Source: Natronolimnobius baerhuensis
GTDB lineage: Archaea; Halobacteriota; Halobacteria; Halobacteriales; Natrialbaceae
Assembly (NCBI RefSeq): GCF_002177135.1
Contig: NZ_MWPH01000003.1
Location: 62,001 to 126,000 of the forward strand
Reading direction: 5' to 3'
DNA: 64,000 nucleotides
Made by a program: the position numbers and the translations under genes. The notes under the pieces were generated by a model. That model was not told where the DNA came from. It was given only the letters and a program-made list of their open reading frames with translations, and did not search any database. This document shows, piece after piece, positions 1 through 64,000 of this stretch; position 1 is the stretch's first letter, and the number at the start of each line of letters is the position of its first letter.

Positions 1-2
1 GC

Positions 3-860
3 TGGGTCCTCGACGAGTACGAGTCCTACCGGGCCGGGCAGGACGTCGCCTCGACGACGCTCCACAACGAGATGGAGACGCTGAAGAACTTCATCGAATA
101 CCTTGAACGAATCGAGGCCGTCGACGACGATCTTGCCGACCGGGTGAACGTTCCGCACGTTCCCCGCGGCGAACGGTCCCGCGAAACGCGGTTGTCGACC
201 GACCGCGCGCTCGCGCTGATCCGGCACTACCGCTCGACCGACGCGGTGCACGGGTGTCGACGGCACGCGCTGCTCGAAACGGCGTGGCACACCGGCGCGC
301 GACTCGGTGGCCTTCGAGCGCTGGATCTCCGCGACTTCAATCGCGAAGAGCAGACGGTCGAGTTCATCCACCGGCCAGAATCGGGAACGGTCCTGAAGAA
401 TAAGCGCGAGGGCGAACGTGTAGTCGCGCTGAACGAGCGGGTCTGTGAGACGATCGGGACGTACATCCAGACCGATCGGTACGACGTACACGACGACCAC
501 GGCCGCCAGCCACTATTCTCGTCGCTGCAGGGTCGTCCGAACCCGAACACGATTCGTGTCTGGATGTACCTCGCGACATTCCCCTGTGTCCAGGGCGAGT
601 GCCCGCACAGGTACGATCCCGATTCCTGCGAGTTCCGGAATCACTCGAAGGCCAGTCAGTGCCCCTCGTCACGTGCTCCGCACCACGTCCGGACGGGTTC
701 GATCACGTGGCACTGCGATCGAGGTGTCCCCCGCGAGGTGACCGCTGAGCGGGTGAACGCCTCCCAGGACGTGATCGATGAATACTACGACAAAGCCGAG
801 GAGCGCGACCGGATGGAAAAGCGCCGCCGACCCCACCTTAATAAACTCACCATCGAATAA
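3..860 (+). CDS. Tyrosine recombinase/integrase (5' end outside window)
   Basis: C-terminal part of a phage-integrase-family site-specific recombinase; the frame is open to the left edge, so the N-terminus is missing. Counting from the Met at base 72, the visible catalytic residues are Arg77 (GARLGG), a His204-x-x-Arg207 box (HHVR) and the nucleophile Tyr238 or Tyr239 (DEYYDKA). Cysteines 172, 177, 186 and 197 between the Arg and HxxR boxes look like a zinc-binding insert, seen in many haloarchaeal integrases. Such enzymes integrate or excise plasmids, viruses and islands. No tRNA gene is visible beside it, but two direct repeats follow it at 921-1084. Function is clear from the motifs; the element it belongs to is not. 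Confidence 0.85.
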   Translation, partial: WVLDEYESYRAGQDVASTTLHNEMETLKNFIEYLERIEAVDDDLADRVNVPHVPRGERSRETRLSTDRALALIRHYRSTDAVHGCRRHALLETAWHTGARLGGLRALDLRDFNREEQTVEFIHRPESGTVLKNKREGERVVALNERVCETIGTYIQTDRYDVHDDHGRQPLFSSLQGRPNPNTIRVWMYLATFPCVQGECPHRYDPDSCEFRNHSKASQCPSSRAPHHVRTGSITWHCDRGVPREVTAERVNASQDVIDEYYDKAEERDRMEKRRRPHLNKLTIE

Positions 861-920
861 CGCCATGACAACCGCTAAAACCACTACGTACGCCGCTCTA
901 CACCGTAAAAACAGCCATAA

Positions 921-1084
921 TTCAACCCCGGGCGATCCCATATTACTGTCGCGAACAAACTCGTGAGCGACAGTCATTGGAAAAGCGCGGATTTGAATCA
1001 GGGAGTGGAGCAACGCGGAACGACCGTGGTTCACAATCCGGGCGATCCCATCAGTTTTGTCGCAAATACGTTCGCGAGCGATGG
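921..1084. repeat. Pair of ~53-bp imperfect direct repeats downstream of the integrase
   Basis: Copy 1 is 921-973 and copy 2 is 1030-1084. They share an exact 14-mer, CCGGGCGATCCCAT (928-941 and 1038-1051), then a similar tail ending in GAGCGA. Copy 1 carries CTGTCGC and GCGACAG as inverted arms; in copy 2 these are partly decayed. No convincing gene lies in 861-1139. Position next to an integrase suggests recombinase binding or attachment sequences, but this is inference. Confidence 0.55.
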
Positions 1085-1139
1085 CTTTACTCCTCTCCAC
1101 TCGAGTCGAGAAGTCAGCGACGCCACTCGAAGTGAGGGG

Positions 1140-1412
1140 CTACTGCCCGTAGATGGGTTCAGTCTGTGTGTCGGACTGGTGTGTGTTGTCGACGCTGATG
1201 GCGTCCGGGCCGTCGACGCGGATACGATAGCCGTTGTAGGTGAACTCGACTGTTGGGTAGGCACGGTCGCCATCGGTGGTTCGAAAGAGGGTCTCGAGTG
1301 CGTCGGTGTCGACGGCGGTATGCAGTGGTGGCTGCATCGCTTCGGGTGCGACCCCCTTGTGTTCGGCGACTGTTGCAACGACGGTGTAACAGATCGACTG
1401 CTCCCCATCCAT
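1140..1412 (-). CDS. HalOD1 output-domain protein
   Basis: A 90-residue acidic protein resembling the HalOD1 domain, a small haloarchaeal domain of unknown biochemistry that occurs alone or at the end of signalling proteins. The family pattern is visible: an N-terminal segment (SICYTVVATVAEHKGV), the 'DTDALETLF' motif and a C-terminal strand pair around 'VEFTYNGYRIRVDG'. An upstream in-frame extension exists, but the ATG at 1412 is preferred because a TATA-like element lies about 28 bp upstream, as expected for a leaderless haloarchaeal transcript. A paralogue lies at 1904-2161 and both are near HTH_10 regulators, so a role in signal output is plausible. Confidence 0.72.
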   Translation of the reverse strand: MDGEQSICYTVVATVAEHKGVAPEAMQPPLHTAVDTDALETLFRTTDGDRAYPTVEFTYNGYRIRVDGPDAISVDNTHQSDTQTEPIYGQ

Positions 1413-1435
1413 ATGCACCGGTCCCACAACCCCAC

Positions 1436-1443
1436 ATATAAAG
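1436..1443 (-). promoter_or_regulatory. TATA box of the HalOD1 gene
   Basis: On the minus strand the sequence reads CTTTATAT, centred about 28 bp before the ATG at 1412. That spacing predicts transcription starting at or next to the start codon. Confidence 0.5.
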
Positions 1444-1601
1444 TTCTGTGATTGTACCGTGATAGGTGCATGACGAGCGTCAGACAACAGGGGCTGGTGG
1501 ATCACACAGCGCTGAGACAGCAGTCGGATACCTGTGAGAGAGTACCACGAGTAGGAATAGTTAAGTGGTGTTAGCCAAGGAACAGTACGCAAGAGCATTG
1601 A

Positions 1602-1853
1602 ATGGCAGTTAGTGACCGTGCGACCACGCCGCGAGCCAAACTGGGGCTGTACCACACCGCGCGGTGGGTCGGACGTCTGTACCTGTTTGCAGTGGTCGTG
1701 GCGCTCGCGTATGGCAGTAACTGGATTATCGAGACGGCAGGTCTCATCCCGGATGGCTACATCGGGACGCTGTGGGCGAGCCTCTCGGTCCTGCTCGTGA
1801 TCATCGGCGCAGTATTTGTGCCACTATTACTCGCAACGACGTCGGACATATGA
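1602..1853 (+). CDS. Small two-helix membrane protein, unknown function
   Basis: 83 residues with two predicted membrane segments, about 26-47 (LYLFAVVVALAYG...) and 58-78 (LWASLSVLLVIIGAVFVPLLL), joined by a short loop. The N-terminus is basic (RATTPRAK). I do not recognise a family. It lies between two HalOD1 genes on the opposite strand. Length and composition fit a real small haloarchaeal membrane protein, but there is no functional clue beyond location. Confidence 0.6.
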   Translation: MAVSDRATTPRAKLGLYHTARWVGRLYLFAVVVALAYGSNWIIETAGLIPDGYIGTLWASLSVLLVIIGAVFVPLLLATTSDI

Positions 1854-1903
1854 GACTGGAAGAGTTCAAGTGACGGCGTTTCGACGGAACAGGCGGTCGA
1901 AAA

Positions 1904-2161
1904 TTACTCAACTCGAATGGTACCTGCTGCAGTAACACGGATCGTCAACTCGAGATACTGAAATTGGATCGAGCCACTCGAGTCATCGTGAAACAGGGCC
2001 TCGAGTGCGTCAGGATCGATTGATTCGAAAAGTGGCTCGTCTAACTCGACCACAGATTGATCGCGGATATCTGCGACGACACGGAGGATGGCGTGGGAAA
2101 CCGACTCGTCCGGTTGAACGTGGTCGACAACAGGCTCTTCGCGAGCACCAGTTCCACTCAT
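1904..2161 (-). CDS. HalOD1 output-domain protein
   Basis: 85 residues, second HalOD1-type protein of the cluster. It has the same order of features as its neighbour: 'SVSHAILRVVADI' near the N-terminus, then the hallmark 'SIDPDALEALF' and a C-terminal beta segment (IQFQYLELTIRVTAAG). It starts at an ATG and sits 92 bp upstream, on the same strand, of the large MEDS/GAF/HTH_10 regulator. It may act with that regulator, but this rests on position alone. Confidence 0.78.
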   Translation of the reverse strand: MSGTGAREEPVVDHVQPDESVSHAILRVVADIRDQSVVELDEPLFESIDPDALEALFHDDSSGSIQFQYLELTIRVTAAGTIRVE

Positions 2162-2253
2162 GACTGTATGAACAGAAACAGCGTGACGTGGATAGGCGTT
2201 TACCCTGTATAGATAACGCCAGCAGGCGCGGCGGGTAATGTTGATAAACTCGC

Positions 2254-4671
2254 TCAGTTGGCGTCGAACAGCAGCGTCACGAGTTTCCGTTCAGCAGTGC
2301 GGATGTTTTCCGTGACCGTCGGCTGGGAAACGCCGAGTTGGTCGGCGATATCCTGTCCCGTACACGTGCGAGGTGTCTCGAAATACCCGCTGTAGTAAGC
2401 CGCTCGCAACACCTCCTTCTGTCGGTCACTCAGTTCGTCTTCGAACGCCTGTTTGAACTCATCACGAACGTGGAAATCGCGCTCTCGAGACTCCTGAGAA
2501 ATGATCGTCACCGATTCGAATTGCTGTCTGAGCATCGAGATAAACGACCGTGTTGAGACGCGTTTGGGTAACTCGACCGTGACGTCTGCTCGGTCTGCAG
2601 ACGCGTTCATGGTCGCGGGAATGCCACCTCGCTCGAGGATGTATTGGAATAGACACGGAGGCGTCACAGTGCTGGTAAACAGGTGTCCGTTCTCTCGTTC
2701 GACGATATGAGAGAGGTCATCGATACCGTAACATTGCTTGACAGCGGCTTCGACAGCAGTGCGGTCGCAGTCTCGAACGGTAAAGTACGTTTGTGGTGGT
2801 CCATCGTCCTGTGAGACGACTTCTTCGAATCGGACTCCCGTCTCGAGGTGGTCTGCCAGGCAGATACTCGGGAGCGAGGAATCTGCAACATGAAGATCCA
2901 ATACGGTTAGTTCGCCACTGATCAGCGCCTGTCGTTTCTCCCGGGCGTTGATCGCGTGGCCGACGGTTTCAGCGATGGTCTCGAGTGCCTGGCGCACCCG
3001 CTCATCGAAGGTGTTCGAACTGGAGGCATACATCGTGAGCACGCCGTAGGTCGAGTCGCTGTAGACGACTGGAATGCTGGCGATTGACCGATAGCCACGT
3101 CGAAGTGCGTGACTTCGCCAGGGTTCAAACGGTGGCTCAGTCACTGTCTCGTCGATAATCGTCGGCTCACCTGTCTCGAGCGTCGTCGCTGCGGGCTCGA
3201 GTGATGCGTCCGTCTCGTGTGCGGTAACTGCCTCGAGGTAGTTCTCACCAGTGCCACTCGAGTGAGTGGGAGAGAGGACGCCAGCGCTTTCGTCTGGCTG
3301 CCCGAACCAGGCAAAGTCGATACTGGATGTTCGAGTGAGTTGTTCACAGATCGTCCGTTCGATATCGGCTCGAGACGGTGGCTCAACCAGTTTCTGTGTC
3401 GCTCGCTGGAGTAACGAGATGAGTTCCTCGAGTTCCTGGACGCGCTGTTGTTGCGTCTCGAGCGATGACGCCTGAGTGTCGACCGTCTCTCGGTACCTGA
3501 TGGTATCGAAGACAGTCTGGATGGTCGTCTGTATCGTCTCCAACAGTGCTTCATCAGTCTCGGTCAGCGAGACGTAGTCGGGAAAGACCAGCAACAATAC
3601 GCCGTGTCGGCCGAGTGGAACGAATGTGACCGCCTCGAGTGGAAGGTCCGACACTGCGGCGGGAACGTCCGCCGACGGGATAGTGGCTCTGGTGATCGTA
3701 TTCTCTCCAGCGTAGGTATCCCAGGCATGGGCAGAAACCGCGGGCAAGATTTCCTCGAGTGCGTCGAACGCTGGCTGTGAGGAGGTTGCTGGCTCGAGTG
3801 TGCCCTGGGTTTGATCGTAGAGCCAGACTGCCGATAGCGTCGGGACGAACAGCGTTTCGACGAGTGCAATAACGGACTCGAGGAGGTGTGAGCGGCGTTC
3901 GGTCTCGGGCTGTTCGATGGATTCGGTAAACGCCGTCAAGACGTCCAGTTGTTTCGACCGGACGGCGTGTTCGCCAAGCGTTTCGAGGACATCGATGACC
4001 TGCTCGAGGGCGAACGAACCAGCGGTATCCGACGACCCGGATTCGGGAGGCTCACTGTGGAGGAAATTCGAACAGACACCTCTCGGTGTTCGATACGTTG
4101 CATGCTGTGTGAGTACCGTTCGAAGAACCGATTCGGAGAACGCATCACGGTCGTAGAGACACAGCGCCCGCACCGGCCGCTGTTCGAGTACGTCCGAAAG
4201 CCGGTGCTCGTATCCCACGAGTACATCCTCCGAAAGCGCGTCTGCGACTGTTTCAGATAAACGCCCGACGACTCGAATCGGAGTGTCGTCCGTCGCGTCA
4301 CTACACTCGAGCACCCACTGTGCCATCGACTCGGCGGTAACTGGCTCGCTGGCCAGATATGTCTCAGAGACGGGACGCAGTGTCAGGTCACCGCGCTCGC
4401 GTGCTGTAGCAACGTCGATCCCGCGAGCAGTGAGTGCCGCCTCGAGGTCGGCCAAAAACGACGGTGTCCCGGTTGCGATGCAGGGCTCACCGACATGGAG
4501 TCCGTGCTGGAGAGACGCTGTGGCCGTCGCCAGCGTGTCCCGGACTGTCTCACAGACAGCAATACTGTGGGTTGGATCGAGATGTCCAGCAGACCGCTGC
4601 GGTGCCAGCGGATACTGACGCCGGTGGCCACTGTGCGGTCGTGAACCGATTCGGGTGTTCGTATCATCCAT
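2254..4671 (-). CDS. MEDS-GAF-GAF-HTH_10 transcriptional regulator (Bat family)
   Basis: 805-residue multidomain regulator. Approximate order: a MEDS/DcmR-like sensory domain (35-205, with 'LHVGEPCIATGTPSF' and 'ALCLYDRDAF'), GAF 1 (245-395), a short coiled coil (400-430), GAF 2 (435-590), a Bat-type domain (590-735) and a C-terminal HTH_10 (745-797, 'LSDRQKEVLRAAYYSGYFETPR', 'IADQLGVSQPTVTENIRTAERKL'). HTH_10 proteins such as the bacterio-opsin activator regulate transcription in response to redox or light. The ligand here is unknown. A TATA-like CTTTTATAAAG lies about 95 bp upstream (near 4766), implying a leader. Direction and domain architecture are clear; target genes are not. Confidence 0.88.
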   Translation of the reverse strand: MDDTNTRIGSRPHSGHRRQYPLAPQRSAGHLDPTHSIAVCETVRDTLATATASLQHGLHVGEPCIATGTPSFLADLEAALTARGIDVATARERGDLTLRPVSETYLASEPVTAESMAQWVLECSDATDDTPIRVVGRLSETVADALSEDVLVGYEHRLSDVLEQRPVRALCLYDRDAFSESVLRTVLTQHATYRTPRGVCSNFLHSEPPESGSSDTAGSFALEQVIDVLETLGEHAVRSKQLDVLTAFTESIEQPETERRSHLLESVIALVETLFVPTLSAVWLYDQTQGTLEPATSSQPAFDALEEILPAVSAHAWDTYAGENTITRATIPSADVPAAVSDLPLEAVTFVPLGRHGVLLLVFPDYVSLTETDEALLETIQTTIQTVFDTIRYRETVDTQASSLETQQQRVQELEELISLLQRATQKLVEPPSRADIERTICEQLTRTSSIDFAWFGQPDESAGVLSPTHSSGTGENYLEAVTAHETDASLEPAATTLETGEPTIIDETVTEPPFEPWRSHALRRGYRSIASIPVVYSDSTYGVLTMYASSSNTFDERVRQALETIAETVGHAINAREKRQALISGELTVLDLHVADSSLPSICLADHLETGVRFEEVVSQDDGPPQTYFTVRDCDRTAVEAAVKQCYGIDDLSHIVERENGHLFTSTVTPPCLFQYILERGGIPATMNASADRADVTVELPKRVSTRSFISMLRQQFESVTIISQESRERDFHVRDEFKQAFEDELSDRQKEVLRAAYYSGYFETPRTCTGQDIADQLGVSQPTVTENIRTAERKLVTLLFDAN

Positions 4672-4799
4672 GGTGGGGTATCGCCGACTAACCTGCAGTT
4701 CCAGCCGGTCTAGGAAGTCGATGTCTGGTACTGGTTCGAGCGCGTAAAGGGTAACGAATTAGGACTTTATAAAAGAACAGAACCAAAGATATTTGGATG

Positions 4800-5447
4800 T
4801 TAGCGATCCGCAAGGAGTGTTGAGCGAATTAAATGGCCTGTCCCCCGCCGAAGCAAGCCGCTTGCTGACGGTGCTGAAATATCGAACTCCTCGGCCAACT
4901 CCTGTAGCGAAATCGCACGTGGCTCCTCGAAGTAGCCGGCATCGACGGCGCTGACGAGCAGTTCGCGCTGTCGCGGTGTCAGTCCGTATCCAAGCGATGC
5001 ATCCGGAGCCGACAACGAGTACAACTGCCGGAGTACAGGGCTCAATTCGTGCGTGAGACAGTGCTCACTGAACGTCGACAGTCGGTCGTCGCTGGGAAAG
5101 CGGATCTCGAACAGCCAGCCAGTCTCGCGCCCACAGGCGGCGAGCAACACGGCATCACTGGCGTGAACACCACGGAGCAACGTCGAGACCCGGTCCGTCC
5201 ACATCGCACGATACAGTCGCCCGCCCGAAACTGCTGTCACTTCCTCGAGCGACTCGAGACTTGGCTCCGTGTGTGCGATCCGTTCGAAATCATCAAACGC
5301 TGTTCCCCAAACCCAGAAAAACGGCATCGTCGACGTCTGTGTCGGCACGACACGCTCGAACTCGATTCGGTCAATCGTCGGGAGCAAGAGGGCATCCTCG
5401 AAGACAAATGACGCGGCTTCAAGTTCGAACTCGGCGATAATCCCCAT
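4800..5447 (-). CDS. HTH_10 (Bat-type) transcriptional regulator
   Basis: 215 residues starting at 'MGIIAEFELEA', the usual beginning of this haloarchaeal subfamily; an in-frame Met five codons earlier is less likely. The first 145 residues form the typical sensory beta-rich domain. The C-terminus (from about 150) is HTH_10: 'LTPRQRELLVSAVDAGYFEEPR', then 'LAEEFDISAPSASGLLRRG'. It differs from its 805-residue neighbour in lacking GAF and MEDS domains. It is transcribed away from the OCD-family gene at 5625, sharing a 177-bp intergenic region, so it could regulate that gene; this is inference. Confidence 0.85.
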   Translation of the reverse strand: MGIIAEFELEAASFVFEDALLLPTIDRIEFERVVPTQTSTMPFFWVWGTAFDDFERIAHTEPSLESLEEVTAVSGGRLYRAMWTDRVSTLLRGVHASDAVLLAACGRETGWLFEIRFPSDDRLSTFSEHCLTHELSPVLRQLYSLSAPDASLGYGLTPRQRELLVSAVDAGYFEEPRAISLQELAEEFDISAPSASGLLRRGTGHLIRSTLLADR

Positions 5448-5624
5448 CAGTCGTTCCAACAACGAGTGGCTATACGAATAGGCTTATCGAATGGAGAGGT
5501 TATCAGTATAAACAGCCGTCGTCTCGCCGATTCGAGTGCGACGCCGCCGCGCTTGTGTCTCTGCCGTCACGACTCGAACCGACAGAGCCTGACGAGTTAA
5601 GTAGTGTCGACAAGAGGTGCCAGT

Positions 5625-6614
5625 ATGAACACGCTGTTACTGGACAGCGACGCTGTCGATGCACACGCACGGTTGCCTGCAGTCATCGACGCCGTCGAGG
5701 ACGCCTTCGGTGCGTTCGAACGGGGAACCACGCAGATGCCGGCGAAATCCTACATCGATCTCCCACAGTACAACGGCGATTTCCGGTCGATGCCCGCCTA
5801 TCTGGATGCTGGAGACTGGGATGCCGCTGGACTCAAGTGGGTCAACGTCCACCCCGACAACCCCGTCGACCACGACCTGCCGACCGTTCTCGGGACGATG
5901 ATCTACTCCGATCCCGAGACCGCGTTCCCGCTTGCGATTATGGACGGGACGACCCTGACGATGAAACGAACCGGCGCTGCCGCCGCCGTCGCAACGGACT
6001 ACCTCGCACGCGAGGACGCCTCGAGTCTCGGAATCCTCGGCGCAGGTGTCCAGTCGTACACACAGCTACGGGCGATTAGCGAGGTCCGAGAAATTGACAC
6101 CGTCGTCGTGACAGATCAAGACGACGAGCGCGTCACGCAATTCATTGAGGCCTTCGAGTCCGACTTCGACATCCGCGGCGGTTCAATTTCTGACGCAGGC
6201 CATTGTGATATTCTCTCGACAGTAACGCCCGTCGAAACCCCAATCGTCGGCCCCGAAGACGTCGGCGACAAGACACACATCAACGCCATCGGGGCCGACG
6301 CCGAGGGAAAACACGAACTCGCAGATGAGTTGCTCGAGGCCGCTCGAATCGTCATCGACGACCACGAACAGTGCACCCACTCGGGTGAGATCAACGTTCC
6401 CTACAGCGAGGGCGTCCTCACCGACTCGGACATCCACGGCGAAATTGGGGAACTCGTCGTTGGTTCGCTCGAGGGCCGCACTGATGAGACAGGCGTCACG
6501 GTCTTCGACTCGACCGGCCTCGCGATTCAGGACGTCGCAGCAGCACACGTCGTCTACGAAAATGCCCGTGGGGCCGATGACGGCTACGAGTTCGGTATGA
6601 TCGAGATGGCTTGA
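5625..6614 (+). CDS. Ornithine cyclodeaminase / alanine dehydrogenase family protein
   Basis: 329-residue NAD(P)-dependent member of the OCD/mu-crystallin family. The N-terminal half carries the substrate-binding region ('MPAKSYIDLPQYNGDFRSMP', 'GLKWVNVHPDNP'), and the Rossmann fold has 'LGILGAGVQSYTQLRAI' at about 137-153. Family members act as archaeal alanine dehydrogenase, ornithine cyclodeaminase or related imine reductases; the sequence alone does not choose between them. The ATG at 5625 is preferred over an upstream one at 5604 because 'MNTLLLDSD' is where family similarity begins and GAGGTG lies just upstream. Divergent from the HTH_10 gene. Confidence 0.88.
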   Translation: MNTLLLDSDAVDAHARLPAVIDAVEDAFGAFERGTTQMPAKSYIDLPQYNGDFRSMPAYLDAGDWDAAGLKWVNVHPDNPVDHDLPTVLGTMIYSDPETAFPLAIMDGTTLTMKRTGAAAAVATDYLAREDASSLGILGAGVQSYTQLRAISEVREIDTVVVTDQDDERVTQFIEAFESDFDIRGGSISDAGHCDILSTVTPVETPIVGPEDVGDKTHINAIGADAEGKHELADELLEAARIVIDDHEQCTHSGEINVPYSEGVLTDSDIHGEIGELVVGSLEGRTDETGVTVFDSTGLAIQDVAAAHVVYENARGADDGYEFGMIEMA

Positions 6615-6639
6615 GACGAACACTGTACGCAGCACGCTG

Positions 6640-7413
6640 TTACCGCCGAATCCAGCGCGGAATCGACCCCGTCATGGGAAGTTCATCACAGTAATACGCT
6701 CGTGGCGAACCAATCGGCTCCGGGAGTCCGTTGGCCTCGAGCATCGTCTGTTCCTGTATTGTTACCTCGGCTGGCTGGACTGGCCACGGGTCGTGAGCGA
6801 TTTCACCGACCATCACTGTTCGCTCGCCCGGTGCGTAGAACCGTCTGCGTTCCATACTCCAGTGTTCGAACGTCCCCGGCTCAGGTGGTTCAACGGGACC
6901 ATCGGGCCGATACGTGGCTGCAAACCAACCGGTGTCTGGGTCCGTCAATTCGGTGAACGTCGGCGACTGTTCCGGTTCTCGCCGACTCGAGAAGACGATT
7001 CCATCTTCGCTTCCACTAACCCGCATATTCGCCGCTGTCACCGGAAGTCGCGTTGGTCCGGCAAGAGCGGCAACCAGCGGGTTGTTGAGGTCGATACTGA
7101 AGAAGAACAGCCCCGAGTCCCCGCGATACGACACGTACGTCCGAACGTTGAGTTCAGCGACAGCCGTCTGCGCGACTGCAGGCGCGCCACGAATGCCGAT
7201 CTTTGTCAGAACAAACGGTAACACACTCACCCACGCATTGCCCTCCCACGTCTCGAGTGTGAGTGGTGCGGGCACGTGTGGACGTAACTGCGCAGGGTCG
7301 ACGGGCCAGTGCAGAAACAGTCCGTGTCGCCACGTCATCGACGCGACGTGGGACCGACTCGGTACTGTCGCTGTACCGCGCTGTGAAACCGAATCCGTAC
7401 GTTGTACGTTCAT
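6640..7413 (-). CDS. DUF2071 (YqjF) family protein
   Basis: 257 residues. Visible DUF2071 hallmarks are 'MTWRHGLFLHWPVDPAQLRPHVP' near the N-terminus, 'NAWVSVLPFVLTKI', 'ELNVRTYVSYRGDSGLFFFS' in the middle and 'ATYRPDGP' later. The biochemical role of the family is unknown. The chosen start, MNVQRT, has GAGGAG directly upstream; an alternative is the internal MTWRHG. The open frame runs further upstream into AT-rich promoter DNA and that part does not look coding. It converges on the OCD-family gene. Confidence 0.82.
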   Translation of the reverse strand: MNVQRTDSVSQRGTATVPSRSHVASMTWRHGLFLHWPVDPAQLRPHVPAPLTLETWEGNAWVSVLPFVLTKIGIRGAPAVAQTAVAELNVRTYVSYRGDSGLFFFSIDLNNPLVAALAGPTRLPVTAANMRVSGSEDGIVFSSRREPEQSPTFTELTDPDTGWFAATYRPDGPVEPPEPGTFEHWSMERRRFYAPGERTVMVGEIAHDPWPVQPAEVTIQEQTMLEANGLPEPIGSPRAYYCDELPMTGSIPRWIRR

Positions 7414-7580
7414 CTCCTCATCGCTATCACAGTTATACAGCGGGAACCGACATAAAACAGATAGCTGCCTGTCAAATGCGGTTGAAATCGGTCTCTGATG
7501 GCACTCACACGAGGAGACAAACGCTGGACCCAGCATGATAAATACGATCAACACACACTATTATTTTAGATGTCATCGGA

Positions 7581-7609
7581 GAATTTAAATATGGTTGGCT
7601 AGCAACCAT
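7581..7609 (+). promoter_or_regulatory. tfb promoter with palindrome between TATA and start site
   Basis: A TATA-like GAATTTAAAT (7581-7590) is followed at once by ATGGTTG-GCTAG-CAACCAT (7591-7609), 7-bp perfect inverted arms around a 5-nt centre. The coding start is 7630. From the TATA position, transcription should begin near 7611, so the palindrome fills the space where a bound repressor would block initiation. Confidence 0.5.
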
Positions 7610-7629
7610 TACTCGTTCAACATATAGAA

Positions 7630-8535
7630 ATGTCACAGTCTTATTCGAATCAGACCTGCCCGGAATGTAACGGGAGACTACGACAACAGAATACTGAAAT
7701 CGTCTGTGAGAACTGCGGTCTCGTCTCCGGTGAGGATGCAATCGATCACGGTCCCGAATGGCGATCATTCGACGGTATCCAATCATCACGACGCCGAACA
7801 GGTGCCCCACTCACCCGCTCACGACACGACCGCGGCCTCTCAACCGAAATCGGCTACGGAACCAGTGCTGACTCGAGGTATCAAACGCGACTCTCCGGTC
7901 GAAAACGACGACAGATCGCCCGACTACGCCGAGAGCACAACCGCGCACGCGTCTCGTCCAAATCCGAGCGCAATCAGGTGCTTGGCTACACCGAAATCAA
8001 ACGCATCACGAACCGGCTGTCACTTCCAGAGTACGTCCGAGAGCAGGCCTGTACACTGTTCAAATCCGCCCAAGCCGACGGGCTCTTTCAGGGTCGCTCA
8101 CTCGAGGGCTTTGCCGCCGCTGCCGTCTATGCCACCTCCCGAACACGGTCGAGTCCACGAACTATCGCCGAAGTAACCGCCATTTCCTACGCCGACGAAG
8201 ACGAGCTTAACGCCGCCTACAGCGCCTTGAACCGCGAAATTGGCCTCGAAACAGGCCCAATCAATCCGGTCGAGTACCTCCCCCGGTATGCATCGACACT
8301 CGAGGTGAATTCGACTGTTGAACGACAGGCACACGCCTACGCAAACGCGTTAGTCGACGCTGAGCGTGTCAGTGGCCGAAACCCAAGCGGTATCGCCGGT
8401 GGCTGTCTGTACAAAGCAGCCGGTGAGTGCGAGGACGCCCCATCGCTCACCCAGGCAACCGTCGCCGACGTTGCCGACGTTGCCCCGGTAACGATCCGCT
8501 CAACGGTCGAACTCATCCAAGAACTGTCTGCGTGA
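7630..8535 (+). CDS. tfb: Transcription initiation factor TFB
   Basis: 301-residue archaeal TFIIB homologue that bridges TBP/TATA and RNA polymerase. The N-terminal zinc ribbon has C10, C13, C26 and C29 (CPEC...CENC). The B-reader/linker follows ('EWRSFD', 'GAPLTRSRHDRGLSTEIG'), then two cyclin-like repeats (about 110-200 and 205-300). The 'DRGLSTEIG' segment is typical of TFB. Haloarchaea carry many TFB paralogues that set gene-regulatory programmes, so this is one of several; which one cannot be told here. The promoter carries a palindrome. Confidence 0.95.
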   Translation: MSQSYSNQTCPECNGRLRQQNTEIVCENCGLVSGEDAIDHGPEWRSFDGIQSSRRRTGAPLTRSRHDRGLSTEIGYGTSADSRYQTRLSGRKRRQIARLRREHNRARVSSKSERNQVLGYTEIKRITNRLSLPEYVREQACTLFKSAQADGLFQGRSLEGFAAAAVYATSRTRSSPRTIAEVTAISYADEDELNAAYSALNREIGLETGPINPVEYLPRYASTLEVNSTVERQAHAYANALVDAERVSGRNPSGIAGGCLYKAAGECEDAPSLTQATVADVADVAPVTIRSTVELIQELSA

Positions 8536-8573
8536 GCAGAATCGATTGCCGTCGGTCCATCCTCGAGACGCAT

Positions 8574-9131
8574 TCAGTGTGCAGTTGGCTGATTCGTCGT
8601 CCACCTACCCAATCCAACGACCGAGAGTTGCCAGCACAGCGACAGCGCAAATCCCAGCCCCAGAATGACGGCGCGAACGATCATCGTCATCTCCACTCCG
8701 GGTTCGACACCGACAAGTCCGACAAGAAGCGAAATCGGGCCTGTCAGCCCATACAACAGCCAGACAAACGGATACACCACCATACTCGCAAAGAGAACGA
8801 CTGGCTCTCCCTCGAGCAGCCCAGCCGACTCGACGAGAAGCGCCACGAGGAAACCACCAAACAGGCCCCAGATGGCCGCGAGTGCTACAGAGTTCGGACA
8901 CAGCAACTGCTCGAGGAACGGCTTCCCAGCACACCGGCTCTCGAGGGCGAAGACGGCGCTACTCACAGCGGCGACGGCGACAGACGCGAGAACCACGCCA
9001 CCGAGACCAGCCACTCCCGCTGCAGTCGGCTCGAGACAGACGGGCCCACAGGAGTGTTCTCCCGTGAGCAGAACGAACGTCGTCGGATACGCGAGAACAA
9101 GTGCGAGCACGGCTGTCGGTCGAACGTCCAT
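8574..9131 (-). CDS. Multi-spanning membrane protein, unknown
   Basis: 185 residues with about five hydrophobic segments (roughly 5-22, 38-60, 80-102, 110-128 and 150-172). A cysteine-bearing stretch 'HSCGPVC' lies between the first two segments and 'SRCAGKPFLEQLLC' before the third, so external disulfides or metal binding are possible. No family is recognised. It converges with tfb and is followed on the same strand by nothing nearby. The real frame is supported by its membrane topology; overlapping opposite-strand frames are low-complexity. Confidence 0.6.
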   Translation of the reverse strand: MDVRPTAVLALVLAYPTTFVLLTGEHSCGPVCLEPTAAGVAGLGGVVLASVAVAAVSSAVFALESRCAGKPFLEQLLCPNSVALAAIWGLFGGFLVALLVESAGLLEGEPVVLFASMVVYPFVWLLYGLTGPISLLVGLVGVEPGVEMTMIVRAVILGLGFALSLCWQLSVVGLGRWTTNQPTAH

Positions 9132-9201
9132 AATCGGCCGAACGAGTGCAGTCCCAAAATAGGTAGTGTCCTAACACCACCACAATACGAAAACCGGTTC
9201 C

Positions 9202-11838
9202 TCAGGTCGTCCGCAAATTGTCCGTACTCGGCTCGTAGACCTCGCCCTTCTGTTTGAGTTTGTCAATCTCGTGTTCAGCTTTCGAGTGATCCATCCCAAC
9301 CTCCTCTGCACGCTCTAAGACAATATCGACCGGCGCACCGTCGTCGTACTCCTCTTCGATATCGCTGATCAACTGCTTGATATTCTTGATTCGGTCACGC
9401 TGGGACTTCGAGGTCCCCGCTTCGACGATATCCGCGTCGAACTCGCCAGTTTCGGGGTCGACACCGATATCTTGCAGACAAGAATGAACGATCTCGATCA
9501 CCCGCTCTGCGTCGTGGTGTTCGACCGTATCCGAAAGCCGAACGCGAGCGCTGGCTTCCGACAGCCGAACCAGCGCCTCGAGTTTCCGCGCTGTCACCGG
9601 CACCGCTGCGTCCTCATCTGTCCCTTTCGAACGAAGGTCGACGTAGAAATCCCGGATCGCCTCCCGGGCTTCCTCGGTCATCCGTGGATGGCAGTTCTGC
9701 TTCGAGAAGGCGATGTACTTCCGGAGGAGGTCAGCATCGATAACGGGATCGACCTGATCGGTCATTTCCTCGATTTCGGCCTGGCTCACCTCTGTATTCG
9801 GCATCTGCTCGCGCTGTGTCGTCAACTCGCCTGCGTAGTTAGTTGTGAGGATGTGATCTGCCAGATTCCGGTCTTTTTCCTCGTCAGGATCGTCCGTCAC
9901 CGTAAAGATCAGGTCGAATCGCGAGATGAGCGCCGGCTCGAGGTCGATCTGCTCGCTGATCGGCTCGTAGTGGTCGAAGCGACCGTACTTGGGGTTTGCC
10001 GCCCCGAGCAGCGAACAGCGCGATTTGAGCGTGGCGTTAATCCCTGCCTTCGAGACCGAGATTTTCTGTTGCTCGAGTGCTTCGTGCATGGCACTGCGAT
10101 CCTCCGATCGCATCTTATCCAGTTCGTCAACTGCTGCGATCCCCTGATCGGCGAGAACAAGCGCGCCGGCCTCGAGCGTCCACTGCTGTCCATCTCCAAA
10201 GTCGTCCCTCACAGCGGCGGCGGTAAGCCCTGCCGAGGATGACCCTTTCCCGGACGTATAGACGGATCGTGGTGCAATATTTTGGATATAGCCGAGCATC
10301 TGGGAATTATGTGAGATGACCCCATTCGAGATGTAGTTGTGCGTGTGCTCAATCTCGAGGTCGTACACCCAGTCGTAGTCGGGTTCGACTGTCTCAATCG
10401 ATTCAATTTGATCCGTCTCTGCAGTGCTGGCAGCAACGCCACCGTCAGCCGCTACTTTTCGCCTATCTGACTGGTCGAGTGCCTTTCTGGCTGTCTTTGT
10501 CACAGCAACGGTGTCGCCTACCGATAGTTCCTCGGCGCAAACTGCACGAAAGCTGTTCAGAGTAGGAACGAACAACGGATGCGACGGCGTCACCTCGAGT
10601 TCGTGACCACTCGAGGTTCGAATCTGATACATTTGTGCAGGCGCGTCGCGTTTCCACACTTTCGTCGCCTGCTGTGGGGCAATTGAGCCGTCGCCTTGCA
10701 GGGACGGCACCTCGAGATCGATGTCGTCCCACCAGCCGTCGTCGATGGGTTTCGGATCCTCTAGATTCGACTCGACGAGATCACGAATTGGCACAGTTCG
10801 TCCATCCGCGAGTGAGATCTTCGTGTCTCCGCGAACGCACTTACCAGTACCAGGATCACCGATAAGCAGCATATGGAGGTCGCCACGGATTCTCGAGCCG
10901 TCGGGTAACTGCTTCGTAACCCCCGAGAACAACTGGAGGATCATCGCGAGTTTCTCCTGCTCGTAGCCGTAGATCGACGGCGCGATGGAGCCGACCATCT
11001 GCTCGTAGACGTCCTCCTGATTCGAAATTTCGTAGATTTTCTGTTTGTCCTCGTTGGTGATGTCCATGTCCTCGAACTGCTCTTCGTCGATATCGACGGA
11101 CATCCCCTCCATGTAGAAATCAAAGACGGGCGATTTCTCCTGGTCGTTGCCCTGTTGCTCGAGGCGGAGAACACCGGCGGCGGAGACGTGGTCGCCGGGT
11201 GTGACCTCGCCCGTGATGTCGTCTTCGACGTGGACGTCGAGTGCCTGTGGTGTCTCGCCCCCGCGCAGGCCCTCAGGGCTTTCTTGAATGCGCAGTTTCT
11301 GGGAGTCGACGAACTCGGATTGGTCGAAGTTGACCTGGAAGGGGCCTTGGCGTTCACAGCCCTGGCACTCGTGGGGTTCCTGAAAGTTTCCGCTCGATTG
11401 GGGGACGCGAGAGAGGGTGCCACAGAGCTGGCACTCGAAAGCGGCCTCCTCGATTTTGGGCCGCACGTCGGTTGCCTTTCGGACGATGCCATGAACTTCG
11501 ACGAGCGAGTTCATGTCTCGAGCGCGGATCTCCCGGATTTCGGGCGATTCCGTCTCGGGGAGGTTTCGCACGCGGACGTGTGCCTGTCCGAGGCTGACGT
11601 CGATTGGGAGGTCGTAGAGTCGCAGCGCCTCTTCGGCGTAGCGCTGGAGTTGCTCTGGCTGGTTCAGAAAGTCATCGGCCAGATCGGGGTCGTAGCGATA
11701 GAGTTCCTGCCAATCGACGTGTAGCGACCGCTGTTCATTTGGATAGCGTTGGGCAAGCTGCTTGATCTCGTTGTCGTAGTAGTTCCGGAAGAACTGCTCG
11801 AATGCGTCGACGAGTTCGGTGTTTCCCGCTTGCGCCAT
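9202..11838 (-). CDS. mcm: Replicative DNA helicase MCM (contains intein)
   Basis: 878-residue precursor, about 700 after splicing, the normal archaeal MCM length. It forms the hexameric replicative helicase. N-terminal domain with zinc site C136, C139, C158, C161; AAA+ core with Walker A GDPGTGK (327-333), split by an intein right after the Lys; Walker B 'AAVDELDKM'; Arg finger 'SRFDLIF'; C-terminal winged helix ('SDIEEEYDDGAPVDIVLERA'). The start 'MAQAGNTELV' is chosen because a TATA box at 11865-11870 lies 29 bp upstream, implying a leaderless mRNA; the longer open frame upstream covers the promoter. Confidence 0.96.
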   Translation of the reverse strand: MAQAGNTELVDAFEQFFRNYYDNEIKQLAQRYPNEQRSLHVDWQELYRYDPDLADDFLNQPEQLQRYAEEALRLYDLPIDVSLGQAHVRVRNLPETESPEIREIRARDMNSLVEVHGIVRKATDVRPKIEEAAFECQLCGTLSRVPQSSGNFQEPHECQGCERQGPFQVNFDQSEFVDSQKLRIQESPEGLRGGETPQALDVHVEDDITGEVTPGDHVSAAGVLRLEQQGNDQEKSPVFDFYMEGMSVDIDEEQFEDMDITNEDKQKIYEISNQEDVYEQMVGSIAPSIYGYEQEKLAMILQLFSGVTKQLPDGSRIRGDLHMLLIGDPGTGKCVRGDTKISLADGRTVPIRDLVESNLEDPKPIDDGWWDDIDLEVPSLQGDGSIAPQQATKVWKRDAPAQMYQIRTSSGHELEVTPSHPLFVPTLNSFRAVCAEELSVGDTVAVTKTARKALDQSDRRKVAADGGVAASTAETDQIESIETVEPDYDWVYDLEIEHTHNYISNGVISHNSQMLGYIQNIAPRSVYTSGKGSSSAGLTAAAVRDDFGDGQQWTLEAGALVLADQGIAAVDELDKMRSEDRSAMHEALEQQKISVSKAGINATLKSRCSLLGAANPKYGRFDHYEPISEQIDLEPALISRFDLIFTVTDDPDEEKDRNLADHILTTNYAGELTTQREQMPNTEVSQAEIEEMTDQVDPVIDADLLRKYIAFSKQNCHPRMTEEAREAIRDFYVDLRSKGTDEDAAVPVTARKLEALVRLSEASARVRLSDTVEHHDAERVIEIVHSCLQDIGVDPETGEFDADIVEAGTSKSQRDRIKNIKQLISDIEEEYDDGAPVDIVLERAEEVGMDHSKAEHEIDKLKQKGEVYEPSTDNLRTT
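10306..10839 (-). mobile_element. Mini-intein in the MCM Walker A motif
   Basis: 178 residues inserted between the P-loop Lys of GDPGTGK and the next host residue, Ser (SQMLGYIQNI). Splicing residues are intact: Cys1 (CVRGDTKISLADG), a block B 'VTPSHPLF', block F 'VYDLEIEHTHNYI', and the C-terminal 'VISHN' with penultimate His and terminal Asn, followed by Ser+1. The length leaves no room for a LAGLIDADG homing endonuclease; the middle ('KALDQSDRRKVAADGGVAAS') looks like a linker left by its loss. Family knowledge: MCM P-loop inteins recur in haloarchaea. It should still splice but not move by itself. Confidence 0.92.
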
Positions 11839-11864
11839 TGCACTGTGATAGGGGCGCCATCGCG

Positions 11865-11870
11865 TATAAA
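11865..11870 (-). promoter_or_regulatory. TATA box of mcm
   Basis: TATAAA on the plus strand (TTTATA on the coding strand), 27-32 bp before the mcm ATG at 11838. It supports that start and a leaderless transcript. The rest of 11839-12231 between the divergent mcm and asparaginase genes shows no further gene. Confidence 0.55.
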
Positions 11871-12231
11871 TGGTGGCAAAGCAGGCTGAAACTGAACGCA
11901 AGCCACTACAACCGGGTGGCAGTGCTCACTAGCCGCGAGACACAAGACAAAATCGTTCACTCGGCAGTGACACCGGCCACAGCGAACACCAGTTGAAGTC
12001 CTGTTCCGATCGATGGAACGCACACGCCGCAATCTTTCCCTGTTGGTGCCTGCGTGGCCAGTTGCTACGTTCCACTGCATAGGTTATGTATCTGAGGCCA
12101 ATTTATTTTGGTATTGCCCGGTGAAACTATCCTCAGTTGTCGTTTCATATGGCCACATCAGACTGTCTCCGAACTATCCTCGCTCGAGCGGACAGTAGGT
12201 ACTCAAAGTACCTGGACCGAGAAGGATGCGT

Positions 12232-13215
12232 ATGCCACACGTTCGCGTGCTGAGTACCGGCGGGACGATTGCATCGACAGCAGGCCCAAACGGTGCGACG
12301 CCTGGAAAAAGCGGGACAGAGCTCGTCGACGCGGTACCCGAACTCGAGGACAGTGCCACCGTGGACGTCGAGTCGGTCTGTGACGAACTGAGCTTTCACC
12401 TTTCGATGGCGAACGTCCGCTCGATGCTCGAGGGGGTCGAGCAGGCGGCCGCCGACGGCGTCGATGGCGTCGTCGTCACCCACGGCACGGACACGATGGA
12501 GGAATCAGCGTACTTCCTCGATTTAGTGCTCGAGGAATCCGTTCCCGTCGTGTTCACTGGCGCACAGCGACCGGCCGACGCACCCGGCGCAGATGGACCG
12601 GCGAACCTCCTCGCAGCCGTCCAAACGGCAGCTGATGAGCGCTTCGAATCCGGCGTGTATGTCGCGTTCGCCGACCAGATCCACGCCGCCAGGTGGGTGA
12701 CGAAAGCGCGCTCGAGTCGCCCGGACGCGTACGCCTCGCCTGATTCAGGCCCCGTCGCGGAACTCACAGTTGATGGACTCGCGCTCACACGCGAGCCGAC
12801 AAGTGAGTCCGTCTCGTTGCCGGCCGTCGAACCAACTGCTCGAGTCGAGGTCCACACCACCGGGGTAGGCGTGGATAGTCGCGCACTCGAGCGTGCACGC
12901 GAGGACGGCGTCGACGGGATCGTGCTGGCGGCGAGCGGGATCGGGAACACGACGCCGGAAATAGGCGATGCGGTCGGTGACCTCGTTGATTCGGGTCTCC
13001 CTGTCGTCGTGGCGACGCGCTGTTTCGAAGGTGGTGTCGCCGCGCGGTACGGCGGCCCCGGCGGTGGCCAGACGCTGCGCGATCACGGTGCGATTCCGGC
13101 CGGCAACCTGCCGCCCTGGAAAGCACGGATCAAACTCATGCTGGTGCTGTCATCCGACGACGGCCCCGACGCTCGAGCGGCGTTCAAGCGTCAGCGCGGC
13201 GGAGCGAGTGAGTAG
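12232..13215 (+). CDS. L-asparaginase
   Basis: 327 residues of the asparaginase/glutaminase family; hydrolyses asparagine to aspartate and ammonia. Both catalytic threonine motifs are visible: 'STGGTIAST' at the N-terminus and 'VVTHGTDTMEESAYFLDLV' at about 82-100. The 'FTGAQRP' strand and 'ASGIGNTTPEI' further support the family. Length is that of a single-domain cytoplasmic enzyme without the GatD-type N-terminal extension, and no GatE neighbour exists, so it is not the GatDE amidotransferase. Two in-frame ATGs lie at 12226 and 12232; 'MPHVRVLSTGG' fits the family start better. Confidence 0.93.
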   Translation: MPHVRVLSTGGTIASTAGPNGATPGKSGTELVDAVPELEDSATVDVESVCDELSFHLSMANVRSMLEGVEQAAADGVDGVVVTHGTDTMEESAYFLDLVLEESVPVVFTGAQRPADAPGADGPANLLAAVQTAADERFESGVYVAFADQIHAARWVTKARSSRPDAYASPDSGPVAELTVDGLALTREPTSESVSLPAVEPTARVEVHTTGVGVDSRALERAREDGVDGIVLAASGIGNTTPEIGDAVGDLVDSGLPVVVATRCFEGGVAARYGGPGGGQTLRDHGAIPAGNLPPWKARIKLMLVLSSDDGPDARAAFKRQRGGASE

Positions 13216-13338
13216 GGAGTCACTGCTCGACGTGCGAGCACTCTATAAAAAATCGCTTCGGCAGGTGGGCCGGTACGCTGTCGTCTCGAGTCGACTGGGA
13301 ACGCGGTGTCAGTGGGTGGTGTGAGCTGGCCGGACCAG

Positions 13339-15012
13339 TTACATCATGCCGCCCATGCCGCCACCCATACCGCCCATACCGCCCATGCCACCGCCGCCCG
13401 GTGGCATCTCATCCTCGTCGTCGTTGTCCTGGACGGCGAGGTCGCCGGCTGCGATGACGTCGTCGATGCGAAGCAGCATGACAGCGGCTTCGGTCGCGGA
13501 TTCGATTGCCTGGGTCTTGACGCGCAGTGGCTCGTAGACGCCTTCTTCGGCCATGTCAATCGTGTCGCCGGTGAACGCGTCGAGACCGGCTGCCTCGTTG
13601 CCACCGTCGTGGTCGGCGCGCAGTTCGACGAGCGAGTCGATTGGGTCGAGGCCTGCGTTCTCGGCCAGCGTGCGTGGGATGACCTCGAGTGCGTCGGCGA
13701 AGGCTTCGACGGCGAGCTGTTCGCGCCCACCAACGGAGTCGGCGTAGTCACGCAGTGCAAGCGAGAGTTCGACTTCAGGGGCACCGCCGCCAGCGAGGAC
13801 CTTGCCGTCCTCAAGCGTGGTGCGGACGACGCCCAGCGAGTCTTCGATTGCGCGGTCGATTTCGTCGATGACGTGTTCGGTACCGCCGCGGAGGATCATC
13901 GTGACGGCCTGTGCATCGTCGACGTCTTCGACGAAGATGCGCTGGTCGCCAGCGATTTCCTTCTGGGCGACGCTGCCGGCGAAGCCGAGGGCGTCCTCGC
14001 TCAGGTCGTCGACGGACGTGACTGGCGTTGCGCCGGTTGCGCGGGCCAGTTGCGTGACGTCGCTGGATTTGACGCGACGAACGGCGAGAATGCCCTCCTG
14101 TGCGAGGTAGTGCTGGGCCATGTCGTCGATGCCGCTACTGACGAACAGCACGTCAGCGCCGGCGTCGGCGACCTGCTCGGCCATCTCCTTGAGCTGTGCC
14201 TCTTCCTGTTCGAGGAACTGCTCGAGTTGGTCAGGGTCGGTGACGTTGACTTCGGCGTCGATTTCGGTCTCCTGAATCTCGAGGGCACCGTCGACGACGG
14301 CGACGTTTGCGTCTTCGGCGAAGTACGGCATGTTCTCGGAGACGCGCTCCTTGTCGACGATGACACCTTCGACGAGTTCAGAGTTCTCGATGGAGCCGCC
14401 GACAACCTTCTCGACTTTGATGTTGTCCGTGTCGATGCCGTCGTCGTCCGCGACGGTCTGGACGGACTGGACAACAAGATTCGAGAGCAGGTCGCGAGCG
14501 TTCTCTGCGCCCTTACCGGTCATCGCCGTTGCAGCGATCTGGTGAAGAATTTCCTCGTCGTCTTCGTCGACGTCGATGGCGATCTCCTCGAGTGCCTCGG
14601 TGGCTTCCTCGGCGGCCTGGCGATACCCCTGTGCGAGCGTGGTTGCGTGGATATCCTGCTCGAGGAGTTCTTCGGCCTGACTCAGGAGTTCACCGGAGAT
14701 GACGACGGCGCTCGTGGTGCCGTCACCGACCTCGTCTTCCTGGGTTTCGGCGACTTCGACAATCATGTCGGCCGCCGGGTGGTCGATTTCCATCTCCGAG
14801 AGGAGTGTGACACCGTCGTTCGTCACGATGACGTTGCCCGACGAATCGACGAGCATCTTGTCCATCCCCTTCGGACCAAGTGTGGTCCGAACGGACTCAG
14901 CAACCGCCTTTCCGGCCTGGATGTTCATCGATTGTGCATCTTTGCCGGACGTCCGCTGACTGTCGTCCGAGAGGACGATAAGGGGCTGGTTGCCCATCTG
15001 CTGTTGTGCCAT
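13339..15012 (-). CDS. ths: Thermosome (group II chaperonin) subunit
   Basis: 557-residue chaperonin subunit that folds proteins in a two-ring ATP-driven complex. Equatorial ATP motifs are present: '[12 protein letters not shown]', '[17 protein letters not shown]' and '[15 protein letters not shown]'. The apical and helical-lid region follows, then '[17 protein letters not shown]' near the C-terminus. The tail is Gly-Met-rich ([17 protein letters not shown]), typical of group II chaperonins. Haloarchaea carry two or three thermosome subunits; which one this is cannot be told. A TATA box lies about 30 bp upstream. The long opposite-strand frame is a codon-bias shadow. Confidence 0.96.
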
Positions 15013-15040
15013 AGTCAGCTGAAGGATTGATTGTGATTCT

Positions 15041-15048
15041 ATATAAAT
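15041..15048 (-). promoter_or_regulatory. TATA box of the thermosome gene
   Basis: The coding strand reads AGATTTATATAG around 15039-15050, about 30 bp before the ATG at 15012, so the leader should be very short. No separate heat-shock element was identified. The remaining bases to 15263 show no gene. Confidence 0.5.
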
Positions 15049-15263
15049 CTTTTGAGTCCGGCTGTCAGAAATCCCGCGACGACAGTGTAGAGCACGGGTT
15101 CCCTCCGAACCCTGTCAGCCGCATTTATATTCAATCACTGGACGACATCGAGGAGTGACAGACACGTATTCAAGGAATCACAGACGCCAACTCGAGCCGT
15201 TGCTCACGTCAGAAGATACCAGTGAAAACATCGTATCAGTACCGATATCGCAGCAATTCGGCG

Positions 15264-15830
15264 TTATGCCTCTTCGGAATCCGACCCGGGGAAGCGATGG
15301 TACTGAAGCCCCTGATGTTTCATCTCGTTGTGTCGGTCCTCGAGGAATGAGTAAACGGTACCGTGTGGGGCACCGTCCAACAGCATCTCGGCCGCCGTTC
15401 GGGCCGCATCGACCTGCTCCGGCGTACCGATCATGCCGAGCGTCGTCCCGTAAATGACGATGTCGGCACCGGCGAGTTCCTCCATCAGCTCTCGCGTTCG
15501 CCCGTCTTCACCGATGAGACGGCCCTTCTGTCGCTGGAGGTCGTTCTTGTTTCTCGAGGCAGCGTCAATGTCGACGACGTCGAACATCATCATCTCATCC
15601 TCGAGCAGTCGGAGTGCCGCATCCGGGGCGAAGCCACGCCCAATCGCCTGGACAATTTCTGGCCCTTTGAGACCGAGAACGGGATCGCCGACGGTTTCGA
15701 CTGCAACCGAACCGTTCTCCGAGTCGATATCGAGTCGCACCTCAGCTTCGGCTTCGATTTCGCGCATCGTCTCACCGCCCTGGCCGATAAGAACCCCAAT
15801 CCGGTCCTGCGGAATCTTCACGTGTTGCAT
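15264..15830 (-). CDS. KH-domain RNA-binding protein (archaeal Dim2/Pno1 homologue)
   Basis: 188 residues with two KH domains. KH1 starts at once ('VKIPQDRIGVLIGQGGETM', the GxxG being GQGG); KH2 is at about 95-165, with 'KGRLIGEDGRT' (GEDG) and 'DIVIYGTTLGMIG'. The C-terminus ends 'GLQYHRFPGSDSEEA', close to the conserved end of archaeal Dim2p. In archaea and eukaryotes this protein helps mature small-subunit rRNA near the decoding site and works with Rio kinases and aIF2-alpha. The usual rio1 neighbour is not adjacent here but lies 5 kb away (20911-21777). Confidence 0.93.
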   Translation of the reverse strand: MQHVKIPQDRIGVLIGQGGETMREIEAEAEVRLDIDSENGSVAVETVGDPVLGLKGPEIVQAIGRGFAPDAALRLLEDEMMMFDVVDIDAASRNKNDLQRQKGRLIGEDGRTRELMEELAGADIVIYGTTLGMIGTPEQVDAARTAAEMLLDGAPHGTVYSFLEDRHNEMKHQGLQYHRFPGSDSEEA

Positions 15831-15911
15831 AGAAGACGCTACTGGCTGGGAGGGGTTAAGACCTTGGTCCCAAGTAGGCAGAACGACTCACTGGGACACT
15901 CACACATGCGC

Positions 15912-16415
15912 TCACTCGAGAACCGACCGGAATCGGACGGACTCATCGAGCGTGTCGACGAGTGCAACAGTGCGATGGTCCGCCGGAATCGTCGGGAACT
16001 GTCCGCCGGGATTAAGCAGCGTCGTTCCCCCTACTTCCGTCACCTCGCGCTCGTGATGATGCCCATAGCAGACGAAATCGTACGTTTCGGCGGCCGCGAG
16101 CGCCTCGACTTCGGCTTTCGACTCGCCGTGCAACACCGCAAACGAGAGCCCATCGAACTCGAGTGCAGCAAATCGGCCGTGGAGTTCGCTTTCGTTCCCG
16201 AGGGCGTCGAACGCCGCCTCGAGCCCCGAAATCTCGCCGTCGTTGTTCCCGAGGACGCCGTGGACTTCGAACCCCTCGAGCGCGGGAAGGAGCGGCGGGG
16301 CGATGAAATCGCCGCAGTGGATGACGATCTCGACACCCTCCTCGGTGAAGATTTCGGCCGCTCGCTCGGCTGCCTCGACGTTGTCGTGCGTATCGGCAAT
16401 GATCCCGATGTTCAT
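15912..16415 (-). CDS. YfcE/MJ0936-type metallophosphoesterase
   Basis: 167-residue calcineurin-like phosphodiesterase. Metal ligands are all visible: 'DTHDN' (first Asp and His), 'IHCGDF' (Asp), 'GNND' (Asn), 'LHGES' (His) and 'GHHHE' (His). This set and length match the MJ0936/YfcE group, active on phosphodiesters in vitro; the physiological substrate is unknown. It is 57 bp downstream of trpS on the same strand and could be co-transcribed with it. Confidence 0.93.
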   Translation of the reverse strand: MNIGIIADTHDNVEAAERAAEIFTEEGVEIVIHCGDFIAPPLLPALEGFEVHGVLGNNDGEISGLEAAFDALGNESELHGRFAALEFDGLSFAVLHGESKAEVEALAAAETYDFVCYGHHHEREVTEVGGTTLLNPGGQFPTIPADHRTVALVDTLDESVRFRSVLE

Positions 16416-16472
16416 ACGTCAACGCCCGCGGGCGAGGTACTAATTCGTTCGGACGGTGGCACCGCGGGAGGG

Positions 16473-17708
16473 TCAGAACGGCGACGATGGAACGCCGGCA
16501 CGCTCGAGCGCCTGCTTGCGCTCCCCGTCAGTGAGTCGGTAGGGCTCGAGTTCGTCCTCGAGATCGCCCAGTTCTGCCCGGCGGCGCTGGTGTGCCCCGA
16601 GAAAGTCCGTGATCCGCTCGATTGCGATTTCTTTCAACTCGCCGCTCAGGAGTTCGCCCGACCGGTACTGTTCTGCGATGCGCTCGAGTTCGGCGTCGTC
16701 AGCCTCGAAGAAGAATCGCAGGTACTGGAACGGCACGTCGACGCTTGGATCGCCGCCTCGTTCGCGGTGGGCCTCGAGCGACGCCTGTCCGCCCGTGTAG
16801 GCGTGCGTGCGGATCGTCTTGGCGACAGTGTCGGGATCGTCAGTCAGGTCAATCGACGCCGCGTCGTCGGAGGCGCTCATCTTTCCCGGCCCCTCGAGAC
16901 TCGGGAGAAAGCGTCCGAGCAGCGCACCGGGTTTGTCGACGGGCAGCGCCTCCTTGGCGGCCACGTCGCGACAGACACGGACGTGGGGGTCCTGATCGAT
17001 GGCGATAGGGACGAGCGTCGGCTGTCGGCCCGCCACGAGTTGCGGAAGCAGGAGGTGCGTCGCCTGTACGGCAGGGTAGAACTGCAAGCCAACCGAATCT
17101 TGCTCGCCGTAGACGGCCTCGATGGTCGCGGGCGTCAGATGTTTCGCGAGGCGGGTGGCAATCGGATAGATCACGTCCGCATCGGCGGTGTCGACCACGA
17201 TCCGCGTGCGCTCGGGGTCGAAGCCGACCGCCAGAATATCCCGAAGGTTGTCGCGCGTGTGCTTGCCGATGGACTCGAACGACTGAGCTTTCGCAAGGAA
17301 CTTCTCGTCGTCCGAAAGCGGAATGTAGACCGTCGCACCGGTTTCCCGCTGAAAGCGCTTCGCGAGATACAGCGGCAGGACGTGACCAAGATGCATCGGC
17401 CCCGATGGCCCGCGGCCGGTGACAAGCGCATGTGGATCGCCAACTTCGGCGGCCTCGAGATAGCGATCAACGTCCCGCCCGGCGTAGAACGTCCGTCGCC
17501 GGAGCAGCGGGTGATCGGGAAAGCGGGCAATCTGGGCGTCCGTCAGTGTGTTAGCGCCGAAGCGCTCGAGCAGTTTCTCGTAGTCGACCTCGCCGGAGAC
17601 GGCGTAAGGGGTGACGATGAAGTCGTCGTCGCTCGAGTCGGCTCCGTGCGCTGGATCGGTGTGTTGGTTCGAATTCGATTCGTCGTCGTGGGTTGGGTTC
17701 TCAGACAT
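16473..17708 (-). CDS. trpS: Tryptophanyl-tRNA synthetase
   Basis: 411-residue class I synthetase charging tRNA-Trp. The HIGH-type signature is 'GPMHLGH', and the KMSKS loop reads 'KMSAS' after 'FLPSLEGPG', both typical of archaeal/eukaryotic-type TrpRS. 'DDEKFLAK', 'YPAVQATHLLLPQL' and 'IDQDPHVRVCRDVA' line the active site and identify tryptophan specificity rather than tyrosine. The preferred start is 'MSENPTHDDESN'; an open extension of 13 codons looks non-coding. Upstream (17709-18259) lies a patch of repeats and remnants. Confidence 0.92.
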   Translation of the reverse strand: MSENPTHDDESNSNQHTDPAHGADSSDDDFIVTPYAVSGEVDYEKLLERFGANTLTDAQIARFPDHPLLRRRTFYAGRDVDRYLEAAEVGDPHALVTGRGPSGPMHLGHVLPLYLAKRFQRETGATVYIPLSDDEKFLAKAQSFESIGKHTRDNLRDILAVGFDPERTRIVVDTADADVIYPIATRLAKHLTPATIEAVYGEQDSVGLQFYPAVQATHLLLPQLVAGRQPTLVPIAIDQDPHVRVCRDVAAKEALPVDKPGALLGRFLPSLEGPGKMSASDDAASIDLTDDPDTVAKTIRTHAYTGGQASLEAHRERGGDPSVDVPFQYLRFFFEADDAELERIAEQYRSGELLSGELKEIAIERITDFLGAHQRRRAELGDLEDELEPYRLTDGERKQALERAGVPSSPF

Positions 17709-17860
17709 TCGTCTTGAGTAGATGCGACTGCAGTGGCTGGCAGACAAGACAGCAGAAAACGAACGGAGGGAGCAGCCGTCGCCACGGGTGACGGGTTAGG
17801 CCGCGTCGCCCGCCGCAACGATACTATCCGCTCTCGAGGATGGGAGCCAGCGCCACTGCC

Positions 17861-17880
17861 ACTCGAGAGCGGCCGTCATC
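17861..17880. repeat. 20-bp exact repeat, copy 1
   Basis: ACTCGAGAGCGGCCGTCATC, identical and in the same orientation to 19984-20003. The two copies bracket 2.1 kb that includes two secreted-protein genes and the duplicated 3' ends of rio1 and of the lipoprotein gene. Confidence 0.6.
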
Positions 17881-17954
17881 ACATTACGCTTCGAATCCGG
17901 AGCCATTGAATCTTCCGTCGAGTTTGACGCCGGTGAGATACTCAAAGCGCCTGC

Positions 17955-18135
17955 CTAGTCGAGTAGCTTGTTGAGATTGCGGGCCATCACAGAGAGCCCA
18001 ACGAAGAGAACGAGTGCGCACAGTTTGTAACCGGACGCACCGGTCCGTCCAGCCGATCCGGGTGGATTCGCGCTCGAGACATAGTCAAGATCAACACTCG
18101 AGGCGCTTCCACTTGCCTTCGTTGTCAACAGACAT
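17955..18135 (-). pseudogene. Decayed copy of a lipoprotein 3' end fused to an ORF remnant
   Basis: Bases 18012-18050 and 18092-18113 match, with gaps, the 3' end and downstream flank of the lipoprotein gene at 19124-19918 (matching 19062-19100 and 19131-19152). In the lipoprotein frame the copy still ends 'KWKRLEC' and a stop, against 'EWKRLECWS' in the intact gene. A second minus-strand frame, open for about 75 codons but lacking a start, ends at 17955 with a hydrophobic stretch (LCALVLFVGLSVMARNL) then 'NKLLD'. That resembles a membrane anchor or the last helix of a transposase, but I cannot assign it. Confidence 0.45.
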
Positions 18136-18259
18136 CGGAGGGGTGCTCGAGCACGAAATTGTCTTGAACACCTCTCTCACTCGGATATCTTCGACGTATT
18201 CGCAGAAGGGTAATCACCAAGGACGAAATTTATAAACGACATGACTCAGTGTAAAATAC

Positions 18260-18880
18260 ATGAAGCGACGTTCGCTCCTTTCAGTGGGTGGTCTCGGGCT
18301 GGCATCGGTTTCTGGCTTTGGGCTTTCGGTACAATCCAGAACTGCGGTACGAACGCCGGAAATCTCGGTTGAAGCGGATTCAGTTGCTGACGAGCGTGAT
18401 GTCTCAATTGCAGTTTCGCTTGAGCAAGGCTTCTCAGACGACAATCCCGCACAAATCACTATTGCATTGACGAATACCGCTGCTGTCGAGCAACGGTTCC
18501 AATTTGGACTCACGCCGCCGTTCTCTGCCTATTCTCCCACGGAGTCAAGTTCGATCTATCTTGTTCCCAACGACACGAGTAGTTGGCTTCCAGTAATTGA
18601 CGATGACGACCGTGTCCCAGCAGAAGAGACTGATCGCAGTGGAACAGAACTTATTCCCGATGAACCAATACATGGATGCTGGCGTCTTCCTCGTTCGGTT
18701 GGGTACCATCTGAGTGGTGTCGTTCTCTCGATGGACCCAGACGAAACGGTACAAGAGACGTACTCTATTTTCGGTTCTTCAACCAGTCGCCAGTGTTTGC
18801 CATCTGATGACTATCGCTTTATTGAAGAAAACTATCTTGGGCTTGATTGGGAGTGGGGAATCACGGTCTCCATTGCATGA
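18260..18880 (+). CDS. Secreted protein with Tat-type signal, unknown function
   Basis: 206 residues. The N-terminus 'MKRRSLLSVGGLGLASVSG' looks like a twin-arginine signal (R-R-S-L-L) without a lipobox Cys. The mature part is beta-rich and acidic, with 'SVAVSL...'-type strands, 'ITIALTNTAAVEQRFQFGL' and two Cys (in 'HGCWRLP' and 'SRQCLPSDDY'). The pattern suggests an Ig-like extracellular domain common among haloarchaeal surface proteins. Base composition is visibly more AT-rich than the neighbours (for example TTTATTGAAGAAAACTATCTT), so recent acquisition is likely. It sits between duplicated 3' ends of the lipoprotein gene and of rio1. Confidence 0.68.
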   Translation: MKRRSLLSVGGLGLASVSGFGLSVQSRTAVRTPEISVEADSVADERDVSIAVSLEQGFSDDNPAQITIALTNTAAVEQRFQFGLTPPFSAYSPTESSSIYLVPNDTSSWLPVIDDDDRVPAEETDRSGTELIPDEPIHGCWRLPRSVGYHLSGVVLSMDPDETVQETYSIFGSSTSRQCLPSDDYRFIEENYLGLDWEWGITVSIA

Positions 18881-18985
18881 CTATGTTGGTGGGACGGTCG
18901 ATAGTCATGCACATCTTCGCTGCATGGATCGCCTCCAAACGCCCACTCTCGTGTACAGAGTTACAACTGACTAAAACACTTGAAC

Positions 18986-19045
18986 TTAGTCTCGAGAGGG
19001 ATCTGGCTCCGGATTCGTGACGAACTCGAGCAGTTCGTCAACGTC
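18986..19045 (-). pseudogene. Displaced copy of the rio1 3' end
   Basis: Bases 18988-19045 match 20913-20970, the last codons of rio1, at 53 of 58 positions. The reading frame is kept: 'DELLEFVTNPEPDPSRD' then TAA, against 'DELLEFVTSPEPDPSRD' then TGA in rio1. Similarity stops abruptly upstream of 'DVD'. This is a fragment, not a gene, and it marks a duplication event. Confidence 0.85.
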
Positions 19046-19123
19046 TGTTATAGCCCGCCTTGAGTGCGCACAGCTTGCGACGGGACGCACCGGTTCATCC
19101 GGCCGATTCGGCTTGAGCCACGG

Positions 19124-19918
19124 TCACGACCAACACTCGAGGCGCTTCCACTCGTCGTCGGGAACGTCGATTGGGTTGCTCTCGAGCGTAGCACGGTCCT
19201 CGGGCCACTGTGTCGTCCGGTAGACGGCCTCGTCCGTGAACAGATAGGCGGCGATCCAGTCACCGTGGAACTCCGCTTGAGAGGCGTCGTTTTCGACGGA
19301 GAGGATGTGACCGTCGTGCTTGAGCAGGAAGTCGTCGCTGAAGTCGCCTGCGTTCAGCAGTCGTTCCAGCGAGTCAGCGTCGGTGACGGTTCGTGACTCG
19401 CCGGTTTCGACGACGGCGTTGATCGTTTCGACGAGTTGTGCAGCGTCCGAAAGTTGGTCGTCCGAGGTCGAGACGCGCTCGACGTCGGTGTCGTTCTCGT
19501 CAACTCCCTCGACGGAACTGCCGCCGCTCTCGTCAACCACACCGGGATCTCCCTCGTTTGGCGGCCGAATCAGCATTTTCCCGTCCCAGCTAGCCCCGGA
19601 AAAGCTCACGCTGGCGTCGATTCGTGCAACGGTTGTTTCGACGGCGGTCCGTGTCTCCTCAACGAAGCCACTCCGTCTAGCGTTCTCCGCCGCGGTCGTC
19701 GGGATGTAGTCCGCTTCGAACGCTTCGACGAACGGCTCGAGGGCGCTGCTCGAGAGAGTCGTCGGTGGCTCGACATCCGTTTCGGGACAGTCGCTGGCCG
19801 GCGCATCGGCGGGTGGGTCGTCCGGGAGTTCGTCACTGCCGTCGAACGCGCTCGAACAGCCTGCGAGTCCGATAGCCCCACCGACCCCGATGGCAGCCAG
19901 AATCCGCCGTCGCTCCAT
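19124..19918 (-). CDS. Tat-exported lipoprotein, unknown function
   Basis: 264 residues. The N-terminus 'MERRRILAAIGVGGAIGLAGCSSAF' has a twin-arginine motif and a lipobox (GLAGC, Cys21), so it is expected to be lipid-anchored on the outer face of the membrane. An acidic linker (DELPDDPPADAPASD) follows. The folded part has 'FVEETRTAVETTVARID', 'GASWDGKMLIRPP' and a C-terminus 'DVPDDEWKRLECWS'. No known family is recognised. Cys residues occur in 'ASDCPE' and near the C-terminus. It lies downstream of the RNA ligase on the same strand, but 138 bp away, and is unlikely to share its function. Confidence 0.72.
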   Translation of the reverse strand: MERRRILAAIGVGGAIGLAGCSSAFDGSDELPDDPPADAPASDCPETDVEPPTTLSSSALEPFVEAFEADYIPTTAAENARRSGFVEETRTAVETTVARIDASVSFSGASWDGKMLIRPPNEGDPGVVDESGGSSVEGVDENDTDVERVSTSDDQLSDAAQLVETINAVVETGESRTVTDADSLERLLNAGDFSDDFLLKHDGHILSVENDASQAEFHGDWIAAYLFTDEAVYRTTQWPEDRATLESNPIDVPDDEWKRLECWS

Positions 19919-19983
19919 ACCGTGACCGTGTCGGGTTCGCCGTAAATGTTTTCAGGTGATTGAAGAGATAACGCCATCGGACG

Positions 19984-20003
19984 ACTCGAGAGCGGCCGTC
20001 ATC
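19984..20003. repeat. 20-bp exact repeat, copy 2
   Basis: Identical to 17861-17880 and in the same orientation, between the RNA ligase stop and the lipoprotein start. See that entry. Confidence 0.6.
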
Positions 20004-20056
20004 GAGTTGATATCAGTTCGGGCCAATAAAGAGTGTTTTGCCCTGCCCAAACGCTG

Positions 20057-20908
20057 CTACGTCCCGTCCGTCCGCTCGTCGAGAAACGCTCGCGTGAGCG
20101 CGCCGACCTCGGCGCGAAACTCGCTCATCTCGAGAGTGTGCTCGCCGTGGGACAGCCGTCCGTGAGCCTCCCGAAGGATGTCCTCGAGAACGCGCTCGTA
20201 GTGCGTCTCGAACGTCACGGCTCGACCGTCGTCCTCGAGTTGCGTCGCGAGTCGCTCGAGTCGGTCCCGGGTCGCATACTGCGCCGCCAGTTTCTCGGCG
20301 GTCACATCGACCGGAGTCGGCGCGTCAGCGTCCCCAGCATCGGGATGGAGGAGTTTCGCACGCCGGCCTTGTTTATCTCTGATCACGACGCCTTCGGCTG
20401 GTCCATCGTACCACGCCGACTGTGGAATCGTGTACGACTCAGGGTCGAAATCGCGTGCGCGCCGTTCCCGTTCGAAGACGGTCACCGACTCGAGTCCGAT
20501 CCCATCGAAGATCGCATGAACTGCGTCCGGCGGGCGGAATGTTTCCGTGTCGGCCGACCAGACGTCGAACCCGAGAAACGACGGGATACGATCCCAGTCG
20601 TAGGCGACCGTCTGATAGCTGGTCGCCTCGCCAAAGAAGACGACATCTTCGACGTCGTCGACTGCGTTCCGGAGCGCCTCGCGGTCGAGGTGGTCCCGGA
20701 CGTATCGAACGGCGTGCTGGGCAGAATCGGGCACGTCGTCGGCATCGTCGTAGACACCGTTTCGGTCGCCGAATCGGATGAGCCCCGACTGCTGGAGTTG
20801 GAATCGGAGGTGTACGCCATCGATCTTCTCGAGCAGCCACAGGTGTCCGACATCAACGAGACCGTCCGGAGCAGCCTCGACCGACGGAACGGTCGGATAC
20901 TCCTTCAT
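20057..20908 (-). CDS. RNA ligase-like nucleotidyltransferase
   Basis: 283 residues of the covalent nucleotidyltransferase superfamily (RNA ligase, Rnl2-like). Motif I is K28-I-D-G31, the Lys being the AMP attachment site; 'FFGEAT' (91-96) supplies the motif III-type Glu/aromatic region, 'FLGFDV' follows, motif IV is 'EGVVIR' (172-177) and motif V Lys is in 'RRAKLL' (185). A helical C-terminal domain (195-283) is present. These residues predict ATP-dependent ligation or capping of RNA; the substrate is unknown. It starts two bases after the rio1 stop codon, so the two form an operon and a link to RNA maturation is plausible. Confidence 0.85.
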   Translation of the reverse strand: MKEYPTVPSVEAAPDGLVDVGHLWLLEKIDGVHLRFQLQQSGLIRFGDRNGVYDDADDVPDSAQHAVRYVRDHLDREALRNAVDDVEDVVFFGEATSYQTVAYDWDRIPSFLGFDVWSADTETFRPPDAVHAIFDGIGLESVTVFERERRARDFDPESYTIPQSAWYDGPAEGVVIRDKQGRRAKLLHPDAGDADAPTPVDVTAEKLAAQYATRDRLERLATQLEDDGRAVTFETHYERVLEDILREAHGRLSHGEHTLEMSEFRAEVGALTRAFLDERTDGT

Positions 20909-20910
20909 CG

Positions 20911-21777
20911 TCAGTCTCGAGAGGGATCGGGCTCCGGACTCGTAACGAACTCGAGCAGTTCGTCGGCGTCGGTCTCGAGGCCCTGTCGCGAGAAGAAACT
21001 CGCGACGTTCTCACAATCGCGTTCTAAGAAGTTGCGGCTGTTGGGGTGGTGAACGGTGACGGCCTGGCCGACGTCGATGATGACGAGTTGGCCCTCGTCG
21101 AAGACGACGTTGTACTCGCTCAGGTCGCCGTGGATGATGCCTGCGGAGTAGAGTCGGCGCATGTACTCGCGCATGACCTCGTAGGCGGTTTCGGGGTTCT
21201 CGATGGTGACCTCGCCGAGGCGCTTTGCGCGGCCCTCCTCGTTGCCGATGTACTCCATGACGAGGACGTTGCGCTCGGTGGCGAGTGGCTCCGGGACGCG
21301 GACGCCAGCCTTTTCGGCGCGCCGCAGGTTCGCCAGTTCCTTTTTCGTCCAGGCGAGCACGACATCTTTTTTCTTGCCGCCTAAGCCCTCGAATCGCGGG
21401 TCGCCCTCGAGGTAGTCGCGCATCTGGCGGAAGTTCGAGGCGTTGATCCGGTAGATCTTGACCGCGACGTCGCGGTCGTCACCCAGCGCGTGATAGACGT
21501 TTGCCTCCTTGCCCGTCGAAAGCGGGCCGCCGAAGGCCTCGACGTAGCCGTCCTGGACGAGCTTATACAGCGCCGCCAGCGTCGCGTCGTCGAACACCGA
21601 CTGCTCGACTTTGAACTGATCGGCATCTTTGATCCGCTCCTCGAACTGTTCGAACTTGCGGTCGCGCTTGCGGGCGATCCTGTCCGCCTCGGTCTCTGAA
21701 ACGTCTATCTCTTCCCATTCGTCGCCCGGCGTGTCGACCTCCTCGAGATCGACCAGTCCGAATTCTCCCTCTCCCAT
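20911..21777 (-). CDS. rio1: Serine/threonine protein kinase Rio1
   Basis: 288-residue atypical kinase/ATPase acting late in small ribosomal subunit maturation. The flexible nucleotide loop 'STGKEANVYHALGDD' follows a Rio-specific N-terminal helix region ('DAVRSKQ'-like, here 'DDATLAALYKLVQDGYVEAFGGPL'). The catalytic loop is 'GIIHGDLSEYNVVF' and the metal-binding loop 'IIDVGQAVTVHHPN', both diagnostic of Rio1. The C-terminus ends 'LEFVTSPEPDPSRD', and this segment is duplicated at 18986-19045. The RNA ligase gene follows with a 2-bp gap. Confidence 0.95.
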   Translation of the reverse strand: MGEGEFGLVDLEEVDTPGDEWEEIDVSETEADRIARKRDRKFEQFEERIKDADQFKVEQSVFDDATLAALYKLVQDGYVEAFGGPLSTGKEANVYHALGDDRDVAVKIYRINASNFRQMRDYLEGDPRFEGLGGKKKDVVLAWTKKELANLRRAEKAGVRVPEPLATERNVLVMEYIGNEEGRAKRLGEVTIENPETAYEVMREYMRRLYSAGIIHGDLSEYNVVFDEGQLVIIDVGQAVTVHHPNSRNFLERDCENVASFFSRQGLETDADELLEFVTSPEPDPSRD

Positions 21778-21949
21778 CTCCCTCTACGTACGGGACGGGT
21801 GCGGGTAAAGACTGGGTATTCCTTGGTAACCAAACGCGAAACGGTAGGTGCGACCGCTGCAGTCGCCACCTCCAGCCTTTTCTCGCCCAATTCCGTAACA
21901 CGGGTATGGACCACCTCGAGTATCTCGGAGCCAGGGACGAGGGCAAGCC

Positions 21950-22303
21950 ATGACCACATACGAGATCACCCTCGAGTGGCCGGACGGCCGAGCCGAAACG
22001 ATCTCGGTCTCGCCTCGAGAGTCGGTCCTCGAGGCGGCCGGGCACGAGGGGATTCGACTGCCGGCGGACTGCCGGAAAGGGACCTGTATCACCTGTGTTG
22101 GCCAGGTGGTCGGACTCGAGGGCGGCGATGAGAGCAACGACGCTGCAGCAGCGTTCGACTACCGACGCCAGCCCGCGGCCTTGACGGAACGCGAGCGAGC
22201 CGACGGCTACGTCCTCTTGTGCATCGCCATGCCGCAGGCGGACTGTCGCGTCCGCGTCGGGCCGATGGTCCGGTCGGAAGTCGGCGACAGCCCCTGGAGT
22301 TAA
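21950..22303 (+). CDS. [2Fe-2S] ferredoxin
   Basis: 117-residue plant-type ferredoxin. Cluster ligands are C41, C46, C49 (CRKGTCITC) and C91 (LLCIAMP). The usual haloarchaeal long ferredoxin has an extra N-terminal domain; this one is short and is probably a distinct paralogue. The loop between C49 and C91 is longer than in plant ferredoxin, carrying 'EGGDESNDAAAAFDYRRQP'. It starts with an ATG overlapping the stop of a 15-codon open frame (21906-21953), which may be accidental. It precedes ligA by 82 bp; no functional link is evident. Confidence 0.92.
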   Translation: MTTYEITLEWPDGRAETISVSPRESVLEAAGHEGIRLPADCRKGTCITCVGQVVGLEGGDESNDAAAAFDYRRQPAALTERERADGYVLLCIAMPQADCRVRVGPMVRSEVGDSPWS

Positions 22304-22385
22304 GACTCCTGAATACCGGCCAGTATGAGAGGCCAGCCGACGACGGTACCGTTAATTGGACGGCACCGAAATCCTCGAGCAACGA

Positions 22386-24539
22386 ATGTCTCTCGCCGAC
22401 GAAAACGTGGACGAGAACCCGTACCTGCGAGATCCGCCGACTGACTTCGAACCGGTCGACGACCTCGCGGACGAGGACGCCCGTGAGCAAGTCGACCTGC
22501 TCCGGGAGGCCATCTGCGAACACGACCGCCGGTACTACGTCGAAAGCGACCCGCTCATTGCGGATCGGGCCTACGACGCACTCTTTGCCCGCCTGCAGGA
22601 CCTCGAGGATGCCTTCGACTGCACCCATCCGGACAGCCCGACCCGAAGCGTCGGGGGCGAGCCACTCGAGGCGTTCGACACCGTCGAACACGTTGCGCCA
22701 ATGCTCTCAATCGACCAGAGCGGCGAGGCCGCGGACGTGCGAGAGTTCGACGAACGCGTTCGACGAGAAGTCGGTGACGTTCAGTACGTCTGCGAACCCA
22801 AATTCGACGGCGTCTCGATGGAGTTCGTTTACGAAAACGGCAGTCTCGAGCGCGCAGTCACGCGCGGGGACGGCCGCGAGGGCGACGACGTGACACGGAA
22901 CGCCCGCACCATCGGCTCGGTGCCCCAGAAACTCCACGGCGACTACCCCGACTTCCTCGCGGTGCGAGGCGAGGTCTACATGCCTAAAGACGCCTTTCAG
23001 GCGTACAACCGCGAACGCATCGAGCGCGGCGAAGAACCCTTCGCGAACCCGCGGAACGCGACCGCCGGCACCATCCGCCAACTCGACCCCGCCGTCGTCG
23101 CCGAGCGCCCGCTCGATGTCTTTTACTTCGACGTGCTCGAGGCCAGCGATCTCGAGGACAGCCACAGCGCGGAACTCGAGCGATTCCCCGAGTGGGGACT
23201 TCGCGTGACCGATCACGTGGAGTTCGCAGGCGATATCGACAGCGCGGAACCACGTTCCGCGGATCAGTCGAGCGGTGACGAGCCGCGAGACGCAATCAAC
23301 GGCGCACTCGAGTACCGCGACCACATGCTCGAGATGCGCGACGACTTGAACTACGAAATCGACGGCACGGTCATCAAAGTCGACGACCGCGCGGCCCGCG
23401 AAGAACTGGGTCGGACCGCACGCCACGACCGCTACGCCTTCGCCTACAAGTTCCCAGCCCGGGCTGAGGTGACCCCAATCGCAGACGTGGCCGTCCAGAT
23501 CGGCCGCACGGGTCGCGTGACGCCGGTCGCCCTGCTCGAGCCGGTCGACGTCGGCGGCGTCACGGTCTCGAGAGCGAGCCTGCACAATCCCGAGGAGATC
23601 GCCGAAAAGAACGTCGACATCGGCGATACGGTCCGCGTCCAGCGCGCGGGCGACGTGATCCCCTACGTCGAGGAGGTCGTCGAGAAGGGGGCGGCGAACG
23701 AGCCGGAGAGCCACTACGAACTCCCCGAGCACTGCCCCGTCTGTGACAGCGCCATCGAACGCGACGGGCCGATGGCGTTCTGTACCGGCGGGCTGGCCTG
23801 CGACGCCCAACTGCGGCGCTCGATCCAGTACTACGCGAGCGACGACGGCCTCGATCTCGAGGGACTGGGCGAACAGAGCGTCCGCCAACTCGTCGATGCC
23901 GGCTTACTCGAGTCGGTCGCAGACCTCTACGCCCTCGAGTGCGAGGCACTCACCGCACTCGAGGGCTGGGGCGAGACGAGCGCCGACAACCTCCTCTCGG
24001 AACTCGAGGACGCCCGGGAGCCGCCGCTTCCGGACTTCCTCTCGGCACTCGGCATTCCCCACGTCGGTCCCGCGACGGCTCGCGAACTAGCCCGCGATTT
24101 TGGCTCCTTCGCGGCGGTTCGCGAGGTTTCTGAGACCGACCCCGAGCGACTTGAGGGCGTCGACGACGTCGGGGAAACGGTCGCCCAGCAGATTCACGAC
24201 TTTTTCACGAGCGAGGCCAACGCAGCGGCCGTCGACGACATCCTCGAGCACGTCTCACCGCAGGAGGCCGAGATGGACGCAGGCGGCGACGAACTCGAGG
24301 GACTCACCTTCGTCTTTACGGGCTCGCTCGAGGGCGTGACCCGAAGCGAGGCCCAAGAAACGGTCGAGGCCCACGGCGCGAACGCGACGGGCAGCGTCTC
24401 GGGGAATACGGACTACCTCGTGGTCGGCACAAATCCGGGCCAGTCGAAACGCGATGATGCCGATGATAACGACGTTCCGATCATCGACGAAGACGAGTTT
24501 CGGGAGTTGGTAGGAGAGAAAGGGATTTCGCTCGAGTGA
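22386..24539 (+). CDS. ligA: NAD-dependent DNA ligase
   Basis: 717 residues, bacterial-type LigA known to have been acquired by haloarchaea. Domain Ia is at the N-terminus ('HDRRYYVESDPLIADRAYD'). The adenylation motif is K-F-D-G in 'CEPKFDGVSMEFVYENG', followed by 'TRGDGREGDDVTRN'. The OB fold follows, then a zinc finger with C-x2-C and two further Cys ('EHCPVCDSAIERD', 'FCTGGLACDAQ'), HhH repeats ('LEGLGEQSVRQLVDAG', 'GVDDVGETVAQQ') and a C-terminal BRCT domain ('GLTFVFTGSLEGVTRSEA'). Start 'MSLADENVDENPY' is preferred to an upstream ATG. Confidence 0.95.
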   Translation: MSLADENVDENPYLRDPPTDFEPVDDLADEDAREQVDLLREAICEHDRRYYVESDPLIADRAYDALFARLQDLEDAFDCTHPDSPTRSVGGEPLEAFDTVEHVAPMLSIDQSGEAADVREFDERVRREVGDVQYVCEPKFDGVSMEFVYENGSLERAVTRGDGREGDDVTRNARTIGSVPQKLHGDYPDFLAVRGEVYMPKDAFQAYNRERIERGEEPFANPRNATAGTIRQLDPAVVAERPLDVFYFDVLEASDLEDSHSAELERFPEWGLRVTDHVEFAGDIDSAEPRSADQSSGDEPRDAINGALEYRDHMLEMRDDLNYEIDGTVIKVDDRAAREELGRTARHDRYAFAYKFPARAEVTPIADVAVQIGRTGRVTPVALLEPVDVGGVTVSRASLHNPEEIAEKNVDIGDTVRVQRAGDVIPYVEEVVEKGAANEPESHYELPEHCPVCDSAIERDGPMAFCTGGLACDAQLRRSIQYYASDDGLDLEGLGEQSVRQLVDAGLLESVADLYALECEALTALEGWGETSADNLLSELEDAREPPLPDFLSALGIPHVGPATARELARDFGSFAAVREVSETDPERLEGVDDVGETVAQQIHDFFTSEANAAAVDDILEHVSPQEAEMDAGGDELEGLTFVFTGSLEGVTRSEAQETVEAHGANATGSVSGNTDYLVVGTNPGQSKRDDADDNDVPIIDEDEFRELVGEKGISLE

Positions 24540-24570
24540 TCGATGAACACCACCGTTCTGTGTGAACGAA

Positions 24571-24822
24571 CTATGAATTGCGCTCAATCCACGCACAGAA
24601 CTCTTCGAAGTCCCGTGCACCGGCACTGTCTGCGATTGACCTGAGTGTCCCTGTCCGGAGTTCGTCGTGCAGCGGAACCGTCACCCGTCGACGGTCGTCC
24701 TCGTTCGTTGGGTGTTCGTAGTACAGTTGCGCATGATCGCCGGTTGTTCGACGCCACTCGAAGCCCCCCGCGTTGACTAATGCTTTCACGACTTCCGCAC
24801 CCGAGAACGTCCGTCGTGCCAT
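24571..24822 (-). CDS. HicA-like mRNA interferase toxin
   Basis: 83 residues with the HicA/YcfA dsRBD-like fold: 'FSGAEVVKALVNAGGFEWRR', then the catalytic 'GDHAQLYY' His, 'VTVPLHDEL' and 'GTLRSIADSAG'. HicA toxins cleave mRNA when free of HicB. It follows the HicB gene with a 1-bp gap, in the antitoxin-first order. The open frame runs further upstream, through the HicB coding region; the ATG at 24822 (MARRTFSG) matches the family start. Confidence 0.85.
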   Translation of the reverse strand: MARRTFSGAEVVKALVNAGGFEWRRTTGDHAQLYYEHPTNEDDRRRVTVPLHDELRTGTLRSIADSAGARDFEEFCAWIERNS

Positions 24823-24823
24823 C

Positions 24824-25093
24824 CTACTCGAGGACGTCTGGCGGCTCTTGGTCGCCGGTCGTATTGTCCGCGGGATCGATTCCCAGTTCGTGGAGGTCGT
24901 CCTTCGTCGGCTCTCGGCCTCGGTCGCCGTTGTGAAGCGCAAGCGCCTCATCGAGGTTTTTCAGGGCGACATCGCGAGACGACCCCTGACTCGTCACGCC
25001 AGTCTCGAGATCTGTGGCGATCCACTGGCCGTCTTCTCGCCAGAGACGGATCTCGCTGTCTTGAACGTCACCGTCGCTCGCTGAACTGGCCAT
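24824..25093 (-). CDS. HicB-like antitoxin
   Basis: 89 residues with the partial-RNase-H-like HicB fold: 'SEIRLWREDGQWIATDLETGVTSQGSSRDVALKNLDEAL', the classical 'variable-strand plus helix' pattern. The C-terminal tail is acidic (NTTGDQEPPDVLE), with no obvious DNA-binding domain, so autoregulation is uncertain. The ATG at 25093 is preferred; a TATA-like CTTATG lies about 30 bp upstream, compatible with a leaderless start. Forms a toxin-antitoxin pair with the next gene. Confidence 0.8.
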   Translation of the reverse strand: MASSASDGDVQDSEIRLWREDGQWIATDLETGVTSQGSSRDVALKNLDEALALHNGDRGREPTKDDLHELGIDPADNTTGDQEPPDVLE

Positions 25094-25243
25094 TATATAC
25101 TGTTCTTGGAGGACGATTTGCATAAGCGTTCGGCTCCTCGAGGAACTGAGACACAAACCCCACAGACAGACTACTGCCAGTCAATTTCAGCCCGACCACA
25201 AACTGTCCTGCGCTTGGACTGGAAACTCAGATAGCAGACCGTC

Positions 25244-26188
25244 TCAGAGGTCGACGCGATTGAACCGATAGATCGCGAGGGCGATTGGGACGACGATCCA
25301 GCACAGCAGGACGATAAAGGCGAACCAGTCTTGCAGGTAGAACGGAAGCGAACCGTCGAAGAACAGCTCGAGCATGGCGACGCTTTCGTCATCGAGATTA
25401 GGAGCCGACGTGACAAACGAGAGCGCGTTCGCGTACGCGGCGTTCGGATTGAGGCTCTGATAGAACATCGCGGCCTCGAGGAGTGTGTCGCTCTCGGGGA
25501 GGTAGTCGTAGGAGATCAACATGCCGACGACGCCGACGACGGCGCCCCAGAAGACGTAAAACAGGGCGAAGACGCCGAAGGCTGCGGCGGCGGCAAACGT
25601 CGTCGAGCGAAGCAGCGAGGACACGGCGATGGTGACGCTCGTGTAGGCGATGCCGTACAGGACCGAGATCAACAGCAAGCCGAGGTAGTCGGTCACGTCG
25701 AACGTGCCGAGCAAGACGGCGACCGGAATCGCCGCGAGGACGAAGCCGATGATGAGCGAGAGCGAGAGGACGCTCGAGCGACCGATGAGCTTCCCGAGAA
25801 TGACGTCGGCTCGAGAGTGGGGAAGCGCGAGTAGAATCTTGATACTCCCGGATTCACGCTCGCCGACGATTGCCTTCCAGCCCAGCACGATTGCGATTGC
25901 GGGGATAATGAACGAGCCGACGCCGAAGACCTGACTGATGAGCACATCGGTCGTTGCCCCCTCAGCCAGAATCGCATCACCATCGAAGTAGGCAATCGCG
26001 CCCGTCAGCGTGACCAGCAGGATGAAGAAAAAGGCGCTGAGGAACCAGAACAGCCACGAGCGAATCGAATCCTGCAAGTCCTTTCGCGCCACCGCGAGGA
26101 CGCTTTCAGGGTTGATATCGAGCGCGCTCGAGGACTGTTCCGGCTCCGTCTCAGCCGTTCCCGCGCCCGTTTCTGTCTCAGTACTCAT
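25244..26188 (-). CDS. ABC-2 type transporter permease
   Basis: 314 residues, about six membrane helices: an N-terminal cytoplasmic segment ('VLAVARKDLQDSIRSW'), TM1 at about 48-68 ('FLSAFFFILLVTLTGAIAY'), then the characteristic 'GWKAIVGERESGSIKILLALPHSRADVILGK' loop of NosY-like ABC-2 permeases, and further helices to the C-terminus. The start overlaps the stop of the ATPase gene by ATGA, so they are translationally coupled. Substrate unknown; NosFY-like pairs export or assemble diverse compounds. No nos genes are near. Confidence 0.9.
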   Translation of the reverse strand: MSTETETGAGTAETEPEQSSSALDINPESVLAVARKDLQDSIRSWLFWFLSAFFFILLVTLTGAIAYFDGDAILAEGATTDVLISQVFGVGSFIIPAIAIVLGWKAIVGERESGSIKILLALPHSRADVILGKLIGRSSVLSLSLIIGFVLAAIPVAVLLGTFDVTDYLGLLLISVLYGIAYTSVTIAVSSLLRSTTFAAAAAFGVFALFYVFWGAVVGVVGMLISYDYLPESDTLLEAAMFYQSLNPNAAYANALSFVTSAPNLDDESVAMLELFFDGSLPFYLQDWFAFIVLLCWIVVPIALAIYRFNRVDL

Positions 26189-27117
26189 CGCGCCTGCACC
26201 TCCGTTCCCGCATCGGTCGTATACGACTGGAACACGTCCTCAAGGCTTGCCTCCCAAGTCGAGAAGTCTTGCACGTCGATGCCGCGGTCCTCGAGTTCGC
26301 CGAGAACGGCGGTTTTCGAGCCCTCGACCTGCACGGTGAGCGTCGGCAGCTCATCGCGGTCAGCGGTGGCATCGGTCACGTCGGGCAGGCTTCGAACCGC
26401 TCCCAATGCGTCGTCATCGATTCGGTCGACGACGATCTCGAGTGTGGTTCCGCCACTAATCGAGTCGCGCAGTCCGGAGACGGAGTCGACGGCGACCATT
26501 TCACCCTCGCGCAGGATGCCGACCCGGTCACAGACGGCTTCGACCTGCTCCATGCTGTGACTCGAGAAGAAGACGGTCGCGCCGCGGGCGTTTTCCTCGC
26601 GGACGATTTCGCGCATCTCGCGCGCGCCGTTCGGGTCGAGGCCGGTCGAGGGCTCGTCCAGAATGAGGAGGTCGGGGTCGCCGACCAGCGCCATCGCGAG
26701 CATCAGTCGCTGGGCCATCCCCTTCGAGTAGCCGCCCGCTTTCGTGTCGATTGCGTCGGCGAGACCGACCCGCTCAAGGAGGTCTGCGGGGTCGTCGTCT
26801 GTACCTTTCGAGTCGATGGCGAACTCGAGGTGTTGGCGCGCGGTCAGGCGGTCGTAGGCCTCGACGCCTTCGGGGAGGACGCCGGTCCGCGAGCGGATTT
26901 CGCGGCTATTGGCCTGGGCGTCCATTCCGAGGACGGAAACCTGTCCGTTCGTCGGCCGGATGAAATCGAGCAGGATGTTGATCGTCGTCGACTTGCCGGC
27001 TCCGTTCGGCCCTAAAAAGCCGAACACTTCGCCCTCACGAACCTCGAACGACAACTCCTCGAGTGCGAGCGTCCGGCCGTAGGATTTCGTCACGTTGTCG
27101 ACCGTGATCGCGGACAT
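26185..27117 (-). CDS. ABC transporter ATP-binding protein
   Basis: 310-residue ATPase partner of the adjacent ABC-2 permease. Walker A 'GPNGAGKST', Q-loop region, signature 'YSKGMAQRLMLAMAL', Walker B 'DLLILDEPSTGLDP' and H-loop 'FFSSHSMEQVEAVCDRV' are all present. The C-terminal 80 residues form a substrate-independent extension found in NosF/CcmA-type ATPases. It is first in the two-gene operon; the stop overlaps the permease start. Confidence 0.95.
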   Translation of the reverse strand: MSAITVDNVTKSYGRTLALEELSFEVREGEVFGFLGPNGAGKSTTINILLDFIRPTNGQVSVLGMDAQANSREIRSRTGVLPEGVEAYDRLTARQHLEFAIDSKGTDDDPADLLERVGLADAIDTKAGGYSKGMAQRLMLAMALVGDPDLLILDEPSTGLDPNGAREMREIVREENARGATVFFSSHSMEQVEAVCDRVGILREGEMVAVDSVSGLRDSISGGTTLEIVVDRIDDDALGAVRSLPDVTDATADRDELPTLTVQVEGSKTAVLGELEDRGIDVQDFSTWEASLEDVFQSYTTDAGTEVQAR

Positions 27118-27176
27118 GGCTGTGTACTCTAGCCGTTCGCCGATAAGCGTTGCTTCTCTCGAAGCCCGAGACTCCC

Positions 27177-27446
27177 CTAGATCGAGTCGTCGGGATCGTA
27201 CTGCTCGGCGGTCCGCTGTGCTTCCGTCGCGTACCGCTCGCGGGTTTCCTCGTCCGTCACGTCCTCAAGGTCGCTCGCTGTAACCTCGACTGCGGCGGTG
27301 ACCGGCGATCCGGTTCGCAACGAAGTCGACGAGCGCTCGCGCTGTTGGTAGCGCGAGCCATCCGGCGTTGCGTAGATGATCGTCACGATATTGCGCGCCC
27401 CGAACTCCCGCTCGACGAGCCAGCACTGCTGCGTCGACTCACTCAT
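27177..27446 (-). CDS. Small acidic haloarchaeal protein, unknown
   Basis: 89 residues, starting at 'MSESTQQCWLVEREFGARNIVTIIYATPDGSRYQQRE'. The pattern is a short beta-strand-rich N-terminus followed by an acidic helix ('LEDVTDEETRERYATEAQRTAEQYDPDD'). No family recognised by name. The open frame upstream overlaps the divergent membrane-protein gene and is not coding. It lies downstream of the ABC operon's promoter on the same strand. Confidence 0.65.
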   Translation of the reverse strand: MSESTQQCWLVEREFGARNIVTIIYATPDGSRYQQRERSSTSLRTGSPVTAAVEVTASDLEDVTDEETRERYATEAQRTAEQYDPDDSI

Positions 27447-27566
27447 AGCCACTTCTTTGCCCTCGAGCACCGAGAATGTACCGAGCGGCGGCTTTGCGTC
27501 TCTCCCTGCGAAAACCGACCCAGACGTACTTGGGTGTCGGCGGTGAGCCACACAGCAGGACCGAGC

Positions 27567-28289
27567 ATGGCCTGGACCAGTCACGTCGACGAACTGCTGT
27601 ACGATGGCGAACGCGAGCGCCATCGTCTCGAGTTCGCCCACGCGATGGCGGTCGTCACGAACCATCGAGTGCTCGTGTTTACCGACGGCGACGGCCCGGC
27701 GTATCGCCACATCGACCGCCCGAACGTCGGCCGCGTCGTCGTCGACGTCGGTGGCGAGCCACGGCATCTCGGTCATGCGCTCGTGCCCGGCCTGCTCGGG
27801 GCGCTCTTGCTCGCCGTCAGCGCACTCGCCGCGTCGGTCGACCTCGGTCTCCGGTCGGCCGCGGAGTCAATGAGCGATGGCGGCAGCGAGACGACGGGCT
27901 TGCCATCCGCACTCGACAGCGCCTTTGGGGCGGCAGAAACGCTGCTTTCGGCGTTCGAACTCGGCCTTCTCGCACTCGGCGCGCTCGCACTCTGTGGCGG
28001 GTTGTTCTTCTGTGCGCGCTACGCTCGCTCGCGGTCTCGAGCCGTCCGGCTCACCGTTTACGGTGACGACGACATCACCTTCCCCGTCGCCGATATCGAT
28101 ATCGAAAACGGGCGTGTGACCGCCCTCAATAGTGCGATTCAGCCGGGCGACGAGCACCACGCACTGCTCGAGGAACAACCGGACGGTCTCGAGGGCCGAC
28201 CCGACACGGACGCGACTGAGCGCAACCCGCGGGCGGAGCGCACAGATGGGATCGGTCCGGGCGAGCGGAGAGGCAAGGAGTCAGGCTAA
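27567..28289 (+). CDS. Membrane protein with PH-like N-terminal domain
   Basis: 240 residues. The N-terminal 60 residues ('[32 protein letters not shown]') look like the small bacterial-PH/YdbT-like domain common in haloarchaeal membrane proteins. Two membrane helices follow, about 72-92 and 130-152. The C-terminal region again looks PH-like ('[20 protein letters not shown]') and ends in a disordered acidic/basic tail. The ATG at 27567 is used; the longer open frame overlaps the preceding minus-strand gene. It precedes uvrC by 26 bp. Confidence 0.65.
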
Positions 28290-28315
28290 ACTTCGCGCAC
28301 GCCCTAGGCCCGCCG

Positions 28316-30079
28316 ATGAATGCCGACGGGGTTCGCGACCGAGCCAGTTCGTTGCCGCGAGAGCCCGGCGTCTACCAGTTTCAAGAGGGTGAGACGACGC
28401 TGTACGTCGGGAAAGCTGTCGACCTGCGGAGTCGAGTCGGCTCCTACGCCGACCCGCGAAGCGCGCGCATCCGCCGCATGGTCGAGCGCGCCGAAACGAT
28501 TGAAATCGCGGTCACAGACACCGAGACGCAGGCGCTCTTGCTCGAGGCGAACCTGATCAAGCGCCATCAGCCACGCTACAACGTCCGGCTCAAGGACGAC
28601 AAGTCCTACCCGATGGTGCAACTGACGAGCCACGAGGCCCCGCGGATCGAGAGTACGCGCGACCCAGCTGAGTCCGCGACCGTCTTCGGCCCGTACACGA
28701 ACAAAGGACAGGTCGAGACTGTCGTGAAGGCGCTGCGGGAAACCTACGGCGTGCGGGGCTGTTCGGACCACAAGTACTCGGGTCGCGACCGGCCCTGTCT
28801 CGACTACGAGATGGGGCTCTGTACGGCTCCCTGTACCCGCGAGATCGACCTCGAGAGCTACGCGGAGGACGTGACGGCCGTCGAGCGATTTCTCGAGGGC
28901 GAGACGGGAATTCTCGCCGATCCGTTGCGCCGCGACATGGAAGCGGCCGCTGAGAACCAGAACTTCGAGCGCGCCGCCAATCTTCGGGACCGCCTCGAGA
29001 CCGTCGAGGCGTTCCACGGCGAGGGCGGCGAGGCGGTCCAGTCGGTCGGCGACGAGCGCGCCGTCGACGTCCTCGGCGTCGCCATCGAAGGCGAGGACGC
29101 GACCGTTGCCCGCCTGCGAGCCGAGAGCGGCAAACTCGTGGATCGCGAGCAACACACGCTCGAGGCACCCCAGGAGGACGCGAGCGAGGAGTCAACGCCA
29201 GCGCATGCGAGCGGCGTGCCGGCTGTTCTCGCCGCCTTCATCGTCCAGTACTACGCCGAGCGCCAGTTGCCCGACGCTCTGCTCCTGCCCGAACGCCACG
29301 GCGACGACGAAGTGGCGGCGTGGCTCGAGGCCGAAGGCGTCTCGGTCCGCGTGCCGGGTGCCGGTCGCGAGGCCAAACTCGTCGAACTCGCGCTCAAGAA
29401 CGCCCGGCGAAACGTGGGCCGTCGCGACGAGTGCGGGATGCTCGCAGACGCCCTCAAAATCGATGCCGCCCGGCGGATCGAGGGCTTCGACGTAAGCCAC
29501 GCCCAGGGAAAATCCGCGGTCGGCAGCAACGTCACCTTCGTCGACGGCAGCGCCGAAACCGCCGACTACCGCCGGAAGAAGTTAACAGATCAGAACGACG
29601 ACTACGACAACATGCGCGCACTCCTCGAGTGGCGTGCCAGCCGGGCCGTCGAGGGGCGTGACGACCGACCCGACCCCGACCTTCTGTTGATCGACGGCGG
29701 GGCGGGCCAACTCGAGGCCGCTCGAGACGCACTCGCGGCGGTTGGGTGGGACGTGCCCGCCGTCGCGCTGGCAAAAGCCGAAGAGCGCGTGATCACGTCC
29801 CATCGGGAGTTTGCGTGGCCGTCCGACGCGCCGCATCTCCATCTGCTCCAGCGCGTGCGCGACGAGTCCCACCGCTTCGCGGTCCAGTACCACCAGACGA
29901 TTCGCGACGACGTGAAAACCGTCCTCGACGACGTTCCCGGTATCGGCCCCGAAACCCGCTCCCAACTACTGGGTCGGTTCGGCAGCGTCGAGAACGTCCG
30001 CGAGGCCACACTCGAGGATCTCCAGAGCGTGTCCGGTATCGGCGAGAAGACAGCCGAGACGATCAAGTCGCGATTGTAG
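28316..30079 (+). CDS. uvrC: Excinuclease ABC subunit C
   Basis: 587 residues; makes both incisions in bacterial-type nucleotide excision repair with UvrB. The GIY-YIG nuclease domain is N-terminal ('[28 protein letters not shown]'); a UVR motif that binds UvrB is at about 203-237; the RNase H-like second nuclease domain ('[16 protein letters not shown]', '[18 protein letters not shown]') follows; helix-hairpin-helix repeats end the protein ('[19 protein letters not shown]', '[14 protein letters not shown]'). UvrB is 2.5 kb away on the opposite strand. The last 68 bases are duplicated at 30760-30827. Confidence 0.95.
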
Positions 30080-30119
30080 GGCCTTCTCGAACGGCCATTG
30101 GCGAAACGATAGGATAGAC

Positions 30120-30133
30120 AACACATATGTGTT
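30120..30133. promoter_or_regulatory. Perfect 14-bp palindrome before a membrane-protein gene
   Basis: AACACATATGTGTT is fully self-complementary and ends 22 bp before the ATG at 30156. An outer pair, GGATA and TATCC, flanks it loosely. It is a candidate operator, or a start-site element, for the gene lodged between the uvrC 3'-end copies. Confidence 0.4.
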
Positions 30134-30155
30134 CCCGTAGTGTATCCTCGTCTAT

Positions 30156-30698
30156 ATGAAGGAGTTTGCCCGTGCGATGATCGTCCCCTTTTTCATGGTT
30201 CTCTTCCCGGCAGTCTGGTTTGTCAACCGAAACCTAACGACGGAACAACTCCCGCCAACAGTTGAACCGAGTGCCGGATTGATCCTGCTCGGACTCGCCG
30301 GGTCGGTCGTCGGTTCGGCCGCCGTCGCAGCCCCTCTCGCATTTCTTGGACAGAATCGATCCGTTCCATCGGAAGACCTACCGTACCGACAGCGTATCTT
30401 CCAGCCGGATACCGACGCCCTCGTCGTCTTTTTTGCCTTCATTGTGCTCTGTACGGTCTGGGCACTGGTTGTGTTCGTCGGCATCGGCCCAGCCGTCCTC
30501 GGTAACGTACTGACGGTCGTAATGATCCTGCCCGGCTTGCCGCTGCTTGTTCTCGCCCCGCTCGCCATCCACTGGGCCGTCGCAACGACCGTCGGTCTCG
30601 CTGCCTGTGCGCTCTGGCTCTCCGTTCTCTCAGTCGGCACCGTCGAACTCACCCGAAAACGGTCGGGAAATTCGACCACTAACTCTAGTGGCCACTGA
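30156..30698 (+). CDS. Multi-spanning membrane protein, unknown (between uvrC 3'-end copies)
   Basis: 180 residues with four or five hydrophobic helices, about 7-24, 42-64, 88-112, 117-139 and 141-163. The N-terminus is 'MKEFARAMIVPFFMVLFPAVW', the C-terminus a basic, Ser/Asn-rich tail. No family recognised. It is preceded by a 14-bp palindrome and flanked on both sides by the uvrC 3' end (intact on the left, a displaced fragment at 30760-30827 on the right), so it was probably inserted after uvrC existed here. Confidence 0.68.
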   Translation: MKEFARAMIVPFFMVLFPAVWFVNRNLTTEQLPPTVEPSAGLILLGLAGSVVGSAAVAAPLAFLGQNRSVPSEDLPYRQRIFQPDTDALVVFFAFIVLCTVWALVVFVGIGPAVLGNVLTVVMILPGLPLLVLAPLAIHWAVATTVGLAACALWLSVLSVGTVELTRKRSGNSTTNSSGH

Positions 30699-30759
30699 GC
30701 GTCACTGTACATTCAACCACACGATAGGTGCGCCTGTTTTTATCGTGTCCAACGACGCC

Positions 30760-30827
30760 CTCGAGAATCTCCAGAGCGTTTCCGGTATCGGCGAGAAGAC
30801 AGCCGAGACGATCAAGTTACGATTGTG
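30760..30827 (+). pseudogene. Displaced copy of the uvrC 3' end (HhH motif)
   Basis: 68 bases matching 30011-30078 at about 63 positions. The frame is preserved: '[22 protein letters not shown]' then TGA, against '[22 protein letters not shown]' then TAG in uvrC. It keeps the last helix-hairpin-helix but has no start or upstream homology. The offset is 749 bp, all of it occupied by the membrane-protein gene and its flanks. Confidence 0.9.
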
Positions 30828-30900
30828 AACGTAACGGGTATCGTGACACTCTCGGTTTGCCTGCAGAACTGATTTATTTCCGATCAATGCAGTGATCGGT

Positions 30901-31506
30901 ATGGCAAAAATGCGGTCTCGACGACACGTTCTCGGTCTCGCTGGAACCGTTGCGCTCGCCGGCTGTTCGAATCTGGACGACTCGAGCGACGAGTCCATCG
31001 GTGATGCGAACACTGAGGGGGCGGTGGATGACACGAACGAGTCGAACGGGACGAGCGACGATGCCGACAACAGCGGTGACGACACCGAAAGCGATGACGA
31101 TCTACACGCCGAGTACGACACGACCGAGGTGCAGGCCGTGTCGGCCGACGGCGACGACCTCGAGTCAGTGACGGCGGCGATAGCCGAAACCGACGAGGAA
31201 CTGGTCCGCGGGCTGAGCGAGACTGAGGACTTGCCCGACGACCGCGGCATGCTGTTCGTCTACGACGAGGACGACCAGCGCCAGTTCGTCATGCGAGACA
31301 TGGACTTCGGTATCGACATCATCTACGCCGATTCGGATGGGACGATCACCGGCATCCACCACGCGCCCGCGCCCAGAGAACGCGAGGAGGGCAGCCATCA
31401 GGTCTACGTCGGCCACGGCGAGTACGTCCTCGAGACCGTCTACGACTGGACCGTCGACCACGAGGTCCACGTCGGCGACACGCTCGAGTTCGATCTCGAG
31501 TCGTAA
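30901..31506 (+). CDS. DUF192 lipoprotein
   Basis: 201 residues. 'MAKMRSRRHVLGLAGTVALAGCSNL' is a twin-arginine signal with lipobox (ALAGC). A long acidic Ser/Asp/Asn linker follows (to about residue 75), then a DUF192 domain: 'ELVRGLSETEDLPDDRGMLFVYDEDDQRQFVMRDMDFGIDIIYAD', ending 'YVLETVYDWTVDHEVHVGDTLEF'. DUF192 proteins are small beta-barrels of unknown function, often exported. A second Met three bases into the open frame is used as the start because 'M-A-K-M-R-S-R-R' fits. Confidence 0.85.
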   Translation: MAKMRSRRHVLGLAGTVALAGCSNLDDSSDESIGDANTEGAVDDTNESNGTSDDADNSGDDTESDDDLHAEYDTTEVQAVSADGDDLESVTAAIAETDEELVRGLSETEDLPDDRGMLFVYDEDDQRQFVMRDMDFGIDIIYADSDGTITGIHHAPAPREREEGSHQVYVGHGEYVLETVYDWTVDHEVHVGDTLEFDLES

Positions 31507-31595
31507 TCGCCGATGCGCGACCGCCAGCCCACGCGGACGAACGCCCGGCGAGTGCAAGGACAGCCCTATCGACGTGTCCAATCTAATGCTAGCAC

Positions 31596-31892
31596 GTGTC
31601 AAACGACGACGACCTCGACGACTTGCTCGATGAACTCGACAGCCAGGGCGACCTCGAGACCTCCCAGCAGGTCCTGTCCATCCGAACCGAGAGCCGACGC
31701 TACGACAAGCCGGTGACGATCATCGAGGGCTTTGACCTGTCAAAATCGGAGCTCAAATCAACCGCCTCCGAACTCAAAAGTTCGCTTGGTACCGGCGGCA
31801 CGGTTGGCGACAACCGAATCGAACTGCAAGGCGATCATCGCGACCGCGTGCCCGACTTGCTCCGCGAGCGCGGTTACGACGTTCGCGACTAG
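31596..31892 (+). CDS. SUI1-family translation initiation factor aIF1
   Basis: 98 residues. The eIF1/SUI1 fold is visible in 'ESRRYDKPVTIIEGFDLSKSELKSTASELKSSLGTGGTVGDNRIELQGDHRDRVPDLLRERGYDV', including the conserved 'LGTGGTV' turn and 'IELQGDH' strand. The N-terminal 25 residues are acidic and flexible. aIF1 works in start-codon selection on the small ribosomal subunit. The start is a GTG. It ends 17 bp before the end of a converging gene. Confidence 0.93.
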   Translation: MSNDDDLDDLLDELDSQGDLETSQQVLSIRTESRRYDKPVTIIEGFDLSKSELKSTASELKSSLGTGGTVGDNRIELQGDHRDRVPDLLRERGYDVRD

Positions 31893-31909
31893 TACGTGGC
31901 GTCGTGGCG

Positions 31910-32467
31910 TCACTCGAGCACGTCAGCACACATCGTGAGTTTCCAGTCGATACGCCCGGCGAAATCGATAGCGTGAGAATCGTAGTAGTCGATTTCTCGG
32001 CGCTCGAAAAATCGCTCGAGTGCGCGTGTCGCGGTTTCGTACGCTGACCGATTCCCCCAATGGAGTTGCGTCTCGAACTCCAGTCGCGAGAACAGGTTCG
32101 ATGCCCGCTGGTAGTGCACTCGAGCGTCGGCGTTGTTGGTCATGAGCAGTGCGTCGGCGAGCCACTCACAGCCGAGTCCGCGGACGATGGCGCAGGTTCC
32201 CTCCGAAATGATCGAGCGACACCGCTCGCGGACGAACCCCGCCGTGCGGGTCGCTCGCTGCTCGTTTCCCGCGCGATCATCCAGTTCAATCGAGCGGAGC
32301 AGACTGCCGACACCATCGCGGTACGTCCGAGTATTGCGGTACATTTCCGAGGCGAACCGGTACATCCCAAGTGCAAAAAACGACGCCGCAGCATCGGTGA
32401 ATTCACCGTCCGATTCGACAGTCTGAGCACGACTCTGAAGGACGTGCATGAACTCCCCCTGTGACAC
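31910..32467 (-). CDS. Helical (TPR-like) haloarchaeal protein, unknown
   Basis: 185 residues, almost all helical, with TPR-like 'AAASFFALGMYRFASEMYRNTRTYRDGVGSLLRSIELDDRAG'. No transmembrane segment. No named family recognised; the first 100 residues could form a helical repeat scaffold. The start is a GTG at 32467; an in-frame ATG at 32449 with GGGGAG just upstream is an alternative. Two 10-bp palindromes (32466-32475 and 32503-32512) sit at the promoter. It lies 70 bp downstream of uvrB on the same strand. Confidence 0.6.
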   Translation of the reverse strand: MSQGEFMHVLQSRAQTVESDGEFTDAAASFFALGMYRFASEMYRNTRTYRDGVGSLLRSIELDDRAGNEQRATRTAGFVRERCRSIISEGTCAIVRGLGCEWLADALLMTNNADARVHYQRASNLFSRLEFETQLHWGNRSAYETATRALERFFERREIDYYDSHAIDFAGRIDWKLTMCADVLE

Positions 32468-32512
32468 AGTACTGTTACTACACAGAATAGTGTATAAATA
32501 TTTACTGCAGTA
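32466..32512 (-). promoter_or_regulatory. Promoter with two 10-bp palindromes
   Basis: ACAGTACTGT (32466-32475) and TACTGCAGTA (32503-32512) are perfect palindromes either side of a TATA-like TTTATA near 32494. The first overlaps the expected transcription start of the gene at 32467. A pair of operator half-sites is possible. Confidence 0.4.
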
Positions 32513-32536
32513 GTAGTTATAATATGGTGCTGTGAG

Positions 32537-34600
32537 CTAAAACTCCTCAGTAGGCGGAACCACGCCCTCATCCTCGTCACCAGCGAGTTCGAACTCCTCG
32601 CGGACCTCGCGGATCCGATCCCGAATATCTGCGGCCAACTCGAACTCGAGGTTGCTCGCGGCCTCCTCCATGCGGTCCTCGAGTTCGGCGATGTAGCGGG
32701 CGGCTTCCTCGTCGTCCTCGAGTTCGCGACCGGAGACCTGCGTGGTTTCGGTGGTGGAGCCGGGGAGGTTGGTCTCGCCGACCTCCTTTTCGATGGTCGT
32801 CGGCTCGAAGCCGTGTTCTGCGTTGTACTCGCGCTGAATCTTGCGGCGACGTTGTGTCTCCTCGATGGCCGACTCCATCGCGCTCGAGGGGGCGTCAGCG
32901 TAGAGGACGACCTCGCCGTTGACGTTGCGGGCCGCCCGCCCCATCGTCTGGACGAGCGTCGTCTCACTGCGCAGGAAGCCCTCTTGGTCGGCGTCGAGAA
33001 TGCCGACGAGCGAGACTTCGGGAATGTCGAGTCCTTCCCGGAGGAGGTTGATCCCGACGAGCACGTCGATTTCCCCGAGGCGGAGCGAGCGGATGATCTC
33101 GTGGCGCTCGAGCGTGTCCGTCTCGTCGTGCATGTACTCGACGTTGACGCCCGCCTCCTCGAGATACTCCGTGAGGTCTTCGGCCATGCGCTTGGTGAGC
33201 GTCGTCACGAGCGTCCGTTCGTCGCGCTCGATGCGCTCGTCGATTCGATTCATCAGGTCGTCGATCTGGCCGGTGGCCTCTGACACCTCGATTTCGGGGT
33301 CGACGAGGTGTGTGGGTCGAACGATCTGTTCGACGATCTGGTCGCTCTCGTCACGTTCGTAGTCGCTCGGCGTCGCCGAGACATACAGCGTCTGGTCGGT
33401 CTTTTCCTGGAACTCCTCGAACGTGAGCGGCCGGTTGTCGTAGGCCGTCGGCAGGCGAAAGCCGTTCTCGACCAGCGAGTCCTTGCGTGACTTATCGCCG
33501 GCGTACTGGCCCCGAACCTGGGGGAGCGTCTGGTGGGACTCGTCGACGACGGTCAGGAAGTCGTCGGGGAAGTAATCCAGCAAGGTGTAGGGCGCCTCGC
33601 CGGACTCGCGATCCGAGAGGTACAGCGAGTAGTTCTCGATCCCGGAACAGTAGCCCGTCTCTTGCATCATCTCGAGATCGAACGTCGTCCGCTCGTCGAT
33701 GCGCTGGGCGGCGATCATGTCGCCTGCCCGCTCGAAGTACGAAATTCGGCTGTCGAGATCGGTGCGAATCTCGTCCATCGCCCGCTCGAGTTTCGTTTCG
33801 GGAATCGAGTAGTGCTCTGCGGGGTGGATCAAGACTGCCTGCTGGTCGCCCTGGGTTTTCCCCTCGAGCGGGTCGACTTTGACCATGCGGTCGATTTCGT
33901 CGCCCCAGAGTTCGACGCGGACGGCGTAGCGGCCGTACATCGGATAGATCTCGATTGTGTCGCCCCGGACGCGAAACGTGCCCTGCGTGAAGTCGACGTC
34001 ATTGCGCTCGTAGTTCAGATCCACGAGTTGTGCGAGCAACTCGTCCCGACCGATTTCTTCGCCGACCTCAAGTCGCAGCGACATGTCGATGTAGTTTCGC
34101 GGGTCACCGAGGCCGTAGATTGCGGAGACGGAGGCGACCACGATCACGTCCTCGCGCGTCAGGAGTGAACGGGTCGCGGAGTGGCGTAGGCGGTCGATTT
34201 CGTCGTTGATCGAGGCGTCTTTGTCGATGTAGGTGTCGCTCTGTTCGACGTAGGCCTCGGGCTGGTAGTAGTCGTAATACGAGACGAAGTACTCGACGGC
34301 GTTGTTCGGAAACAGGTTTCGGAACTCCTCGTACAACTGCGCCGCGAGCGTCTTGTTGTGGGCGATGACGAGCGTCGGCTTCTGGACCTCCTCGAGCATC
34401 CACGAGACGGTGTTGGTCTTTCCCGATCCGGTGACACCGAGCAGCGTCTGGGTGTCCATCCCCTGCTGGAACCCGTCGGCTAACTGCTCGATAGCCTCGG
34501 GCTGATCGCCCGCCGGCTCGAAGGGCGCATCGACCGCGAACGGCTGGGCAGCATCGGGACGATCCGGCTGCAGCGGGCCTCGAGAATCGGAATCGCTCAT
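32537..34600 (-). CDS. uvrB: Excinuclease ABC subunit B
   Basis: 687 residues; the DNA-damage verification helicase of UvrABC repair. Walker A is '[13 protein letters not shown]'; the beta-hairpin region '[21 protein letters not shown]' is diagnostic of UvrB; Walker B 'LTVVDESH'; motif V/VI helicase region '[44 protein letters not shown]'. The C-terminal UVR motif that binds UvrC is at about 635-670 ('[21 protein letters not shown]'). Upstream is a 470-bp intergenic region holding the nested inverted repeat. UvrC lies 2.5 kb away. Confidence 0.96.
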
Positions 34601-34690
34601 TATCGAGGTCAGGGGCTCGAGACACTTGACGCGCTCGCATTACTCGAGAGTGGCTGTGGAGAAGTTGGCCGGTCTGCATTGGAACCTGCC

Positions 34691-34957
34691 AATACCACGA
34701 AAGCCCCTGCCGTGCTCAACCATCCGGGTCTCGCTGCGCTCCTCACTCCGTTGCGGTGCTTACATCGTCCGGGATGGATCGACCACGGCAGCCCCTTTCA
34801 GTCCCACCCGTGTCGGCTGGCCGGTCGAGCCACTGCAGGGTGGGACTGAAAGGGGCTGGCACTCTCGAGGAAGGACGACGACGTAAGCACCGCAACGGAG
34901 TGAGGAGCGCAGCGAGTCGCCCGACTCGAGAGTGGCAGGGGCTTTCGTGGTGATATT
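34691..34957. repeat. Large nested inverted repeat (three perfect arm pairs)
   Basis: Three arm pairs nest around one centre. Outer: 34695-34711 against 34934-34950, 17 bp perfect, extending imperfectly to AATA/TATT ends at 34691 and 34957. Middle: 34731-34763 against 34883-34915, 33 bp perfect. Inner: 34790-34809 against 34838-34857, 20 bp perfect, with a 28-nt loop. It lies between the divergent uvrB and DUF7553-like genes and contains no open gene. It could be a MITE-like element, a palindromic repeat or a structured RNA. Absence of clear target-site duplication leaves this open. Confidence 0.85.
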
Positions 34958-35071
34958 GGATAGTACAGACTCGAGAACAGGTCAGTAAACGACACCGCAA
35001 TCAGACCTATATGGGCGAACGTAGACAATGCCCGCCCAACCGTTATGGGTCGCCTCGTGATGCGTTCGACC

Positions 35072-35338
35072 ATGACAGCACACCTGCAACAGGCTCGAGA
35101 CGACCTCGAGGAAGCCGCGAAATCGGCGGACGACGACGTTCGCGACGATATCCGGGAGACGACTGACGCGTTCGCCGATTACGCCATGGGCGACACGAAG
35201 CCGGACCACGCGATGCTCGACGAGCGACTCAACACGCTTCGACAGGTGAGCCAGCAGGCGGAGGGAAACACCGAGCGAAAAGTCGAGTCGGCAATCGAGA
35301 CAATCGAAGACTATCGCGAGCAGGTCGATCAGGCCTGA
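35072..35338 (+). CDS. Small helical haloarchaeal protein (DUF7553-like)
   Basis: 88 residues, starting 'MTAHLQQARDDLEEAAKSADDDVRDDIRETTDAF'. Predicted as two or three long acidic helices, with heptad-like spacing and 'HAMLDERLNTLRQVSQQAEGNTERKVESAIETIEDYREQVD'. Such proteins are common and uncharacterised in haloarchaea. It is preceded by the nested inverted repeat. Confidence 0.7.
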   Translation: MTAHLQQARDDLEEAAKSADDDVRDDIRETTDAFADYAMGDTKPDHAMLDERLNTLRQVSQQAEGNTERKVESAIETIEDYREQVDQA

Positions 35339-35425
35339 AACACTGAGTGAGAACGAACGCGCCACCGCACCGGTAGATGCAACCTGGACGCGAGGTATTT
35401 TTTGCCAGCCGAGAGATGGCTACGT

Positions 35426-35779
35426 ATGCTCAACAGTTTCGTCGTCTTCGTCGCTAGCTTTCTGATCGGTGGGCTTGGGATCCACATCGGTGCAGTCGTC
35501 ATCGCCGACGTGAGCGACTACACGTACGCTTTCTTCACCGCGCTCATCGGTGCAATTGTCTGGAGCGTCGTTGGCTTTCTGTTCGGCTGGATTCCACTCC
35601 TCGGCCCCGCACTCGTCTTGCTCGCGTACCTCGCGGTCATCAAGCGCCGCTATCCCGGGGGCTGGATCGACGCCGCCGGCATCACGCTCGTCGCGTGGAT
35701 TGCCGTCCTCGTCGTCCTGTACGCCCTCGCCGCCGCCGACATTACGACGTTCGATGCGGCAGGGGTTCCCGGGACGTAG
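35426..35779 (+). CDS. Small membrane protein, unknown
   Basis: 117 residues with four hydrophobic segments (about 3-24, 31-50, 53-70 and 84-104): 'LNSFVVFVASFLIGGLGIHIGAVVI' and 'FLFGWIPLLGPALVLLAYLAVIKRRYPGGW' are the clearest. The RR-containing loop after the third helix sets the topology. No named family recognised. Start 'MLNSFVVF' chosen; the upstream extension is not hydrophobic and unlikely to be translated. Confidence 0.68.
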   Translation: MLNSFVVFVASFLIGGLGIHIGAVVIADVSDYTYAFFTALIGAIVWSVVGFLFGWIPLLGPALVLLAYLAVIKRRYPGGWIDAAGITLVAWIAVLVVLYALAAADITTFDAAGVPGT

Positions 35780-35938
35780 CCACCCTCAGCTTCGCTTGCA
35801 AGCGCCGCCTCAGACTGGACTGACTGATAGACGTCGTGGCGTTCCATCGGCCGTTGAACGGAATCGCTTGTGCCAATTTGAGCCGGCGAATGCTGGCGAC
35901 GGACTGCGTGTGACTCGTGACTCGAGTCCACCCGACCG

Positions 35939-35972
35939 TTAGGCACCCGAGGCGCTCGAGAGTTTCGTCTGT
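35939..35972 (-). repeat. Possible decayed copy of the orc1/cdc6 3' end
   Basis: Minus-strand frame reads 'TLERL' near a TAA at 35939, resembling 'ILERLE' and TAA at the orc1 stop (36290). The exact match is only 14 nt (CGAGGCGCTCGAGA), rich in the common CTCGAG, so chance similarity is possible. A 56-codon membrane-protein gene lies between the two. The rest of 35780-36059 shows no gene. Confidence 0.25.
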
Positions 35973-36059
35973 CTGTCACCTGCTCAGAATGGTGTCTTAG
36001 TGCCCTGCGTCTCTCAATGAGAGTCTGGGAGTACTGTACCAGTTCACGCAGTGGCTCTC

Positions 36060-36230
36060 TTACGTTAGGCCCCACGCGATACCGAGAGCCAGACCCAGCG
36101 CCATCCCAATCGGAAGCCCCATTCCGATATTATCCATGGCGAGCCCAATACTCAGTCCCAACAGCGGCCCGAACGCGATCCCCATGGCCAGCTTGGTCGA
36201 ATCTATCTGGTCGGTTTCGTCGGGAGACAC
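36060..36230 (-). CDS. Small glycine-rich membrane protein
   Basis: 56 residues, GTG start, 'SPDETDQIDSTKLAMGIAFG' then two glycine-zipper-like hydrophobic segments ('GPLLGLSIGLAM', 'GMGLPIGMALGLALGIAWGL'). Gly every three or four residues suggests tightly packed helices. It sits 59 bp downstream of orc1 on the same strand. No family recognised. It resembles other short glycine-zipper membrane proteins in archaea. Confidence 0.6.
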   Translation of the reverse strand: MSPDETDQIDSTKLAMGIAFGPLLGLSIGLAMDNIGMGLPIGMALGLALGIAWGLT

Positions 36231-36289
36231 GGTACGTCCTTTGATTTCTCGAGAGATAAGCCTGAAGATTGCAGTGCCTGTGAGCGGGG

Positions 36290-37420
36290 TTACTCGAGGC
36301 GCTCGAGAATGGCGTCTTTCTCGTAGGAAAGCGTCAGCGACCGTGAGCGCCCGCGGCCGTCGACCTCGGCGTATTCGGCGTCGATCAGCCCCAACTGGTC
36401 GAGTTTGTTGACGATTTCGGAGTATCTGGTGTAGCCGAGGTCAGTCTGGTCGTGGAACGCCTCGTAAATATCGCCGGCTTGCTTGCCGTCGTGGTGTGCG
36501 ATCACCTCGAGCAGTGCTTCCTCGGTGTCGGCCAGACCTGAGAGGCTACGCGAGAGGTTGATGTACTTGGATTTCTCGTAAGCCTCCTCGACATCTTGGC
36601 GCTCAACCGTCCGACTCGCGCGCATTTCGGCGTTGAGTCCCGCCCGGCGCAAGAGGTCGATTCCCACGCGCAGGTCGCCGCTTTCGGCGGTGAGTGTCGC
36701 GACGTACTCGAGCGTCTCGCGTGAGATGACGCCGTCGTGAAAGCCCCGAGTCACGCGTTCCTCGAGGATGCCGACGATTTCGGGCTGGTCGTAGACCGGG
36801 AAGTAGACGTCTTCGGGCCGGAACACGCTCTGAACCCGGGAGTCGAGTTCGTCGATCACGTCGAGTGCGGGATCGGAGGAGACGACGATGACGCCGATTT
36901 TCGCGCCGGGGTGTTCCTCGTGGGCGCGAAGCAGCGAGTACAGCGTATCGGAGGCTTCGTTTTCGTAAAAGAGGTAGTTCACGTCGTCTAAGGCGACGAC
37001 GAGTACCTTGTCCTCCTCGACGAGTTTCTCGGCGATCTGGCCGAACAATTTCTTAAAGGAGATTCCGGACGAGGGCGGCTCGTAGTCGAACGTTCCTTCG
37101 AACAGCCTCGAGAACACCGAGTAGCGCGTGGCGTTGACCTGGCAGTTGACCCGGATCGTCCGCACGTCGCTGGTCTGGGCTCCGACCTCGTCGAACAATT
37201 TCTGTAACGAGGTCGTCTTTCCGGTGCCGGGTGGCCCGCGGACCATGACGTTCAGCGGCCTCGAGCCCCGGACTGCCGGGCGAAGCGCGTAGGTCAGACT
37301 CTGCATCTGACTGTCGCGGTGTTTGAACGTCTCGGGGATGTAGTCGATCTCGAAGACGTGCTCGTCTCTAAACACGGATTCGTCCCACGACAACATCCCG
37401 CCCTCGGGATCGTCACCCAT
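36290..37420 (-). CDS. Orc1/Cdc6-family replication initiator
   Basis: 376 residues. AAA+ ATPase: Walker A 'RGPPGTGKTTSLQK', Walker B 'LVVALDDVNYLFYE', sensor region 'IVVSSDPALDVIDELDSRVQSVF', then a lid helix domain and a C-terminal winged helix ('LGYTRYSEIVNKLDQLGLIDAEYAEVDGRGRSRSLTLSYE'). 'QMQSLTYALRPAVRGSRPLN' is typical. Haloarchaea encode many paralogues, only some linked to origins; no origin-recognition box was seen nearby. The ATG at 37420 is preferred to a GTG at 37432. Confidence 0.92.
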   Translation of the reverse strand: MGDDPEGGMLSWDESVFRDEHVFEIDYIPETFKHRDSQMQSLTYALRPAVRGSRPLNVMVRGPPGTGKTTSLQKLFDEVGAQTSDVRTIRVNCQVNATRYSVFSRLFEGTFDYEPPSSGISFKKLFGQIAEKLVEEDKVLVVALDDVNYLFYENEASDTLYSLLRAHEEHPGAKIGVIVVSSDPALDVIDELDSRVQSVFRPEDVYFPVYDQPEIVGILEERVTRGFHDGVISRETLEYVATLTAESGDLRVGIDLLRRAGLNAEMRASRTVERQDVEEAYEKSKYINLSRSLSGLADTEEALLEVIAHHDGKQAGDIYEAFHDQTDLGYTRYSEIVNKLDQLGLIDAEYAEVDGRGRSRSLTLSYEKDAILERLE

Positions 37421-37432
37421 CACTTTCACCAC

Positions 37433-37691
37433 GCTCTCGAAGCTACTTAGTTGTTCGTAGCGAACTCGAGATCGGGGGCTCGGATATCACCGTGACTCCG
37501 CTCACGGAGTCGGCATAGGGATATAGCCGACGTAATTCTCATCCCTGGTTACATCTACTGTTGGAGCTATTATTATATAATTAATCAGATTAGGATCGAT
37601 TTCGAGCTTACTCAGCTATTACTTTCAAATAAATACATTCAGTATCGAAGGCAATTTATACAGCCAATATACACTTTCTGGTTGAAAATAT
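37433..37691. other. AT-rich intergenic region with a 7-bp hairpin
   Basis: A hairpin GACTCCG-CTCA-CGGAGTC lies at 37495-37512, 75 bp upstream of the orc1 start. Further on, composition becomes strongly AT-rich (37550-37690: TATTATTATATAATTAATC and similar). No protein-coding gene is visible. It could be a replication-origin-like or promoter region, or foreign DNA, but the usual haloarchaeal origin-box motif was not found. Confidence 0.45.
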
Positions 37692-37796
37692 ATGATTGGC
37701 ACCATAGATATGAATGGATTAATTGATGAGTCAGAGTCGGCAATTTCCGTCGTAGCCCTTTCACTGGCGATATTACTACTTGTATCAAGTAGATAA
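37692..37796 (+). CDS. 34-residue membrane peptide, candidate small gene
   Basis: ATG-started open frame of 34 residues: acidic start ('MIGTIDMNGLIDESESA') then one hydrophobic helix ('ISVVALSLAILLLVSS') ending in Arg. It stops two bases before the start of the next membrane-protein gene, and lies in AT-rich DNA. Overlap-like spacing and the single clean transmembrane helix favour a real translated small protein, but short open frames can arise by chance. Confidence 0.4.
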   Translation: MIGTIDMNGLIDESESAISVVALSLAILLLVSSR

Positions 37797-37798
37797 TA

Positions 37799-38185
37799 AT
37801 GACAGAGAATGCAATTTCCGCGACTGATGAGGAAGAGGGCTCACGCATCTGGCGAGAGGTGTTTTTCGTCGCCGCTGTATCCGCGCTGTTTCTCGTCCCG
37901 AGCGACGCTCGGACAGTCGTCTCACCCGACGTGCTCGTCGTCACTGTTACGGGAGGATTGGTCCTCGGTGTGATCGTACACGTGGTGTTCTCTCGTATCC
38001 AGATTGGCCGATTATCTGGGGGACAGCAAGTACTCGCCCTCCTGATGACTCTCGGTTCGGTGTATATCCTGGCCTGGGTACTCCTGCCAGTGGGCCAGTA
38101 TGCGTTCCTCGCTCACTTCGCAGTCGCGTTTCTATGGGGGGCGACGCTGACTCAAGTCGCCGCTACGATTCGTCTCGACGATTGA
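37799..38185 (+). CDS. Small membrane protein, unknown
   Basis: 128 residues with about four hydrophobic helices (21-38, 46-64, 77-98, 105-122). The loop 'SRIQIGRLSGGQQ' after the second helix is basic and likely cytoplasmic. No family recognised. The 34-residue peptide ends just upstream and could be co-transcribed. Confidence 0.65.
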   Translation: MTENAISATDEEEGSRIWREVFFVAAVSALFLVPSDARTVVSPDVLVVTVTGGLVLGVIVHVVFSRIQIGRLSGGQQVLALLMTLGSVYILAWVLLPVGQYAFLAHFAVAFLWGATLTQVAATIRLDD

Positions 38186-38286
38186 CACGCCGATCAGTTG
38201 TGATCGGTCAGAATTACTGTCTTCACTATTGATACCTTGGTGTTCAGATCGAGAGGCTTTACCGCACCGAACGGAAACGCGAGCGC

Positions 38287-39378
38287 ATGACTCTCAATGC
38301 CGCCGTCGTCGGCTGTGGCAACATCGCCGACGCCTACTTCGCCGCGAAAGACCGCTTCGAGGACTACGAAATCGTCGCCTGTGGCGATCTTCAACAGGAC
38401 CTCGCCGAACGGAAAGCCGACGAACACGGCCTCGAGGCCCGCCCTACTGACGACCTCGTTGCAGACCCCGAGATCGACATTATAATCAATCTGACGCCGC
38501 CGAGCGTCCACGCCGACGTGCTCGTCGACGCACTCGAGGCCGGCAATCACGTCTACACCGAGAAGCCACTCGCGACGACCGTCGCGGACGCCGAGCGGAT
38601 TCTCGAGGCCGCCACAGAAACCGACAAGCTGGTCGGCTCCGCGCCGGATACGGTGCTTGGCGCTGGGGTCCAGTCCGCACGCGCGGCACTCGAGGCGGGC
38701 CACATCGGTCGGCCAATCGGGGCGACGGCCCACTGGATGACCGGCGGCCACGAGGTCTGGCACCCGAACCCGGATCTGTACTATCAGGAGGGTGGCGGCC
38801 CGCTGTTCGATATGGGGCCGTACTACGTCGGTGCGCTCATCACGCTGCTGGGATCGGCCACGACCGTCACGGGTGCTGTCGGGCAGGCCTTCGACGAACG
38901 AACGATTGGCAGTGGCGACCGCGCCGGCGAGACCATCGACGTCGAGGTGCCGACCCACGAGGCCGGCGTCGTCACCTTCGAGAACGGCGCGATTGCGAAC
39001 CTCCAGTTCAGTTTCGACGCAACGGGTGGCTCCTCCGGGCCGTTCCCGCTATTCGAAATCTACGGCACCGAGGGCACGCTGCAGGTTCCCGATCCGAACA
39101 ACTTCGATGGCGAGGTTCGGGTGCGAAACAGCGGTCGTGAGCCGTTCGAAACGCTCGAGCACACCCACGACTACACCGCTGGCCGCGGCGCGGGCGTCGC
39201 CGACCTCGCGCGAGCGGTTCGAGACGACGACTGGAGCCACCGCACCAGCGGCCAGCGCGCGCTCCACGGCCTCGAGATCATGGCCGGGCTTCGGACGGCC
39301 GCCGAGCAAGAGGAACACGTCACGCTCGAGCACGGCTGTTCCCAGCCAGCGCCGCTGCCGGAGTCGTTCCCGAAGTAA
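38287..39378 (+). CDS. Gfo/Idh/MocA-family oxidoreductase
   Basis: 363-residue NAD(P)-dependent sugar or inositol dehydrogenase family protein. The Rossmann motif is 'AAVVGCGNIADAYF'; the catalytic EKP motif is 'NHVYTEKPLATTV' (Lys at about 99); the C-terminal substrate domain contains 'WHPNPDLYYQEGGGPLFDMGPYYVGALI', with the family's conserved 'GGGPLFDMGPY' stretch. A second, diverged member lies at 53884-54858. Substrate cannot be inferred. Confidence 0.92.
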   Translation: MTLNAAVVGCGNIADAYFAAKDRFEDYEIVACGDLQQDLAERKADEHGLEARPTDDLVADPEIDIIINLTPPSVHADVLVDALEAGNHVYTEKPLATTVADAERILEAATETDKLVGSAPDTVLGAGVQSARAALEAGHIGRPIGATAHWMTGGHEVWHPNPDLYYQEGGGPLFDMGPYYVGALITLLGSATTVTGAVGQAFDERTIGSGDRAGETIDVEVPTHEAGVVTFENGAIANLQFSFDATGGSSGPFPLFEIYGTEGTLQVPDPNNFDGEVRVRNSGREPFETLEHTHDYTAGRGAGVADLARAVRDDDWSHRTSGQRALHGLEIMAGLRTAAEQEEHVTLEHGCSQPAPLPESFPK

Positions 39379-39404
39379 GGCGTCGACGCGCAACTCGACA
39401 CCGG

Positions 39405-39572
39405 TCAGGCGGGTTCGATATGTTCGATGCCGCGCTCGAGGTCGGCCGGATCGATCCGGCCGCCGTGGGCCATGCGGACATGGGCGCGCACGAGTCGTTC
39501 GACCTCGTCCGTGCTACTCGAGTGGACCAGAAACGCACAGTGATCGTCTGAACAGACGAATCGGTATGGCAT
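39405..39572 (-). CDS. DUF1059 small protein
   Basis: 55 residues: 'MPYRFVCSDDHCAFLVHSSSTDEVERLVRAHVRMAHG', with the two Cys (7 and 12) and two His of the DUF1059 pattern, possibly a metal-binding knuckle. C-terminus is acidic. It begins with an ATG at 39572 and converges on the Gfo/Idh gene. Function of the family is unknown. The longer frames in this region are not coding. Confidence 0.82.
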   Translation of the reverse strand: MPYRFVCSDDHCAFLVHSSSTDEVERLVRAHVRMAHGGRIDPADLERGIEHIEPA

Positions 39573-39766
39573 ACGTTCAGTTTCGGCCGCTCGGGGCGTA
39601 GGCGTGACACTTGCGTGCGTCGGCCGGGTATACGGCGCGTGTGCGGTCACACGGTCGCTCGACGGCAGTGCGAGTGTGCGGTTCGCGTAGCAGTCGCTTG
39701 ACGGCGGCGTTGCAGCGGGTGAGAATCCACCGCACCGATTTGCCGGCTGTCGACGTTTCCTCGAGT

Positions 39767-40345
39767 GTGTTACCGCCAGGGCACGTCGGTGTTGCCTACC
39801 TGCTGTACTCGCTGTACGCACACGGACGATTCCGCCGAGCGCCGGGATCGGGACCCGCGCTTGCCGTGCTCGTCGGCTCGCAGTTCGCCGATTTGATCGA
39901 CAAGCCACTCTGGGTACTCAATGTTTTTCCGACCGGGCGCGACCTCGCGCACTCGCTGTTTTTCGCCGCTTCGCTGATTGTCGTCGTCTACGCCATCGGG
40001 TTCGCTCGCGGGTGGACCGAAACGGCGACCGCGTTCGTTATCGCCCACCTGTCGCACGTGGCCGCCGACATCCCGCTGCGAGCGCTGCTTGGCTATCCCT
40101 TCGGCACCGAATTCCTGTTCTGGCCGGTCCTTCCACACTTTACGTTCGGCTTCAGCGAGCGGTGGTTCGAGCCGCCGGCGCTCGTCGAAACGGTCGTCAC
40201 GCCACTGACCGATTCGACGACGTTCCTCGCATTCGAGGGCGTGCTCTTCGCCCTTGTAATCGTGCTCTGGTACGCCGATGGCTGTCCCGGCCTCGAGTAT
40301 CTCCGTCGTGGATCCGAGGCTGACAGTCAGCAGGTTGTTAACTGA
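39767..40345 (+). CDS. Membrane-bound metal-dependent hydrolase-like protein (YdjM type)
   Basis: 192 residues from a GTG start ('VLPPGHVGVAYLLYSLY'). His6 begins the pattern 'GHVGVAYL'; other family features are 'FADLIDKP', 'RDLAHSLFFA' (His) and 'AHLSHVAADIPL' (His, Asp), matching the YdjM/DUF457 metal-dependent membrane hydrolases. Four or five helices. The open frame continues upstream as a Ser/Arg-rich segment unlike the family, so the GTG is preferred. Function uncharacterised. Confidence 0.7.
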   Translation: MLPPGHVGVAYLLYSLYAHGRFRRAPGSGPALAVLVGSQFADLIDKPLWVLNVFPTGRDLAHSLFFAASLIVVVYAIGFARGWTETATAFVIAHLSHVAADIPLRALLGYPFGTEFLFWPVLPHFTFGFSERWFEPPALVETVVTPLTDSTTFLAFEGVLFALVIVLWYADGCPGLEYLRRGSEADSQQVVN

Positions 40346-40383
40346 ACCGCCACCGTTACCAATCAGCGGCCGGAAATGGATGT

Positions 40384-40695
40384 ATGGGAACAATCGACGC
40401 CAGCGACTTGCTGCCGGCCGAGCGACTCCGCACCGCCGCTCTCGAGGGCGAAGTCACACAACTCCACCGGGGCGACGCACACGCTTCCGAGGGCGATACG
40501 TTCGATATCGAGGGGACGACGTTCAAAGTCGTCGAGGTCCGCGAGGAACGACTCGGCGAGTTAACTGATGAAGACGCCCGCGCGGAGGGCTCGTCCGACC
40601 TCGAGTCGTACAAGCGCCGAATCGAACGAACGCACGACCTCGAGTGGGACGATAACCGAACCGCAGTGTTGCATCGGTTCGAGCCAATCTCGTAG
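40384..40695 (+). CDS. ASCH-domain protein
   Basis: 103 residues. 'LLPAERLRTAALEGEVTQLHRGDAHASEGDTFDIEGTTFKVVEVREERLGELTDEDARAEG' shows the ASCH/PUA-like beta-barrel pattern, in which a pocket binds RNA or a nucleotide. 'SSDLESYKRRIERTHD' completes it. ASCH proteins are proposed RNA-binding regulators. It lies 24 bp before the end of the converging MutS-type gene. Confidence 0.82.
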   Translation: MGTIDASDLLPAERLRTAALEGEVTQLHRGDAHASEGDTFDIEGTTFKVVEVREERLGELTDEDARAEGSSDLESYKRRIERTHDLEWDDNRTAVLHRFEPIS

Positions 40696-40719
40696 GCGAC
40701 TGCGAATTTCGCGACGCGA

Positions 40720-42783
40720 TCAGTCGAACTTCTCGAGCAGCCGGTCGTAAAATAGCGGTTCCGCCTGCGCATCGGCTGCGGGTTCGCCGCCGTTCGTGCG
40801 AGTTGCCTCCCCTGCGTCGGTACCCGCTTCGGTCGCCAACTTCTCGACGATCAGCTCCGGCGTCGACCGGGCGAGGTGATCTTTGACCGGCGAGCGATTG
40901 ACCTCGAGTTCCCCCTCAACCAGCCCCACCGCTTCGATGCCGTCGACGGTTACCTCGTAGTTCGCCATCTCGCGAATCTCGTCGGCCAGGTGCGAGACGA
41001 ACACCGCCGTCGCGTCGTTTTCTGCGAGCGCCTCGAGGATGCCTGCGATGATCTTCGCCGACGCACCGGGTTCGGTGATGCTCTCGAGTTCGTCCACGAG
41101 GACGAGCGAGCCCTCGCCACCCTGGGCGAGGTCGGCGAACTCCCGGACTGTGGACTCGAACGCGCCCGCATCGAGCGTACCCTGTGTTTTCGCGTGATAG
41201 TGCAGGTCGTCGAATCGCCGTAGTTCGGCGTCCTCGGCGGGGACTGGCAGCCCCATGTGGGCGAGGACGACGACGCTCGCGACGAGGTCGAGCAGCGAGG
41301 TCTTCCCACCGCTGTTGACGCCCGAGAGCAAGGCAACGCCCGAGACCTCGTAGTCGACGGGATCGATCTCCTCGAGCGGTTCCGGAAGTAACGGTGAGCA
41401 CCCGCCCTCGATGGTAAAGCCGGTAGCCGTCCCGGCCGTCTCCGCAGCGTCCCAGACGAAAGTGGGCAACTCGCACTCGAATTCGTCCGCGAACCGGGCA
41501 ATCGCGAGTTCGACGTCCAACTCGAGGGCGGCGTGGACGAGGTCGCGAGCGTCTGCACGCTGGTCAGCCAGATCGGCTGCGAGATCGCGTTTGAGCCGTC
41601 CGGCGCGGCGTTCTTTGGCGGCGGTGAGTTCCTCCCGCAGTCGGGAGACGGCGTCCTCGTCGCGCTCGACCGGAAACGTCGGCTCGTCGCTGAACGCGCG
41701 CCGGGCGATTTCTGCCTCGCCGGTGTCGAGATCCAGTGCGTCGATCAGGTGCTCGCGGGCTGCCTCGACGGCTGCTGCGTACTCGTCGGCCAATTCTCGA
41801 GAGAGGAGCGAATCGACGCCAGCACCGCGTTCGACCAGCGAGAGCAGGTCCGCGCCCTCGATGGTCACGTCCTCCTCGCGGATCGCCTCGCGTAGGTGGT
41901 CGTTCGCGACGCTTTCGGCTGCGCCCGCGGCCACGTCGAGGTCGTCGACCGCTGTCGTCAGCCGATCTAACTCCTCGTCGCCCGCGACAGTCCCGTCGTC
42001 CTCGAGTCGAGAGAGGCCGTCCTCGAGAGCATCCAGATCGCAGTCGGTCTCGAGGTCGGCGACGCGATGAACCGCAATCGCGGCCCGGAGTCGGTTCCGG
42101 TTGCGCGCGAAGAAGGCGAGCGGGCGCTCGGGGACGACTTCGGCGGGGGTCTCGAGGGCGTCGGGTCGGACCTGCACGTCCCCGTCGATGGTGACGCCGG
42201 TGAAGGACTCGTCGAGTGCGATCACCGTCGAGTAGCCCCGAGCGAGTTCAGCAAGTCCCTGCGCGTCTTCGACGACCTCGACCGAGAGTTCCGGGATTGC
42301 CTCGCGAGCCTCGCTGTAGCGTTCGGCGTCCATCGTCGCCAGACAGCGCTCGCGGACGCGGACATCGCCCGATTCTCGAAGCGGTTCGACTCCGTCGAGC
42401 GCCTCGAGTACGTCGGGATCTGGGTCGCGCTCGAGGGCGTCGCAGGCGAACTCGCGAACCTCCTCGATGCGCGAGCGACAGGGGCTCGGATAGATCGTCT
42501 CGAGGCGAGCCGCGGCGTAGTTCGTGACAGTGCGGTCTTTGAGCAGGCCGAGGACCTCGCGATAGATCTCTCGTGCGCGACTGGTGGCGAGAAACCCGCC
42601 GGGGTCGTCGTGTTCGTCCCGAATTGCACCGCGAGCGATGCGGGCGGCTCGGCCCTGGCTGATCCCGGGTGCGGTCGCAATCGTCGCCACGTCGCCCGCG
42701 CGCAGCGCCTGCTCGGGGTCATCGAGGTCCGACAGCGCCCGTGCGGTCTTTTCGCCCACGCCCGGGATCGACTCGAGGTCCAT
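40720..42783 (-). CDS. MutS-family ATPase with N-terminal HhH (MutS2/MutS5-like)
   Basis: 687 residues. The N-terminus is a helix-hairpin-helix ('SIPGVGEKTARALSDL'). A long helical clamp follows (100-450). The ATPase has Walker A 'LSGVNSGGKTSLLDL', Walker B 'LVLVDELESIT' and the dimer-swap 'STPELIVEKL' near the end. It lacks the mismatch-binding N-terminal domain of MutS1 and the Smr nuclease of bacterial MutS2, so it is an archaeal HhH-type paralogue of unclear role. Start 'MDLESIPGVG' preferred over an ATG seven codons earlier. Confidence 0.85.
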   Translation of the reverse strand: MDLESIPGVGEKTARALSDLDDPEQALRAGDVATIATAPGISQGRAARIARGAIRDEHDDPGGFLATSRAREIYREVLGLLKDRTVTNYAAARLETIYPSPCRSRIEEVREFACDALERDPDPDVLEALDGVEPLRESGDVRVRERCLATMDAERYSEAREAIPELSVEVVEDAQGLAELARGYSTVIALDESFTGVTIDGDVQVRPDALETPAEVVPERPLAFFARNRNRLRAAIAVHRVADLETDCDLDALEDGLSRLEDDGTVAGDEELDRLTTAVDDLDVAAGAAESVANDHLREAIREEDVTIEGADLLSLVERGAGVDSLLSRELADEYAAAVEAAREHLIDALDLDTGEAEIARRAFSDEPTFPVERDEDAVSRLREELTAAKERRAGRLKRDLAADLADQRADARDLVHAALELDVELAIARFADEFECELPTFVWDAAETAGTATGFTIEGGCSPLLPEPLEEIDPVDYEVSGVALLSGVNSGGKTSLLDLVASVVVLAHMGLPVPAEDAELRRFDDLHYHAKTQGTLDAGAFESTVREFADLAQGGEGSLVLVDELESITEPGASAKIIAGILEALAENDATAVFVSHLADEIREMANYEVTVDGIEAVGLVEGELEVNRSPVKDHLARSTPELIVEKLATEAGTDAGEATRTNGGEPAADAQAEPLFYDRLLEKFD

Positions 42784-43034
42784 TGCTTCTCGCGGAGGTA
42801 TCAAACCGGAGCGAGAAAAATCCCCCGCCCCATCCCGCTCGAGAACTGCATGCTAGCACAGCACCATGTCGCCGCGAGGAACCAGACACTGAGGCAGGTC
42901 TCGCACATTTATGCCGCTCGAGGTTGCGGTGAGAGACATGCAGCGACAGCGCGATCCTCGAGCGGCGGGCTCGAGGCGATGGAGCCGACTGCGTCACAGC
43001 CAGGACGAACCCGTCGGGGCCTCGGAGCACACAG

Positions 43035-44006
43035 ATGGGGTATGAACGCGTCGACCTCGTCGTGAACCGTCTCGAACTCCTCCGGTCGTACGGCTACGGG
43101 CTCTGTATGGGCACAGCAGACGCCCTCCCCGGCGTCTCCGGCGGCACCGTTGCCCTCCTGCTTGGCTTCTACGGCCAACTGCTCGCCGCGATTACGGCGC
43201 TGACGCCGCGCCGGGCCGCGACCGTCCTCTCGGGCTATCGGTCCGACCGACGCGAGGAGGCCCGCGAGGCACTCCTCGAGATGGATCTGCAGTTCCTCCT
43301 TCCGCTCGGGGTCGGAATGGTTACCGCCGTCGTGCTCATCGCCGGCGTCGTCTCCTCACTCGCGGAGTCGAACCCCTACCCGATGTTCGGCTTCTTCGCC
43401 GGTCTGATCGCCGCCTCGGCGATTGCACTCGGCAAGAGCCTCGAGTTCGCCTCGTGGCGTCACGTCGCGGTCGCAGCGGTCGGCGGCGGACTGGCGTTGC
43501 TCGTCGCCGCGGATATCGTCTCGCTGCCGGGCAGCGGCCCGGCCGTCATCTTTGTCGCGGGCGCAATCGCGATCAGCGCGATGATCCTCCCCGGCATTTC
43601 GGGGGCGCTCATCCTAATCCTGTTCGGCCAGTACGTCTACCTCTCTGACCAGTTGAGTGCGTTCGTCAGCGCGCTCGGCGGGCTTCCACGGGGTGGCGAG
43701 GTCGCCGCACTCGTCGACCCCGGAACGACCGTCGTCATCTTCGTCGCCGGCGGCCTCGTCGGCCTCTTTACGATTGCTCGCGTCGTCCGCGCTGCGATGG
43801 CTCGCCAGCGCGAGTTGACCCTGATCTTCCTCGTCAGCCTCATCGCCGGCTCGACGCCCGCGCCGTTGCACAACATCAGCGAACACACCGCCAGCACGCC
43901 CGTCTGGACCACTGAAACAGCCGTGATAACCGCCGGCTGGATGCTCCTCGGGGCGCTCGCGCTGTTCGCCCTCGAGTATCTCGTCGGCGGGTTCGACCCA
44001 GAATAG
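43035..44006 (+). CDS. DUF368 membrane protein (polyprenyl-phosphate translocase family)
   Basis: 323 residues, about eight helices. The diagnostic opening 'GYGLCMGTADALPGVSGGTVALLLGFY' is the DUF368 signature, and a second related motif 'AIAISAMILPGISGALILILFGQY' occurs in the second half, reflecting the internal duplication. Family members (PopT) recycle polyprenyl-phosphate lipid carriers across the membrane; in a haloarchaeon the carrier would be dolichyl phosphate, relevant to glycoprotein and S-layer glycosylation (inference). Confidence 0.9.
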   Translation: MGYERVDLVVNRLELLRSYGYGLCMGTADALPGVSGGTVALLLGFYGQLLAAITALTPRRAATVLSGYRSDRREEAREALLEMDLQFLLPLGVGMVTAVVLIAGVVSSLAESNPYPMFGFFAGLIAASAIALGKSLEFASWRHVAVAAVGGGLALLVAADIVSLPGSGPAVIFVAGAIAISAMILPGISGALILILFGQYVYLSDQLSAFVSALGGLPRGGEVAALVDPGTTVVIFVAGGLVGLFTIARVVRAAMARQRELTLIFLVSLIAGSTPAPLHNISEHTASTPVWTTETAVITAGWMLLGALALFALEYLVGGFDPE

Positions 44007-44079
44007 CGGGTTTCAGTGTTGTCGGCCGCCTTGCGCGCTCCGGGTCCGACGTTATCCCGTCGCCGTTACAAGGACAGGT

Positions 44080-44316
44080 ATGCTCAAAAAGCTCATCGGC
44101 TCGAGTGCAACGCGCTCGCTAGCGGTCGTCTCAGTGCTCAAGGAAGCGAAACGGTCGTTCGACCGTGGCAAGCACCTGCGTATGCTCGTCTTTCTCGGCA
44201 TCGCCGTCCTCGCCTGGAAGTGGGCCGTGATCGCGCTGGTCGCACAGGGACTGCTCTCGCTCGTTCGCGGTGGAAAATCGAAGTCGAAACCGAATACGGA
44301 CTCGAGTCCGGCGTAA
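44080..44316 (+). CDS. Small protein with one membrane helix, unknown
   Basis: 78 residues: basic N-terminus ('LKKLIGSSATRSLAVVSVLKEAKRSFDRGKHLR'), then one helix ('MLVFLGIAVLAWKWAVIALVAQGLLSLV') and a basic tail. No family recognised. It lies 73 bp downstream of the DUF368 gene on the same strand, in a possible transcription unit. Confidence 0.6.
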   Translation: MLKKLIGSSATRSLAVVSVLKEAKRSFDRGKHLRMLVFLGIAVLAWKWAVIALVAQGLLSLVRGGKSKSKPNTDSSPA

Positions 44317-44393
44317 TCACCTGATCGGCAGTCAACCGGCGAAATTTCGTTTTCAGCGGTAGTTAGTCGACTAGCCGCGTCTTCGCTCTACAG

Positions 44394-45110
44394 TTGCCAG
44401 AATCGGTAATTCAAAAAAGCCATCATGATTGGTTACCACGTCTAACCATCACTGACCATCGCCCGGATTCACAGCGGCTCGAGCCGACCGTTGCTCGAGT
44501 CGGCGGCGTGCTGGTGGCAATCGTGGGACTGGCACTGCTGTTGGTGTATCCCCTGGCGCGGCCCGTCATGTATCCGCTCGCACCCGCCGAGTGGATTCCG
44601 GGGTACAGTCACTCCCTCGAGCCGACGCATCCGTTCGTCGTATACGTCAGTGCGATTGGCGGGGCGTTACTCGTCACCTGGGGCGTGTTCGCGGTGCGCC
44701 ACCGAGCAGTTGCGCCGCTAACCGTTCGACGGGCGCTTCTGGCACCGGTACTGGGCCTGTTCGCCATCGGGGCTGGTGTCGCGGTATTCACCTACGAGTG
44801 GATTCACGGGCTGCCAATCGGATGGTGGACCGCCGAGGCACCGCTTGAGTTCCACGCGTCGCAGGTCGTTCACGCCGAACTGGGAGTGCCGCAGTTCGGC
44901 GCGTTGGCTGCCGTTCTCGCGATGGTCGTCGGGACTGTCGCAGCCCGACACGGCTGGCACCGCGCTGTCGTGTGGGCACTTCTCCCAGTCACACTCATTG
45001 TCGGGCCAACCATCTGGTACGAGACGTCCCTCGGAGTCAGTCTGGTCGTCCTCGCAGTGTTTCTCGGCGGTCCCATCGCGTTCGGGTACGGTATCGCAAA
45101 GTCAGGCTAA
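44394..45110 (+). CDS. Multi-spanning membrane protein, unknown
   Basis: Up to 238 residues with about six hydrophobic helices; 'RLLLVYPLARP...'-type helices and the segment 'YEWIHGLPIGWWTAEAPLEFH' lie between helix groups. The 5' end is uncertain: the first 36 codons from a TTG do not look membrane-related, and a GTG at 44508 begins just before the first helix. No family recognised. Confidence 0.55.
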   Translation: MPESVIQKSHHDWLPRLTITDHRPDSQRLEPTVARVGGVLVAIVGLALLLVYPLARPVMYPLAPAEWIPGYSHSLEPTHPFVVYVSAIGGALLVTWGVFAVRHRAVAPLTVRRALLAPVLGLFAIGAGVAVFTYEWIHGLPIGWWTAEAPLEFHASQVVHAELGVPQFGALAAVLAMVVGTVAARHGWHRAVVWALLPVTLIVGPTIWYETSLGVSLVVLAVFLGGPIAFGYGIAKSG

Positions 45111-45220
45111 GACAGACTGTTGCCGGCGGCGGCAGACGAGAGCGACCAGACATTCTCGAGGCGATGATGATCCGCAATCACTGAACGAAATCATTTCCCT
45201 GTTGCCGGTGAGACGAACGT

Positions 45221-46738
45221 ATGCCGATCCGACCGCCAACAGCGGACGAGTTGCAGGACCTGGGTTCGGAGCTGTTTCTCGAGTTGACAGACGACGAAAG
45301 CGAGTTCTTTCGAGAGCAGATCGTCGAGAGTCACGAGGACTACGAAACCGTCCGGTCGTACCAGCCGAACCCGCGCCTCGGCGGTACTGAGCCGCGAATG
45401 CGGTCGGCCGGCACCAGACCAGATGACGCCGACAACCCACACCAACTGTGGGTCTCCCGCTGTGACGTGCGCGGCGACGACGGCGGCGACCTCGAGGGGT
45501 GGGACGTCGCCATCAAGGACAACATCTGCGTTGCGGGCGTCGAGATGACCTGTGGTTCACACGTCATCGAGGGCTACGTCCCTGACGTCGACGCGACGGT
45601 CGTGAGCCGCCTGCTCGAGGCCGGCGCGGATGTCGTCGGCAAAACGAACATGGACGATATGGCGCTCACGCGCACCGGCCACAGCGCCTTCGGGACGATC
45701 ACGAACCCACACGACGAGGACCATCTGGCTGGCGGCTCGAGCGGCGGCAGCGCGGTCGCTGTGGTCGAAGACGAGGTGGACATGGCGATTGGCTCCGATC
45801 AGGGCGGCAGCGTCCGCATTCCGGCGGCGCTCTGTGGCATCGTCGGGCACAAGCCGACCCACGGGCTCGTGCCGTACACGGGCTGTGTCGGCCTCGAGCA
45901 CATGATTGACCATCCCGGCCCGATGGCAACCGACGTCGAAACCGTCGCTCGGACGCTCTCGGTGATTGCAGGCAGCAACGAGCGTGATCTCCGGCGGCCG
46001 GAGCCGGTTCCCGTCGAACAGTACGAGGAGCACCTGACCGGCGAGACGAGCGACCTCTCGATTGGCGTCCTCGAGGAAGGATTCGGCAAGCCAGCGGGCG
46101 ATCCAGCCGTCGAGGATGCGGTCCTCGATTCACTCGACTTGCTCGAGGAACGCGGGGCGACTGTCGATGACGTGTCGGTGCCGCTGCACGCCGACGCCTC
46201 GGCGCTGCACTCGGTCTGTACGAACGAGGGGCTGGTCGCCGCGCTCTCGGGGCAAGGCGTCGGCCACGGCTGGAAAGCCTGGTACAACGTCTCGTGGATC
46301 GAATCATTCGGCAAGTTCCGTCAGGCCCAGGGCGATGACTTCCCCGCAGCGCTGAAACTCTCGTTGTTGACTGGCGCGTACATGGCAACTGAGTACCACT
46401 CCCGGTACTACGCCGCCGGGATGAATCTCGTCGTCGAACTCGCACAACAGTACGACGAGGTGCTCGCCGAATACGACGTCCTCGCGATGCCGACCGTCGA
46501 CGTGACGGCCCCCGAGTGCGACCCTGACCGAACCGAGTTCGAGCGCATCGAGGAACTCGAGATTCCGGGCAACACGTCGCCGTTCAATCGGACCGGCCAC
46601 CCCGCCGTCAGCGTCCCCGCAGGCGACGTCGACGGTCTGCCAGTCGGGTGCATGTTCGTCGGCTCCCGGTTTGACGACGCGACGGCCCTCGACGCGGGCT
46701 ACGCACTCGAGCAGGCACGGAACGAGCAGTCGAACTGA
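45221..46738 (+). CDS. Amidase (GatA-like amidase-signature family)
   Basis: 505 residues. The Ser-cisSer-Lys triad is visible: Lys in 'VAIKDNICVAGV', cis-Ser in 'GGSSGGSAVAVV' and nucleophile Ser in 'GSDQGGSVRIPAALCGIVGHKPTHG'. Length suits an amidase-signature enzyme acting on small amides. GatA of the tRNA amidotransferase is about this size too, but there are no GatB/GatC neighbours, so a stand-alone amidase is likelier. Substrate unknown. Confidence 0.88.
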   Translation: MPIRPPTADELQDLGSELFLELTDDESEFFREQIVESHEDYETVRSYQPNPRLGGTEPRMRSAGTRPDDADNPHQLWVSRCDVRGDDGGDLEGWDVAIKDNICVAGVEMTCGSHVIEGYVPDVDATVVSRLLEAGADVVGKTNMDDMALTRTGHSAFGTITNPHDEDHLAGGSSGGSAVAVVEDEVDMAIGSDQGGSVRIPAALCGIVGHKPTHGLVPYTGCVGLEHMIDHPGPMATDVETVARTLSVIAGSNERDLRRPEPVPVEQYEEHLTGETSDLSIGVLEEGFGKPAGDPAVEDAVLDSLDLLEERGATVDDVSVPLHADASALHSVCTNEGLVAALSGQGVGHGWKAWYNVSWIESFGKFRQAQGDDFPAALKLSLLTGAYMATEYHSRYYAAGMNLVVELAQQYDEVLAEYDVLAMPTVDVTAPECDPDRTEFERIEELEIPGNTSPFNRTGHPAVSVPAGDVDGLPVGCMFVGSRFDDATALDAGYALEQARNEQSN

Positions 46739-46815
46739 TTGGTCACGAAACCCGTCTCTCAGGCCGCTTGAACGGAAGAGCGATGCTTTTCACCCATGGT
46801 AGCGTATCCCAATCG

Positions 46816-47070
46816 ATGAACAGACCGAGTCCACCCCACCGGGGCCGTCGTGAGCGGGCACTTATCGCCGACCTCGAGACGCTCGACCGGCGATTGGCCG
46901 CTCTCGAGCGCGAACAGCGACTGGTTCGCAACACGCTATGCGGGATCGCCCGCGAAATCGGCCCGGATGTCGTGATCGGGAGCGTCTGCAGCCACTGCAG
47001 TCGGTCCTACGTGCTCATCACGGACGGCATGCTGTACTGTCCAAAGTGCAAGCATCGTCGAACGGTGTAA
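46816..47070 (+). CDS. Small zinc-ribbon protein
   Basis: 84 residues: an Arg-rich start, a coiled-coil helix ('LIADLETLDRRLAALEREQRLVRNTL'), then a C-terminal zinc ribbon with C-x2-C ('VCSHCSRSY') and C-x2-C ('LYCPKCKHRR'). The layout resembles small haloarchaeal transcription- or translation-associated ribbons, but function is unknown. The ATG at 46816 is preferred; the open frame upstream lacks similar features. Confidence 0.72.
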   Translation: MNRPSPPHRGRRERALIADLETLDRRLAALEREQRLVRNTLCGIAREIGPDVVIGSVCSHCSRSYVLITDGMLYCPKCKHRRTV

Positions 47071-47206
47071 CGAGTGCAAGCACACCACTCGGTGCCGACG
47101 CAGCGTCGCACTCGAGGCGGATAGCGACGCTGCGGCAAACTCACCGAGGCAACGCTGTAGCGGTTGTCGTGTTCGAAGCGGGAGACAGGAGCAGCCGACT
47201 AGATGG

Positions 47207-47785
47207 CTACAGTTCTCGGTACGTGTGCTCGACGCCAGTGACGTCGTCGATAGCCGTCTTCACCGCCTGAAACGTTGCGTCCGCCGAGAGCGTTCCCGTG
47301 TTGATCACGAGGTCATAGGGTGACAGATCATCGATGTCGATATCATAGTACTCTCGATACCGGTCGGCATCGCTTCGTTCTCGTTCGCGGAGTTCCGCGG
47401 GCGTTTCGTCTCGATCCTCGAGTCGATCCGCACGCACCTCGAGCGGCGCGTCGAGCCAGACTGATAGCGTCGCGCGGCCGTCGGCGTGCCATCCCGAAAG
47501 GCGAGATTCGACGACCAGCCCCTCGCCGGTCGGCTCACGCTCGCCAGTGAGGTGAGCGTCGATGGCGGCCTCGAGTCGACGATCTAGTTCACGGTCGATG
47601 TCGGGATCGGATTCAGCGACGGCGGTAAACTCCGCAACAGACAGGTTGCGCTCGGCGGCGAGGTCCCTGAAGATGTCACCACCGTTTACCACTTCGTAGC
47701 CAAACGCCATCGAGAGCAGTTCCGAACACGTCGTCGTCCCGGCCGCAGGCGGTCCCGAGAGCGTGATCAGTGGCGGCGTAGCCAT
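47207..47785 (-). CDS. Cytidylate-kinase-like protein
   Basis: 192 residues with a P-loop at the N-terminus ('LSGPPAAGTTT'), NMP-binding features ('FGYEVVNGGDIFRDLAAERN', 'GLVVESRLSGWHADGRATLSVWLDAP') and a lid ('RDETPAELRERERSDADRYREYYDIDI', 'DLVINTGTLS'). This matches the archaeal (d)CMP/adenylate-kinase-like fold that phosphorylates CMP. The P-loop reads GPPAAGTTT, differing from the usual GxxGxGKS, so activity should not be assumed. Confidence 0.78.
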   Translation of the reverse strand: MATPPLITLSGPPAAGTTTCSELLSMAFGYEVVNGGDIFRDLAAERNLSVAEFTAVAESDPDIDRELDRRLEAAIDAHLTGEREPTGEGLVVESRLSGWHADGRATLSVWLDAPLEVRADRLEDRDETPAELRERERSDADRYREYYDIDIDDLSPYDLVINTGTLSADATFQAVKTAIDDVTGVEHTYREL

Positions 47786-47822
47786 GGCGTCACTACGGTG
47801 TTGGTGTTAGTAGTCGTTTCTG

Positions 47823-48656
47823 TCACCGCACTTGCTGCGTGTGGCCGTCGTCGAAGTCACTCGAGGAGGCTGACTCGTCTGTACTCGTGATCGAATCGCC
47901 GACTGCGAGAGCGCCACCGCGGTCTGTCTCCGGAATCCGCATGATGACCATCAGCGTGTAGTAGTGGTCGAACGCGTCCTCGTCGGCCCAGTCGGGAAAC
48001 GTCGCCTCGCGGCGCTCGAGGAAGCGCGCTCTGAAGCCCTCGAGTGTCTCGCCCGTCTCGGGGTCGCGCTGGGGGACGACACAGCGTCCGCAGGGCGTGA
48101 CGCCCTCGAGTGTGGTGTCGCCAGCCTCGAACGCAGGTGCCTCCTCACCGACGAAGCGGTCCTCCCAGAACGGCTCGACGCCGCCGACTTCGACGTTTGC
48201 TCGCATTCGTCGCCGAACGCTATCAACAGTGAGGTCCGCATCGTCGAACCAGGAGGCGACTTCGCGCAATGTGGCCGTGCTGATCACCGACGGTCCCATC
48301 TCGCGTCGATCCACGTAGCCGAGCGAGCGGTCGCGCTCGAGCGTGACCTCGAGACCGAAGTAGTCGCTGAACCAGTCGGCTGCACGCTCACGGCCGGCCG
48401 CCGACTCGAGGTCGAACGCGAGGCTGTCGCCATCGGGAGGTGCGACAGTGAGCGTCGTCGTCTCAGGATCGAAGCCAGTCTCGAGGTCGTGGACGCGATC
48501 CGTTCGCTTGCCGTTGATCACGTCGCCGTCCGCGTCGAACAGGGCGAACTCTCGGTCGGACTCGAGTGTGCCACCCTCGAGTATCGATGCGGTGTCGCAG
48601 TCGATGCCATCGAGTCCCTTGACGGGATAGACGGTGAGTCGGTCGATGTGAGCCAT
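47823..48656 (-). CDS. MOSC-domain (mARC-like) protein
   Basis: 277 residues. The MOSC N-terminal barrel ('MAHIDRLTVYPVKGLDGIDCDTASILEGGTLESDREFALFDADGDVINGKRT') precedes the MOSC domain ('FRARFLERREATF', 'TPCGRCVVPQRDPETGETLEG'). The Cys in 'TPCGRCVVP' is the expected molybdenum-cofactor-binding residue of mARC/YcbX-type enzymes, which reduce N-hydroxylated compounds. Electron partner not present nearby. Confidence 0.88.
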   Translation of the reverse strand: MAHIDRLTVYPVKGLDGIDCDTASILEGGTLESDREFALFDADGDVINGKRTDRVHDLETGFDPETTTLTVAPPDGDSLAFDLESAAGRERAADWFSDYFGLEVTLERDRSLGYVDRREMGPSVISTATLREVASWFDDADLTVDSVRRRMRANVEVGGVEPFWEDRFVGEEAPAFEAGDTTLEGVTPCGRCVVPQRDPETGETLEGFRARFLERREATFPDWADEDAFDHYYTLMVIMRIPETDRGGALAVGDSITSTDESASSSDFDDGHTQQVR

Positions 48657-48812
48657 TGATGAGGCTAGCGTGGCAGTTTACCTATAGGTGGGTGGTCACC
48701 CGATTGTTTCCGCCTGAAAGTGTGTTTCGACAGTGAGTGATTGGGCGAATAACTGCACGCGGGCGAGGCGGTCGTCGCCTGCAGGCTTCACTACTATGTC
48801 GTCGATGCCAGT

Positions 48813-48821
48813 AGGAGGGGG
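48813..48821 (+). promoter_or_regulatory. Strong Shine-Dalgarno site of the DUF5789 gene
   Basis: AGGAGGGGG, six bases of which match the 16S 3' end complement, lie 4 bp before the ATG at 48825. Strong sites are infrequent in this window, where most genes look leaderless. Confidence 0.5.
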
Positions 48822-48824
48822 ACG

Positions 48825-49148
48825 ATGAATCACACCGACACTGCCGATGAGCGACGATCACTTGCCGTCGGGGAGATCACCCAGCTGTTCGAGGACGCGA
48901 CATTTCCACTGACGACCGCGGACGTGATCGACCGGTATGCGGACGTCGAAATCGTCTATCCACACGAATCCGATCCGCTCCAGACAGTCCTCGAGACGTC
49001 CGGCCACGAAACCTACGAGAGCCAGGACGACCTCGAGTTGGCGATCTTCAACGGCGTCAGGCGTGATGCTGTGGGACGACCGCGATACAGCGACCGCGGC
49101 GATAGCCCACACGACACCGACACGACCCGGTTGCAACAGTCGTTCTAA
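48825..49148 (+). CDS. DUF5789 family protein
   Basis: 107 residues: 'LAVGEITQLFEDATFPLTTADVIDRYADVEIVYPHESDPLQTVLETSGHETYESQDDLELAIFNGVRRDAVGRPRYSDRG' is the DUF5789 pattern, a small haloarchaeal domain of unknown function. It has a strong Shine-Dalgarno and starts a run of four genes on the plus strand (to 51427), suggesting a shared operon with the DUF892 and GCS2 genes. Confidence 0.8.
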   Translation: MNHTDTADERRSLAVGEITQLFEDATFPLTTADVIDRYADVEIVYPHESDPLQTVLETSGHETYESQDDLELAIFNGVRRDAVGRPRYSDRGDSPHDTDTTRLQQSF

Positions 49149-49171
49149 CGCACCTCGAGCTGTTCTTTCCA

Positions 49172-49762
49172 ATGACTACGAGAGACCCACCCCCACACGA
49201 CGCACTCGAGGGCGAACTGGCTCGTCTCTACGGGCTCGAGCAGGGAATCGACACCGCACTCGAGACGATATCGAACGACGTCGCAATCGACACGCTGGAT
49301 ACGATTCGCGAACTCGAGTGCCGCGAGCAGTTACAGTACGCCATCGACCAGCGACGGGCGCAAACGGACGACCGCAGCGCTCGTCTCGAGGAGGCCTTCG
49401 ACGCACTGAATACGTCCCCCGAAACGCGACCCGTCCCTGAACTGGACGGGCTCGTCGGGGACAAAGAGAAGTTCAACAACGTCGTCCTGAACGACGAGGT
49501 ACGGCCGCTGTACTACGTCGAGACGATGCTGAAACTCGAGGCGCTCGAGTGTACGCGCTACGAACGAGCGATCAGCCTCGCCCGCTCGCTCGAGGACGAC
49601 GCGGGCGACACCATCGCGGAGGCGGTCGCGCCGAACTACGAGGCGGCCTGCGACGTGCAAGCGGAACTCGAAGCACTCGCCGACGGCGAGGCAGTCGACC
49701 GCCTTCTGGCTGCGAGTCAGATCGACGACGCCGACCGAGCGTCGCTCGACCCGTACCAGTGA
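49172..49762 (+). CDS. DUF892 ferritin-like protein (1)
   Basis: 196 residues, helical. 'FNNVVLNDEVRPLYYVETMLKLEALECTRYERAISLARSLEDDAGDTIAEAV' and the N-terminal 'LARLYGLEQGIDTALETISND' give the four-helix ferritin-like layout of DUF892 (YciE/YciF). These bind a di-iron site and are induced by stress in bacteria. This copy has fewer obvious ligand residues than its neighbour. It begins 23 bp after the DUF5789 gene. Confidence 0.6.
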   Translation: MTTRDPPPHDALEGELARLYGLEQGIDTALETISNDVAIDTLDTIRELECREQLQYAIDQRRAQTDDRSARLEEAFDALNTSPETRPVPELDGLVGDKEKFNNVVLNDEVRPLYYVETMLKLEALECTRYERAISLARSLEDDAGDTIAEAVAPNYEAACDVQAELEALADGEAVDRLLAASQIDDADRASLDPYQ

Positions 49763-49879
49763 TCCACAGACACGAGACAAGCCACATCGCTGTCGGTTCG
49801 CCGGAAACTCGGGGCAGCAAACCGGCCCCTCCCGTCCAGACACCTGCACGAAACGCAATACCCGATCTCTCACCACACT

Positions 49880-50377
49880 ATGAACATCGAGACCATTGAG
49901 GATCTGTTCGGCTATCAGCTACAGCACGCCTACTATGCGGAGCGAACCCAGATCGAACTCCTCTCGGAACTCGCCGACGAGACCACGAGCGACGACCTCG
50001 AGCGCACACTCACGGACCATCGAGCGGAAACCGAACAGCACGTCGAGCGCCTCGAAGACGTCTTCGCAGCGCTCGGCCGTCGCCCTCGAGCGAGTCGCTC
50101 ACGAACGGTCGACGGGCTGGCGGACGCGCGGCGACCCGACCGACATGGCGAGGACCCCGAGCCGACATCGACAGTTCTCGAGACCGCGTTGCTGTCCGAG
50201 CGCTTCGAGATCAGGAGCTACGAAATGTTGCTTCGGCTTGCTGGGCGACTCGCCTACGCCGACGAAATTGTGACTCCACTCGAGGCGATCCTCGCGGACG
50301 AACGCGCGATGCGCGAGTCGCTCGCGGCGTTCGAGGACGAAGCCGCGATGGCACGTCCGCGACGCGAGGAGGCATGA
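49880..50377 (+). CDS. DUF892 ferritin-like protein (2)
   Basis: 165 residues with the standard DUF892 opening 'IEDLFGYQLQHAYYAERTQIELLSELADET', in which E/H/Y residues supply the di-iron ligands, followed by 'HRAETEQHVERLEDVFAALGRRP' and a second pair of helices 'ALLSERFEIRSYEMLLRLAGRLAYADEIVTPLEAILADER'. YciF-like stress proteins. It ends 12 bp before the GCS2 gene and is likely co-transcribed with it. Confidence 0.85.
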   Translation: MNIETIEDLFGYQLQHAYYAERTQIELLSELADETTSDDLERTLTDHRAETEQHVERLEDVFAALGRRPRASRSRTVDGLADARRPDRHGEDPEPTSTVLETALLSERFEIRSYEMLLRLAGRLAYADEIVTPLEAILADERAMRESLAAFEDEAAMARPRREEA

Positions 50378-50389
50378 CGATCACCGCGT

Positions 50390-51427
50390 ATGGAGATTCG
50401 ACTCGAGGTCGACTACTGGGTCGTTGACCGCGACGGCGAACTCGTCTCGGCTGACCCAGTCGTCGATGTCGCCGGGCGAGCCAGCATGAGCCGTGGCAGC
50501 GCCGACTCTCTGCTGACGATTGAAACACCGTTCGCGCCGGCAGACGACCGTCGACGAGCGCTCATCGACGAACTCGTCGCCGCCTGCGAGACCGCAACCG
50601 CGCTGGACTGTCGACTCGTCCCGCTGGCGACGCCGATCAACGGCGGGTCCCCGTATCGCTGTCGGCGCGACTCGAGTGACGACTCACTGCCAGCCAGTGC
50701 TGGTGCACGCCTTCAGATCCACGCAGACGCCGTCCTCGAGCAGTGGAACGCGCTCCTCGCGCTAACGCCCGCGCTGGCGCTGGTCAGTTCCGCGCCGTAC
50801 GTGCAGGGTACTCGAGTCGCAAACAGTGCGCGAGCCCACAGCTATCGGACACAGCACGGGATTCCGACAGGCGAGCGAGCGCTCGAGTACGTCGAGAGCA
50901 TTGGGGCGCTCCCCAGCAGCGACACGCCTGACGAGTGGCCGATTGCACTCCATCGAACCTGCGACTCTAACGGATCCAGTGACTCGACAACACTCGAGTG
51001 GCTCCTCCCGGATACGTCGCTGCCAAGCCAACTGCTCCGGTTGACAGCCGACGTCGAGTGCGTCCTCGAGCAGGTCGCTCGCGGCCACGTTCGAGTCGGG
51101 CGCTACGCCACCCCACGGCGCTCGGCGACGGCTGGAGACACCGACGACATCACGATTGGCCACGTCACGAACGCTGAAATCGCGTTACCCCGGGCAGAAA
51201 TCGTCGCACAACTCACGGAGACGGCCATCGACATCGGACTCGATGCAACCGGCGTCGCAGATTATCTCGAGCGGATGGGCTTCGCTGTCGACTCCTACCA
51301 TCCGATTGCCAGCCGAATCGACGGCCGCCAGTTCGTGACCCAGGCCGACGCCCAGGAACTGCGCCTCGAGTATGCCGGTCGACTCGAGGAGGACGTTCGC
51401 AACCTCTCGCAGGGCGGTACACAGTGA
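50390..51427 (+). CDS. GCS2-family glutamate-cysteine ligase-like protein
   Basis: 345 residues. 'RLEVDYWVVDRDGELV' corresponds to the family start; 'SLLTIETPF' and 'CRLVPLATPINGG', 'ARLQIHADA', 'LALTPALALVSSAPYVQGTR' and 'LEWLLPDTSLPSQLLRLTADVECVLEQV' follow the GCS2 order. GCS2 enzymes make gamma-glutamylcysteine, the main low-molecular thiol of haloarchaea. Compared with the family the sequence is short and several acidic metal-binding positions look altered, so it may have another substrate or be degenerate. Genomic link to two DUF892 proteins suggests oxidative or metal stress. Confidence 0.78.
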   Translation: MEIRLEVDYWVVDRDGELVSADPVVDVAGRASMSRGSADSLLTIETPFAPADDRRRALIDELVAACETATALDCRLVPLATPINGGSPYRCRRDSSDDSLPASAGARLQIHADAVLEQWNALLALTPALALVSSAPYVQGTRVANSARAHSYRTQHGIPTGERALEYVESIGALPSSDTPDEWPIALHRTCDSNGSSDSTTLEWLLPDTSLPSQLLRLTADVECVLEQVARGHVRVGRYATPRRSATAGDTDDITIGHVTNAEIALPRAEIVAQLTETAIDIGLDATGVADYLERMGFAVDSYHPIASRIDGRQFVTQADAQELRLEYAGRLEEDVRNLSQGGTQ

Positions 51428-51436
51428 CAGAGCCAC

Positions 51437-52336
51437 TCAGATGAGGCCGCTAATAAACGCCAGCCCCATTCCGACGAGGACGACTGCCGTAATCGTGGGC
51501 AGATACGGCGTCACCCGTTCGACGCGCTCTCGGTGGTGTTCGTACCCCACGATCAACAACAGCGTCGGGATGATGATTGCGACGATAACCGCGAGTGAGT
51601 AGATGAGCATCAACTCGAGGCAGGCCTCCTCGGTGCCGAAGCAGATCGCCAGGATCTGGATCGGTTCCTCGTGGGCGAACCCGAGCAACAGCGCGGTCAC
51701 CCCGAGTGCAGTGAGTCCGCGCTCGGCGTGTTCTTCGGTGAGATGCTGGTGGCCGCCGCCGGGGAGATATGAACGGAGTCGCTCAAGGAGGCCGCGCTCG
51801 TCGGGTTTGGCGTCGTGGTCGTGGCCGTGACCGTGGCTGTTGTGGTCGTCGTGACCGTGGTCGTGATCGTGGTCATGGCTGTGGCCGTACTCCTGATCGT
51901 GTACTCGAGCCATCTCGTCGGTGGCGGCCTGCGTGCCGCCGTTCGTGTACTGGACCTCGTCGTGATCGTGGTCCCCGTGGCCGTGTCCATGATCGGGGTC
52001 GTCCTCGTGGCTGTGATCGTGTCCGTGACCCACGTTCCCGTGTCCCCCGTGTCGATACTCGTGAATGCCGAGTAGAATCAACAGCGTGCCGGCGATGTAG
52101 CGCATCCATGGCCCCTCCGCGAAATCGGCGAACGCGCTGAACCAGAAGTACGCGAGGACGAGGACGACGCTGCTAATGAGATGTCCCACGCCGAGGATCA
52201 GGGCAGCGATCAGCCCGTACAAAAAGCGCCGCTGGTGCCTGAGCGCGTACGTCGCCGCGATGGGCCAGCCGTGGTCCGGTAACACGCCATGGATGAACCC
52301 GATAACAACTACGCCGACAACGACGCCGAGTTCCAT
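51437..52336 (-). CDS. NicO/RcnA-like metal transporter with His-rich loop
   Basis: 299 residues, about six helices. 'IHGVLPDHGWPIAATYALRHQRR' carries the H-x4-D-H motif of nickel/cobalt and sulfite-exporter-type NicO transporters; 'LLGFAHEEPIQILAI' has the second conserved region. A loop between helices three and four (residues about 95-175) is extraordinarily His/Asp/Gly-rich (HGHDHSHEDDPDHGHGHGD and similar), fit for binding divalent metals. Metal efflux or uptake is inferred. Confidence 0.85.
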   Translation of the reverse strand: MELGVVVGVVVIGFIHGVLPDHGWPIAATYALRHQRRFLYGLIAALILGVGHLISSVVLVLAYFWFSAFADFAEGPWMRYIAGTLLILLGIHEYRHGGHGNVGHGHDHSHEDDPDHGHGHGDHDHDEVQYTNGGTQAATDEMARVHDQEYGHSHDHDHDHGHDDHNSHGHGHDHDAKPDERGLLERLRSYLPGGGHQHLTEEHAERGLTALGVTALLLGFAHEEPIQILAICFGTEEACLELMLIYSLAVIVAIIIPTLLLIVGYEHHRERVERVTPYLPTITAVVLVGMGLAFISGLI

Positions 52337-52459
52337 ACCTCAATTCCATCGTTACCGGCCTAAACAGGTTGTTATGACCGGGATCGGCAGGTCGTAATAC
52401 CGCTGTTAACGCTTGGTAACTTGGACTCGAGTGCTGTTAAAAATCAACCGGCGCAGTCG

Positions 52460-53029
52460 TCAGTTGCCGTCGTCGTACTCGTACTCCGTCTCGGGATCGT
52501 CGACACCCTCCGTCCGGGAGCCGACCCACGCGCCGAGTGCAAGCCCGTAGACGAGGTGGCCCGCGTGAAACAACGCGAGTTCGTCCGCCTCGAGGCGGAT
52601 ATCGAGCACTTCCTTGAGCATGACTTGCGAGCCAAACGCCGACAGCGCCATGCCATAGACCGAGCCCCAGACGAGGCCGCGCTGTTCGGCTTCGATTGAG
52701 CGCTCGGCGTCCTGCAACGCAAAGAGACCGCCAAAGAGTGCGCCCGCCTGAATGCCGTACACGAAGTGTAAGATCAGCCCAGCAAGCGGGTGATTGTCGG
52801 GATCACCGCCGGAAACGTACTGCGACCAGAAGTTCGCCGACGGTGGGAGCGACCGGAGGATCGGCAACCGGAACGCCGTCATAATTAGCGTCGCGACGAA
52901 CCCCGCCTGAACGCCTCGAGCGGTCGCGGCGACGATGTGGTCGGCGCTCGAGCGGCGCGCGTCCGATTCAAGGGGATCAGTCGTCTCGGTATCGGGTCGC
53001 AACTGACGTAAGCGGTCGGAGACGGACAT
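52460..53029 (-). CDS. Multi-helix membrane protein, unknown
   Basis: 189 residues, hydrophilic N-terminus then four membrane helices: 'RGVQAGFVATLIMTAFRLPI', 'PLAGLILHFVYGIQAGALFGGLFAL', 'GLVWGSVYGMALSAFGSQVML', 'LFHAGHLVYGLALGAWVG'. The charged/polar 'NFWSQYVSGGDPDN' loop follows helix 1. Haloarchaeal relatives exist in general style (a small DUF-type membrane protein); no named function. Confidence 0.65.
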   Translation of the reverse strand: MSVSDRLRQLRPDTETTDPLESDARRSSADHIVAATARGVQAGFVATLIMTAFRLPILRSLPPSANFWSQYVSGGDPDNHPLAGLILHFVYGIQAGALFGGLFALQDAERSIEAEQRGLVWGSVYGMALSAFGSQVMLKEVLDIRLEADELALFHAGHLVYGLALGAWVGSRTEGVDDPETEYEYDDGN

Positions 53030-53149
53030 TGCGGGACCATACGACGAGAACAGGCTTACCGGTCCGGCATGCGTCTGACGGGTCAGTACAGTGATACGCG
53101 ATGGCGCTCGGTATCAAACTACTTGGCAGTCGACGACAACCGGACCGAT

Positions 53150-53815
53150 ATGACCGACACAACGGCACTGCTGATTGGCGAGACCACGTTCCCGTTTCAC
53201 TCGATTGACGAGAAGGGGCCGGAACTGGCCGCTGCAATCGGCGACGCCGCGGACGTCACGACGACGACCGACCGCGACGCACTCTGTGATCTCTCCGAGT
53301 ACGACGTGCTCATCGACTACCTGACCGACAGCGAACTCACTGAGGACCAACTCGAGGGCGTCCTCTCCTTCGTCCGCGACGGCGGCGGCTACCTTCCGCT
53401 GCACTGCGGCGCGGATCTGATCAGCACGGCTGCTGCCGACCCCGACGAACTACTCGACCAGCGCGAGGAACCCGTCCCCGAACTACGCGCGGTAATCGGC
53501 GGCCACTTCCTCACCCACCCCGAGGAGTCCGAGTTCGGCGTCGACATCCTCGAGGACCACCCCGTCACCGACGGCGTCGAGGACTTCCAGATTTTCGACG
53601 AGCCGTACCAGCTAGATGTTGACGACGGCGACGACAGCGACCTGACGATTCTCGCCCGAATGGACCACCCCGACCTCGAGGACTACCCAATCGCGTGGAC
53701 TCGAACCGAGGGTGACGGCCGCGTCTGTTACATCTCGCTCGGCCACACGGACGAGGCGCTCCAAAACGAGAGTTTCCGGACGCTGTTGCGGAACGCAATC
53801 GCCTGGACGGCGTAG
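53150..53815 (+). CDS. ThuA-like protein
   Basis: 221 residues of the ThuA/trehalose-utilisation family, related to type 1 glutamine amidotransferases: 'LLIGETTFPFHSID', 'SFVRDGGGYLPLHCGADL' (the Cys-bearing turn), 'GGHFLTHPEESEFGVDI', 'HPVTDGVEDFQIFDEPY' and 'YPIAWTRTEGDGRVCYISLGH' are all typical. Role in sugar metabolism is inferred from the family and from the Gfo/Idh gene 68 bp downstream. Start at 'MTDTTALLIGE'. Confidence 0.9.
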   Translation: MTDTTALLIGETTFPFHSIDEKGPELAAAIGDAADVTTTTDRDALCDLSEYDVLIDYLTDSELTEDQLEGVLSFVRDGGGYLPLHCGADLISTAAADPDELLDQREEPVPELRAVIGGHFLTHPEESEFGVDILEDHPVTDGVEDFQIFDEPYQLDVDDGDDSDLTILARMDHPDLEDYPIAWTRTEGDGRVCYISLGHTDEALQNESFRTLLRNAIAWTA

Positions 53816-53883
53816 ACCGACGAGGCGGGAGACGGGCGTTTCGACCGGGTAGTTATTTATAGCGGATCCAGAAACCTCCTATC

Positions 53884-54858
53884 ATGGATTTTGGCGTTCT
53901 CAGCACGGCAGGAATCGCACAGGGATCGTTTCTCCCGGGAATCGAGCCAACCGACCACGACGTGACGGCCATCGCCTCCCGCGACGCAGCAGACGCAGAA
54001 GCCGTCGCCGACGAGCACGGCATCGAGACGGTCTACGAGGGCTACGATGACCTCCTCGAGAACGCCGGTGTTGACGCCGTCTACATTCCGCTGCCGAACG
54101 CGCTCCACGCGGAGTGGACGAAGAAGGCCGCCGACGCCGGTATTCACGTGCTCTGTGAGAAGCCACTGACCGTCGACGCCGCAGAGGCCCGCGACGTCGT
54201 CGACTACTGCGACGACCGCGACGTGACACTGATGGAGGCGTTCATGTACCAGTATCACCCGCGCACCGAACGCGCCCTCGAACTCGCCGACGAGGAACTC
54301 GAGGACATTCGCTCGGTGACGGCCTCGTTCAAGTTCGGTCTGTTCGGCGACCCGGACAACATCCGCCTCTCGCCAGACCTGGCCGGCGGCAGCCTGATGG
54401 ACGTCGGCTGCTATCCGCTCTCGTTCGCCCGGCAAGTCCTCGGCGAACCCGACAGCGCCTACGCGTACACAACCGACACGAAAGACAGCGGCGTCGACAC
54501 GGAACTTGCCGCCATCCTCGAGTACGACGAGGCCTCCGCCCGCATCGCCTGTGGCTTCGATACGACCCACATCCAGCGCTATCGCATCGAAGCCAAAAAC
54601 GGCTGGATCGAGGCCGACGATGGCTTCAATCCCGGGAGCGGGTCGGTGGAACTCGAGTACAAAATCGACGGCCGCCACGCCGTCGAGACGTTTGATCCGG
54701 TCGATCAGTACCGCCTCGAGATCGAACACTTCGTTGACTGCGTCGAGACTGGGAGCCAGCCGCGAACGGACGGCGAGGAGGCCATCGCGAACATGGAGGC
54801 CATCGACGCGATTTACGAGAGTGCGGAGACGGATCGCGCCGTTGAAATCGAGGACTGA
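53884..54858 (+). CDS. Gfo/Idh/MocA-family oxidoreductase
   Basis: 324 residues. Rossmann 'GVLSTAGIAQGSFLPGI', EKP motif 'IHVLCEKPLTVDAAEARD' (Lys at about 95), then 'LMEAFMYQYHPRTERALELA' and 'GGSLMDVGCYPLSFARQVLG', typical of sugar dehydrogenases of the xylose/glucose-fructose oxidoreductase group. A TATA-like element TTATTTATAG lies about 30 bp upstream of the start. It follows a ThuA gene, a common neighbour. Confidence 0.92.
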   Translation: MDFGVLSTAGIAQGSFLPGIEPTDHDVTAIASRDAADAEAVADEHGIETVYEGYDDLLENAGVDAVYIPLPNALHAEWTKKAADAGIHVLCEKPLTVDAAEARDVVDYCDDRDVTLMEAFMYQYHPRTERALELADEELEDIRSVTASFKFGLFGDPDNIRLSPDLAGGSLMDVGCYPLSFARQVLGEPDSAYAYTTDTKDSGVDTELAAILEYDEASARIACGFDTTHIQRYRIEAKNGWIEADDGFNPGSGSVELEYKIDGRHAVETFDPVDQYRLEIEHFVDCVETGSQPRTDGEEAIANMEAIDAIYESAETDRAVEIED

Positions 54859-54911
54859 CGGGAGAAAAGCGGCTCTCGCGGTCGAACCTTGTCGTAAGTA
54901 TTGACAACTAC

Positions 54912-55715
54912 ATGACTAGTCCCGACGAGGACGACGAACGAATGGGAGATGGACCGCTCGATCTGCCGTCGGCTGCCGTGGGCGTCTACGCAGGACTGTT
55001 GGGCTACGGCGTCGGTGCGGCTCTCGGCGTTCCTCGGTCTGCGTTGATCGTGGGCGCGCTCTTCGGCTGGCTCGTCGTGGCGCTTGGACTCTCCCAACGA
55101 CCATGGGTATGGATGGCACTGGGTCGGCGACGGCTGTTGGCGGCTCCGATGGTTGTGGCACTGGTTCCGGCGCTGGTATTGGCCGTGGGACTCGAGTACG
55201 AGGCAGTGGCCGTTCCGCTGACACCGGTGCTCTGGTTGGTCGGTCTCGCTCTCAGCGGCATGGTGGTTCTGGAGGCCGGCACCACCAGATACGCCGACCG
55301 GGCAGCGGGTGAGCAACTGATCTCGTGGACTGCAACGGCAGATCCGGCCACCCAGCGGCGAAAAACCGTCAGTATCGTGCTCGGGGCCGCCGGTTTCGTC
55401 GGAACGTTCGTCGCGATGCTACTGTTTCAAATCCCGTCGTTTCTCCTGACCGTCTCCGTCGTTATAGTCGTCGTACTGGCAGTCAGACGGGGACGACCGC
55501 AAACGTACGAGGCCTGCGAACACGGTCTGCGATACAGGGATGTCGGTACTGCCGGCGCGCAGTTTTGCCCGTGGACACGCTTCGACGACTACCGCGAAAC
55601 CGACGACGCAATCGTCCTCGAGCGCCGCTTCGGGGTCGACGTGCGAATGGACGCCGATGCTGTCCCGGCGGAAGCTCGCGAGATGCTGGCAGCGTCGATT
55701 GATAACGTCCTTTAA
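54912..55715 (+). CDS. Membrane protein with C-terminal PH-like domain, unknown
   Basis: 267 residues. Membrane helices at about 22-38, 42-58, 75-92, 97-112, 150-170 and 173-190. The last 75 residues ('RRGRPQTYEACEHGLRYRDVGTAGAQFCPWTRFDDYRETDDAIVLERRFGVDVRMDADAV') look like the small beta-rich PH/YcxB-type domain of haloarchaeal membrane proteins. No named family. Lies before an AT-rich island. Confidence 0.65.
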   Translation: MTSPDEDDERMGDGPLDLPSAAVGVYAGLLGYGVGAALGVPRSALIVGALFGWLVVALGLSQRPWVWMALGRRRLLAAPMVVALVPALVLAVGLEYEAVAVPLTPVLWLVGLALSGMVVLEAGTTRYADRAAGEQLISWTATADPATQRRKTVSIVLGAAGFVGTFVAMLLFQIPSFLLTVSVVIVVVLAVRRGRPQTYEACEHGLRYRDVGTAGAQFCPWTRFDDYRETDDAIVLERRFGVDVRMDADAVPAEAREMLAASIDNVL

Positions 55716-55935
55716 ATTGATCTGACCAATAGAATCAAACCAATAGAAAATCCTAGAAAACAATATATGTGTTAAGGTCTACCTTGATCTACGAGTGTTA
55801 TTTAACTTAATTTGGCTTTTTAAATCACGTTTTTGAATTAATCTGGGTGAGAAGAAATGTACGTTTAGAATTAATTGTTCTTTACTATCTAGTTCTAGAA
55901 TAAAGATTTAACTATAAGGTTAGATTACCAACAAG
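55716..55935. other. AT-rich intergenic region
   Basis: 220 bases, strikingly AT-rich for this genome, with an ACCAATAGAA direct repeat (about 55725 and 55740) and several TATA-like stretches. No gene visible. It leads into the AT-rich secreted-protein gene. Confidence 0.5.
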
Positions 55936-56595
55936 ATGGCTATGGAAGACAATCCTCAGCCGACATCGACTCGACGTAACGTCCTCAAGAAAGGCGCTAT
56001 TGCGACGACCCTTGTCGGAGGCGGTTTGGCCACAGTTAGTGGATCAGCAGCAGCAGACGAAATCGATGCTGGACTCACAGTTACCGGTGAAGGTGAATTC
56101 TCCGTCGAAATCGATGCAGATGATGTGAATGTCTCATCAGAAGGAGTGTACACCGATGTGAGTTCAGAAAATGGTATCTGGTCTATTGAAGGTGAAGCCG
56201 ACGGTGGTCCTATCGGTGGCGATCATGTTTTCGTCACAATCTATGGATACGAGCAACTCATCTCGTCAGAATCCGATGATGATGCTGACCTAGAACTTGC
56301 TGGTGATGCTTTGCCTAAAGCAACTGGGCCAGCGGCAGAAGGCGAACTTGATGCTGCACTTTCTGTTACTGGAGAGGGTGAATTCTCGGCAGAAGTAGCC
56401 GCAGACGAAGTGTATGTGTCATCAGAGGGTGTATTTACTGATGTCACCTTCCAAAATGGAGCCTGGGTAATTGAGGGAAGGGCCAATGGCACACCTATTG
56501 ACGGTGGTTATTCCTATGTTACGATATATGGGGATGCAGAACTCATCTCATCCGAGTCAGATGATGACGCTAACTTTAGCTTCACAACAGTATAA
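55936..56595 (+). CDS. Tat-exported protein made of two tandem repeats, unknown family
   Basis: 219 residues. 'STRRNVLKKGAIATTLVGGG' is a twin-arginine signal with likely cleavage after 'SAAA'. The mature part is two copies of an ~80-residue acidic beta-rich unit (about 44-122 and 137-216), each running 'VTGEGEFS', 'VSSEGV', 'TDV', 'EG', 'TIYG', 'LISSESDDDA'. A short linker (AGDALPKATGPAAEG) joins them. Base composition and codon use are far more AT-rich than the rest of the window. Recent acquisition and an outer-surface role are likely; no known family is recognised. Confidence 0.75.
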   Translation: MAMEDNPQPTSTRRNVLKKGAIATTLVGGGLATVSGSAAADEIDAGLTVTGEGEFSVEIDADDVNVSSEGVYTDVSSENGIWSIEGEADGGPIGGDHVFVTIYGYEQLISSESDDDADLELAGDALPKATGPAAEGELDAALSVTGEGEFSAEVAADEVYVSSEGVFTDVTFQNGAWVIEGRANGTPIDGGYSYVTIYGDAELISSESDDDANFSFTTV

Positions 56596-56645
56596 TACGG
56601 TCCAACAATAACGACAAGAGAATATAAATTAACAAATATATTTAT

Positions 56646-56666
56646 ACCCGGTTTCTTTAGCCGGGT
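56646..56666 (+). terminator. Hairpin after the repeat-protein gene
   Basis: ACCCGG, 9-nt loop, CCGGGT, 51 bp after the stop codon, in AT-rich flanks. Fits a transcription terminator or RNA 3' end; no long T run follows directly. Confidence 0.4.
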
Positions 56667-56819
56667 GTGTATAAGGAAGGCTTTAACATTTTTATCTATG
56701 GCAAAATAGCAGAGGTGTACCAACTATGTGGAAGTCAACATTTGACTTGTTTTATCGAATGCTCGAATAGTGGCTGTGAGGACAACGTCCTTTTGCCCAT
56801 CCGGTGCGAACGGGCGGCT

Positions 56820-57677
56820 ATGACAACGGTCGAGGCGAAACTCGAGGCCGCACGCGAGGACTTAGCCACCCGCGATGGGGTCGTAATCGCCTTCTCCGGC
56901 GGCGTCGACTCGAGTGCAGTGGCCGCACTCGCCCACGACGCGCTGGGCGAGGACGCCATCGCCTGTACCGCACGCAGCGAGACACTCCCCGAAGCCGAAC
57001 TCGAGGATGCGAAAGCGGTCGCCGAAGAGATCGGCATTCGCCACGAGATCGTCTCCTTCTCCGAACTCGAGAGCGACGCCTTCGTCGAAAACGACGATGA
57101 TCGGTGCTATCACTGCCGGACGATGCGGCTGGGCGAGATGCTCGAGACGGCCCGCGACCTCGGCGTCGGGACGGTTTGTGACGGGACAAACGCCGACGAC
57201 CCCGGCGCGGGACACCGACCCGGCCTGCAGGCTGTCGAGGAACTCGACGTCCACTCGCCGCTTTTGACTCACGACATCTCGAAGGACGAAGTGCGCGAAA
57301 TCGCCGCCCACTATGGACTTTCAGTGGCGGACAAACCGTCGATGGCCTGTCTGTCCTCACGGATTCCGACTGGACTCGAGGTCACCGAAGAACGCCTGAC
57401 GCGGGTCGAGCAGGCTGAAGCCGTGCTTCGCCAGTGGGGCTTCGAGCAGTTCCGCGTGCGCGACCACGACGGCCTCGCACGCATTGAAGTCTCTCCGGAC
57501 GAACTCGAGCGCGCGCTGACCCGCGAATTCGCTGAAACTGTCCGCGAGGAACTCTCTCAGATCGGATTCGACCACGTGACGCTCGACTTGCACGGGTATC
57601 GTACGGGCAGCGTCAGTCCAGCAGCCGAGGGGTCGGGCGGGAACAACGCCTCGGCGGAGTCAGAAATCGGCGAATAA
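56820..57677 (+). CDS. larE: ATP-dependent sacrificial sulfur transferase LarE
   Basis: 285 residues. PP-loop ATP pyrophosphatase 'VIAFSGGVDSSAVAAL'; cysteine motif 'RCYHCRTMRLGEML' with the sulfur-donor/cluster residues; 'LGVGTVCDGTNADDPGAGHRPGLQA'; 'KPSMACLSSRIPTG'. This set identifies LarE, which sacrifices a cysteine (or a cluster) to make the nickel-pincer cofactor of lactate racemase. LarB/LarC are not in the window. Start at 'MTTVEAKLEAARED'. Confidence 0.9.
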   Translation: MTTVEAKLEAAREDLATRDGVVIAFSGGVDSSAVAALAHDALGEDAIACTARSETLPEAELEDAKAVAEEIGIRHEIVSFSELESDAFVENDDDRCYHCRTMRLGEMLETARDLGVGTVCDGTNADDPGAGHRPGLQAVEELDVHSPLLTHDISKDEVREIAAHYGLSVADKPSMACLSSRIPTGLEVTEERLTRVEQAEAVLRQWGFEQFRVRDHDGLARIEVSPDELERALTREFAETVREELSQIGFDHVTLDLHGYRTGSVSPAAEGSGGNNASAESEIGE

Positions 57678-57882
57678 TAACTCGTCGTGGGGCTGTTTTG
57701 TCCACCTCACTCGAGTGGCGAATTCGGAATCGTTACACCTAGCCCAGTTACCGACAACAATCTTCCAATATATAACCGTATTTTCGCCACCGAACCCGCC
57801 ATTAGTGCATTTGTTGCACCAGTGTCCGGGAATATTGCGCGTTGCGATACGAACGTAGCACTTGGGTTGGTATCTATACGCA

Positions 57883-58239
57883 ATGGACGTCGACGTGCCG
57901 CTCGAGTGGAGTACGGAAGCGTGTCGGTCATACACCCCCGCCGACAGCGACCGAGAGATGGAGTATCGGACGTATCGCCACGAATCAGGCGACCTCCGAC
58001 TCAAAGTCGCCCCGGCGTCGCTCGACGGCGAGAGCTACCCCGGCTACGCCCTGACAGCAACGAGTTACCCCGGCCTCGAGTTTTCGGAAACGATTCGCGT
58101 CAGGGCAGTCCTTACCTTCGAACGCTGTAACCGGATCGCCCACGATTTTATGGATCTGTTCTCGGCGAGTTACGACGGCCCTGGCTCGCTCGAGGACGCC
58201 CTCGAGTACGCCTACGAACGAACGAGAGATCACCGATAG
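57883..58239 (+). CDS. Small haloarchaeal protein, unknown
   Basis: 118 residues, 'MDVDVPLEWSTEACRSYTPADSDREMEYRTYRHESGDLRLKVAPASLDGESYPGYALTATSYPGLEFSETIRVRAVLTFERCNRIAHDFMDLF'. The middle looks beta-rich, the end helical. No family recognised. The ATG at 57883 is preferred to a TTG at 57862. Confidence 0.6.
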   Translation: MDVDVPLEWSTEACRSYTPADSDREMEYRTYRHESGDLRLKVAPASLDGESYPGYALTATSYPGLEFSETIRVRAVLTFERCNRIAHDFMDLFSASYDGPGSLEDALEYAYERTRDHR

Positions 58240-58350
58240 TTGAGCCGGCCGCTGCGCTGTCACAGCACAGAGAGACTTACTGCGCCCGGACTGTTCAGAT
58301 AATATCCTGTTAGTGATACCAAGAGACTTTTACTCGTCCTCGAGTAAGCG

Positions 58351-58725
58351 GTGATGATGATGTGGCAAGACCTCGTCTTTCTCGCCGGCAGCGTCCTCTC
58401 AATCGTCTTTCTCGCACCGACGATTCGAGATGCATCGGCACGAATCCCGCTCGGCTCGAGTGTGCCCTCGATGACGATTGGGACGGTGTATGCAGTCACC
58501 TACGGAACGCTGGGAATGACCTTCTCTGCAGTCGGCTCGCTTGGTGTCGCAATCATGTGGTCACTAATCGTCAGTTACCGTGCGCCGCGAGCAGAAACGG
58601 GACCACAGAACGTGTACTACTTCCTTCTCGATCTTCGCGAACAGGCGCAGCGATTTGCAGTGCGTGTTCTCGGGGACGAGCCGGCGACGCCAGCCCAGTC
58701 AGGACACGAACAGTCCGCAGATTGA
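58351..58725 (+). CDS. Small membrane protein, unknown
   Basis: About 121-124 residues. A GTG followed by three ATG codons makes the exact start uncertain. Two or three helices ('LVFLAGSVLSIVFLAPTI', 'GTVYAVTYGTLGMTFSAVGSLGVAIMWSLIVSY'), then a hydrophilic C-terminus. No family recognised. Converges with nirA. Confidence 0.6.
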   Translation: MMMMWQDLVFLAGSVLSIVFLAPTIRDASARIPLGSSVPSMTIGTVYAVTYGTLGMTFSAVGSLGVAIMWSLIVSYRAPRAETGPQNVYYFLLDLREQAQRFAVRVLGDEPATPAQSGHEQSAD

Positions 58726-58766
58726 GCGCCAGCGTTGAGCAGTGGAGCGAAATCGCCTGTTTTTGC

Positions 58767-60530
58767 TTAGTCGTCCGATGGGGCAGCCGACTCAGCAGCA
58801 GTCGCCGACTCGGTTTCTGCAAACGGGTACCAGGACTGCTTGGCGTCGCCCATGTACGGGGCTTCGAAGTCCGTCTCCTCTGGCTCGCAGAACTCGATCA
58901 ACTGTTCGGTGCCCGTCGCCTCGACCCACTGGCGGAACGTCTGGCCGTCTTCGCGGTGGGCCGCAAAGGCCTCGAGCAGATTCTTGATCGCGCCGGGTGC
59001 TTCGTCGGCGGGCACGCGCTGTTGGACCCATTCGACGAACGATGGCTCCTCGCCGATGCCGCCACCGACGCCGATGTCGAAGGCTTCGACCATCTCGTCG
59101 TTCTTTCGGGCGCGCATGCCCTGCAGGCCGATATCGGCAGTCATTGCCTGCCCACAGTCGGCCGTACAACCCGAGTAGTGCATCTTGATTTTCTCGACGT
59201 CGTCAGGCAGGTCGACGTTCTTGTTGAGCCATCGCAGCATGCGGGCCATGCGCCCTTTCGTCTCCGTCAGTGCAATCGAGCAGAACTCAGTCCCGGTACA
59301 GGCCATCGCACCGCGTTCGAACGGACTCGGCTCAGGCTGGTACTCTTCGAGCAGTGGGTCAGCGAGTAGGTCCTCGAGGCCCTCCTCGTGGACGTCGACG
59401 ATGACGGGATTCTGGCGACGCGTCAGCCGAATCTCGCCGGAGCCGTACTCGTCGGCCAGATCGGCGAGTTCGATGGCGTCCTCGGCGGGGATACGCCCGA
59501 CGGGGACGTTCAGTCCGACGTATTTGAGCCCGTCCTGTTTCTGATCGTAGACGCCGACGTGGTCGTGTTTGCCCGCGTCGGTCGGTTTCCCCGCGTTGTA
59601 GGTATATTCATCGCGGAAGTCCTCGCCTGCGGTGTGCAGTTCGAAATCAACGTATCCCGCTTGCAGCGTCTCGCGAATCTTTTCCATGCCCCAGTCATCA
59701 GCGAAGAACCGCGCGCGGTTCTTCGAGCGATTCGTGCGGCCGCCGTGATCGTGATAGAGTTCGACGAAGCCACGGCCGACCTCGTAGGCCTGCTCGGGCG
59801 TGACGAAGACATCGAGGGGTGTTGCAGCACGGGGCTGACGGCCGCCGAGGCCGCCGCCGATGCGAACGTTGAATCCCTTCACGTCCTCGCCATCGATTTC
59901 TTTCTTGGCAGGTTCGAAGCCGATGTCGTTGATCGAATCCTGCGCACAGCCCGACTTCGTCCCGGTCACGCTGATGTTGAACTTTCGGGGCATATTCGCC
60001 AGCGCGTCGTCGCCACGAAGTTCGTTCTGGAACTTCTCGAGCAGCGGCCCGGACTCGACGTATTCCTCGACTTTGCCGTGCAGGGCAGTCCCCGAAATGT
60101 TACGCATCGTATCCCCGCCCGCAGAGCGCGAGGAGACGCCGGTGCTCTCGAGTTTCTCCCAGATTTCCGGGACGTCCTCGAGTTTGAGCCAGTGGAGTTG
60201 GATCGACTGGCGGGTCGTAAAGTCGACCCAGCCGTTGCCGAACTCGGGATTCTCGACGGGACCTGTCGCGTAGTCGCGAGCGACCTCGGCGATTGCGCGC
60301 AGTTGTCCTGGCTCGAGAATCCCGCTGGCGTTGGTCAGTCGCATCATGAAGTACGACTCCTGACCACTGCGCTGGTGGAACAGCCCCCAGAACTTGAACC
60401 GGGTGAACCAGATGTCGTGTTCGTCCTCCGGAATCGCCTCGTAGCCGCCGTTTTCGGCGAACTCGAGGATGTGTTCGCGGACCTCGTCACCGTAACAGTC
60501 TGCCTTTTGCTCTTCTTTCTTATGCACCAT
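58767..60530 (-). CDS. nirA: Assimilatory ferredoxin-nitrite reductase
   Basis: 587 residues. Siroheme/4Fe-4S nitrite-sulfite reductase family: the four cluster Cys are in 'ACTGTEFCSIAL' (C-x5-C) and 'HYSGCTADCGQAM' (C-x3-C). N-terminal ferredoxin-binding half-domain ('FTRFKFWGLFHQRSGQESYFMMRLTN', 'DFTTRQSIQLHWLKLEDVPEIWEKL') and 'RKFNISVTGTKSGCAQ' match nitrite reductases. It catalyses six-electron reduction of nitrite to ammonium. The last 45 residues are a tail beyond the family end. Part of the nas cluster with narK and nasA. Confidence 0.92.
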   Translation of the reverse strand: MVHKKEEQKADCYGDEVREHILEFAENGGYEAIPEDEHDIWFTRFKFWGLFHQRSGQESYFMMRLTNASGILEPGQLRAIAEVARDYATGPVENPEFGNGWVDFTTRQSIQLHWLKLEDVPEIWEKLESTGVSSRSAGGDTMRNISGTALHGKVEEYVESGPLLEKFQNELRGDDALANMPRKFNISVTGTKSGCAQDSINDIGFEPAKKEIDGEDVKGFNVRIGGGLGGRQPRAATPLDVFVTPEQAYEVGRGFVELYHDHGGRTNRSKNRARFFADDWGMEKIRETLQAGYVDFELHTAGEDFRDEYTYNAGKPTDAGKHDHVGVYDQKQDGLKYVGLNVPVGRIPAEDAIELADLADEYGSGEIRLTRRQNPVIVDVHEEGLEDLLADPLLEEYQPEPSPFERGAMACTGTEFCSIALTETKGRMARMLRWLNKNVDLPDDVEKIKMHYSGCTADCGQAMTADIGLQGMRARKNDEMVEAFDIGVGGGIGEEPSFVEWVQQRVPADEAPGAIKNLLEAFAAHREDGQTFRQWVEATGTEQLIEFCEPEETDFEAPYMGDAKQSWYPFAETESATAAESAAPSDD

Positions 60531-60856
60531 CGACGCTCACCTCACTGTCGCCCCAACGACTTGCCGCAAAGACTCGGAATTTTACTCCAAACATTTCGCG
60601 ATTCACGTTAAATCAACACGAGTCTACAGCATATAACTCCAATCGTTTACATATCGGCAGATTTGGGCCTGTTTTAGGAACAGTGACGGAATGTACAACC
60701 AAATATAACGCATATTAGGAGATATTCGCGGATAGAATCCGCTCGAGACTGGACGGATTTTATTCGATTGACTCGGTTGTACGTCCAACAAGGACTGCGA
60801 CGGCAAGCCCCGATTCCTCGAGCGCGAGCGAACATAACGACGTCGAGTCGTGTGAG
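60531..60856. other. Intergenic region between narK and nirA
   Basis: 326 bases upstream of nirA, AT-rich around 60590-60740. No gene seen. It must hold the nirA promoter or a processed intercistronic region; I could not pick a unique TATA box. Confidence 0.45.
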
Positions 60857-62188
60857 TTAGTCATCAGCATGGGCCGGCGTCTGTGACGGGGTCACCGCCT
60901 CGCTCGAGCGATACAGCGAGCCCGCGATGATGAGCGCGAGGAGCCCGAGGACGAGGTAGACGACGAAACCAGTTGCGTAGCCCGAGACGCCCTGGACGTC
61001 GACGAACAGGCCGAGAATCGGTGGGACAACGAAGCCGCCGAAGCCACCGAGGCCGCCAACCAGCCCTGATGCGCCACCGACCGCTTCGGGGACGTACCGG
61101 GGCAGCAACTGATAGATCGCCGCACTGGCGACTCCCATTCCAGCACCGAGGATGACCGTCGCGAGGAGTGCGAGGTGGAGATTGGCGGTGATCATCAGGG
61201 CGAACGTTGAACAGACGACTAGCACGAAACTCCCAATCGTCGTGATCTCGCCGCCGAATCGGTCACTGATTGCGCCCCCGCTTGCCCGGAACAGCGGCGA
61301 CGAGAGCGTAAATGCGAGCGCGGTGACGACACCGGCAGTACGGAGGTCCAGCCCGTGGAAGTTGTGCCAATACGACGGCAGCCACGTCGTCAGCGCGAGA
61401 TAGCCACCGAAGGAGACGAAAAACATCAGTGTCAACAGCCACGACCGCGGGAGCGCCGCCGCCTGTTTCACCGACTCGAGCGCATCGCCGTTCGGGAACA
61501 GCTCCTGTCCGGCGTCCTCGGCGCGCGCTTTCGCCTCGTCCTCGTCGAGACCCTGATTGCGCAACTGGATGTATGGCGAGTTGACGGCAAACGTGACGAA
61601 AATCGCCGTCCCAGCGAGGAGGAATCCGAACCACAGCGCGTAGGTTCCTGTAAGTTGGATCGACTCGAGGGCAAACGGCGAGACAATCGTGAACAGGCCG
61701 GGCGAGAGCGTCCCGAGGCCGGCAAAGAGCGCGAGCATCGTTCCGCGGCGACGCGACTCGTACCAGTAGGAAATGTCGGTAATACCGACGGAGAACGCCG
61801 CGATTCCACAGCCCGAGAGCGCGCCGAAGAAGAAAATCAGCGGGTAATGGACCATCGTCAGCCCGTCGGGATAGGTTGTTATCAAAATTCCCAACAGGCC
61901 ACCCATCCCGATGACAGAGAGTCCAAGCAGGATGCTAAATGGCTTTTTCGCGCCGACGCTGTCGGCCCACGCGCTGAACGGAATTCGGAGGAGCGAGCCG
62001 GTCAACTGCGGTGCAGCGACGAGCAAGCCGAGCAAGACACCCGAGAGCCCGAGGACGTTCTCGAACTCGCTTGCGACAGGCCCGTAGACGACCACGCCGG
62101 CAAACCCAACGAAGTAGCCAAAGGTCAGGATCGAAAGCGCTCGTTTCGGTGATCCACGAATCGTTGGACCGGGTTCTGCGCCACTCAT
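60857..62188 (-). CDS. narK: Nitrate/nitrite transporter (MFS, NarK type)
   Basis: 443 residues, 12 predicted helices, major facilitator superfamily. 'FGYFVGFAGVVVYGP', 'LLRIPFSAWADSVGAKKPF' (the MFS loop 2-3 motif) and the second-half 'FRASGGAISDRFGGEIT' fit the nitrate/nitrite porter group. Placement between nasA and nirA supports nitrate uptake for assimilation. It lies 326 bp upstream of nirA on the same strand. Confidence 0.9.
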   Translation of the reverse strand: MSGAEPGPTIRGSPKRALSILTFGYFVGFAGVVVYGPVASEFENVLGLSGVLLGLLVAAPQLTGSLLRIPFSAWADSVGAKKPFSILLGLSVIGMGGLLGILITTYPDGLTMVHYPLIFFFGALSGCGIAAFSVGITDISYWYESRRRGTMLALFAGLGTLSPGLFTIVSPFALESIQLTGTYALWFGFLLAGTAIFVTFAVNSPYIQLRNQGLDEDEAKARAEDAGQELFPNGDALESVKQAAALPRSWLLTLMFFVSFGGYLALTTWLPSYWHNFHGLDLRTAGVVTALAFTLSSPLFRASGGAISDRFGGEITTIGSFVLVVCSTFALMITANLHLALLATVILGAGMGVASAAIYQLLPRYVPEAVGGASGLVGGLGGFGGFVVPPILGLFVDVQGVSGYATGFVVYLVLGLLALIIAGSLYRSSEAVTPSQTPAHADD

Positions 62189-62312
62189 GGGACGCTCCGG
62201 GCGGAGTCACCCATGATAGCACGTCGCGGTTGACCCTGACTGATCGACGAACCGAGCGCCGACTGGTTAGACACCATATCCGACCACCTCGCTCGGACAA
62301 TCCAAACGAGAA

Positions 62313-62331
62313 TTGGGAAGGAGGTTCCCAA
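62313..62331. promoter_or_regulatory. Inverted repeat upstream of narK
   Basis: TTGGGAA-GGAGG-TTCCCAA, 7-bp perfect arms with a 5-nt spacer, about 125 bp upstream of the narK start. Candidate binding site for a nitrate/ammonium regulator. Confidence 0.4.
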
Positions 62332-62542
62332 ACATAACACAACTCACGCATCATCATCATGTCTATCCATCATATAACAGTATTCGTTTATAAAGAGGGA
62401 ATTTTAGGCGCGTTTCAGTCGGAAACGACGGGTATCAAATCATATACGAACTATATTAGGACATATATTCGGCGTACTCGCGGGAGTCAATTGTGGATTT
62501 TCAACGACGAACGTGGAACAGCGTCGCGAAAACAGTCAGTAA

Positions 62543-62570
62543 CCCACGACTGAAGTCGTGGGCTTCCTCC
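62543..62570 (+). mobile_element. Solitary IS200/IS605-type terminal hairpin
   Basis: CCCACGAC-TGAA-GTCGTGGG (62543-62562) followed by CTTCCTCC. This sequence is the typical subterminal hairpin at the right end of IS200/IS605 elements and of TnpB-associated guide-RNA scaffolds in archaea. No tnpA or tnpB frame is present in 62189-62680, so it is a remnant or a non-autonomous element. The AT-rich stretch to its left (62360-62470) could be the decayed body. Confidence 0.6.
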
Positions 62571-62680
62571 TTGCATTTCTGTGAAACCGGAGCCGAGACG
62601 CGACGCTGGTCTCCTGATGAGTGCCCGTGAAAAAAGAACGAACGCGACGATGAATGGATGTATTCGGGACCGGGACCGGC

Positions 62681-64000
62681 TTATGCGCTCACTTCGGCAA
62701 CAGCCGATAGCTCTCGCTCGGGCAGCGATTCGAGGCGAACGGCACACTGCTTGTAGTTCGGCTCCTTCGAGCGCGGATCGACGTCGGACACGGTTAGATC
62801 GTTGACCGCAGGATGGTGAATCGGCAGCCAAACGACGCCATCGGGAATCGCCTCGTCAGTGTCGACGCGAACAGTTACCGACGCGCGACGAGAGACGACG
62901 CGACCGTACGTCGTGGATTCGTCGTCCCCTTCCTCGTCCTCGAGACCGGTCATTTCGATATGCTCGAGTTCGTCGACCAGGGCAGCGGCCGTCGCGGGGC
63001 TGACGCGGGCGACCGGCGGGGCCGACTCGCGCGTCCGGACGCCAGTGTTGTACGCGTCCGGTCGTCGCCCGGTCGTCAGCGTCAACGGGTACGAGTCATC
63101 GGTCGACTCCGGGAGCGGGTGAGCGATCCCACTCGAGAATCGCGCGCGACCGGACGGTGTTGGGAACGTCCACGAGTCGCCACCGTCCGTCGTCTCAGTC
63201 GCCGAGTCACTCTCCGCTTGATCCGGCCCCTCGTAATAGCGGTAGCCAGCCGACACGTCCGGCGCGGGTGCGGGCCAGCGAACGGCCGACTCGGCCTCGA
63301 GGCGAGGGTAACTGATCCCCGACAGATCAGCCGGTGTGCCCGCAGTGAGGGCGGCAAGTTCGTTGAAGATTGCTTCGGGCTCAGGCATGTCGTCGAACAG
63401 ATCTGGGGCGGTTCGGTCCGCAATCGCACCGATAAGCTCGAGATCCGTCTTGATGCCACTTGGCGTCTCCGTCGCCGCGCGAACGCGGGCAACAGTGCGC
63501 TCCATGTTGGTCGTTGTCCCCTCGGACTCCCCCCAGGTCGCTGCCGGCAGGACGACGTCCGCGAGTTCAACCGTCTCGCTTCGGAACGAATCCTGGACGA
63601 CAAGGAACGCCTCCTCGAGTTGCTCGCGGACGTGGGTCGTATCGGGCATCCCCGCAACGGGGTTCGTCGCAACCGCGTAGACGGCCTCGACGTCGTCGCC
63701 AATCGCGTCGACGATGCCCACGGGACCGGGACCCGGTGTCTCAGGGAGTCGGGATTCGGGCACGTCCCAGGCGTCTGCAACCGCGTGGCGGTGTGCCGAC
63801 TCGTCGAACGGCCGGTGACCCGGCCAACTCCCTTTCGACGAGCAGACACGCGTCCCCATCGAATTCGCCTGCCCGGTCAGCGAGAACGGGCCGGACCCGG
63901 GTCGGAGATTGCCCGTCGCAAGACACAGATCGATCAGCGCGCCCGCGGCCGCGGTGCCGTTGACGCTCTGGTTGATGCCCATCCCCCAGTAGACGAGCGT
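62681..64000 (-). CDS. nasA: Assimilatory nitrate reductase, catalytic subunit (5' end outside window)
   Basis: C-terminal 440 residues of a molybdopterin oxidoreductase; the N-terminus (with its 4Fe-4S site) lies beyond the right edge. 'GMGINQSVNGTAAAGALIDLCLATGNLRPGSGPFSLTGQANSMG', 'AVYAVATNPVAGMPDTTHVR', 'VVLPAATWGESEGTTTNMERTVARVRAA' and the molybdopterin-dinucleotide-binding 'LTLTTGRRPDAYNTGVRTRESAP' are typical of assimilatory NasA. It reduces nitrate to nitrite for the adjacent nirA. The gene is read toward narK. Confidence 0.9.
   Translation of the reverse strand, partial: TLVYWGMGINQSVNGTAAAGALIDLCLATGNLRPGSGPFSLTGQANSMGTRVCSSKGSWPGHRPFDESAHRHAVADAWDVPESRLPETPGPGPVGIVDAIGDDVEAVYAVATNPVAGMPDTTHVREQLEEAFLVVQDSFRSETVELADVVLPAATWGESEGTTTNMERTVARVRAATETPSGIKTDLELIGAIADRTAPDLFDDMPEPEAIFNELAALTAGTPADLSGISYPRLEAESAVRWPAPAPDVSAGYRYYEGPDQAESDSATETTDGGDSWTFPTPSGRARFSSGIAHPLPESTDDSYPLTLTTGRRPDAYNTGVRTRESAPPVARVSPATAAALVDELEHIEMTGLEDEEGDDESTTYGRVVSRRASVTVRVDTDEAIPDGVVWLPIHHPAVNDLTVSDVDPRSKEPNYKQCAVRLESLPERELSAVAEVSA

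Follow-up and report, generated by a model that had tools for sequence, protein, structure and literature searches.

The 3′ ends of genes are used by integrative elements, examples being tRNA genes and, in E. coli, the icd gene. In Vibrio cholerae, homology-facilitated illegitimate recombination has been proposed for the T6SS effector–immunity displacement arrays, in which the old cargo and the displaced 3′ ends stay downstream (PMC5361080), and work cited in that article, as far as the article relates it, describes Rhs loci as strings of orphaned 3′ regions arising with C-terminal displacement. Homology-facilitated illegitimate recombination has one homologous end and one illegitimate end, as described in PMC3240628; two further sources report that polyploidy is common in haloarchaea (PMC10085750) and that these organisms possess a fusion-based mating system (PMC5496957).

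The locus compared here with these systems lies in a stretch of 64,000 nt from Natronolimnobius baerhuensis (GCF_002177135.1, contig NZ_MWPH01000003.1, positions 62,001 to 126,000, forward strand), the whole of which is called the window below. Its genome is designated G000 and that of the sister species in the same genus G001; other genomes and individual loci carry G- and L-numbers, and genera are coded g9, g14, g17, g24, g26, and g28. The order in the window is uvrC, a gene for a membrane protein (MP), a uvrC fragment, a DUF192 gene, and SUI1, and the coordinates are collected in Table 1. Elsewhere in the window, at 9202–11901 on the minus strand, lies an MCM helicase gene whose MCM P-loop region contains an intein splicing domain (PF14890).

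Table 1. Features of the uvrC–SUI1 interval, in window coordinates.
Feature	Position	Strand	Evidence
uvrC, intact	28316..30079	+	Pfam UvrC_RNaseH_dom, GIY-YIG, UVR, HHH_5
First repeat copy, the 3′ tail of uvrC	30011..30077	+	Direct repeat
Palindrome AACACATATGTGTT (14 bp), candidate operator 5′ of MP	30120..30133	.	Once in genome; same place in G014
MP, 180-aa membrane protein, putative cargo of version I	30156..30698	+	Pfam: no match
Putative SUI1 remnant of MP-locus type, comprising upstream region and start codon (GTG at 30745)	30715..30757	+	Random-stretch match test
Second repeat copy, the 3′ tail of uvrC; seam starts CTCGAG	30760..30826	+	94% to first copy; same boundaries in sister
DUF192 gene, putative cargo of version II	30892..31506	+	PF02643
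SUI1 (aIF1), intact, DUF192-locus type upstream region	31596..31892	+	PF01253

The two copies of the uvrC tail form a direct repeat with a spacing of 749, identical at 63 of 67 positions (94%). The original prediction had described 68 bases with about five changes; the repeat is real, and its extent is corrected to 67 nt with four differences (five when the following base is included). The prediction was also right that the fragment duplicates the 3′ end of uvrC, that it stays in the uvrC frame up to a stop codon, and that MP and a 14-bp palindrome lie between the copies. A 71-nt uvrC-end query against the whole genome of the strain matched two places only (E 4e-31 and 1e-23), with no third copy, and a repeat of such length and identity is far beyond chance. 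The second copy ends with TGA, as opposed to TAG in the functional gene, and the altered residues in it include a D to N and an S to L change. In each of the two species with a second copy, the repeat begins at CTCGAG, and it ends at the stop codon.

The search for the uvrC end covered 125 genomes of the family (Natrialbaceae), G000 and G001 included, and gave a single match in most of them. A close second uvrC 3′ end near the gene was present only in G000 and G001, a restriction to this genus. In G001, the two ends are 632 bp apart, and the cargo between them is unlike that of the window, being composed of a repeat sequence and an ORF that encodes a CPxCG protein of 52 residues; a search of that genome found no relative of MP, and a phosphotransferase-family gene (PF01636) is situated between the uvrC fragment and DUF192. 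The repeat sequence (L063, G001:C2:342537-342723) is 187 nt long, with four matches in G000 and six in G001 whose copies are 72–96% alike to the query, the longest copy; it is possibly a short non-coding mobile repeat.

The start and the end of the fragment are identical in the two species. Both fragments share GTT and TGA; both functional uvrC genes have GTG and TAG/TAA. Since these shared features are accompanied by the same start base, the duplicated end most likely arose in one event before the split of G000 and G001, as judged from the sequences. An exception is one site that reads ACA in both G000 copies; it does not fit a single origin of the G000 and G001 fragments and would need gene conversion or chance. 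The functional uvrC of G000 is 88.5% identical to that of G001, continuous and genus-like to its end, with no crossover point that could be located.

Relatives of MP were found in 22 of the 125 genomes, the window's own included; the gene adjoins uvrC in g14 and g26 and takes other positions in other genera. In six genomes of g14 and g26 (G014, G125, G026, G090, G091, and G092), MP lies directly 3′ of uvrC, which has one close end. Because MP is absent from G001 with its two ends and present in these single-end genomes, it is neither required for nor tied to the second end, and the two are separable. The palindrome AACACATATGTGTT occurs once in G000 and is kept at the same place between uvrC and MP in G014, which belongs to another genus, so that it appears to belong with the MP upstream region, as a candidate operator or promoter element; its interpretation as the end of an element was rejected, since it is also found upstream of MP in g14. 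MP is 86% identical to its G014 counterpart, the value for uvrC being 82–86% by block, and the MP tree groups G000 with g14 with modest support; this identity and this tree are weak hints that MP may have entered G000 from outside. In G014, an inverted repeat (CTGCTGAGCAGAACC...GGTTCTGCTCAGCAG, L004 1437–1481) is located immediately 3′ of MP and is perhaps a terminator or the remnant of an insertion element.

These distributions bear on the reading originally proposed, in which a small unit inserted at the 3′ end of uvrC and MP travelled with the duplicated end. The six g14 and g26 genomes do not agree with such joint travel, and G001 presents the very case named beforehand as contrary to the proposal, a relative without MP and yet with two 3′ ends. 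The accompanying expectation of one uvrC end in genomes without MP held in other genera, in which uvrC is followed by DUF192–SUI1 (L079–L081, at the level of gene order), and failed in the sister species. A more general form of the idea is site-specific integration, in which an integrase-bearing element took the 3′ end of uvrC as its attachment site, restored the gene, left the displaced end behind, and has since decayed. The duplicated gene end, the identity stopping at the stop codon, and the fact that the ends enclose different content in G000 and G001 all agree with it. Against it, a PF00589 scan, which covers the tyrosine type only, revealed no recombinase between or near the ends in G000 and G001 and no match on the sister's contig; a self-comparison of 27 downstream regions, including those of the window and the sister, showed no element flanked by uvrC ends in the 25 other genomes; and the viral, phage, and plasmid collections yielded no haloarchaeal carrier of such an element. 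The left flank of the fragment, which resembles a SUI1 start, is a further point against it, as an att-site model does not predict one. Integration is, for these reasons, a very improbable origin, and the locus is not evidence for an element integrating at a protein gene. Among the matches not accepted as carriers, those to phages corresponded to DnaE genes of Microbacterium phages, and those to viral contigs covered only 31–52 residues at 40–48% identity. The nearest integrase-like match in G000 is an ORF at window positions 72–860, approximately 29 kb from the interval (PF00589, 26.2 bits vs. a cutoff of 27.1); it may be a recombinase that has diverged or decayed.

In the family, SUI1 (aIF1) usually follows uvrC, and it was situated within 140 nt 3′ of uvrC in 13 of the loci read. 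The cargo in the gap differs by genus and consists of nothing, MP (g14, g26, and genome G079), DUF192 (g9, g24, and g28), or other DNA. At the window locus, the bases abutting the fragment read ...GCGCCTGTTTTTATCGTGTCCAACGACGCC followed directly by CTCGAG, and CGTGTCCAACGACG at 30744–30757 equals the SUI1 start in G014, G125, and G017. The stretch GTGTCCAACGACG occurs twice in the 3.9 Mb genome, i.e., at one place besides the flank. When random stretches of the window were compared with SUI1 starts, 0 of 3000 matched as well as the flank for G017 (L016), 3 of 3000 for G125 (L065), and 6 of 3000 for G014 (L064), best values that are to be read in light of the approximately 30 SUI1 references compared. 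The best matches of the flank were L016, L065, L064, and L068, a resemblance to SUI1 starts of the MP type or of g17, and only 0.3% of random stretches aligned better than the segment from the MP stop to the joint did with the MP–SUI1 gap of G125. The flank with CGTGTCCAACGACG resembles the beginning of a SUI1 gene of the kind found at MP-bearing loci, and it is the decisive feature of the locus. The upstream region of the intact SUI1 differs from it, its best matches outside the sister species being the DUF192-bearing loci L080 and L079. In G001, the same random-stretch test against the SUI1 references recognised no SUI1-like flank, and the left flanks of the two species show weak similarity (1–4% of random stretches over 20–40 nt are as good); if a SUI1 flank was once present in the sister, it would have decayed.

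The old SUI1 start raises the possibility that the fragment has been kept as a gene, encoding a chimeric mini-protein of 27 residues, in which VSNDA precedes the 22 C-terminal residues of UvrC with the helix-hairpin-helix, and in the window the GTG at 30745 is indeed in frame with the UvrC tail. The corresponding start codon is CTC in the sister, and the window copy bears the two altered residues (D to N, S to L), making this the least probable of the explanations considered.

We consider it likely that two versions of the variable uvrC–SUI1 interval have recombined and that the second uvrC end marks the seam. The two are version I, uvrC–MP–SUI1, as in g14 and g26, and version II, uvrC–DUF192–SUI1, as in g9, g24, and g28. 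In an ancestor of the two known species of the genus, the 5′ end of the version I SUI1 would have been joined to the 3′ tail of the version II uvrC at CTCGA, giving the product uvrC–MP–SUI1′::′uvrC–DUF192–SUI1, and MP would later have been lost or exchanged in the sister, which would also have acquired other sequence. The starting point of the fragment is explained by CTCGA, a motif contained in the SUI1 start as well as in the uvrC tail, and the two do meet at this motif, as a microhomology joint would have it; the repeat goes no further than the stop codon because non-coding DNA past that point is not conserved. The likely route would combine homologous recombination within uvrC (or SUI1) at one side with a microhomology join at the other, in the way proposed for the Vibrio T6SS and Rhs orphan arrays, or alternatively would be an unequal exchange between two chromosome copies or versions in a polyploid cell, either of which would fit the data; the order of events, the recipient version, and the enzymes used are what we infer. 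Among the points against this origin, the fragment most resembles the uvrC of the genus itself, which would place the version II parent within the genus or close to it. As to donor and recipient, most forks in the uvrC, SUI1, and MP trees are weak, and the SUI1 upstream types match different loci. The presence of MP in G000 and not in G001 counts against the recombination, as loss or exchange is required. A comparison of the sequence after the fragment with the uvrC–DUF192 gap of g9, g24, and g28 gave no significant match, and the idea that the DNA 3′ of the fragment equals that gap was dropped.

The same SUI1′::′uvrC joint, with no need of a second parent, could be produced by a plain tandem duplication in one chromosome, in which the segment that extends from the tail of uvrC to the start of SUI1 became doubled at CTCGA while the interval held both MP and DUF192, each copy then losing one gene. 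This course of events is unlikely, although less so than integration, as the two SUI1 upstream regions differ in type, each matching loci with that cargo, and MP and DUF192 together without a second end were found in none of the genomes and loci read. With recombination between two versions as the preferred origin, the locus is a genuine but ordinary recombination scar whose seam is unusually readable. It illustrates that a small duplicated gene end can pass for an integration site and that the flanking sequence separates the readings; it also documents a haloarchaeal interval between housekeeping genes whose cargo differs between genera, in which one locus shows two recognisable versions. A broader notion, which we raise tentatively and hold to be rather doubtful, is that the uvrC–SUI1 interval could be a spot of recombination-driven cargo exchange, anchored by two housekeeping genes and occasionally stacking old and new cargo through microhomology joins, which would make it the archaeal equivalent of the displacement arrays of the Vibrio T6SS.

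Compared with integrative elements at gene 3′ ends, the window locus is alike in that other DNA lies between the copies of a duplicated end and that identity does not extend past the end of the gene, and it differs in being without a recombinase and without a site-carrying element, and in having a SUI1-like flank. With Rhs loci, as far as they are described in the citing article, it shares the displaced gene 3′ ends that remain downstream of a complete gene; the difference is that the uvrC tail is constant in kind at the window locus and only the DNA after the tail varies. In contrast to the Vibrio T6SS arrays, the anchors in the window are archaeal housekeeping genes (uvrC and SUI1), the cargo forms no known effector–immunity pair, and a single event is seen; in both, new cargo lies beside a conserved anchor gene, with the old 3′ end and the old cargo downstream.
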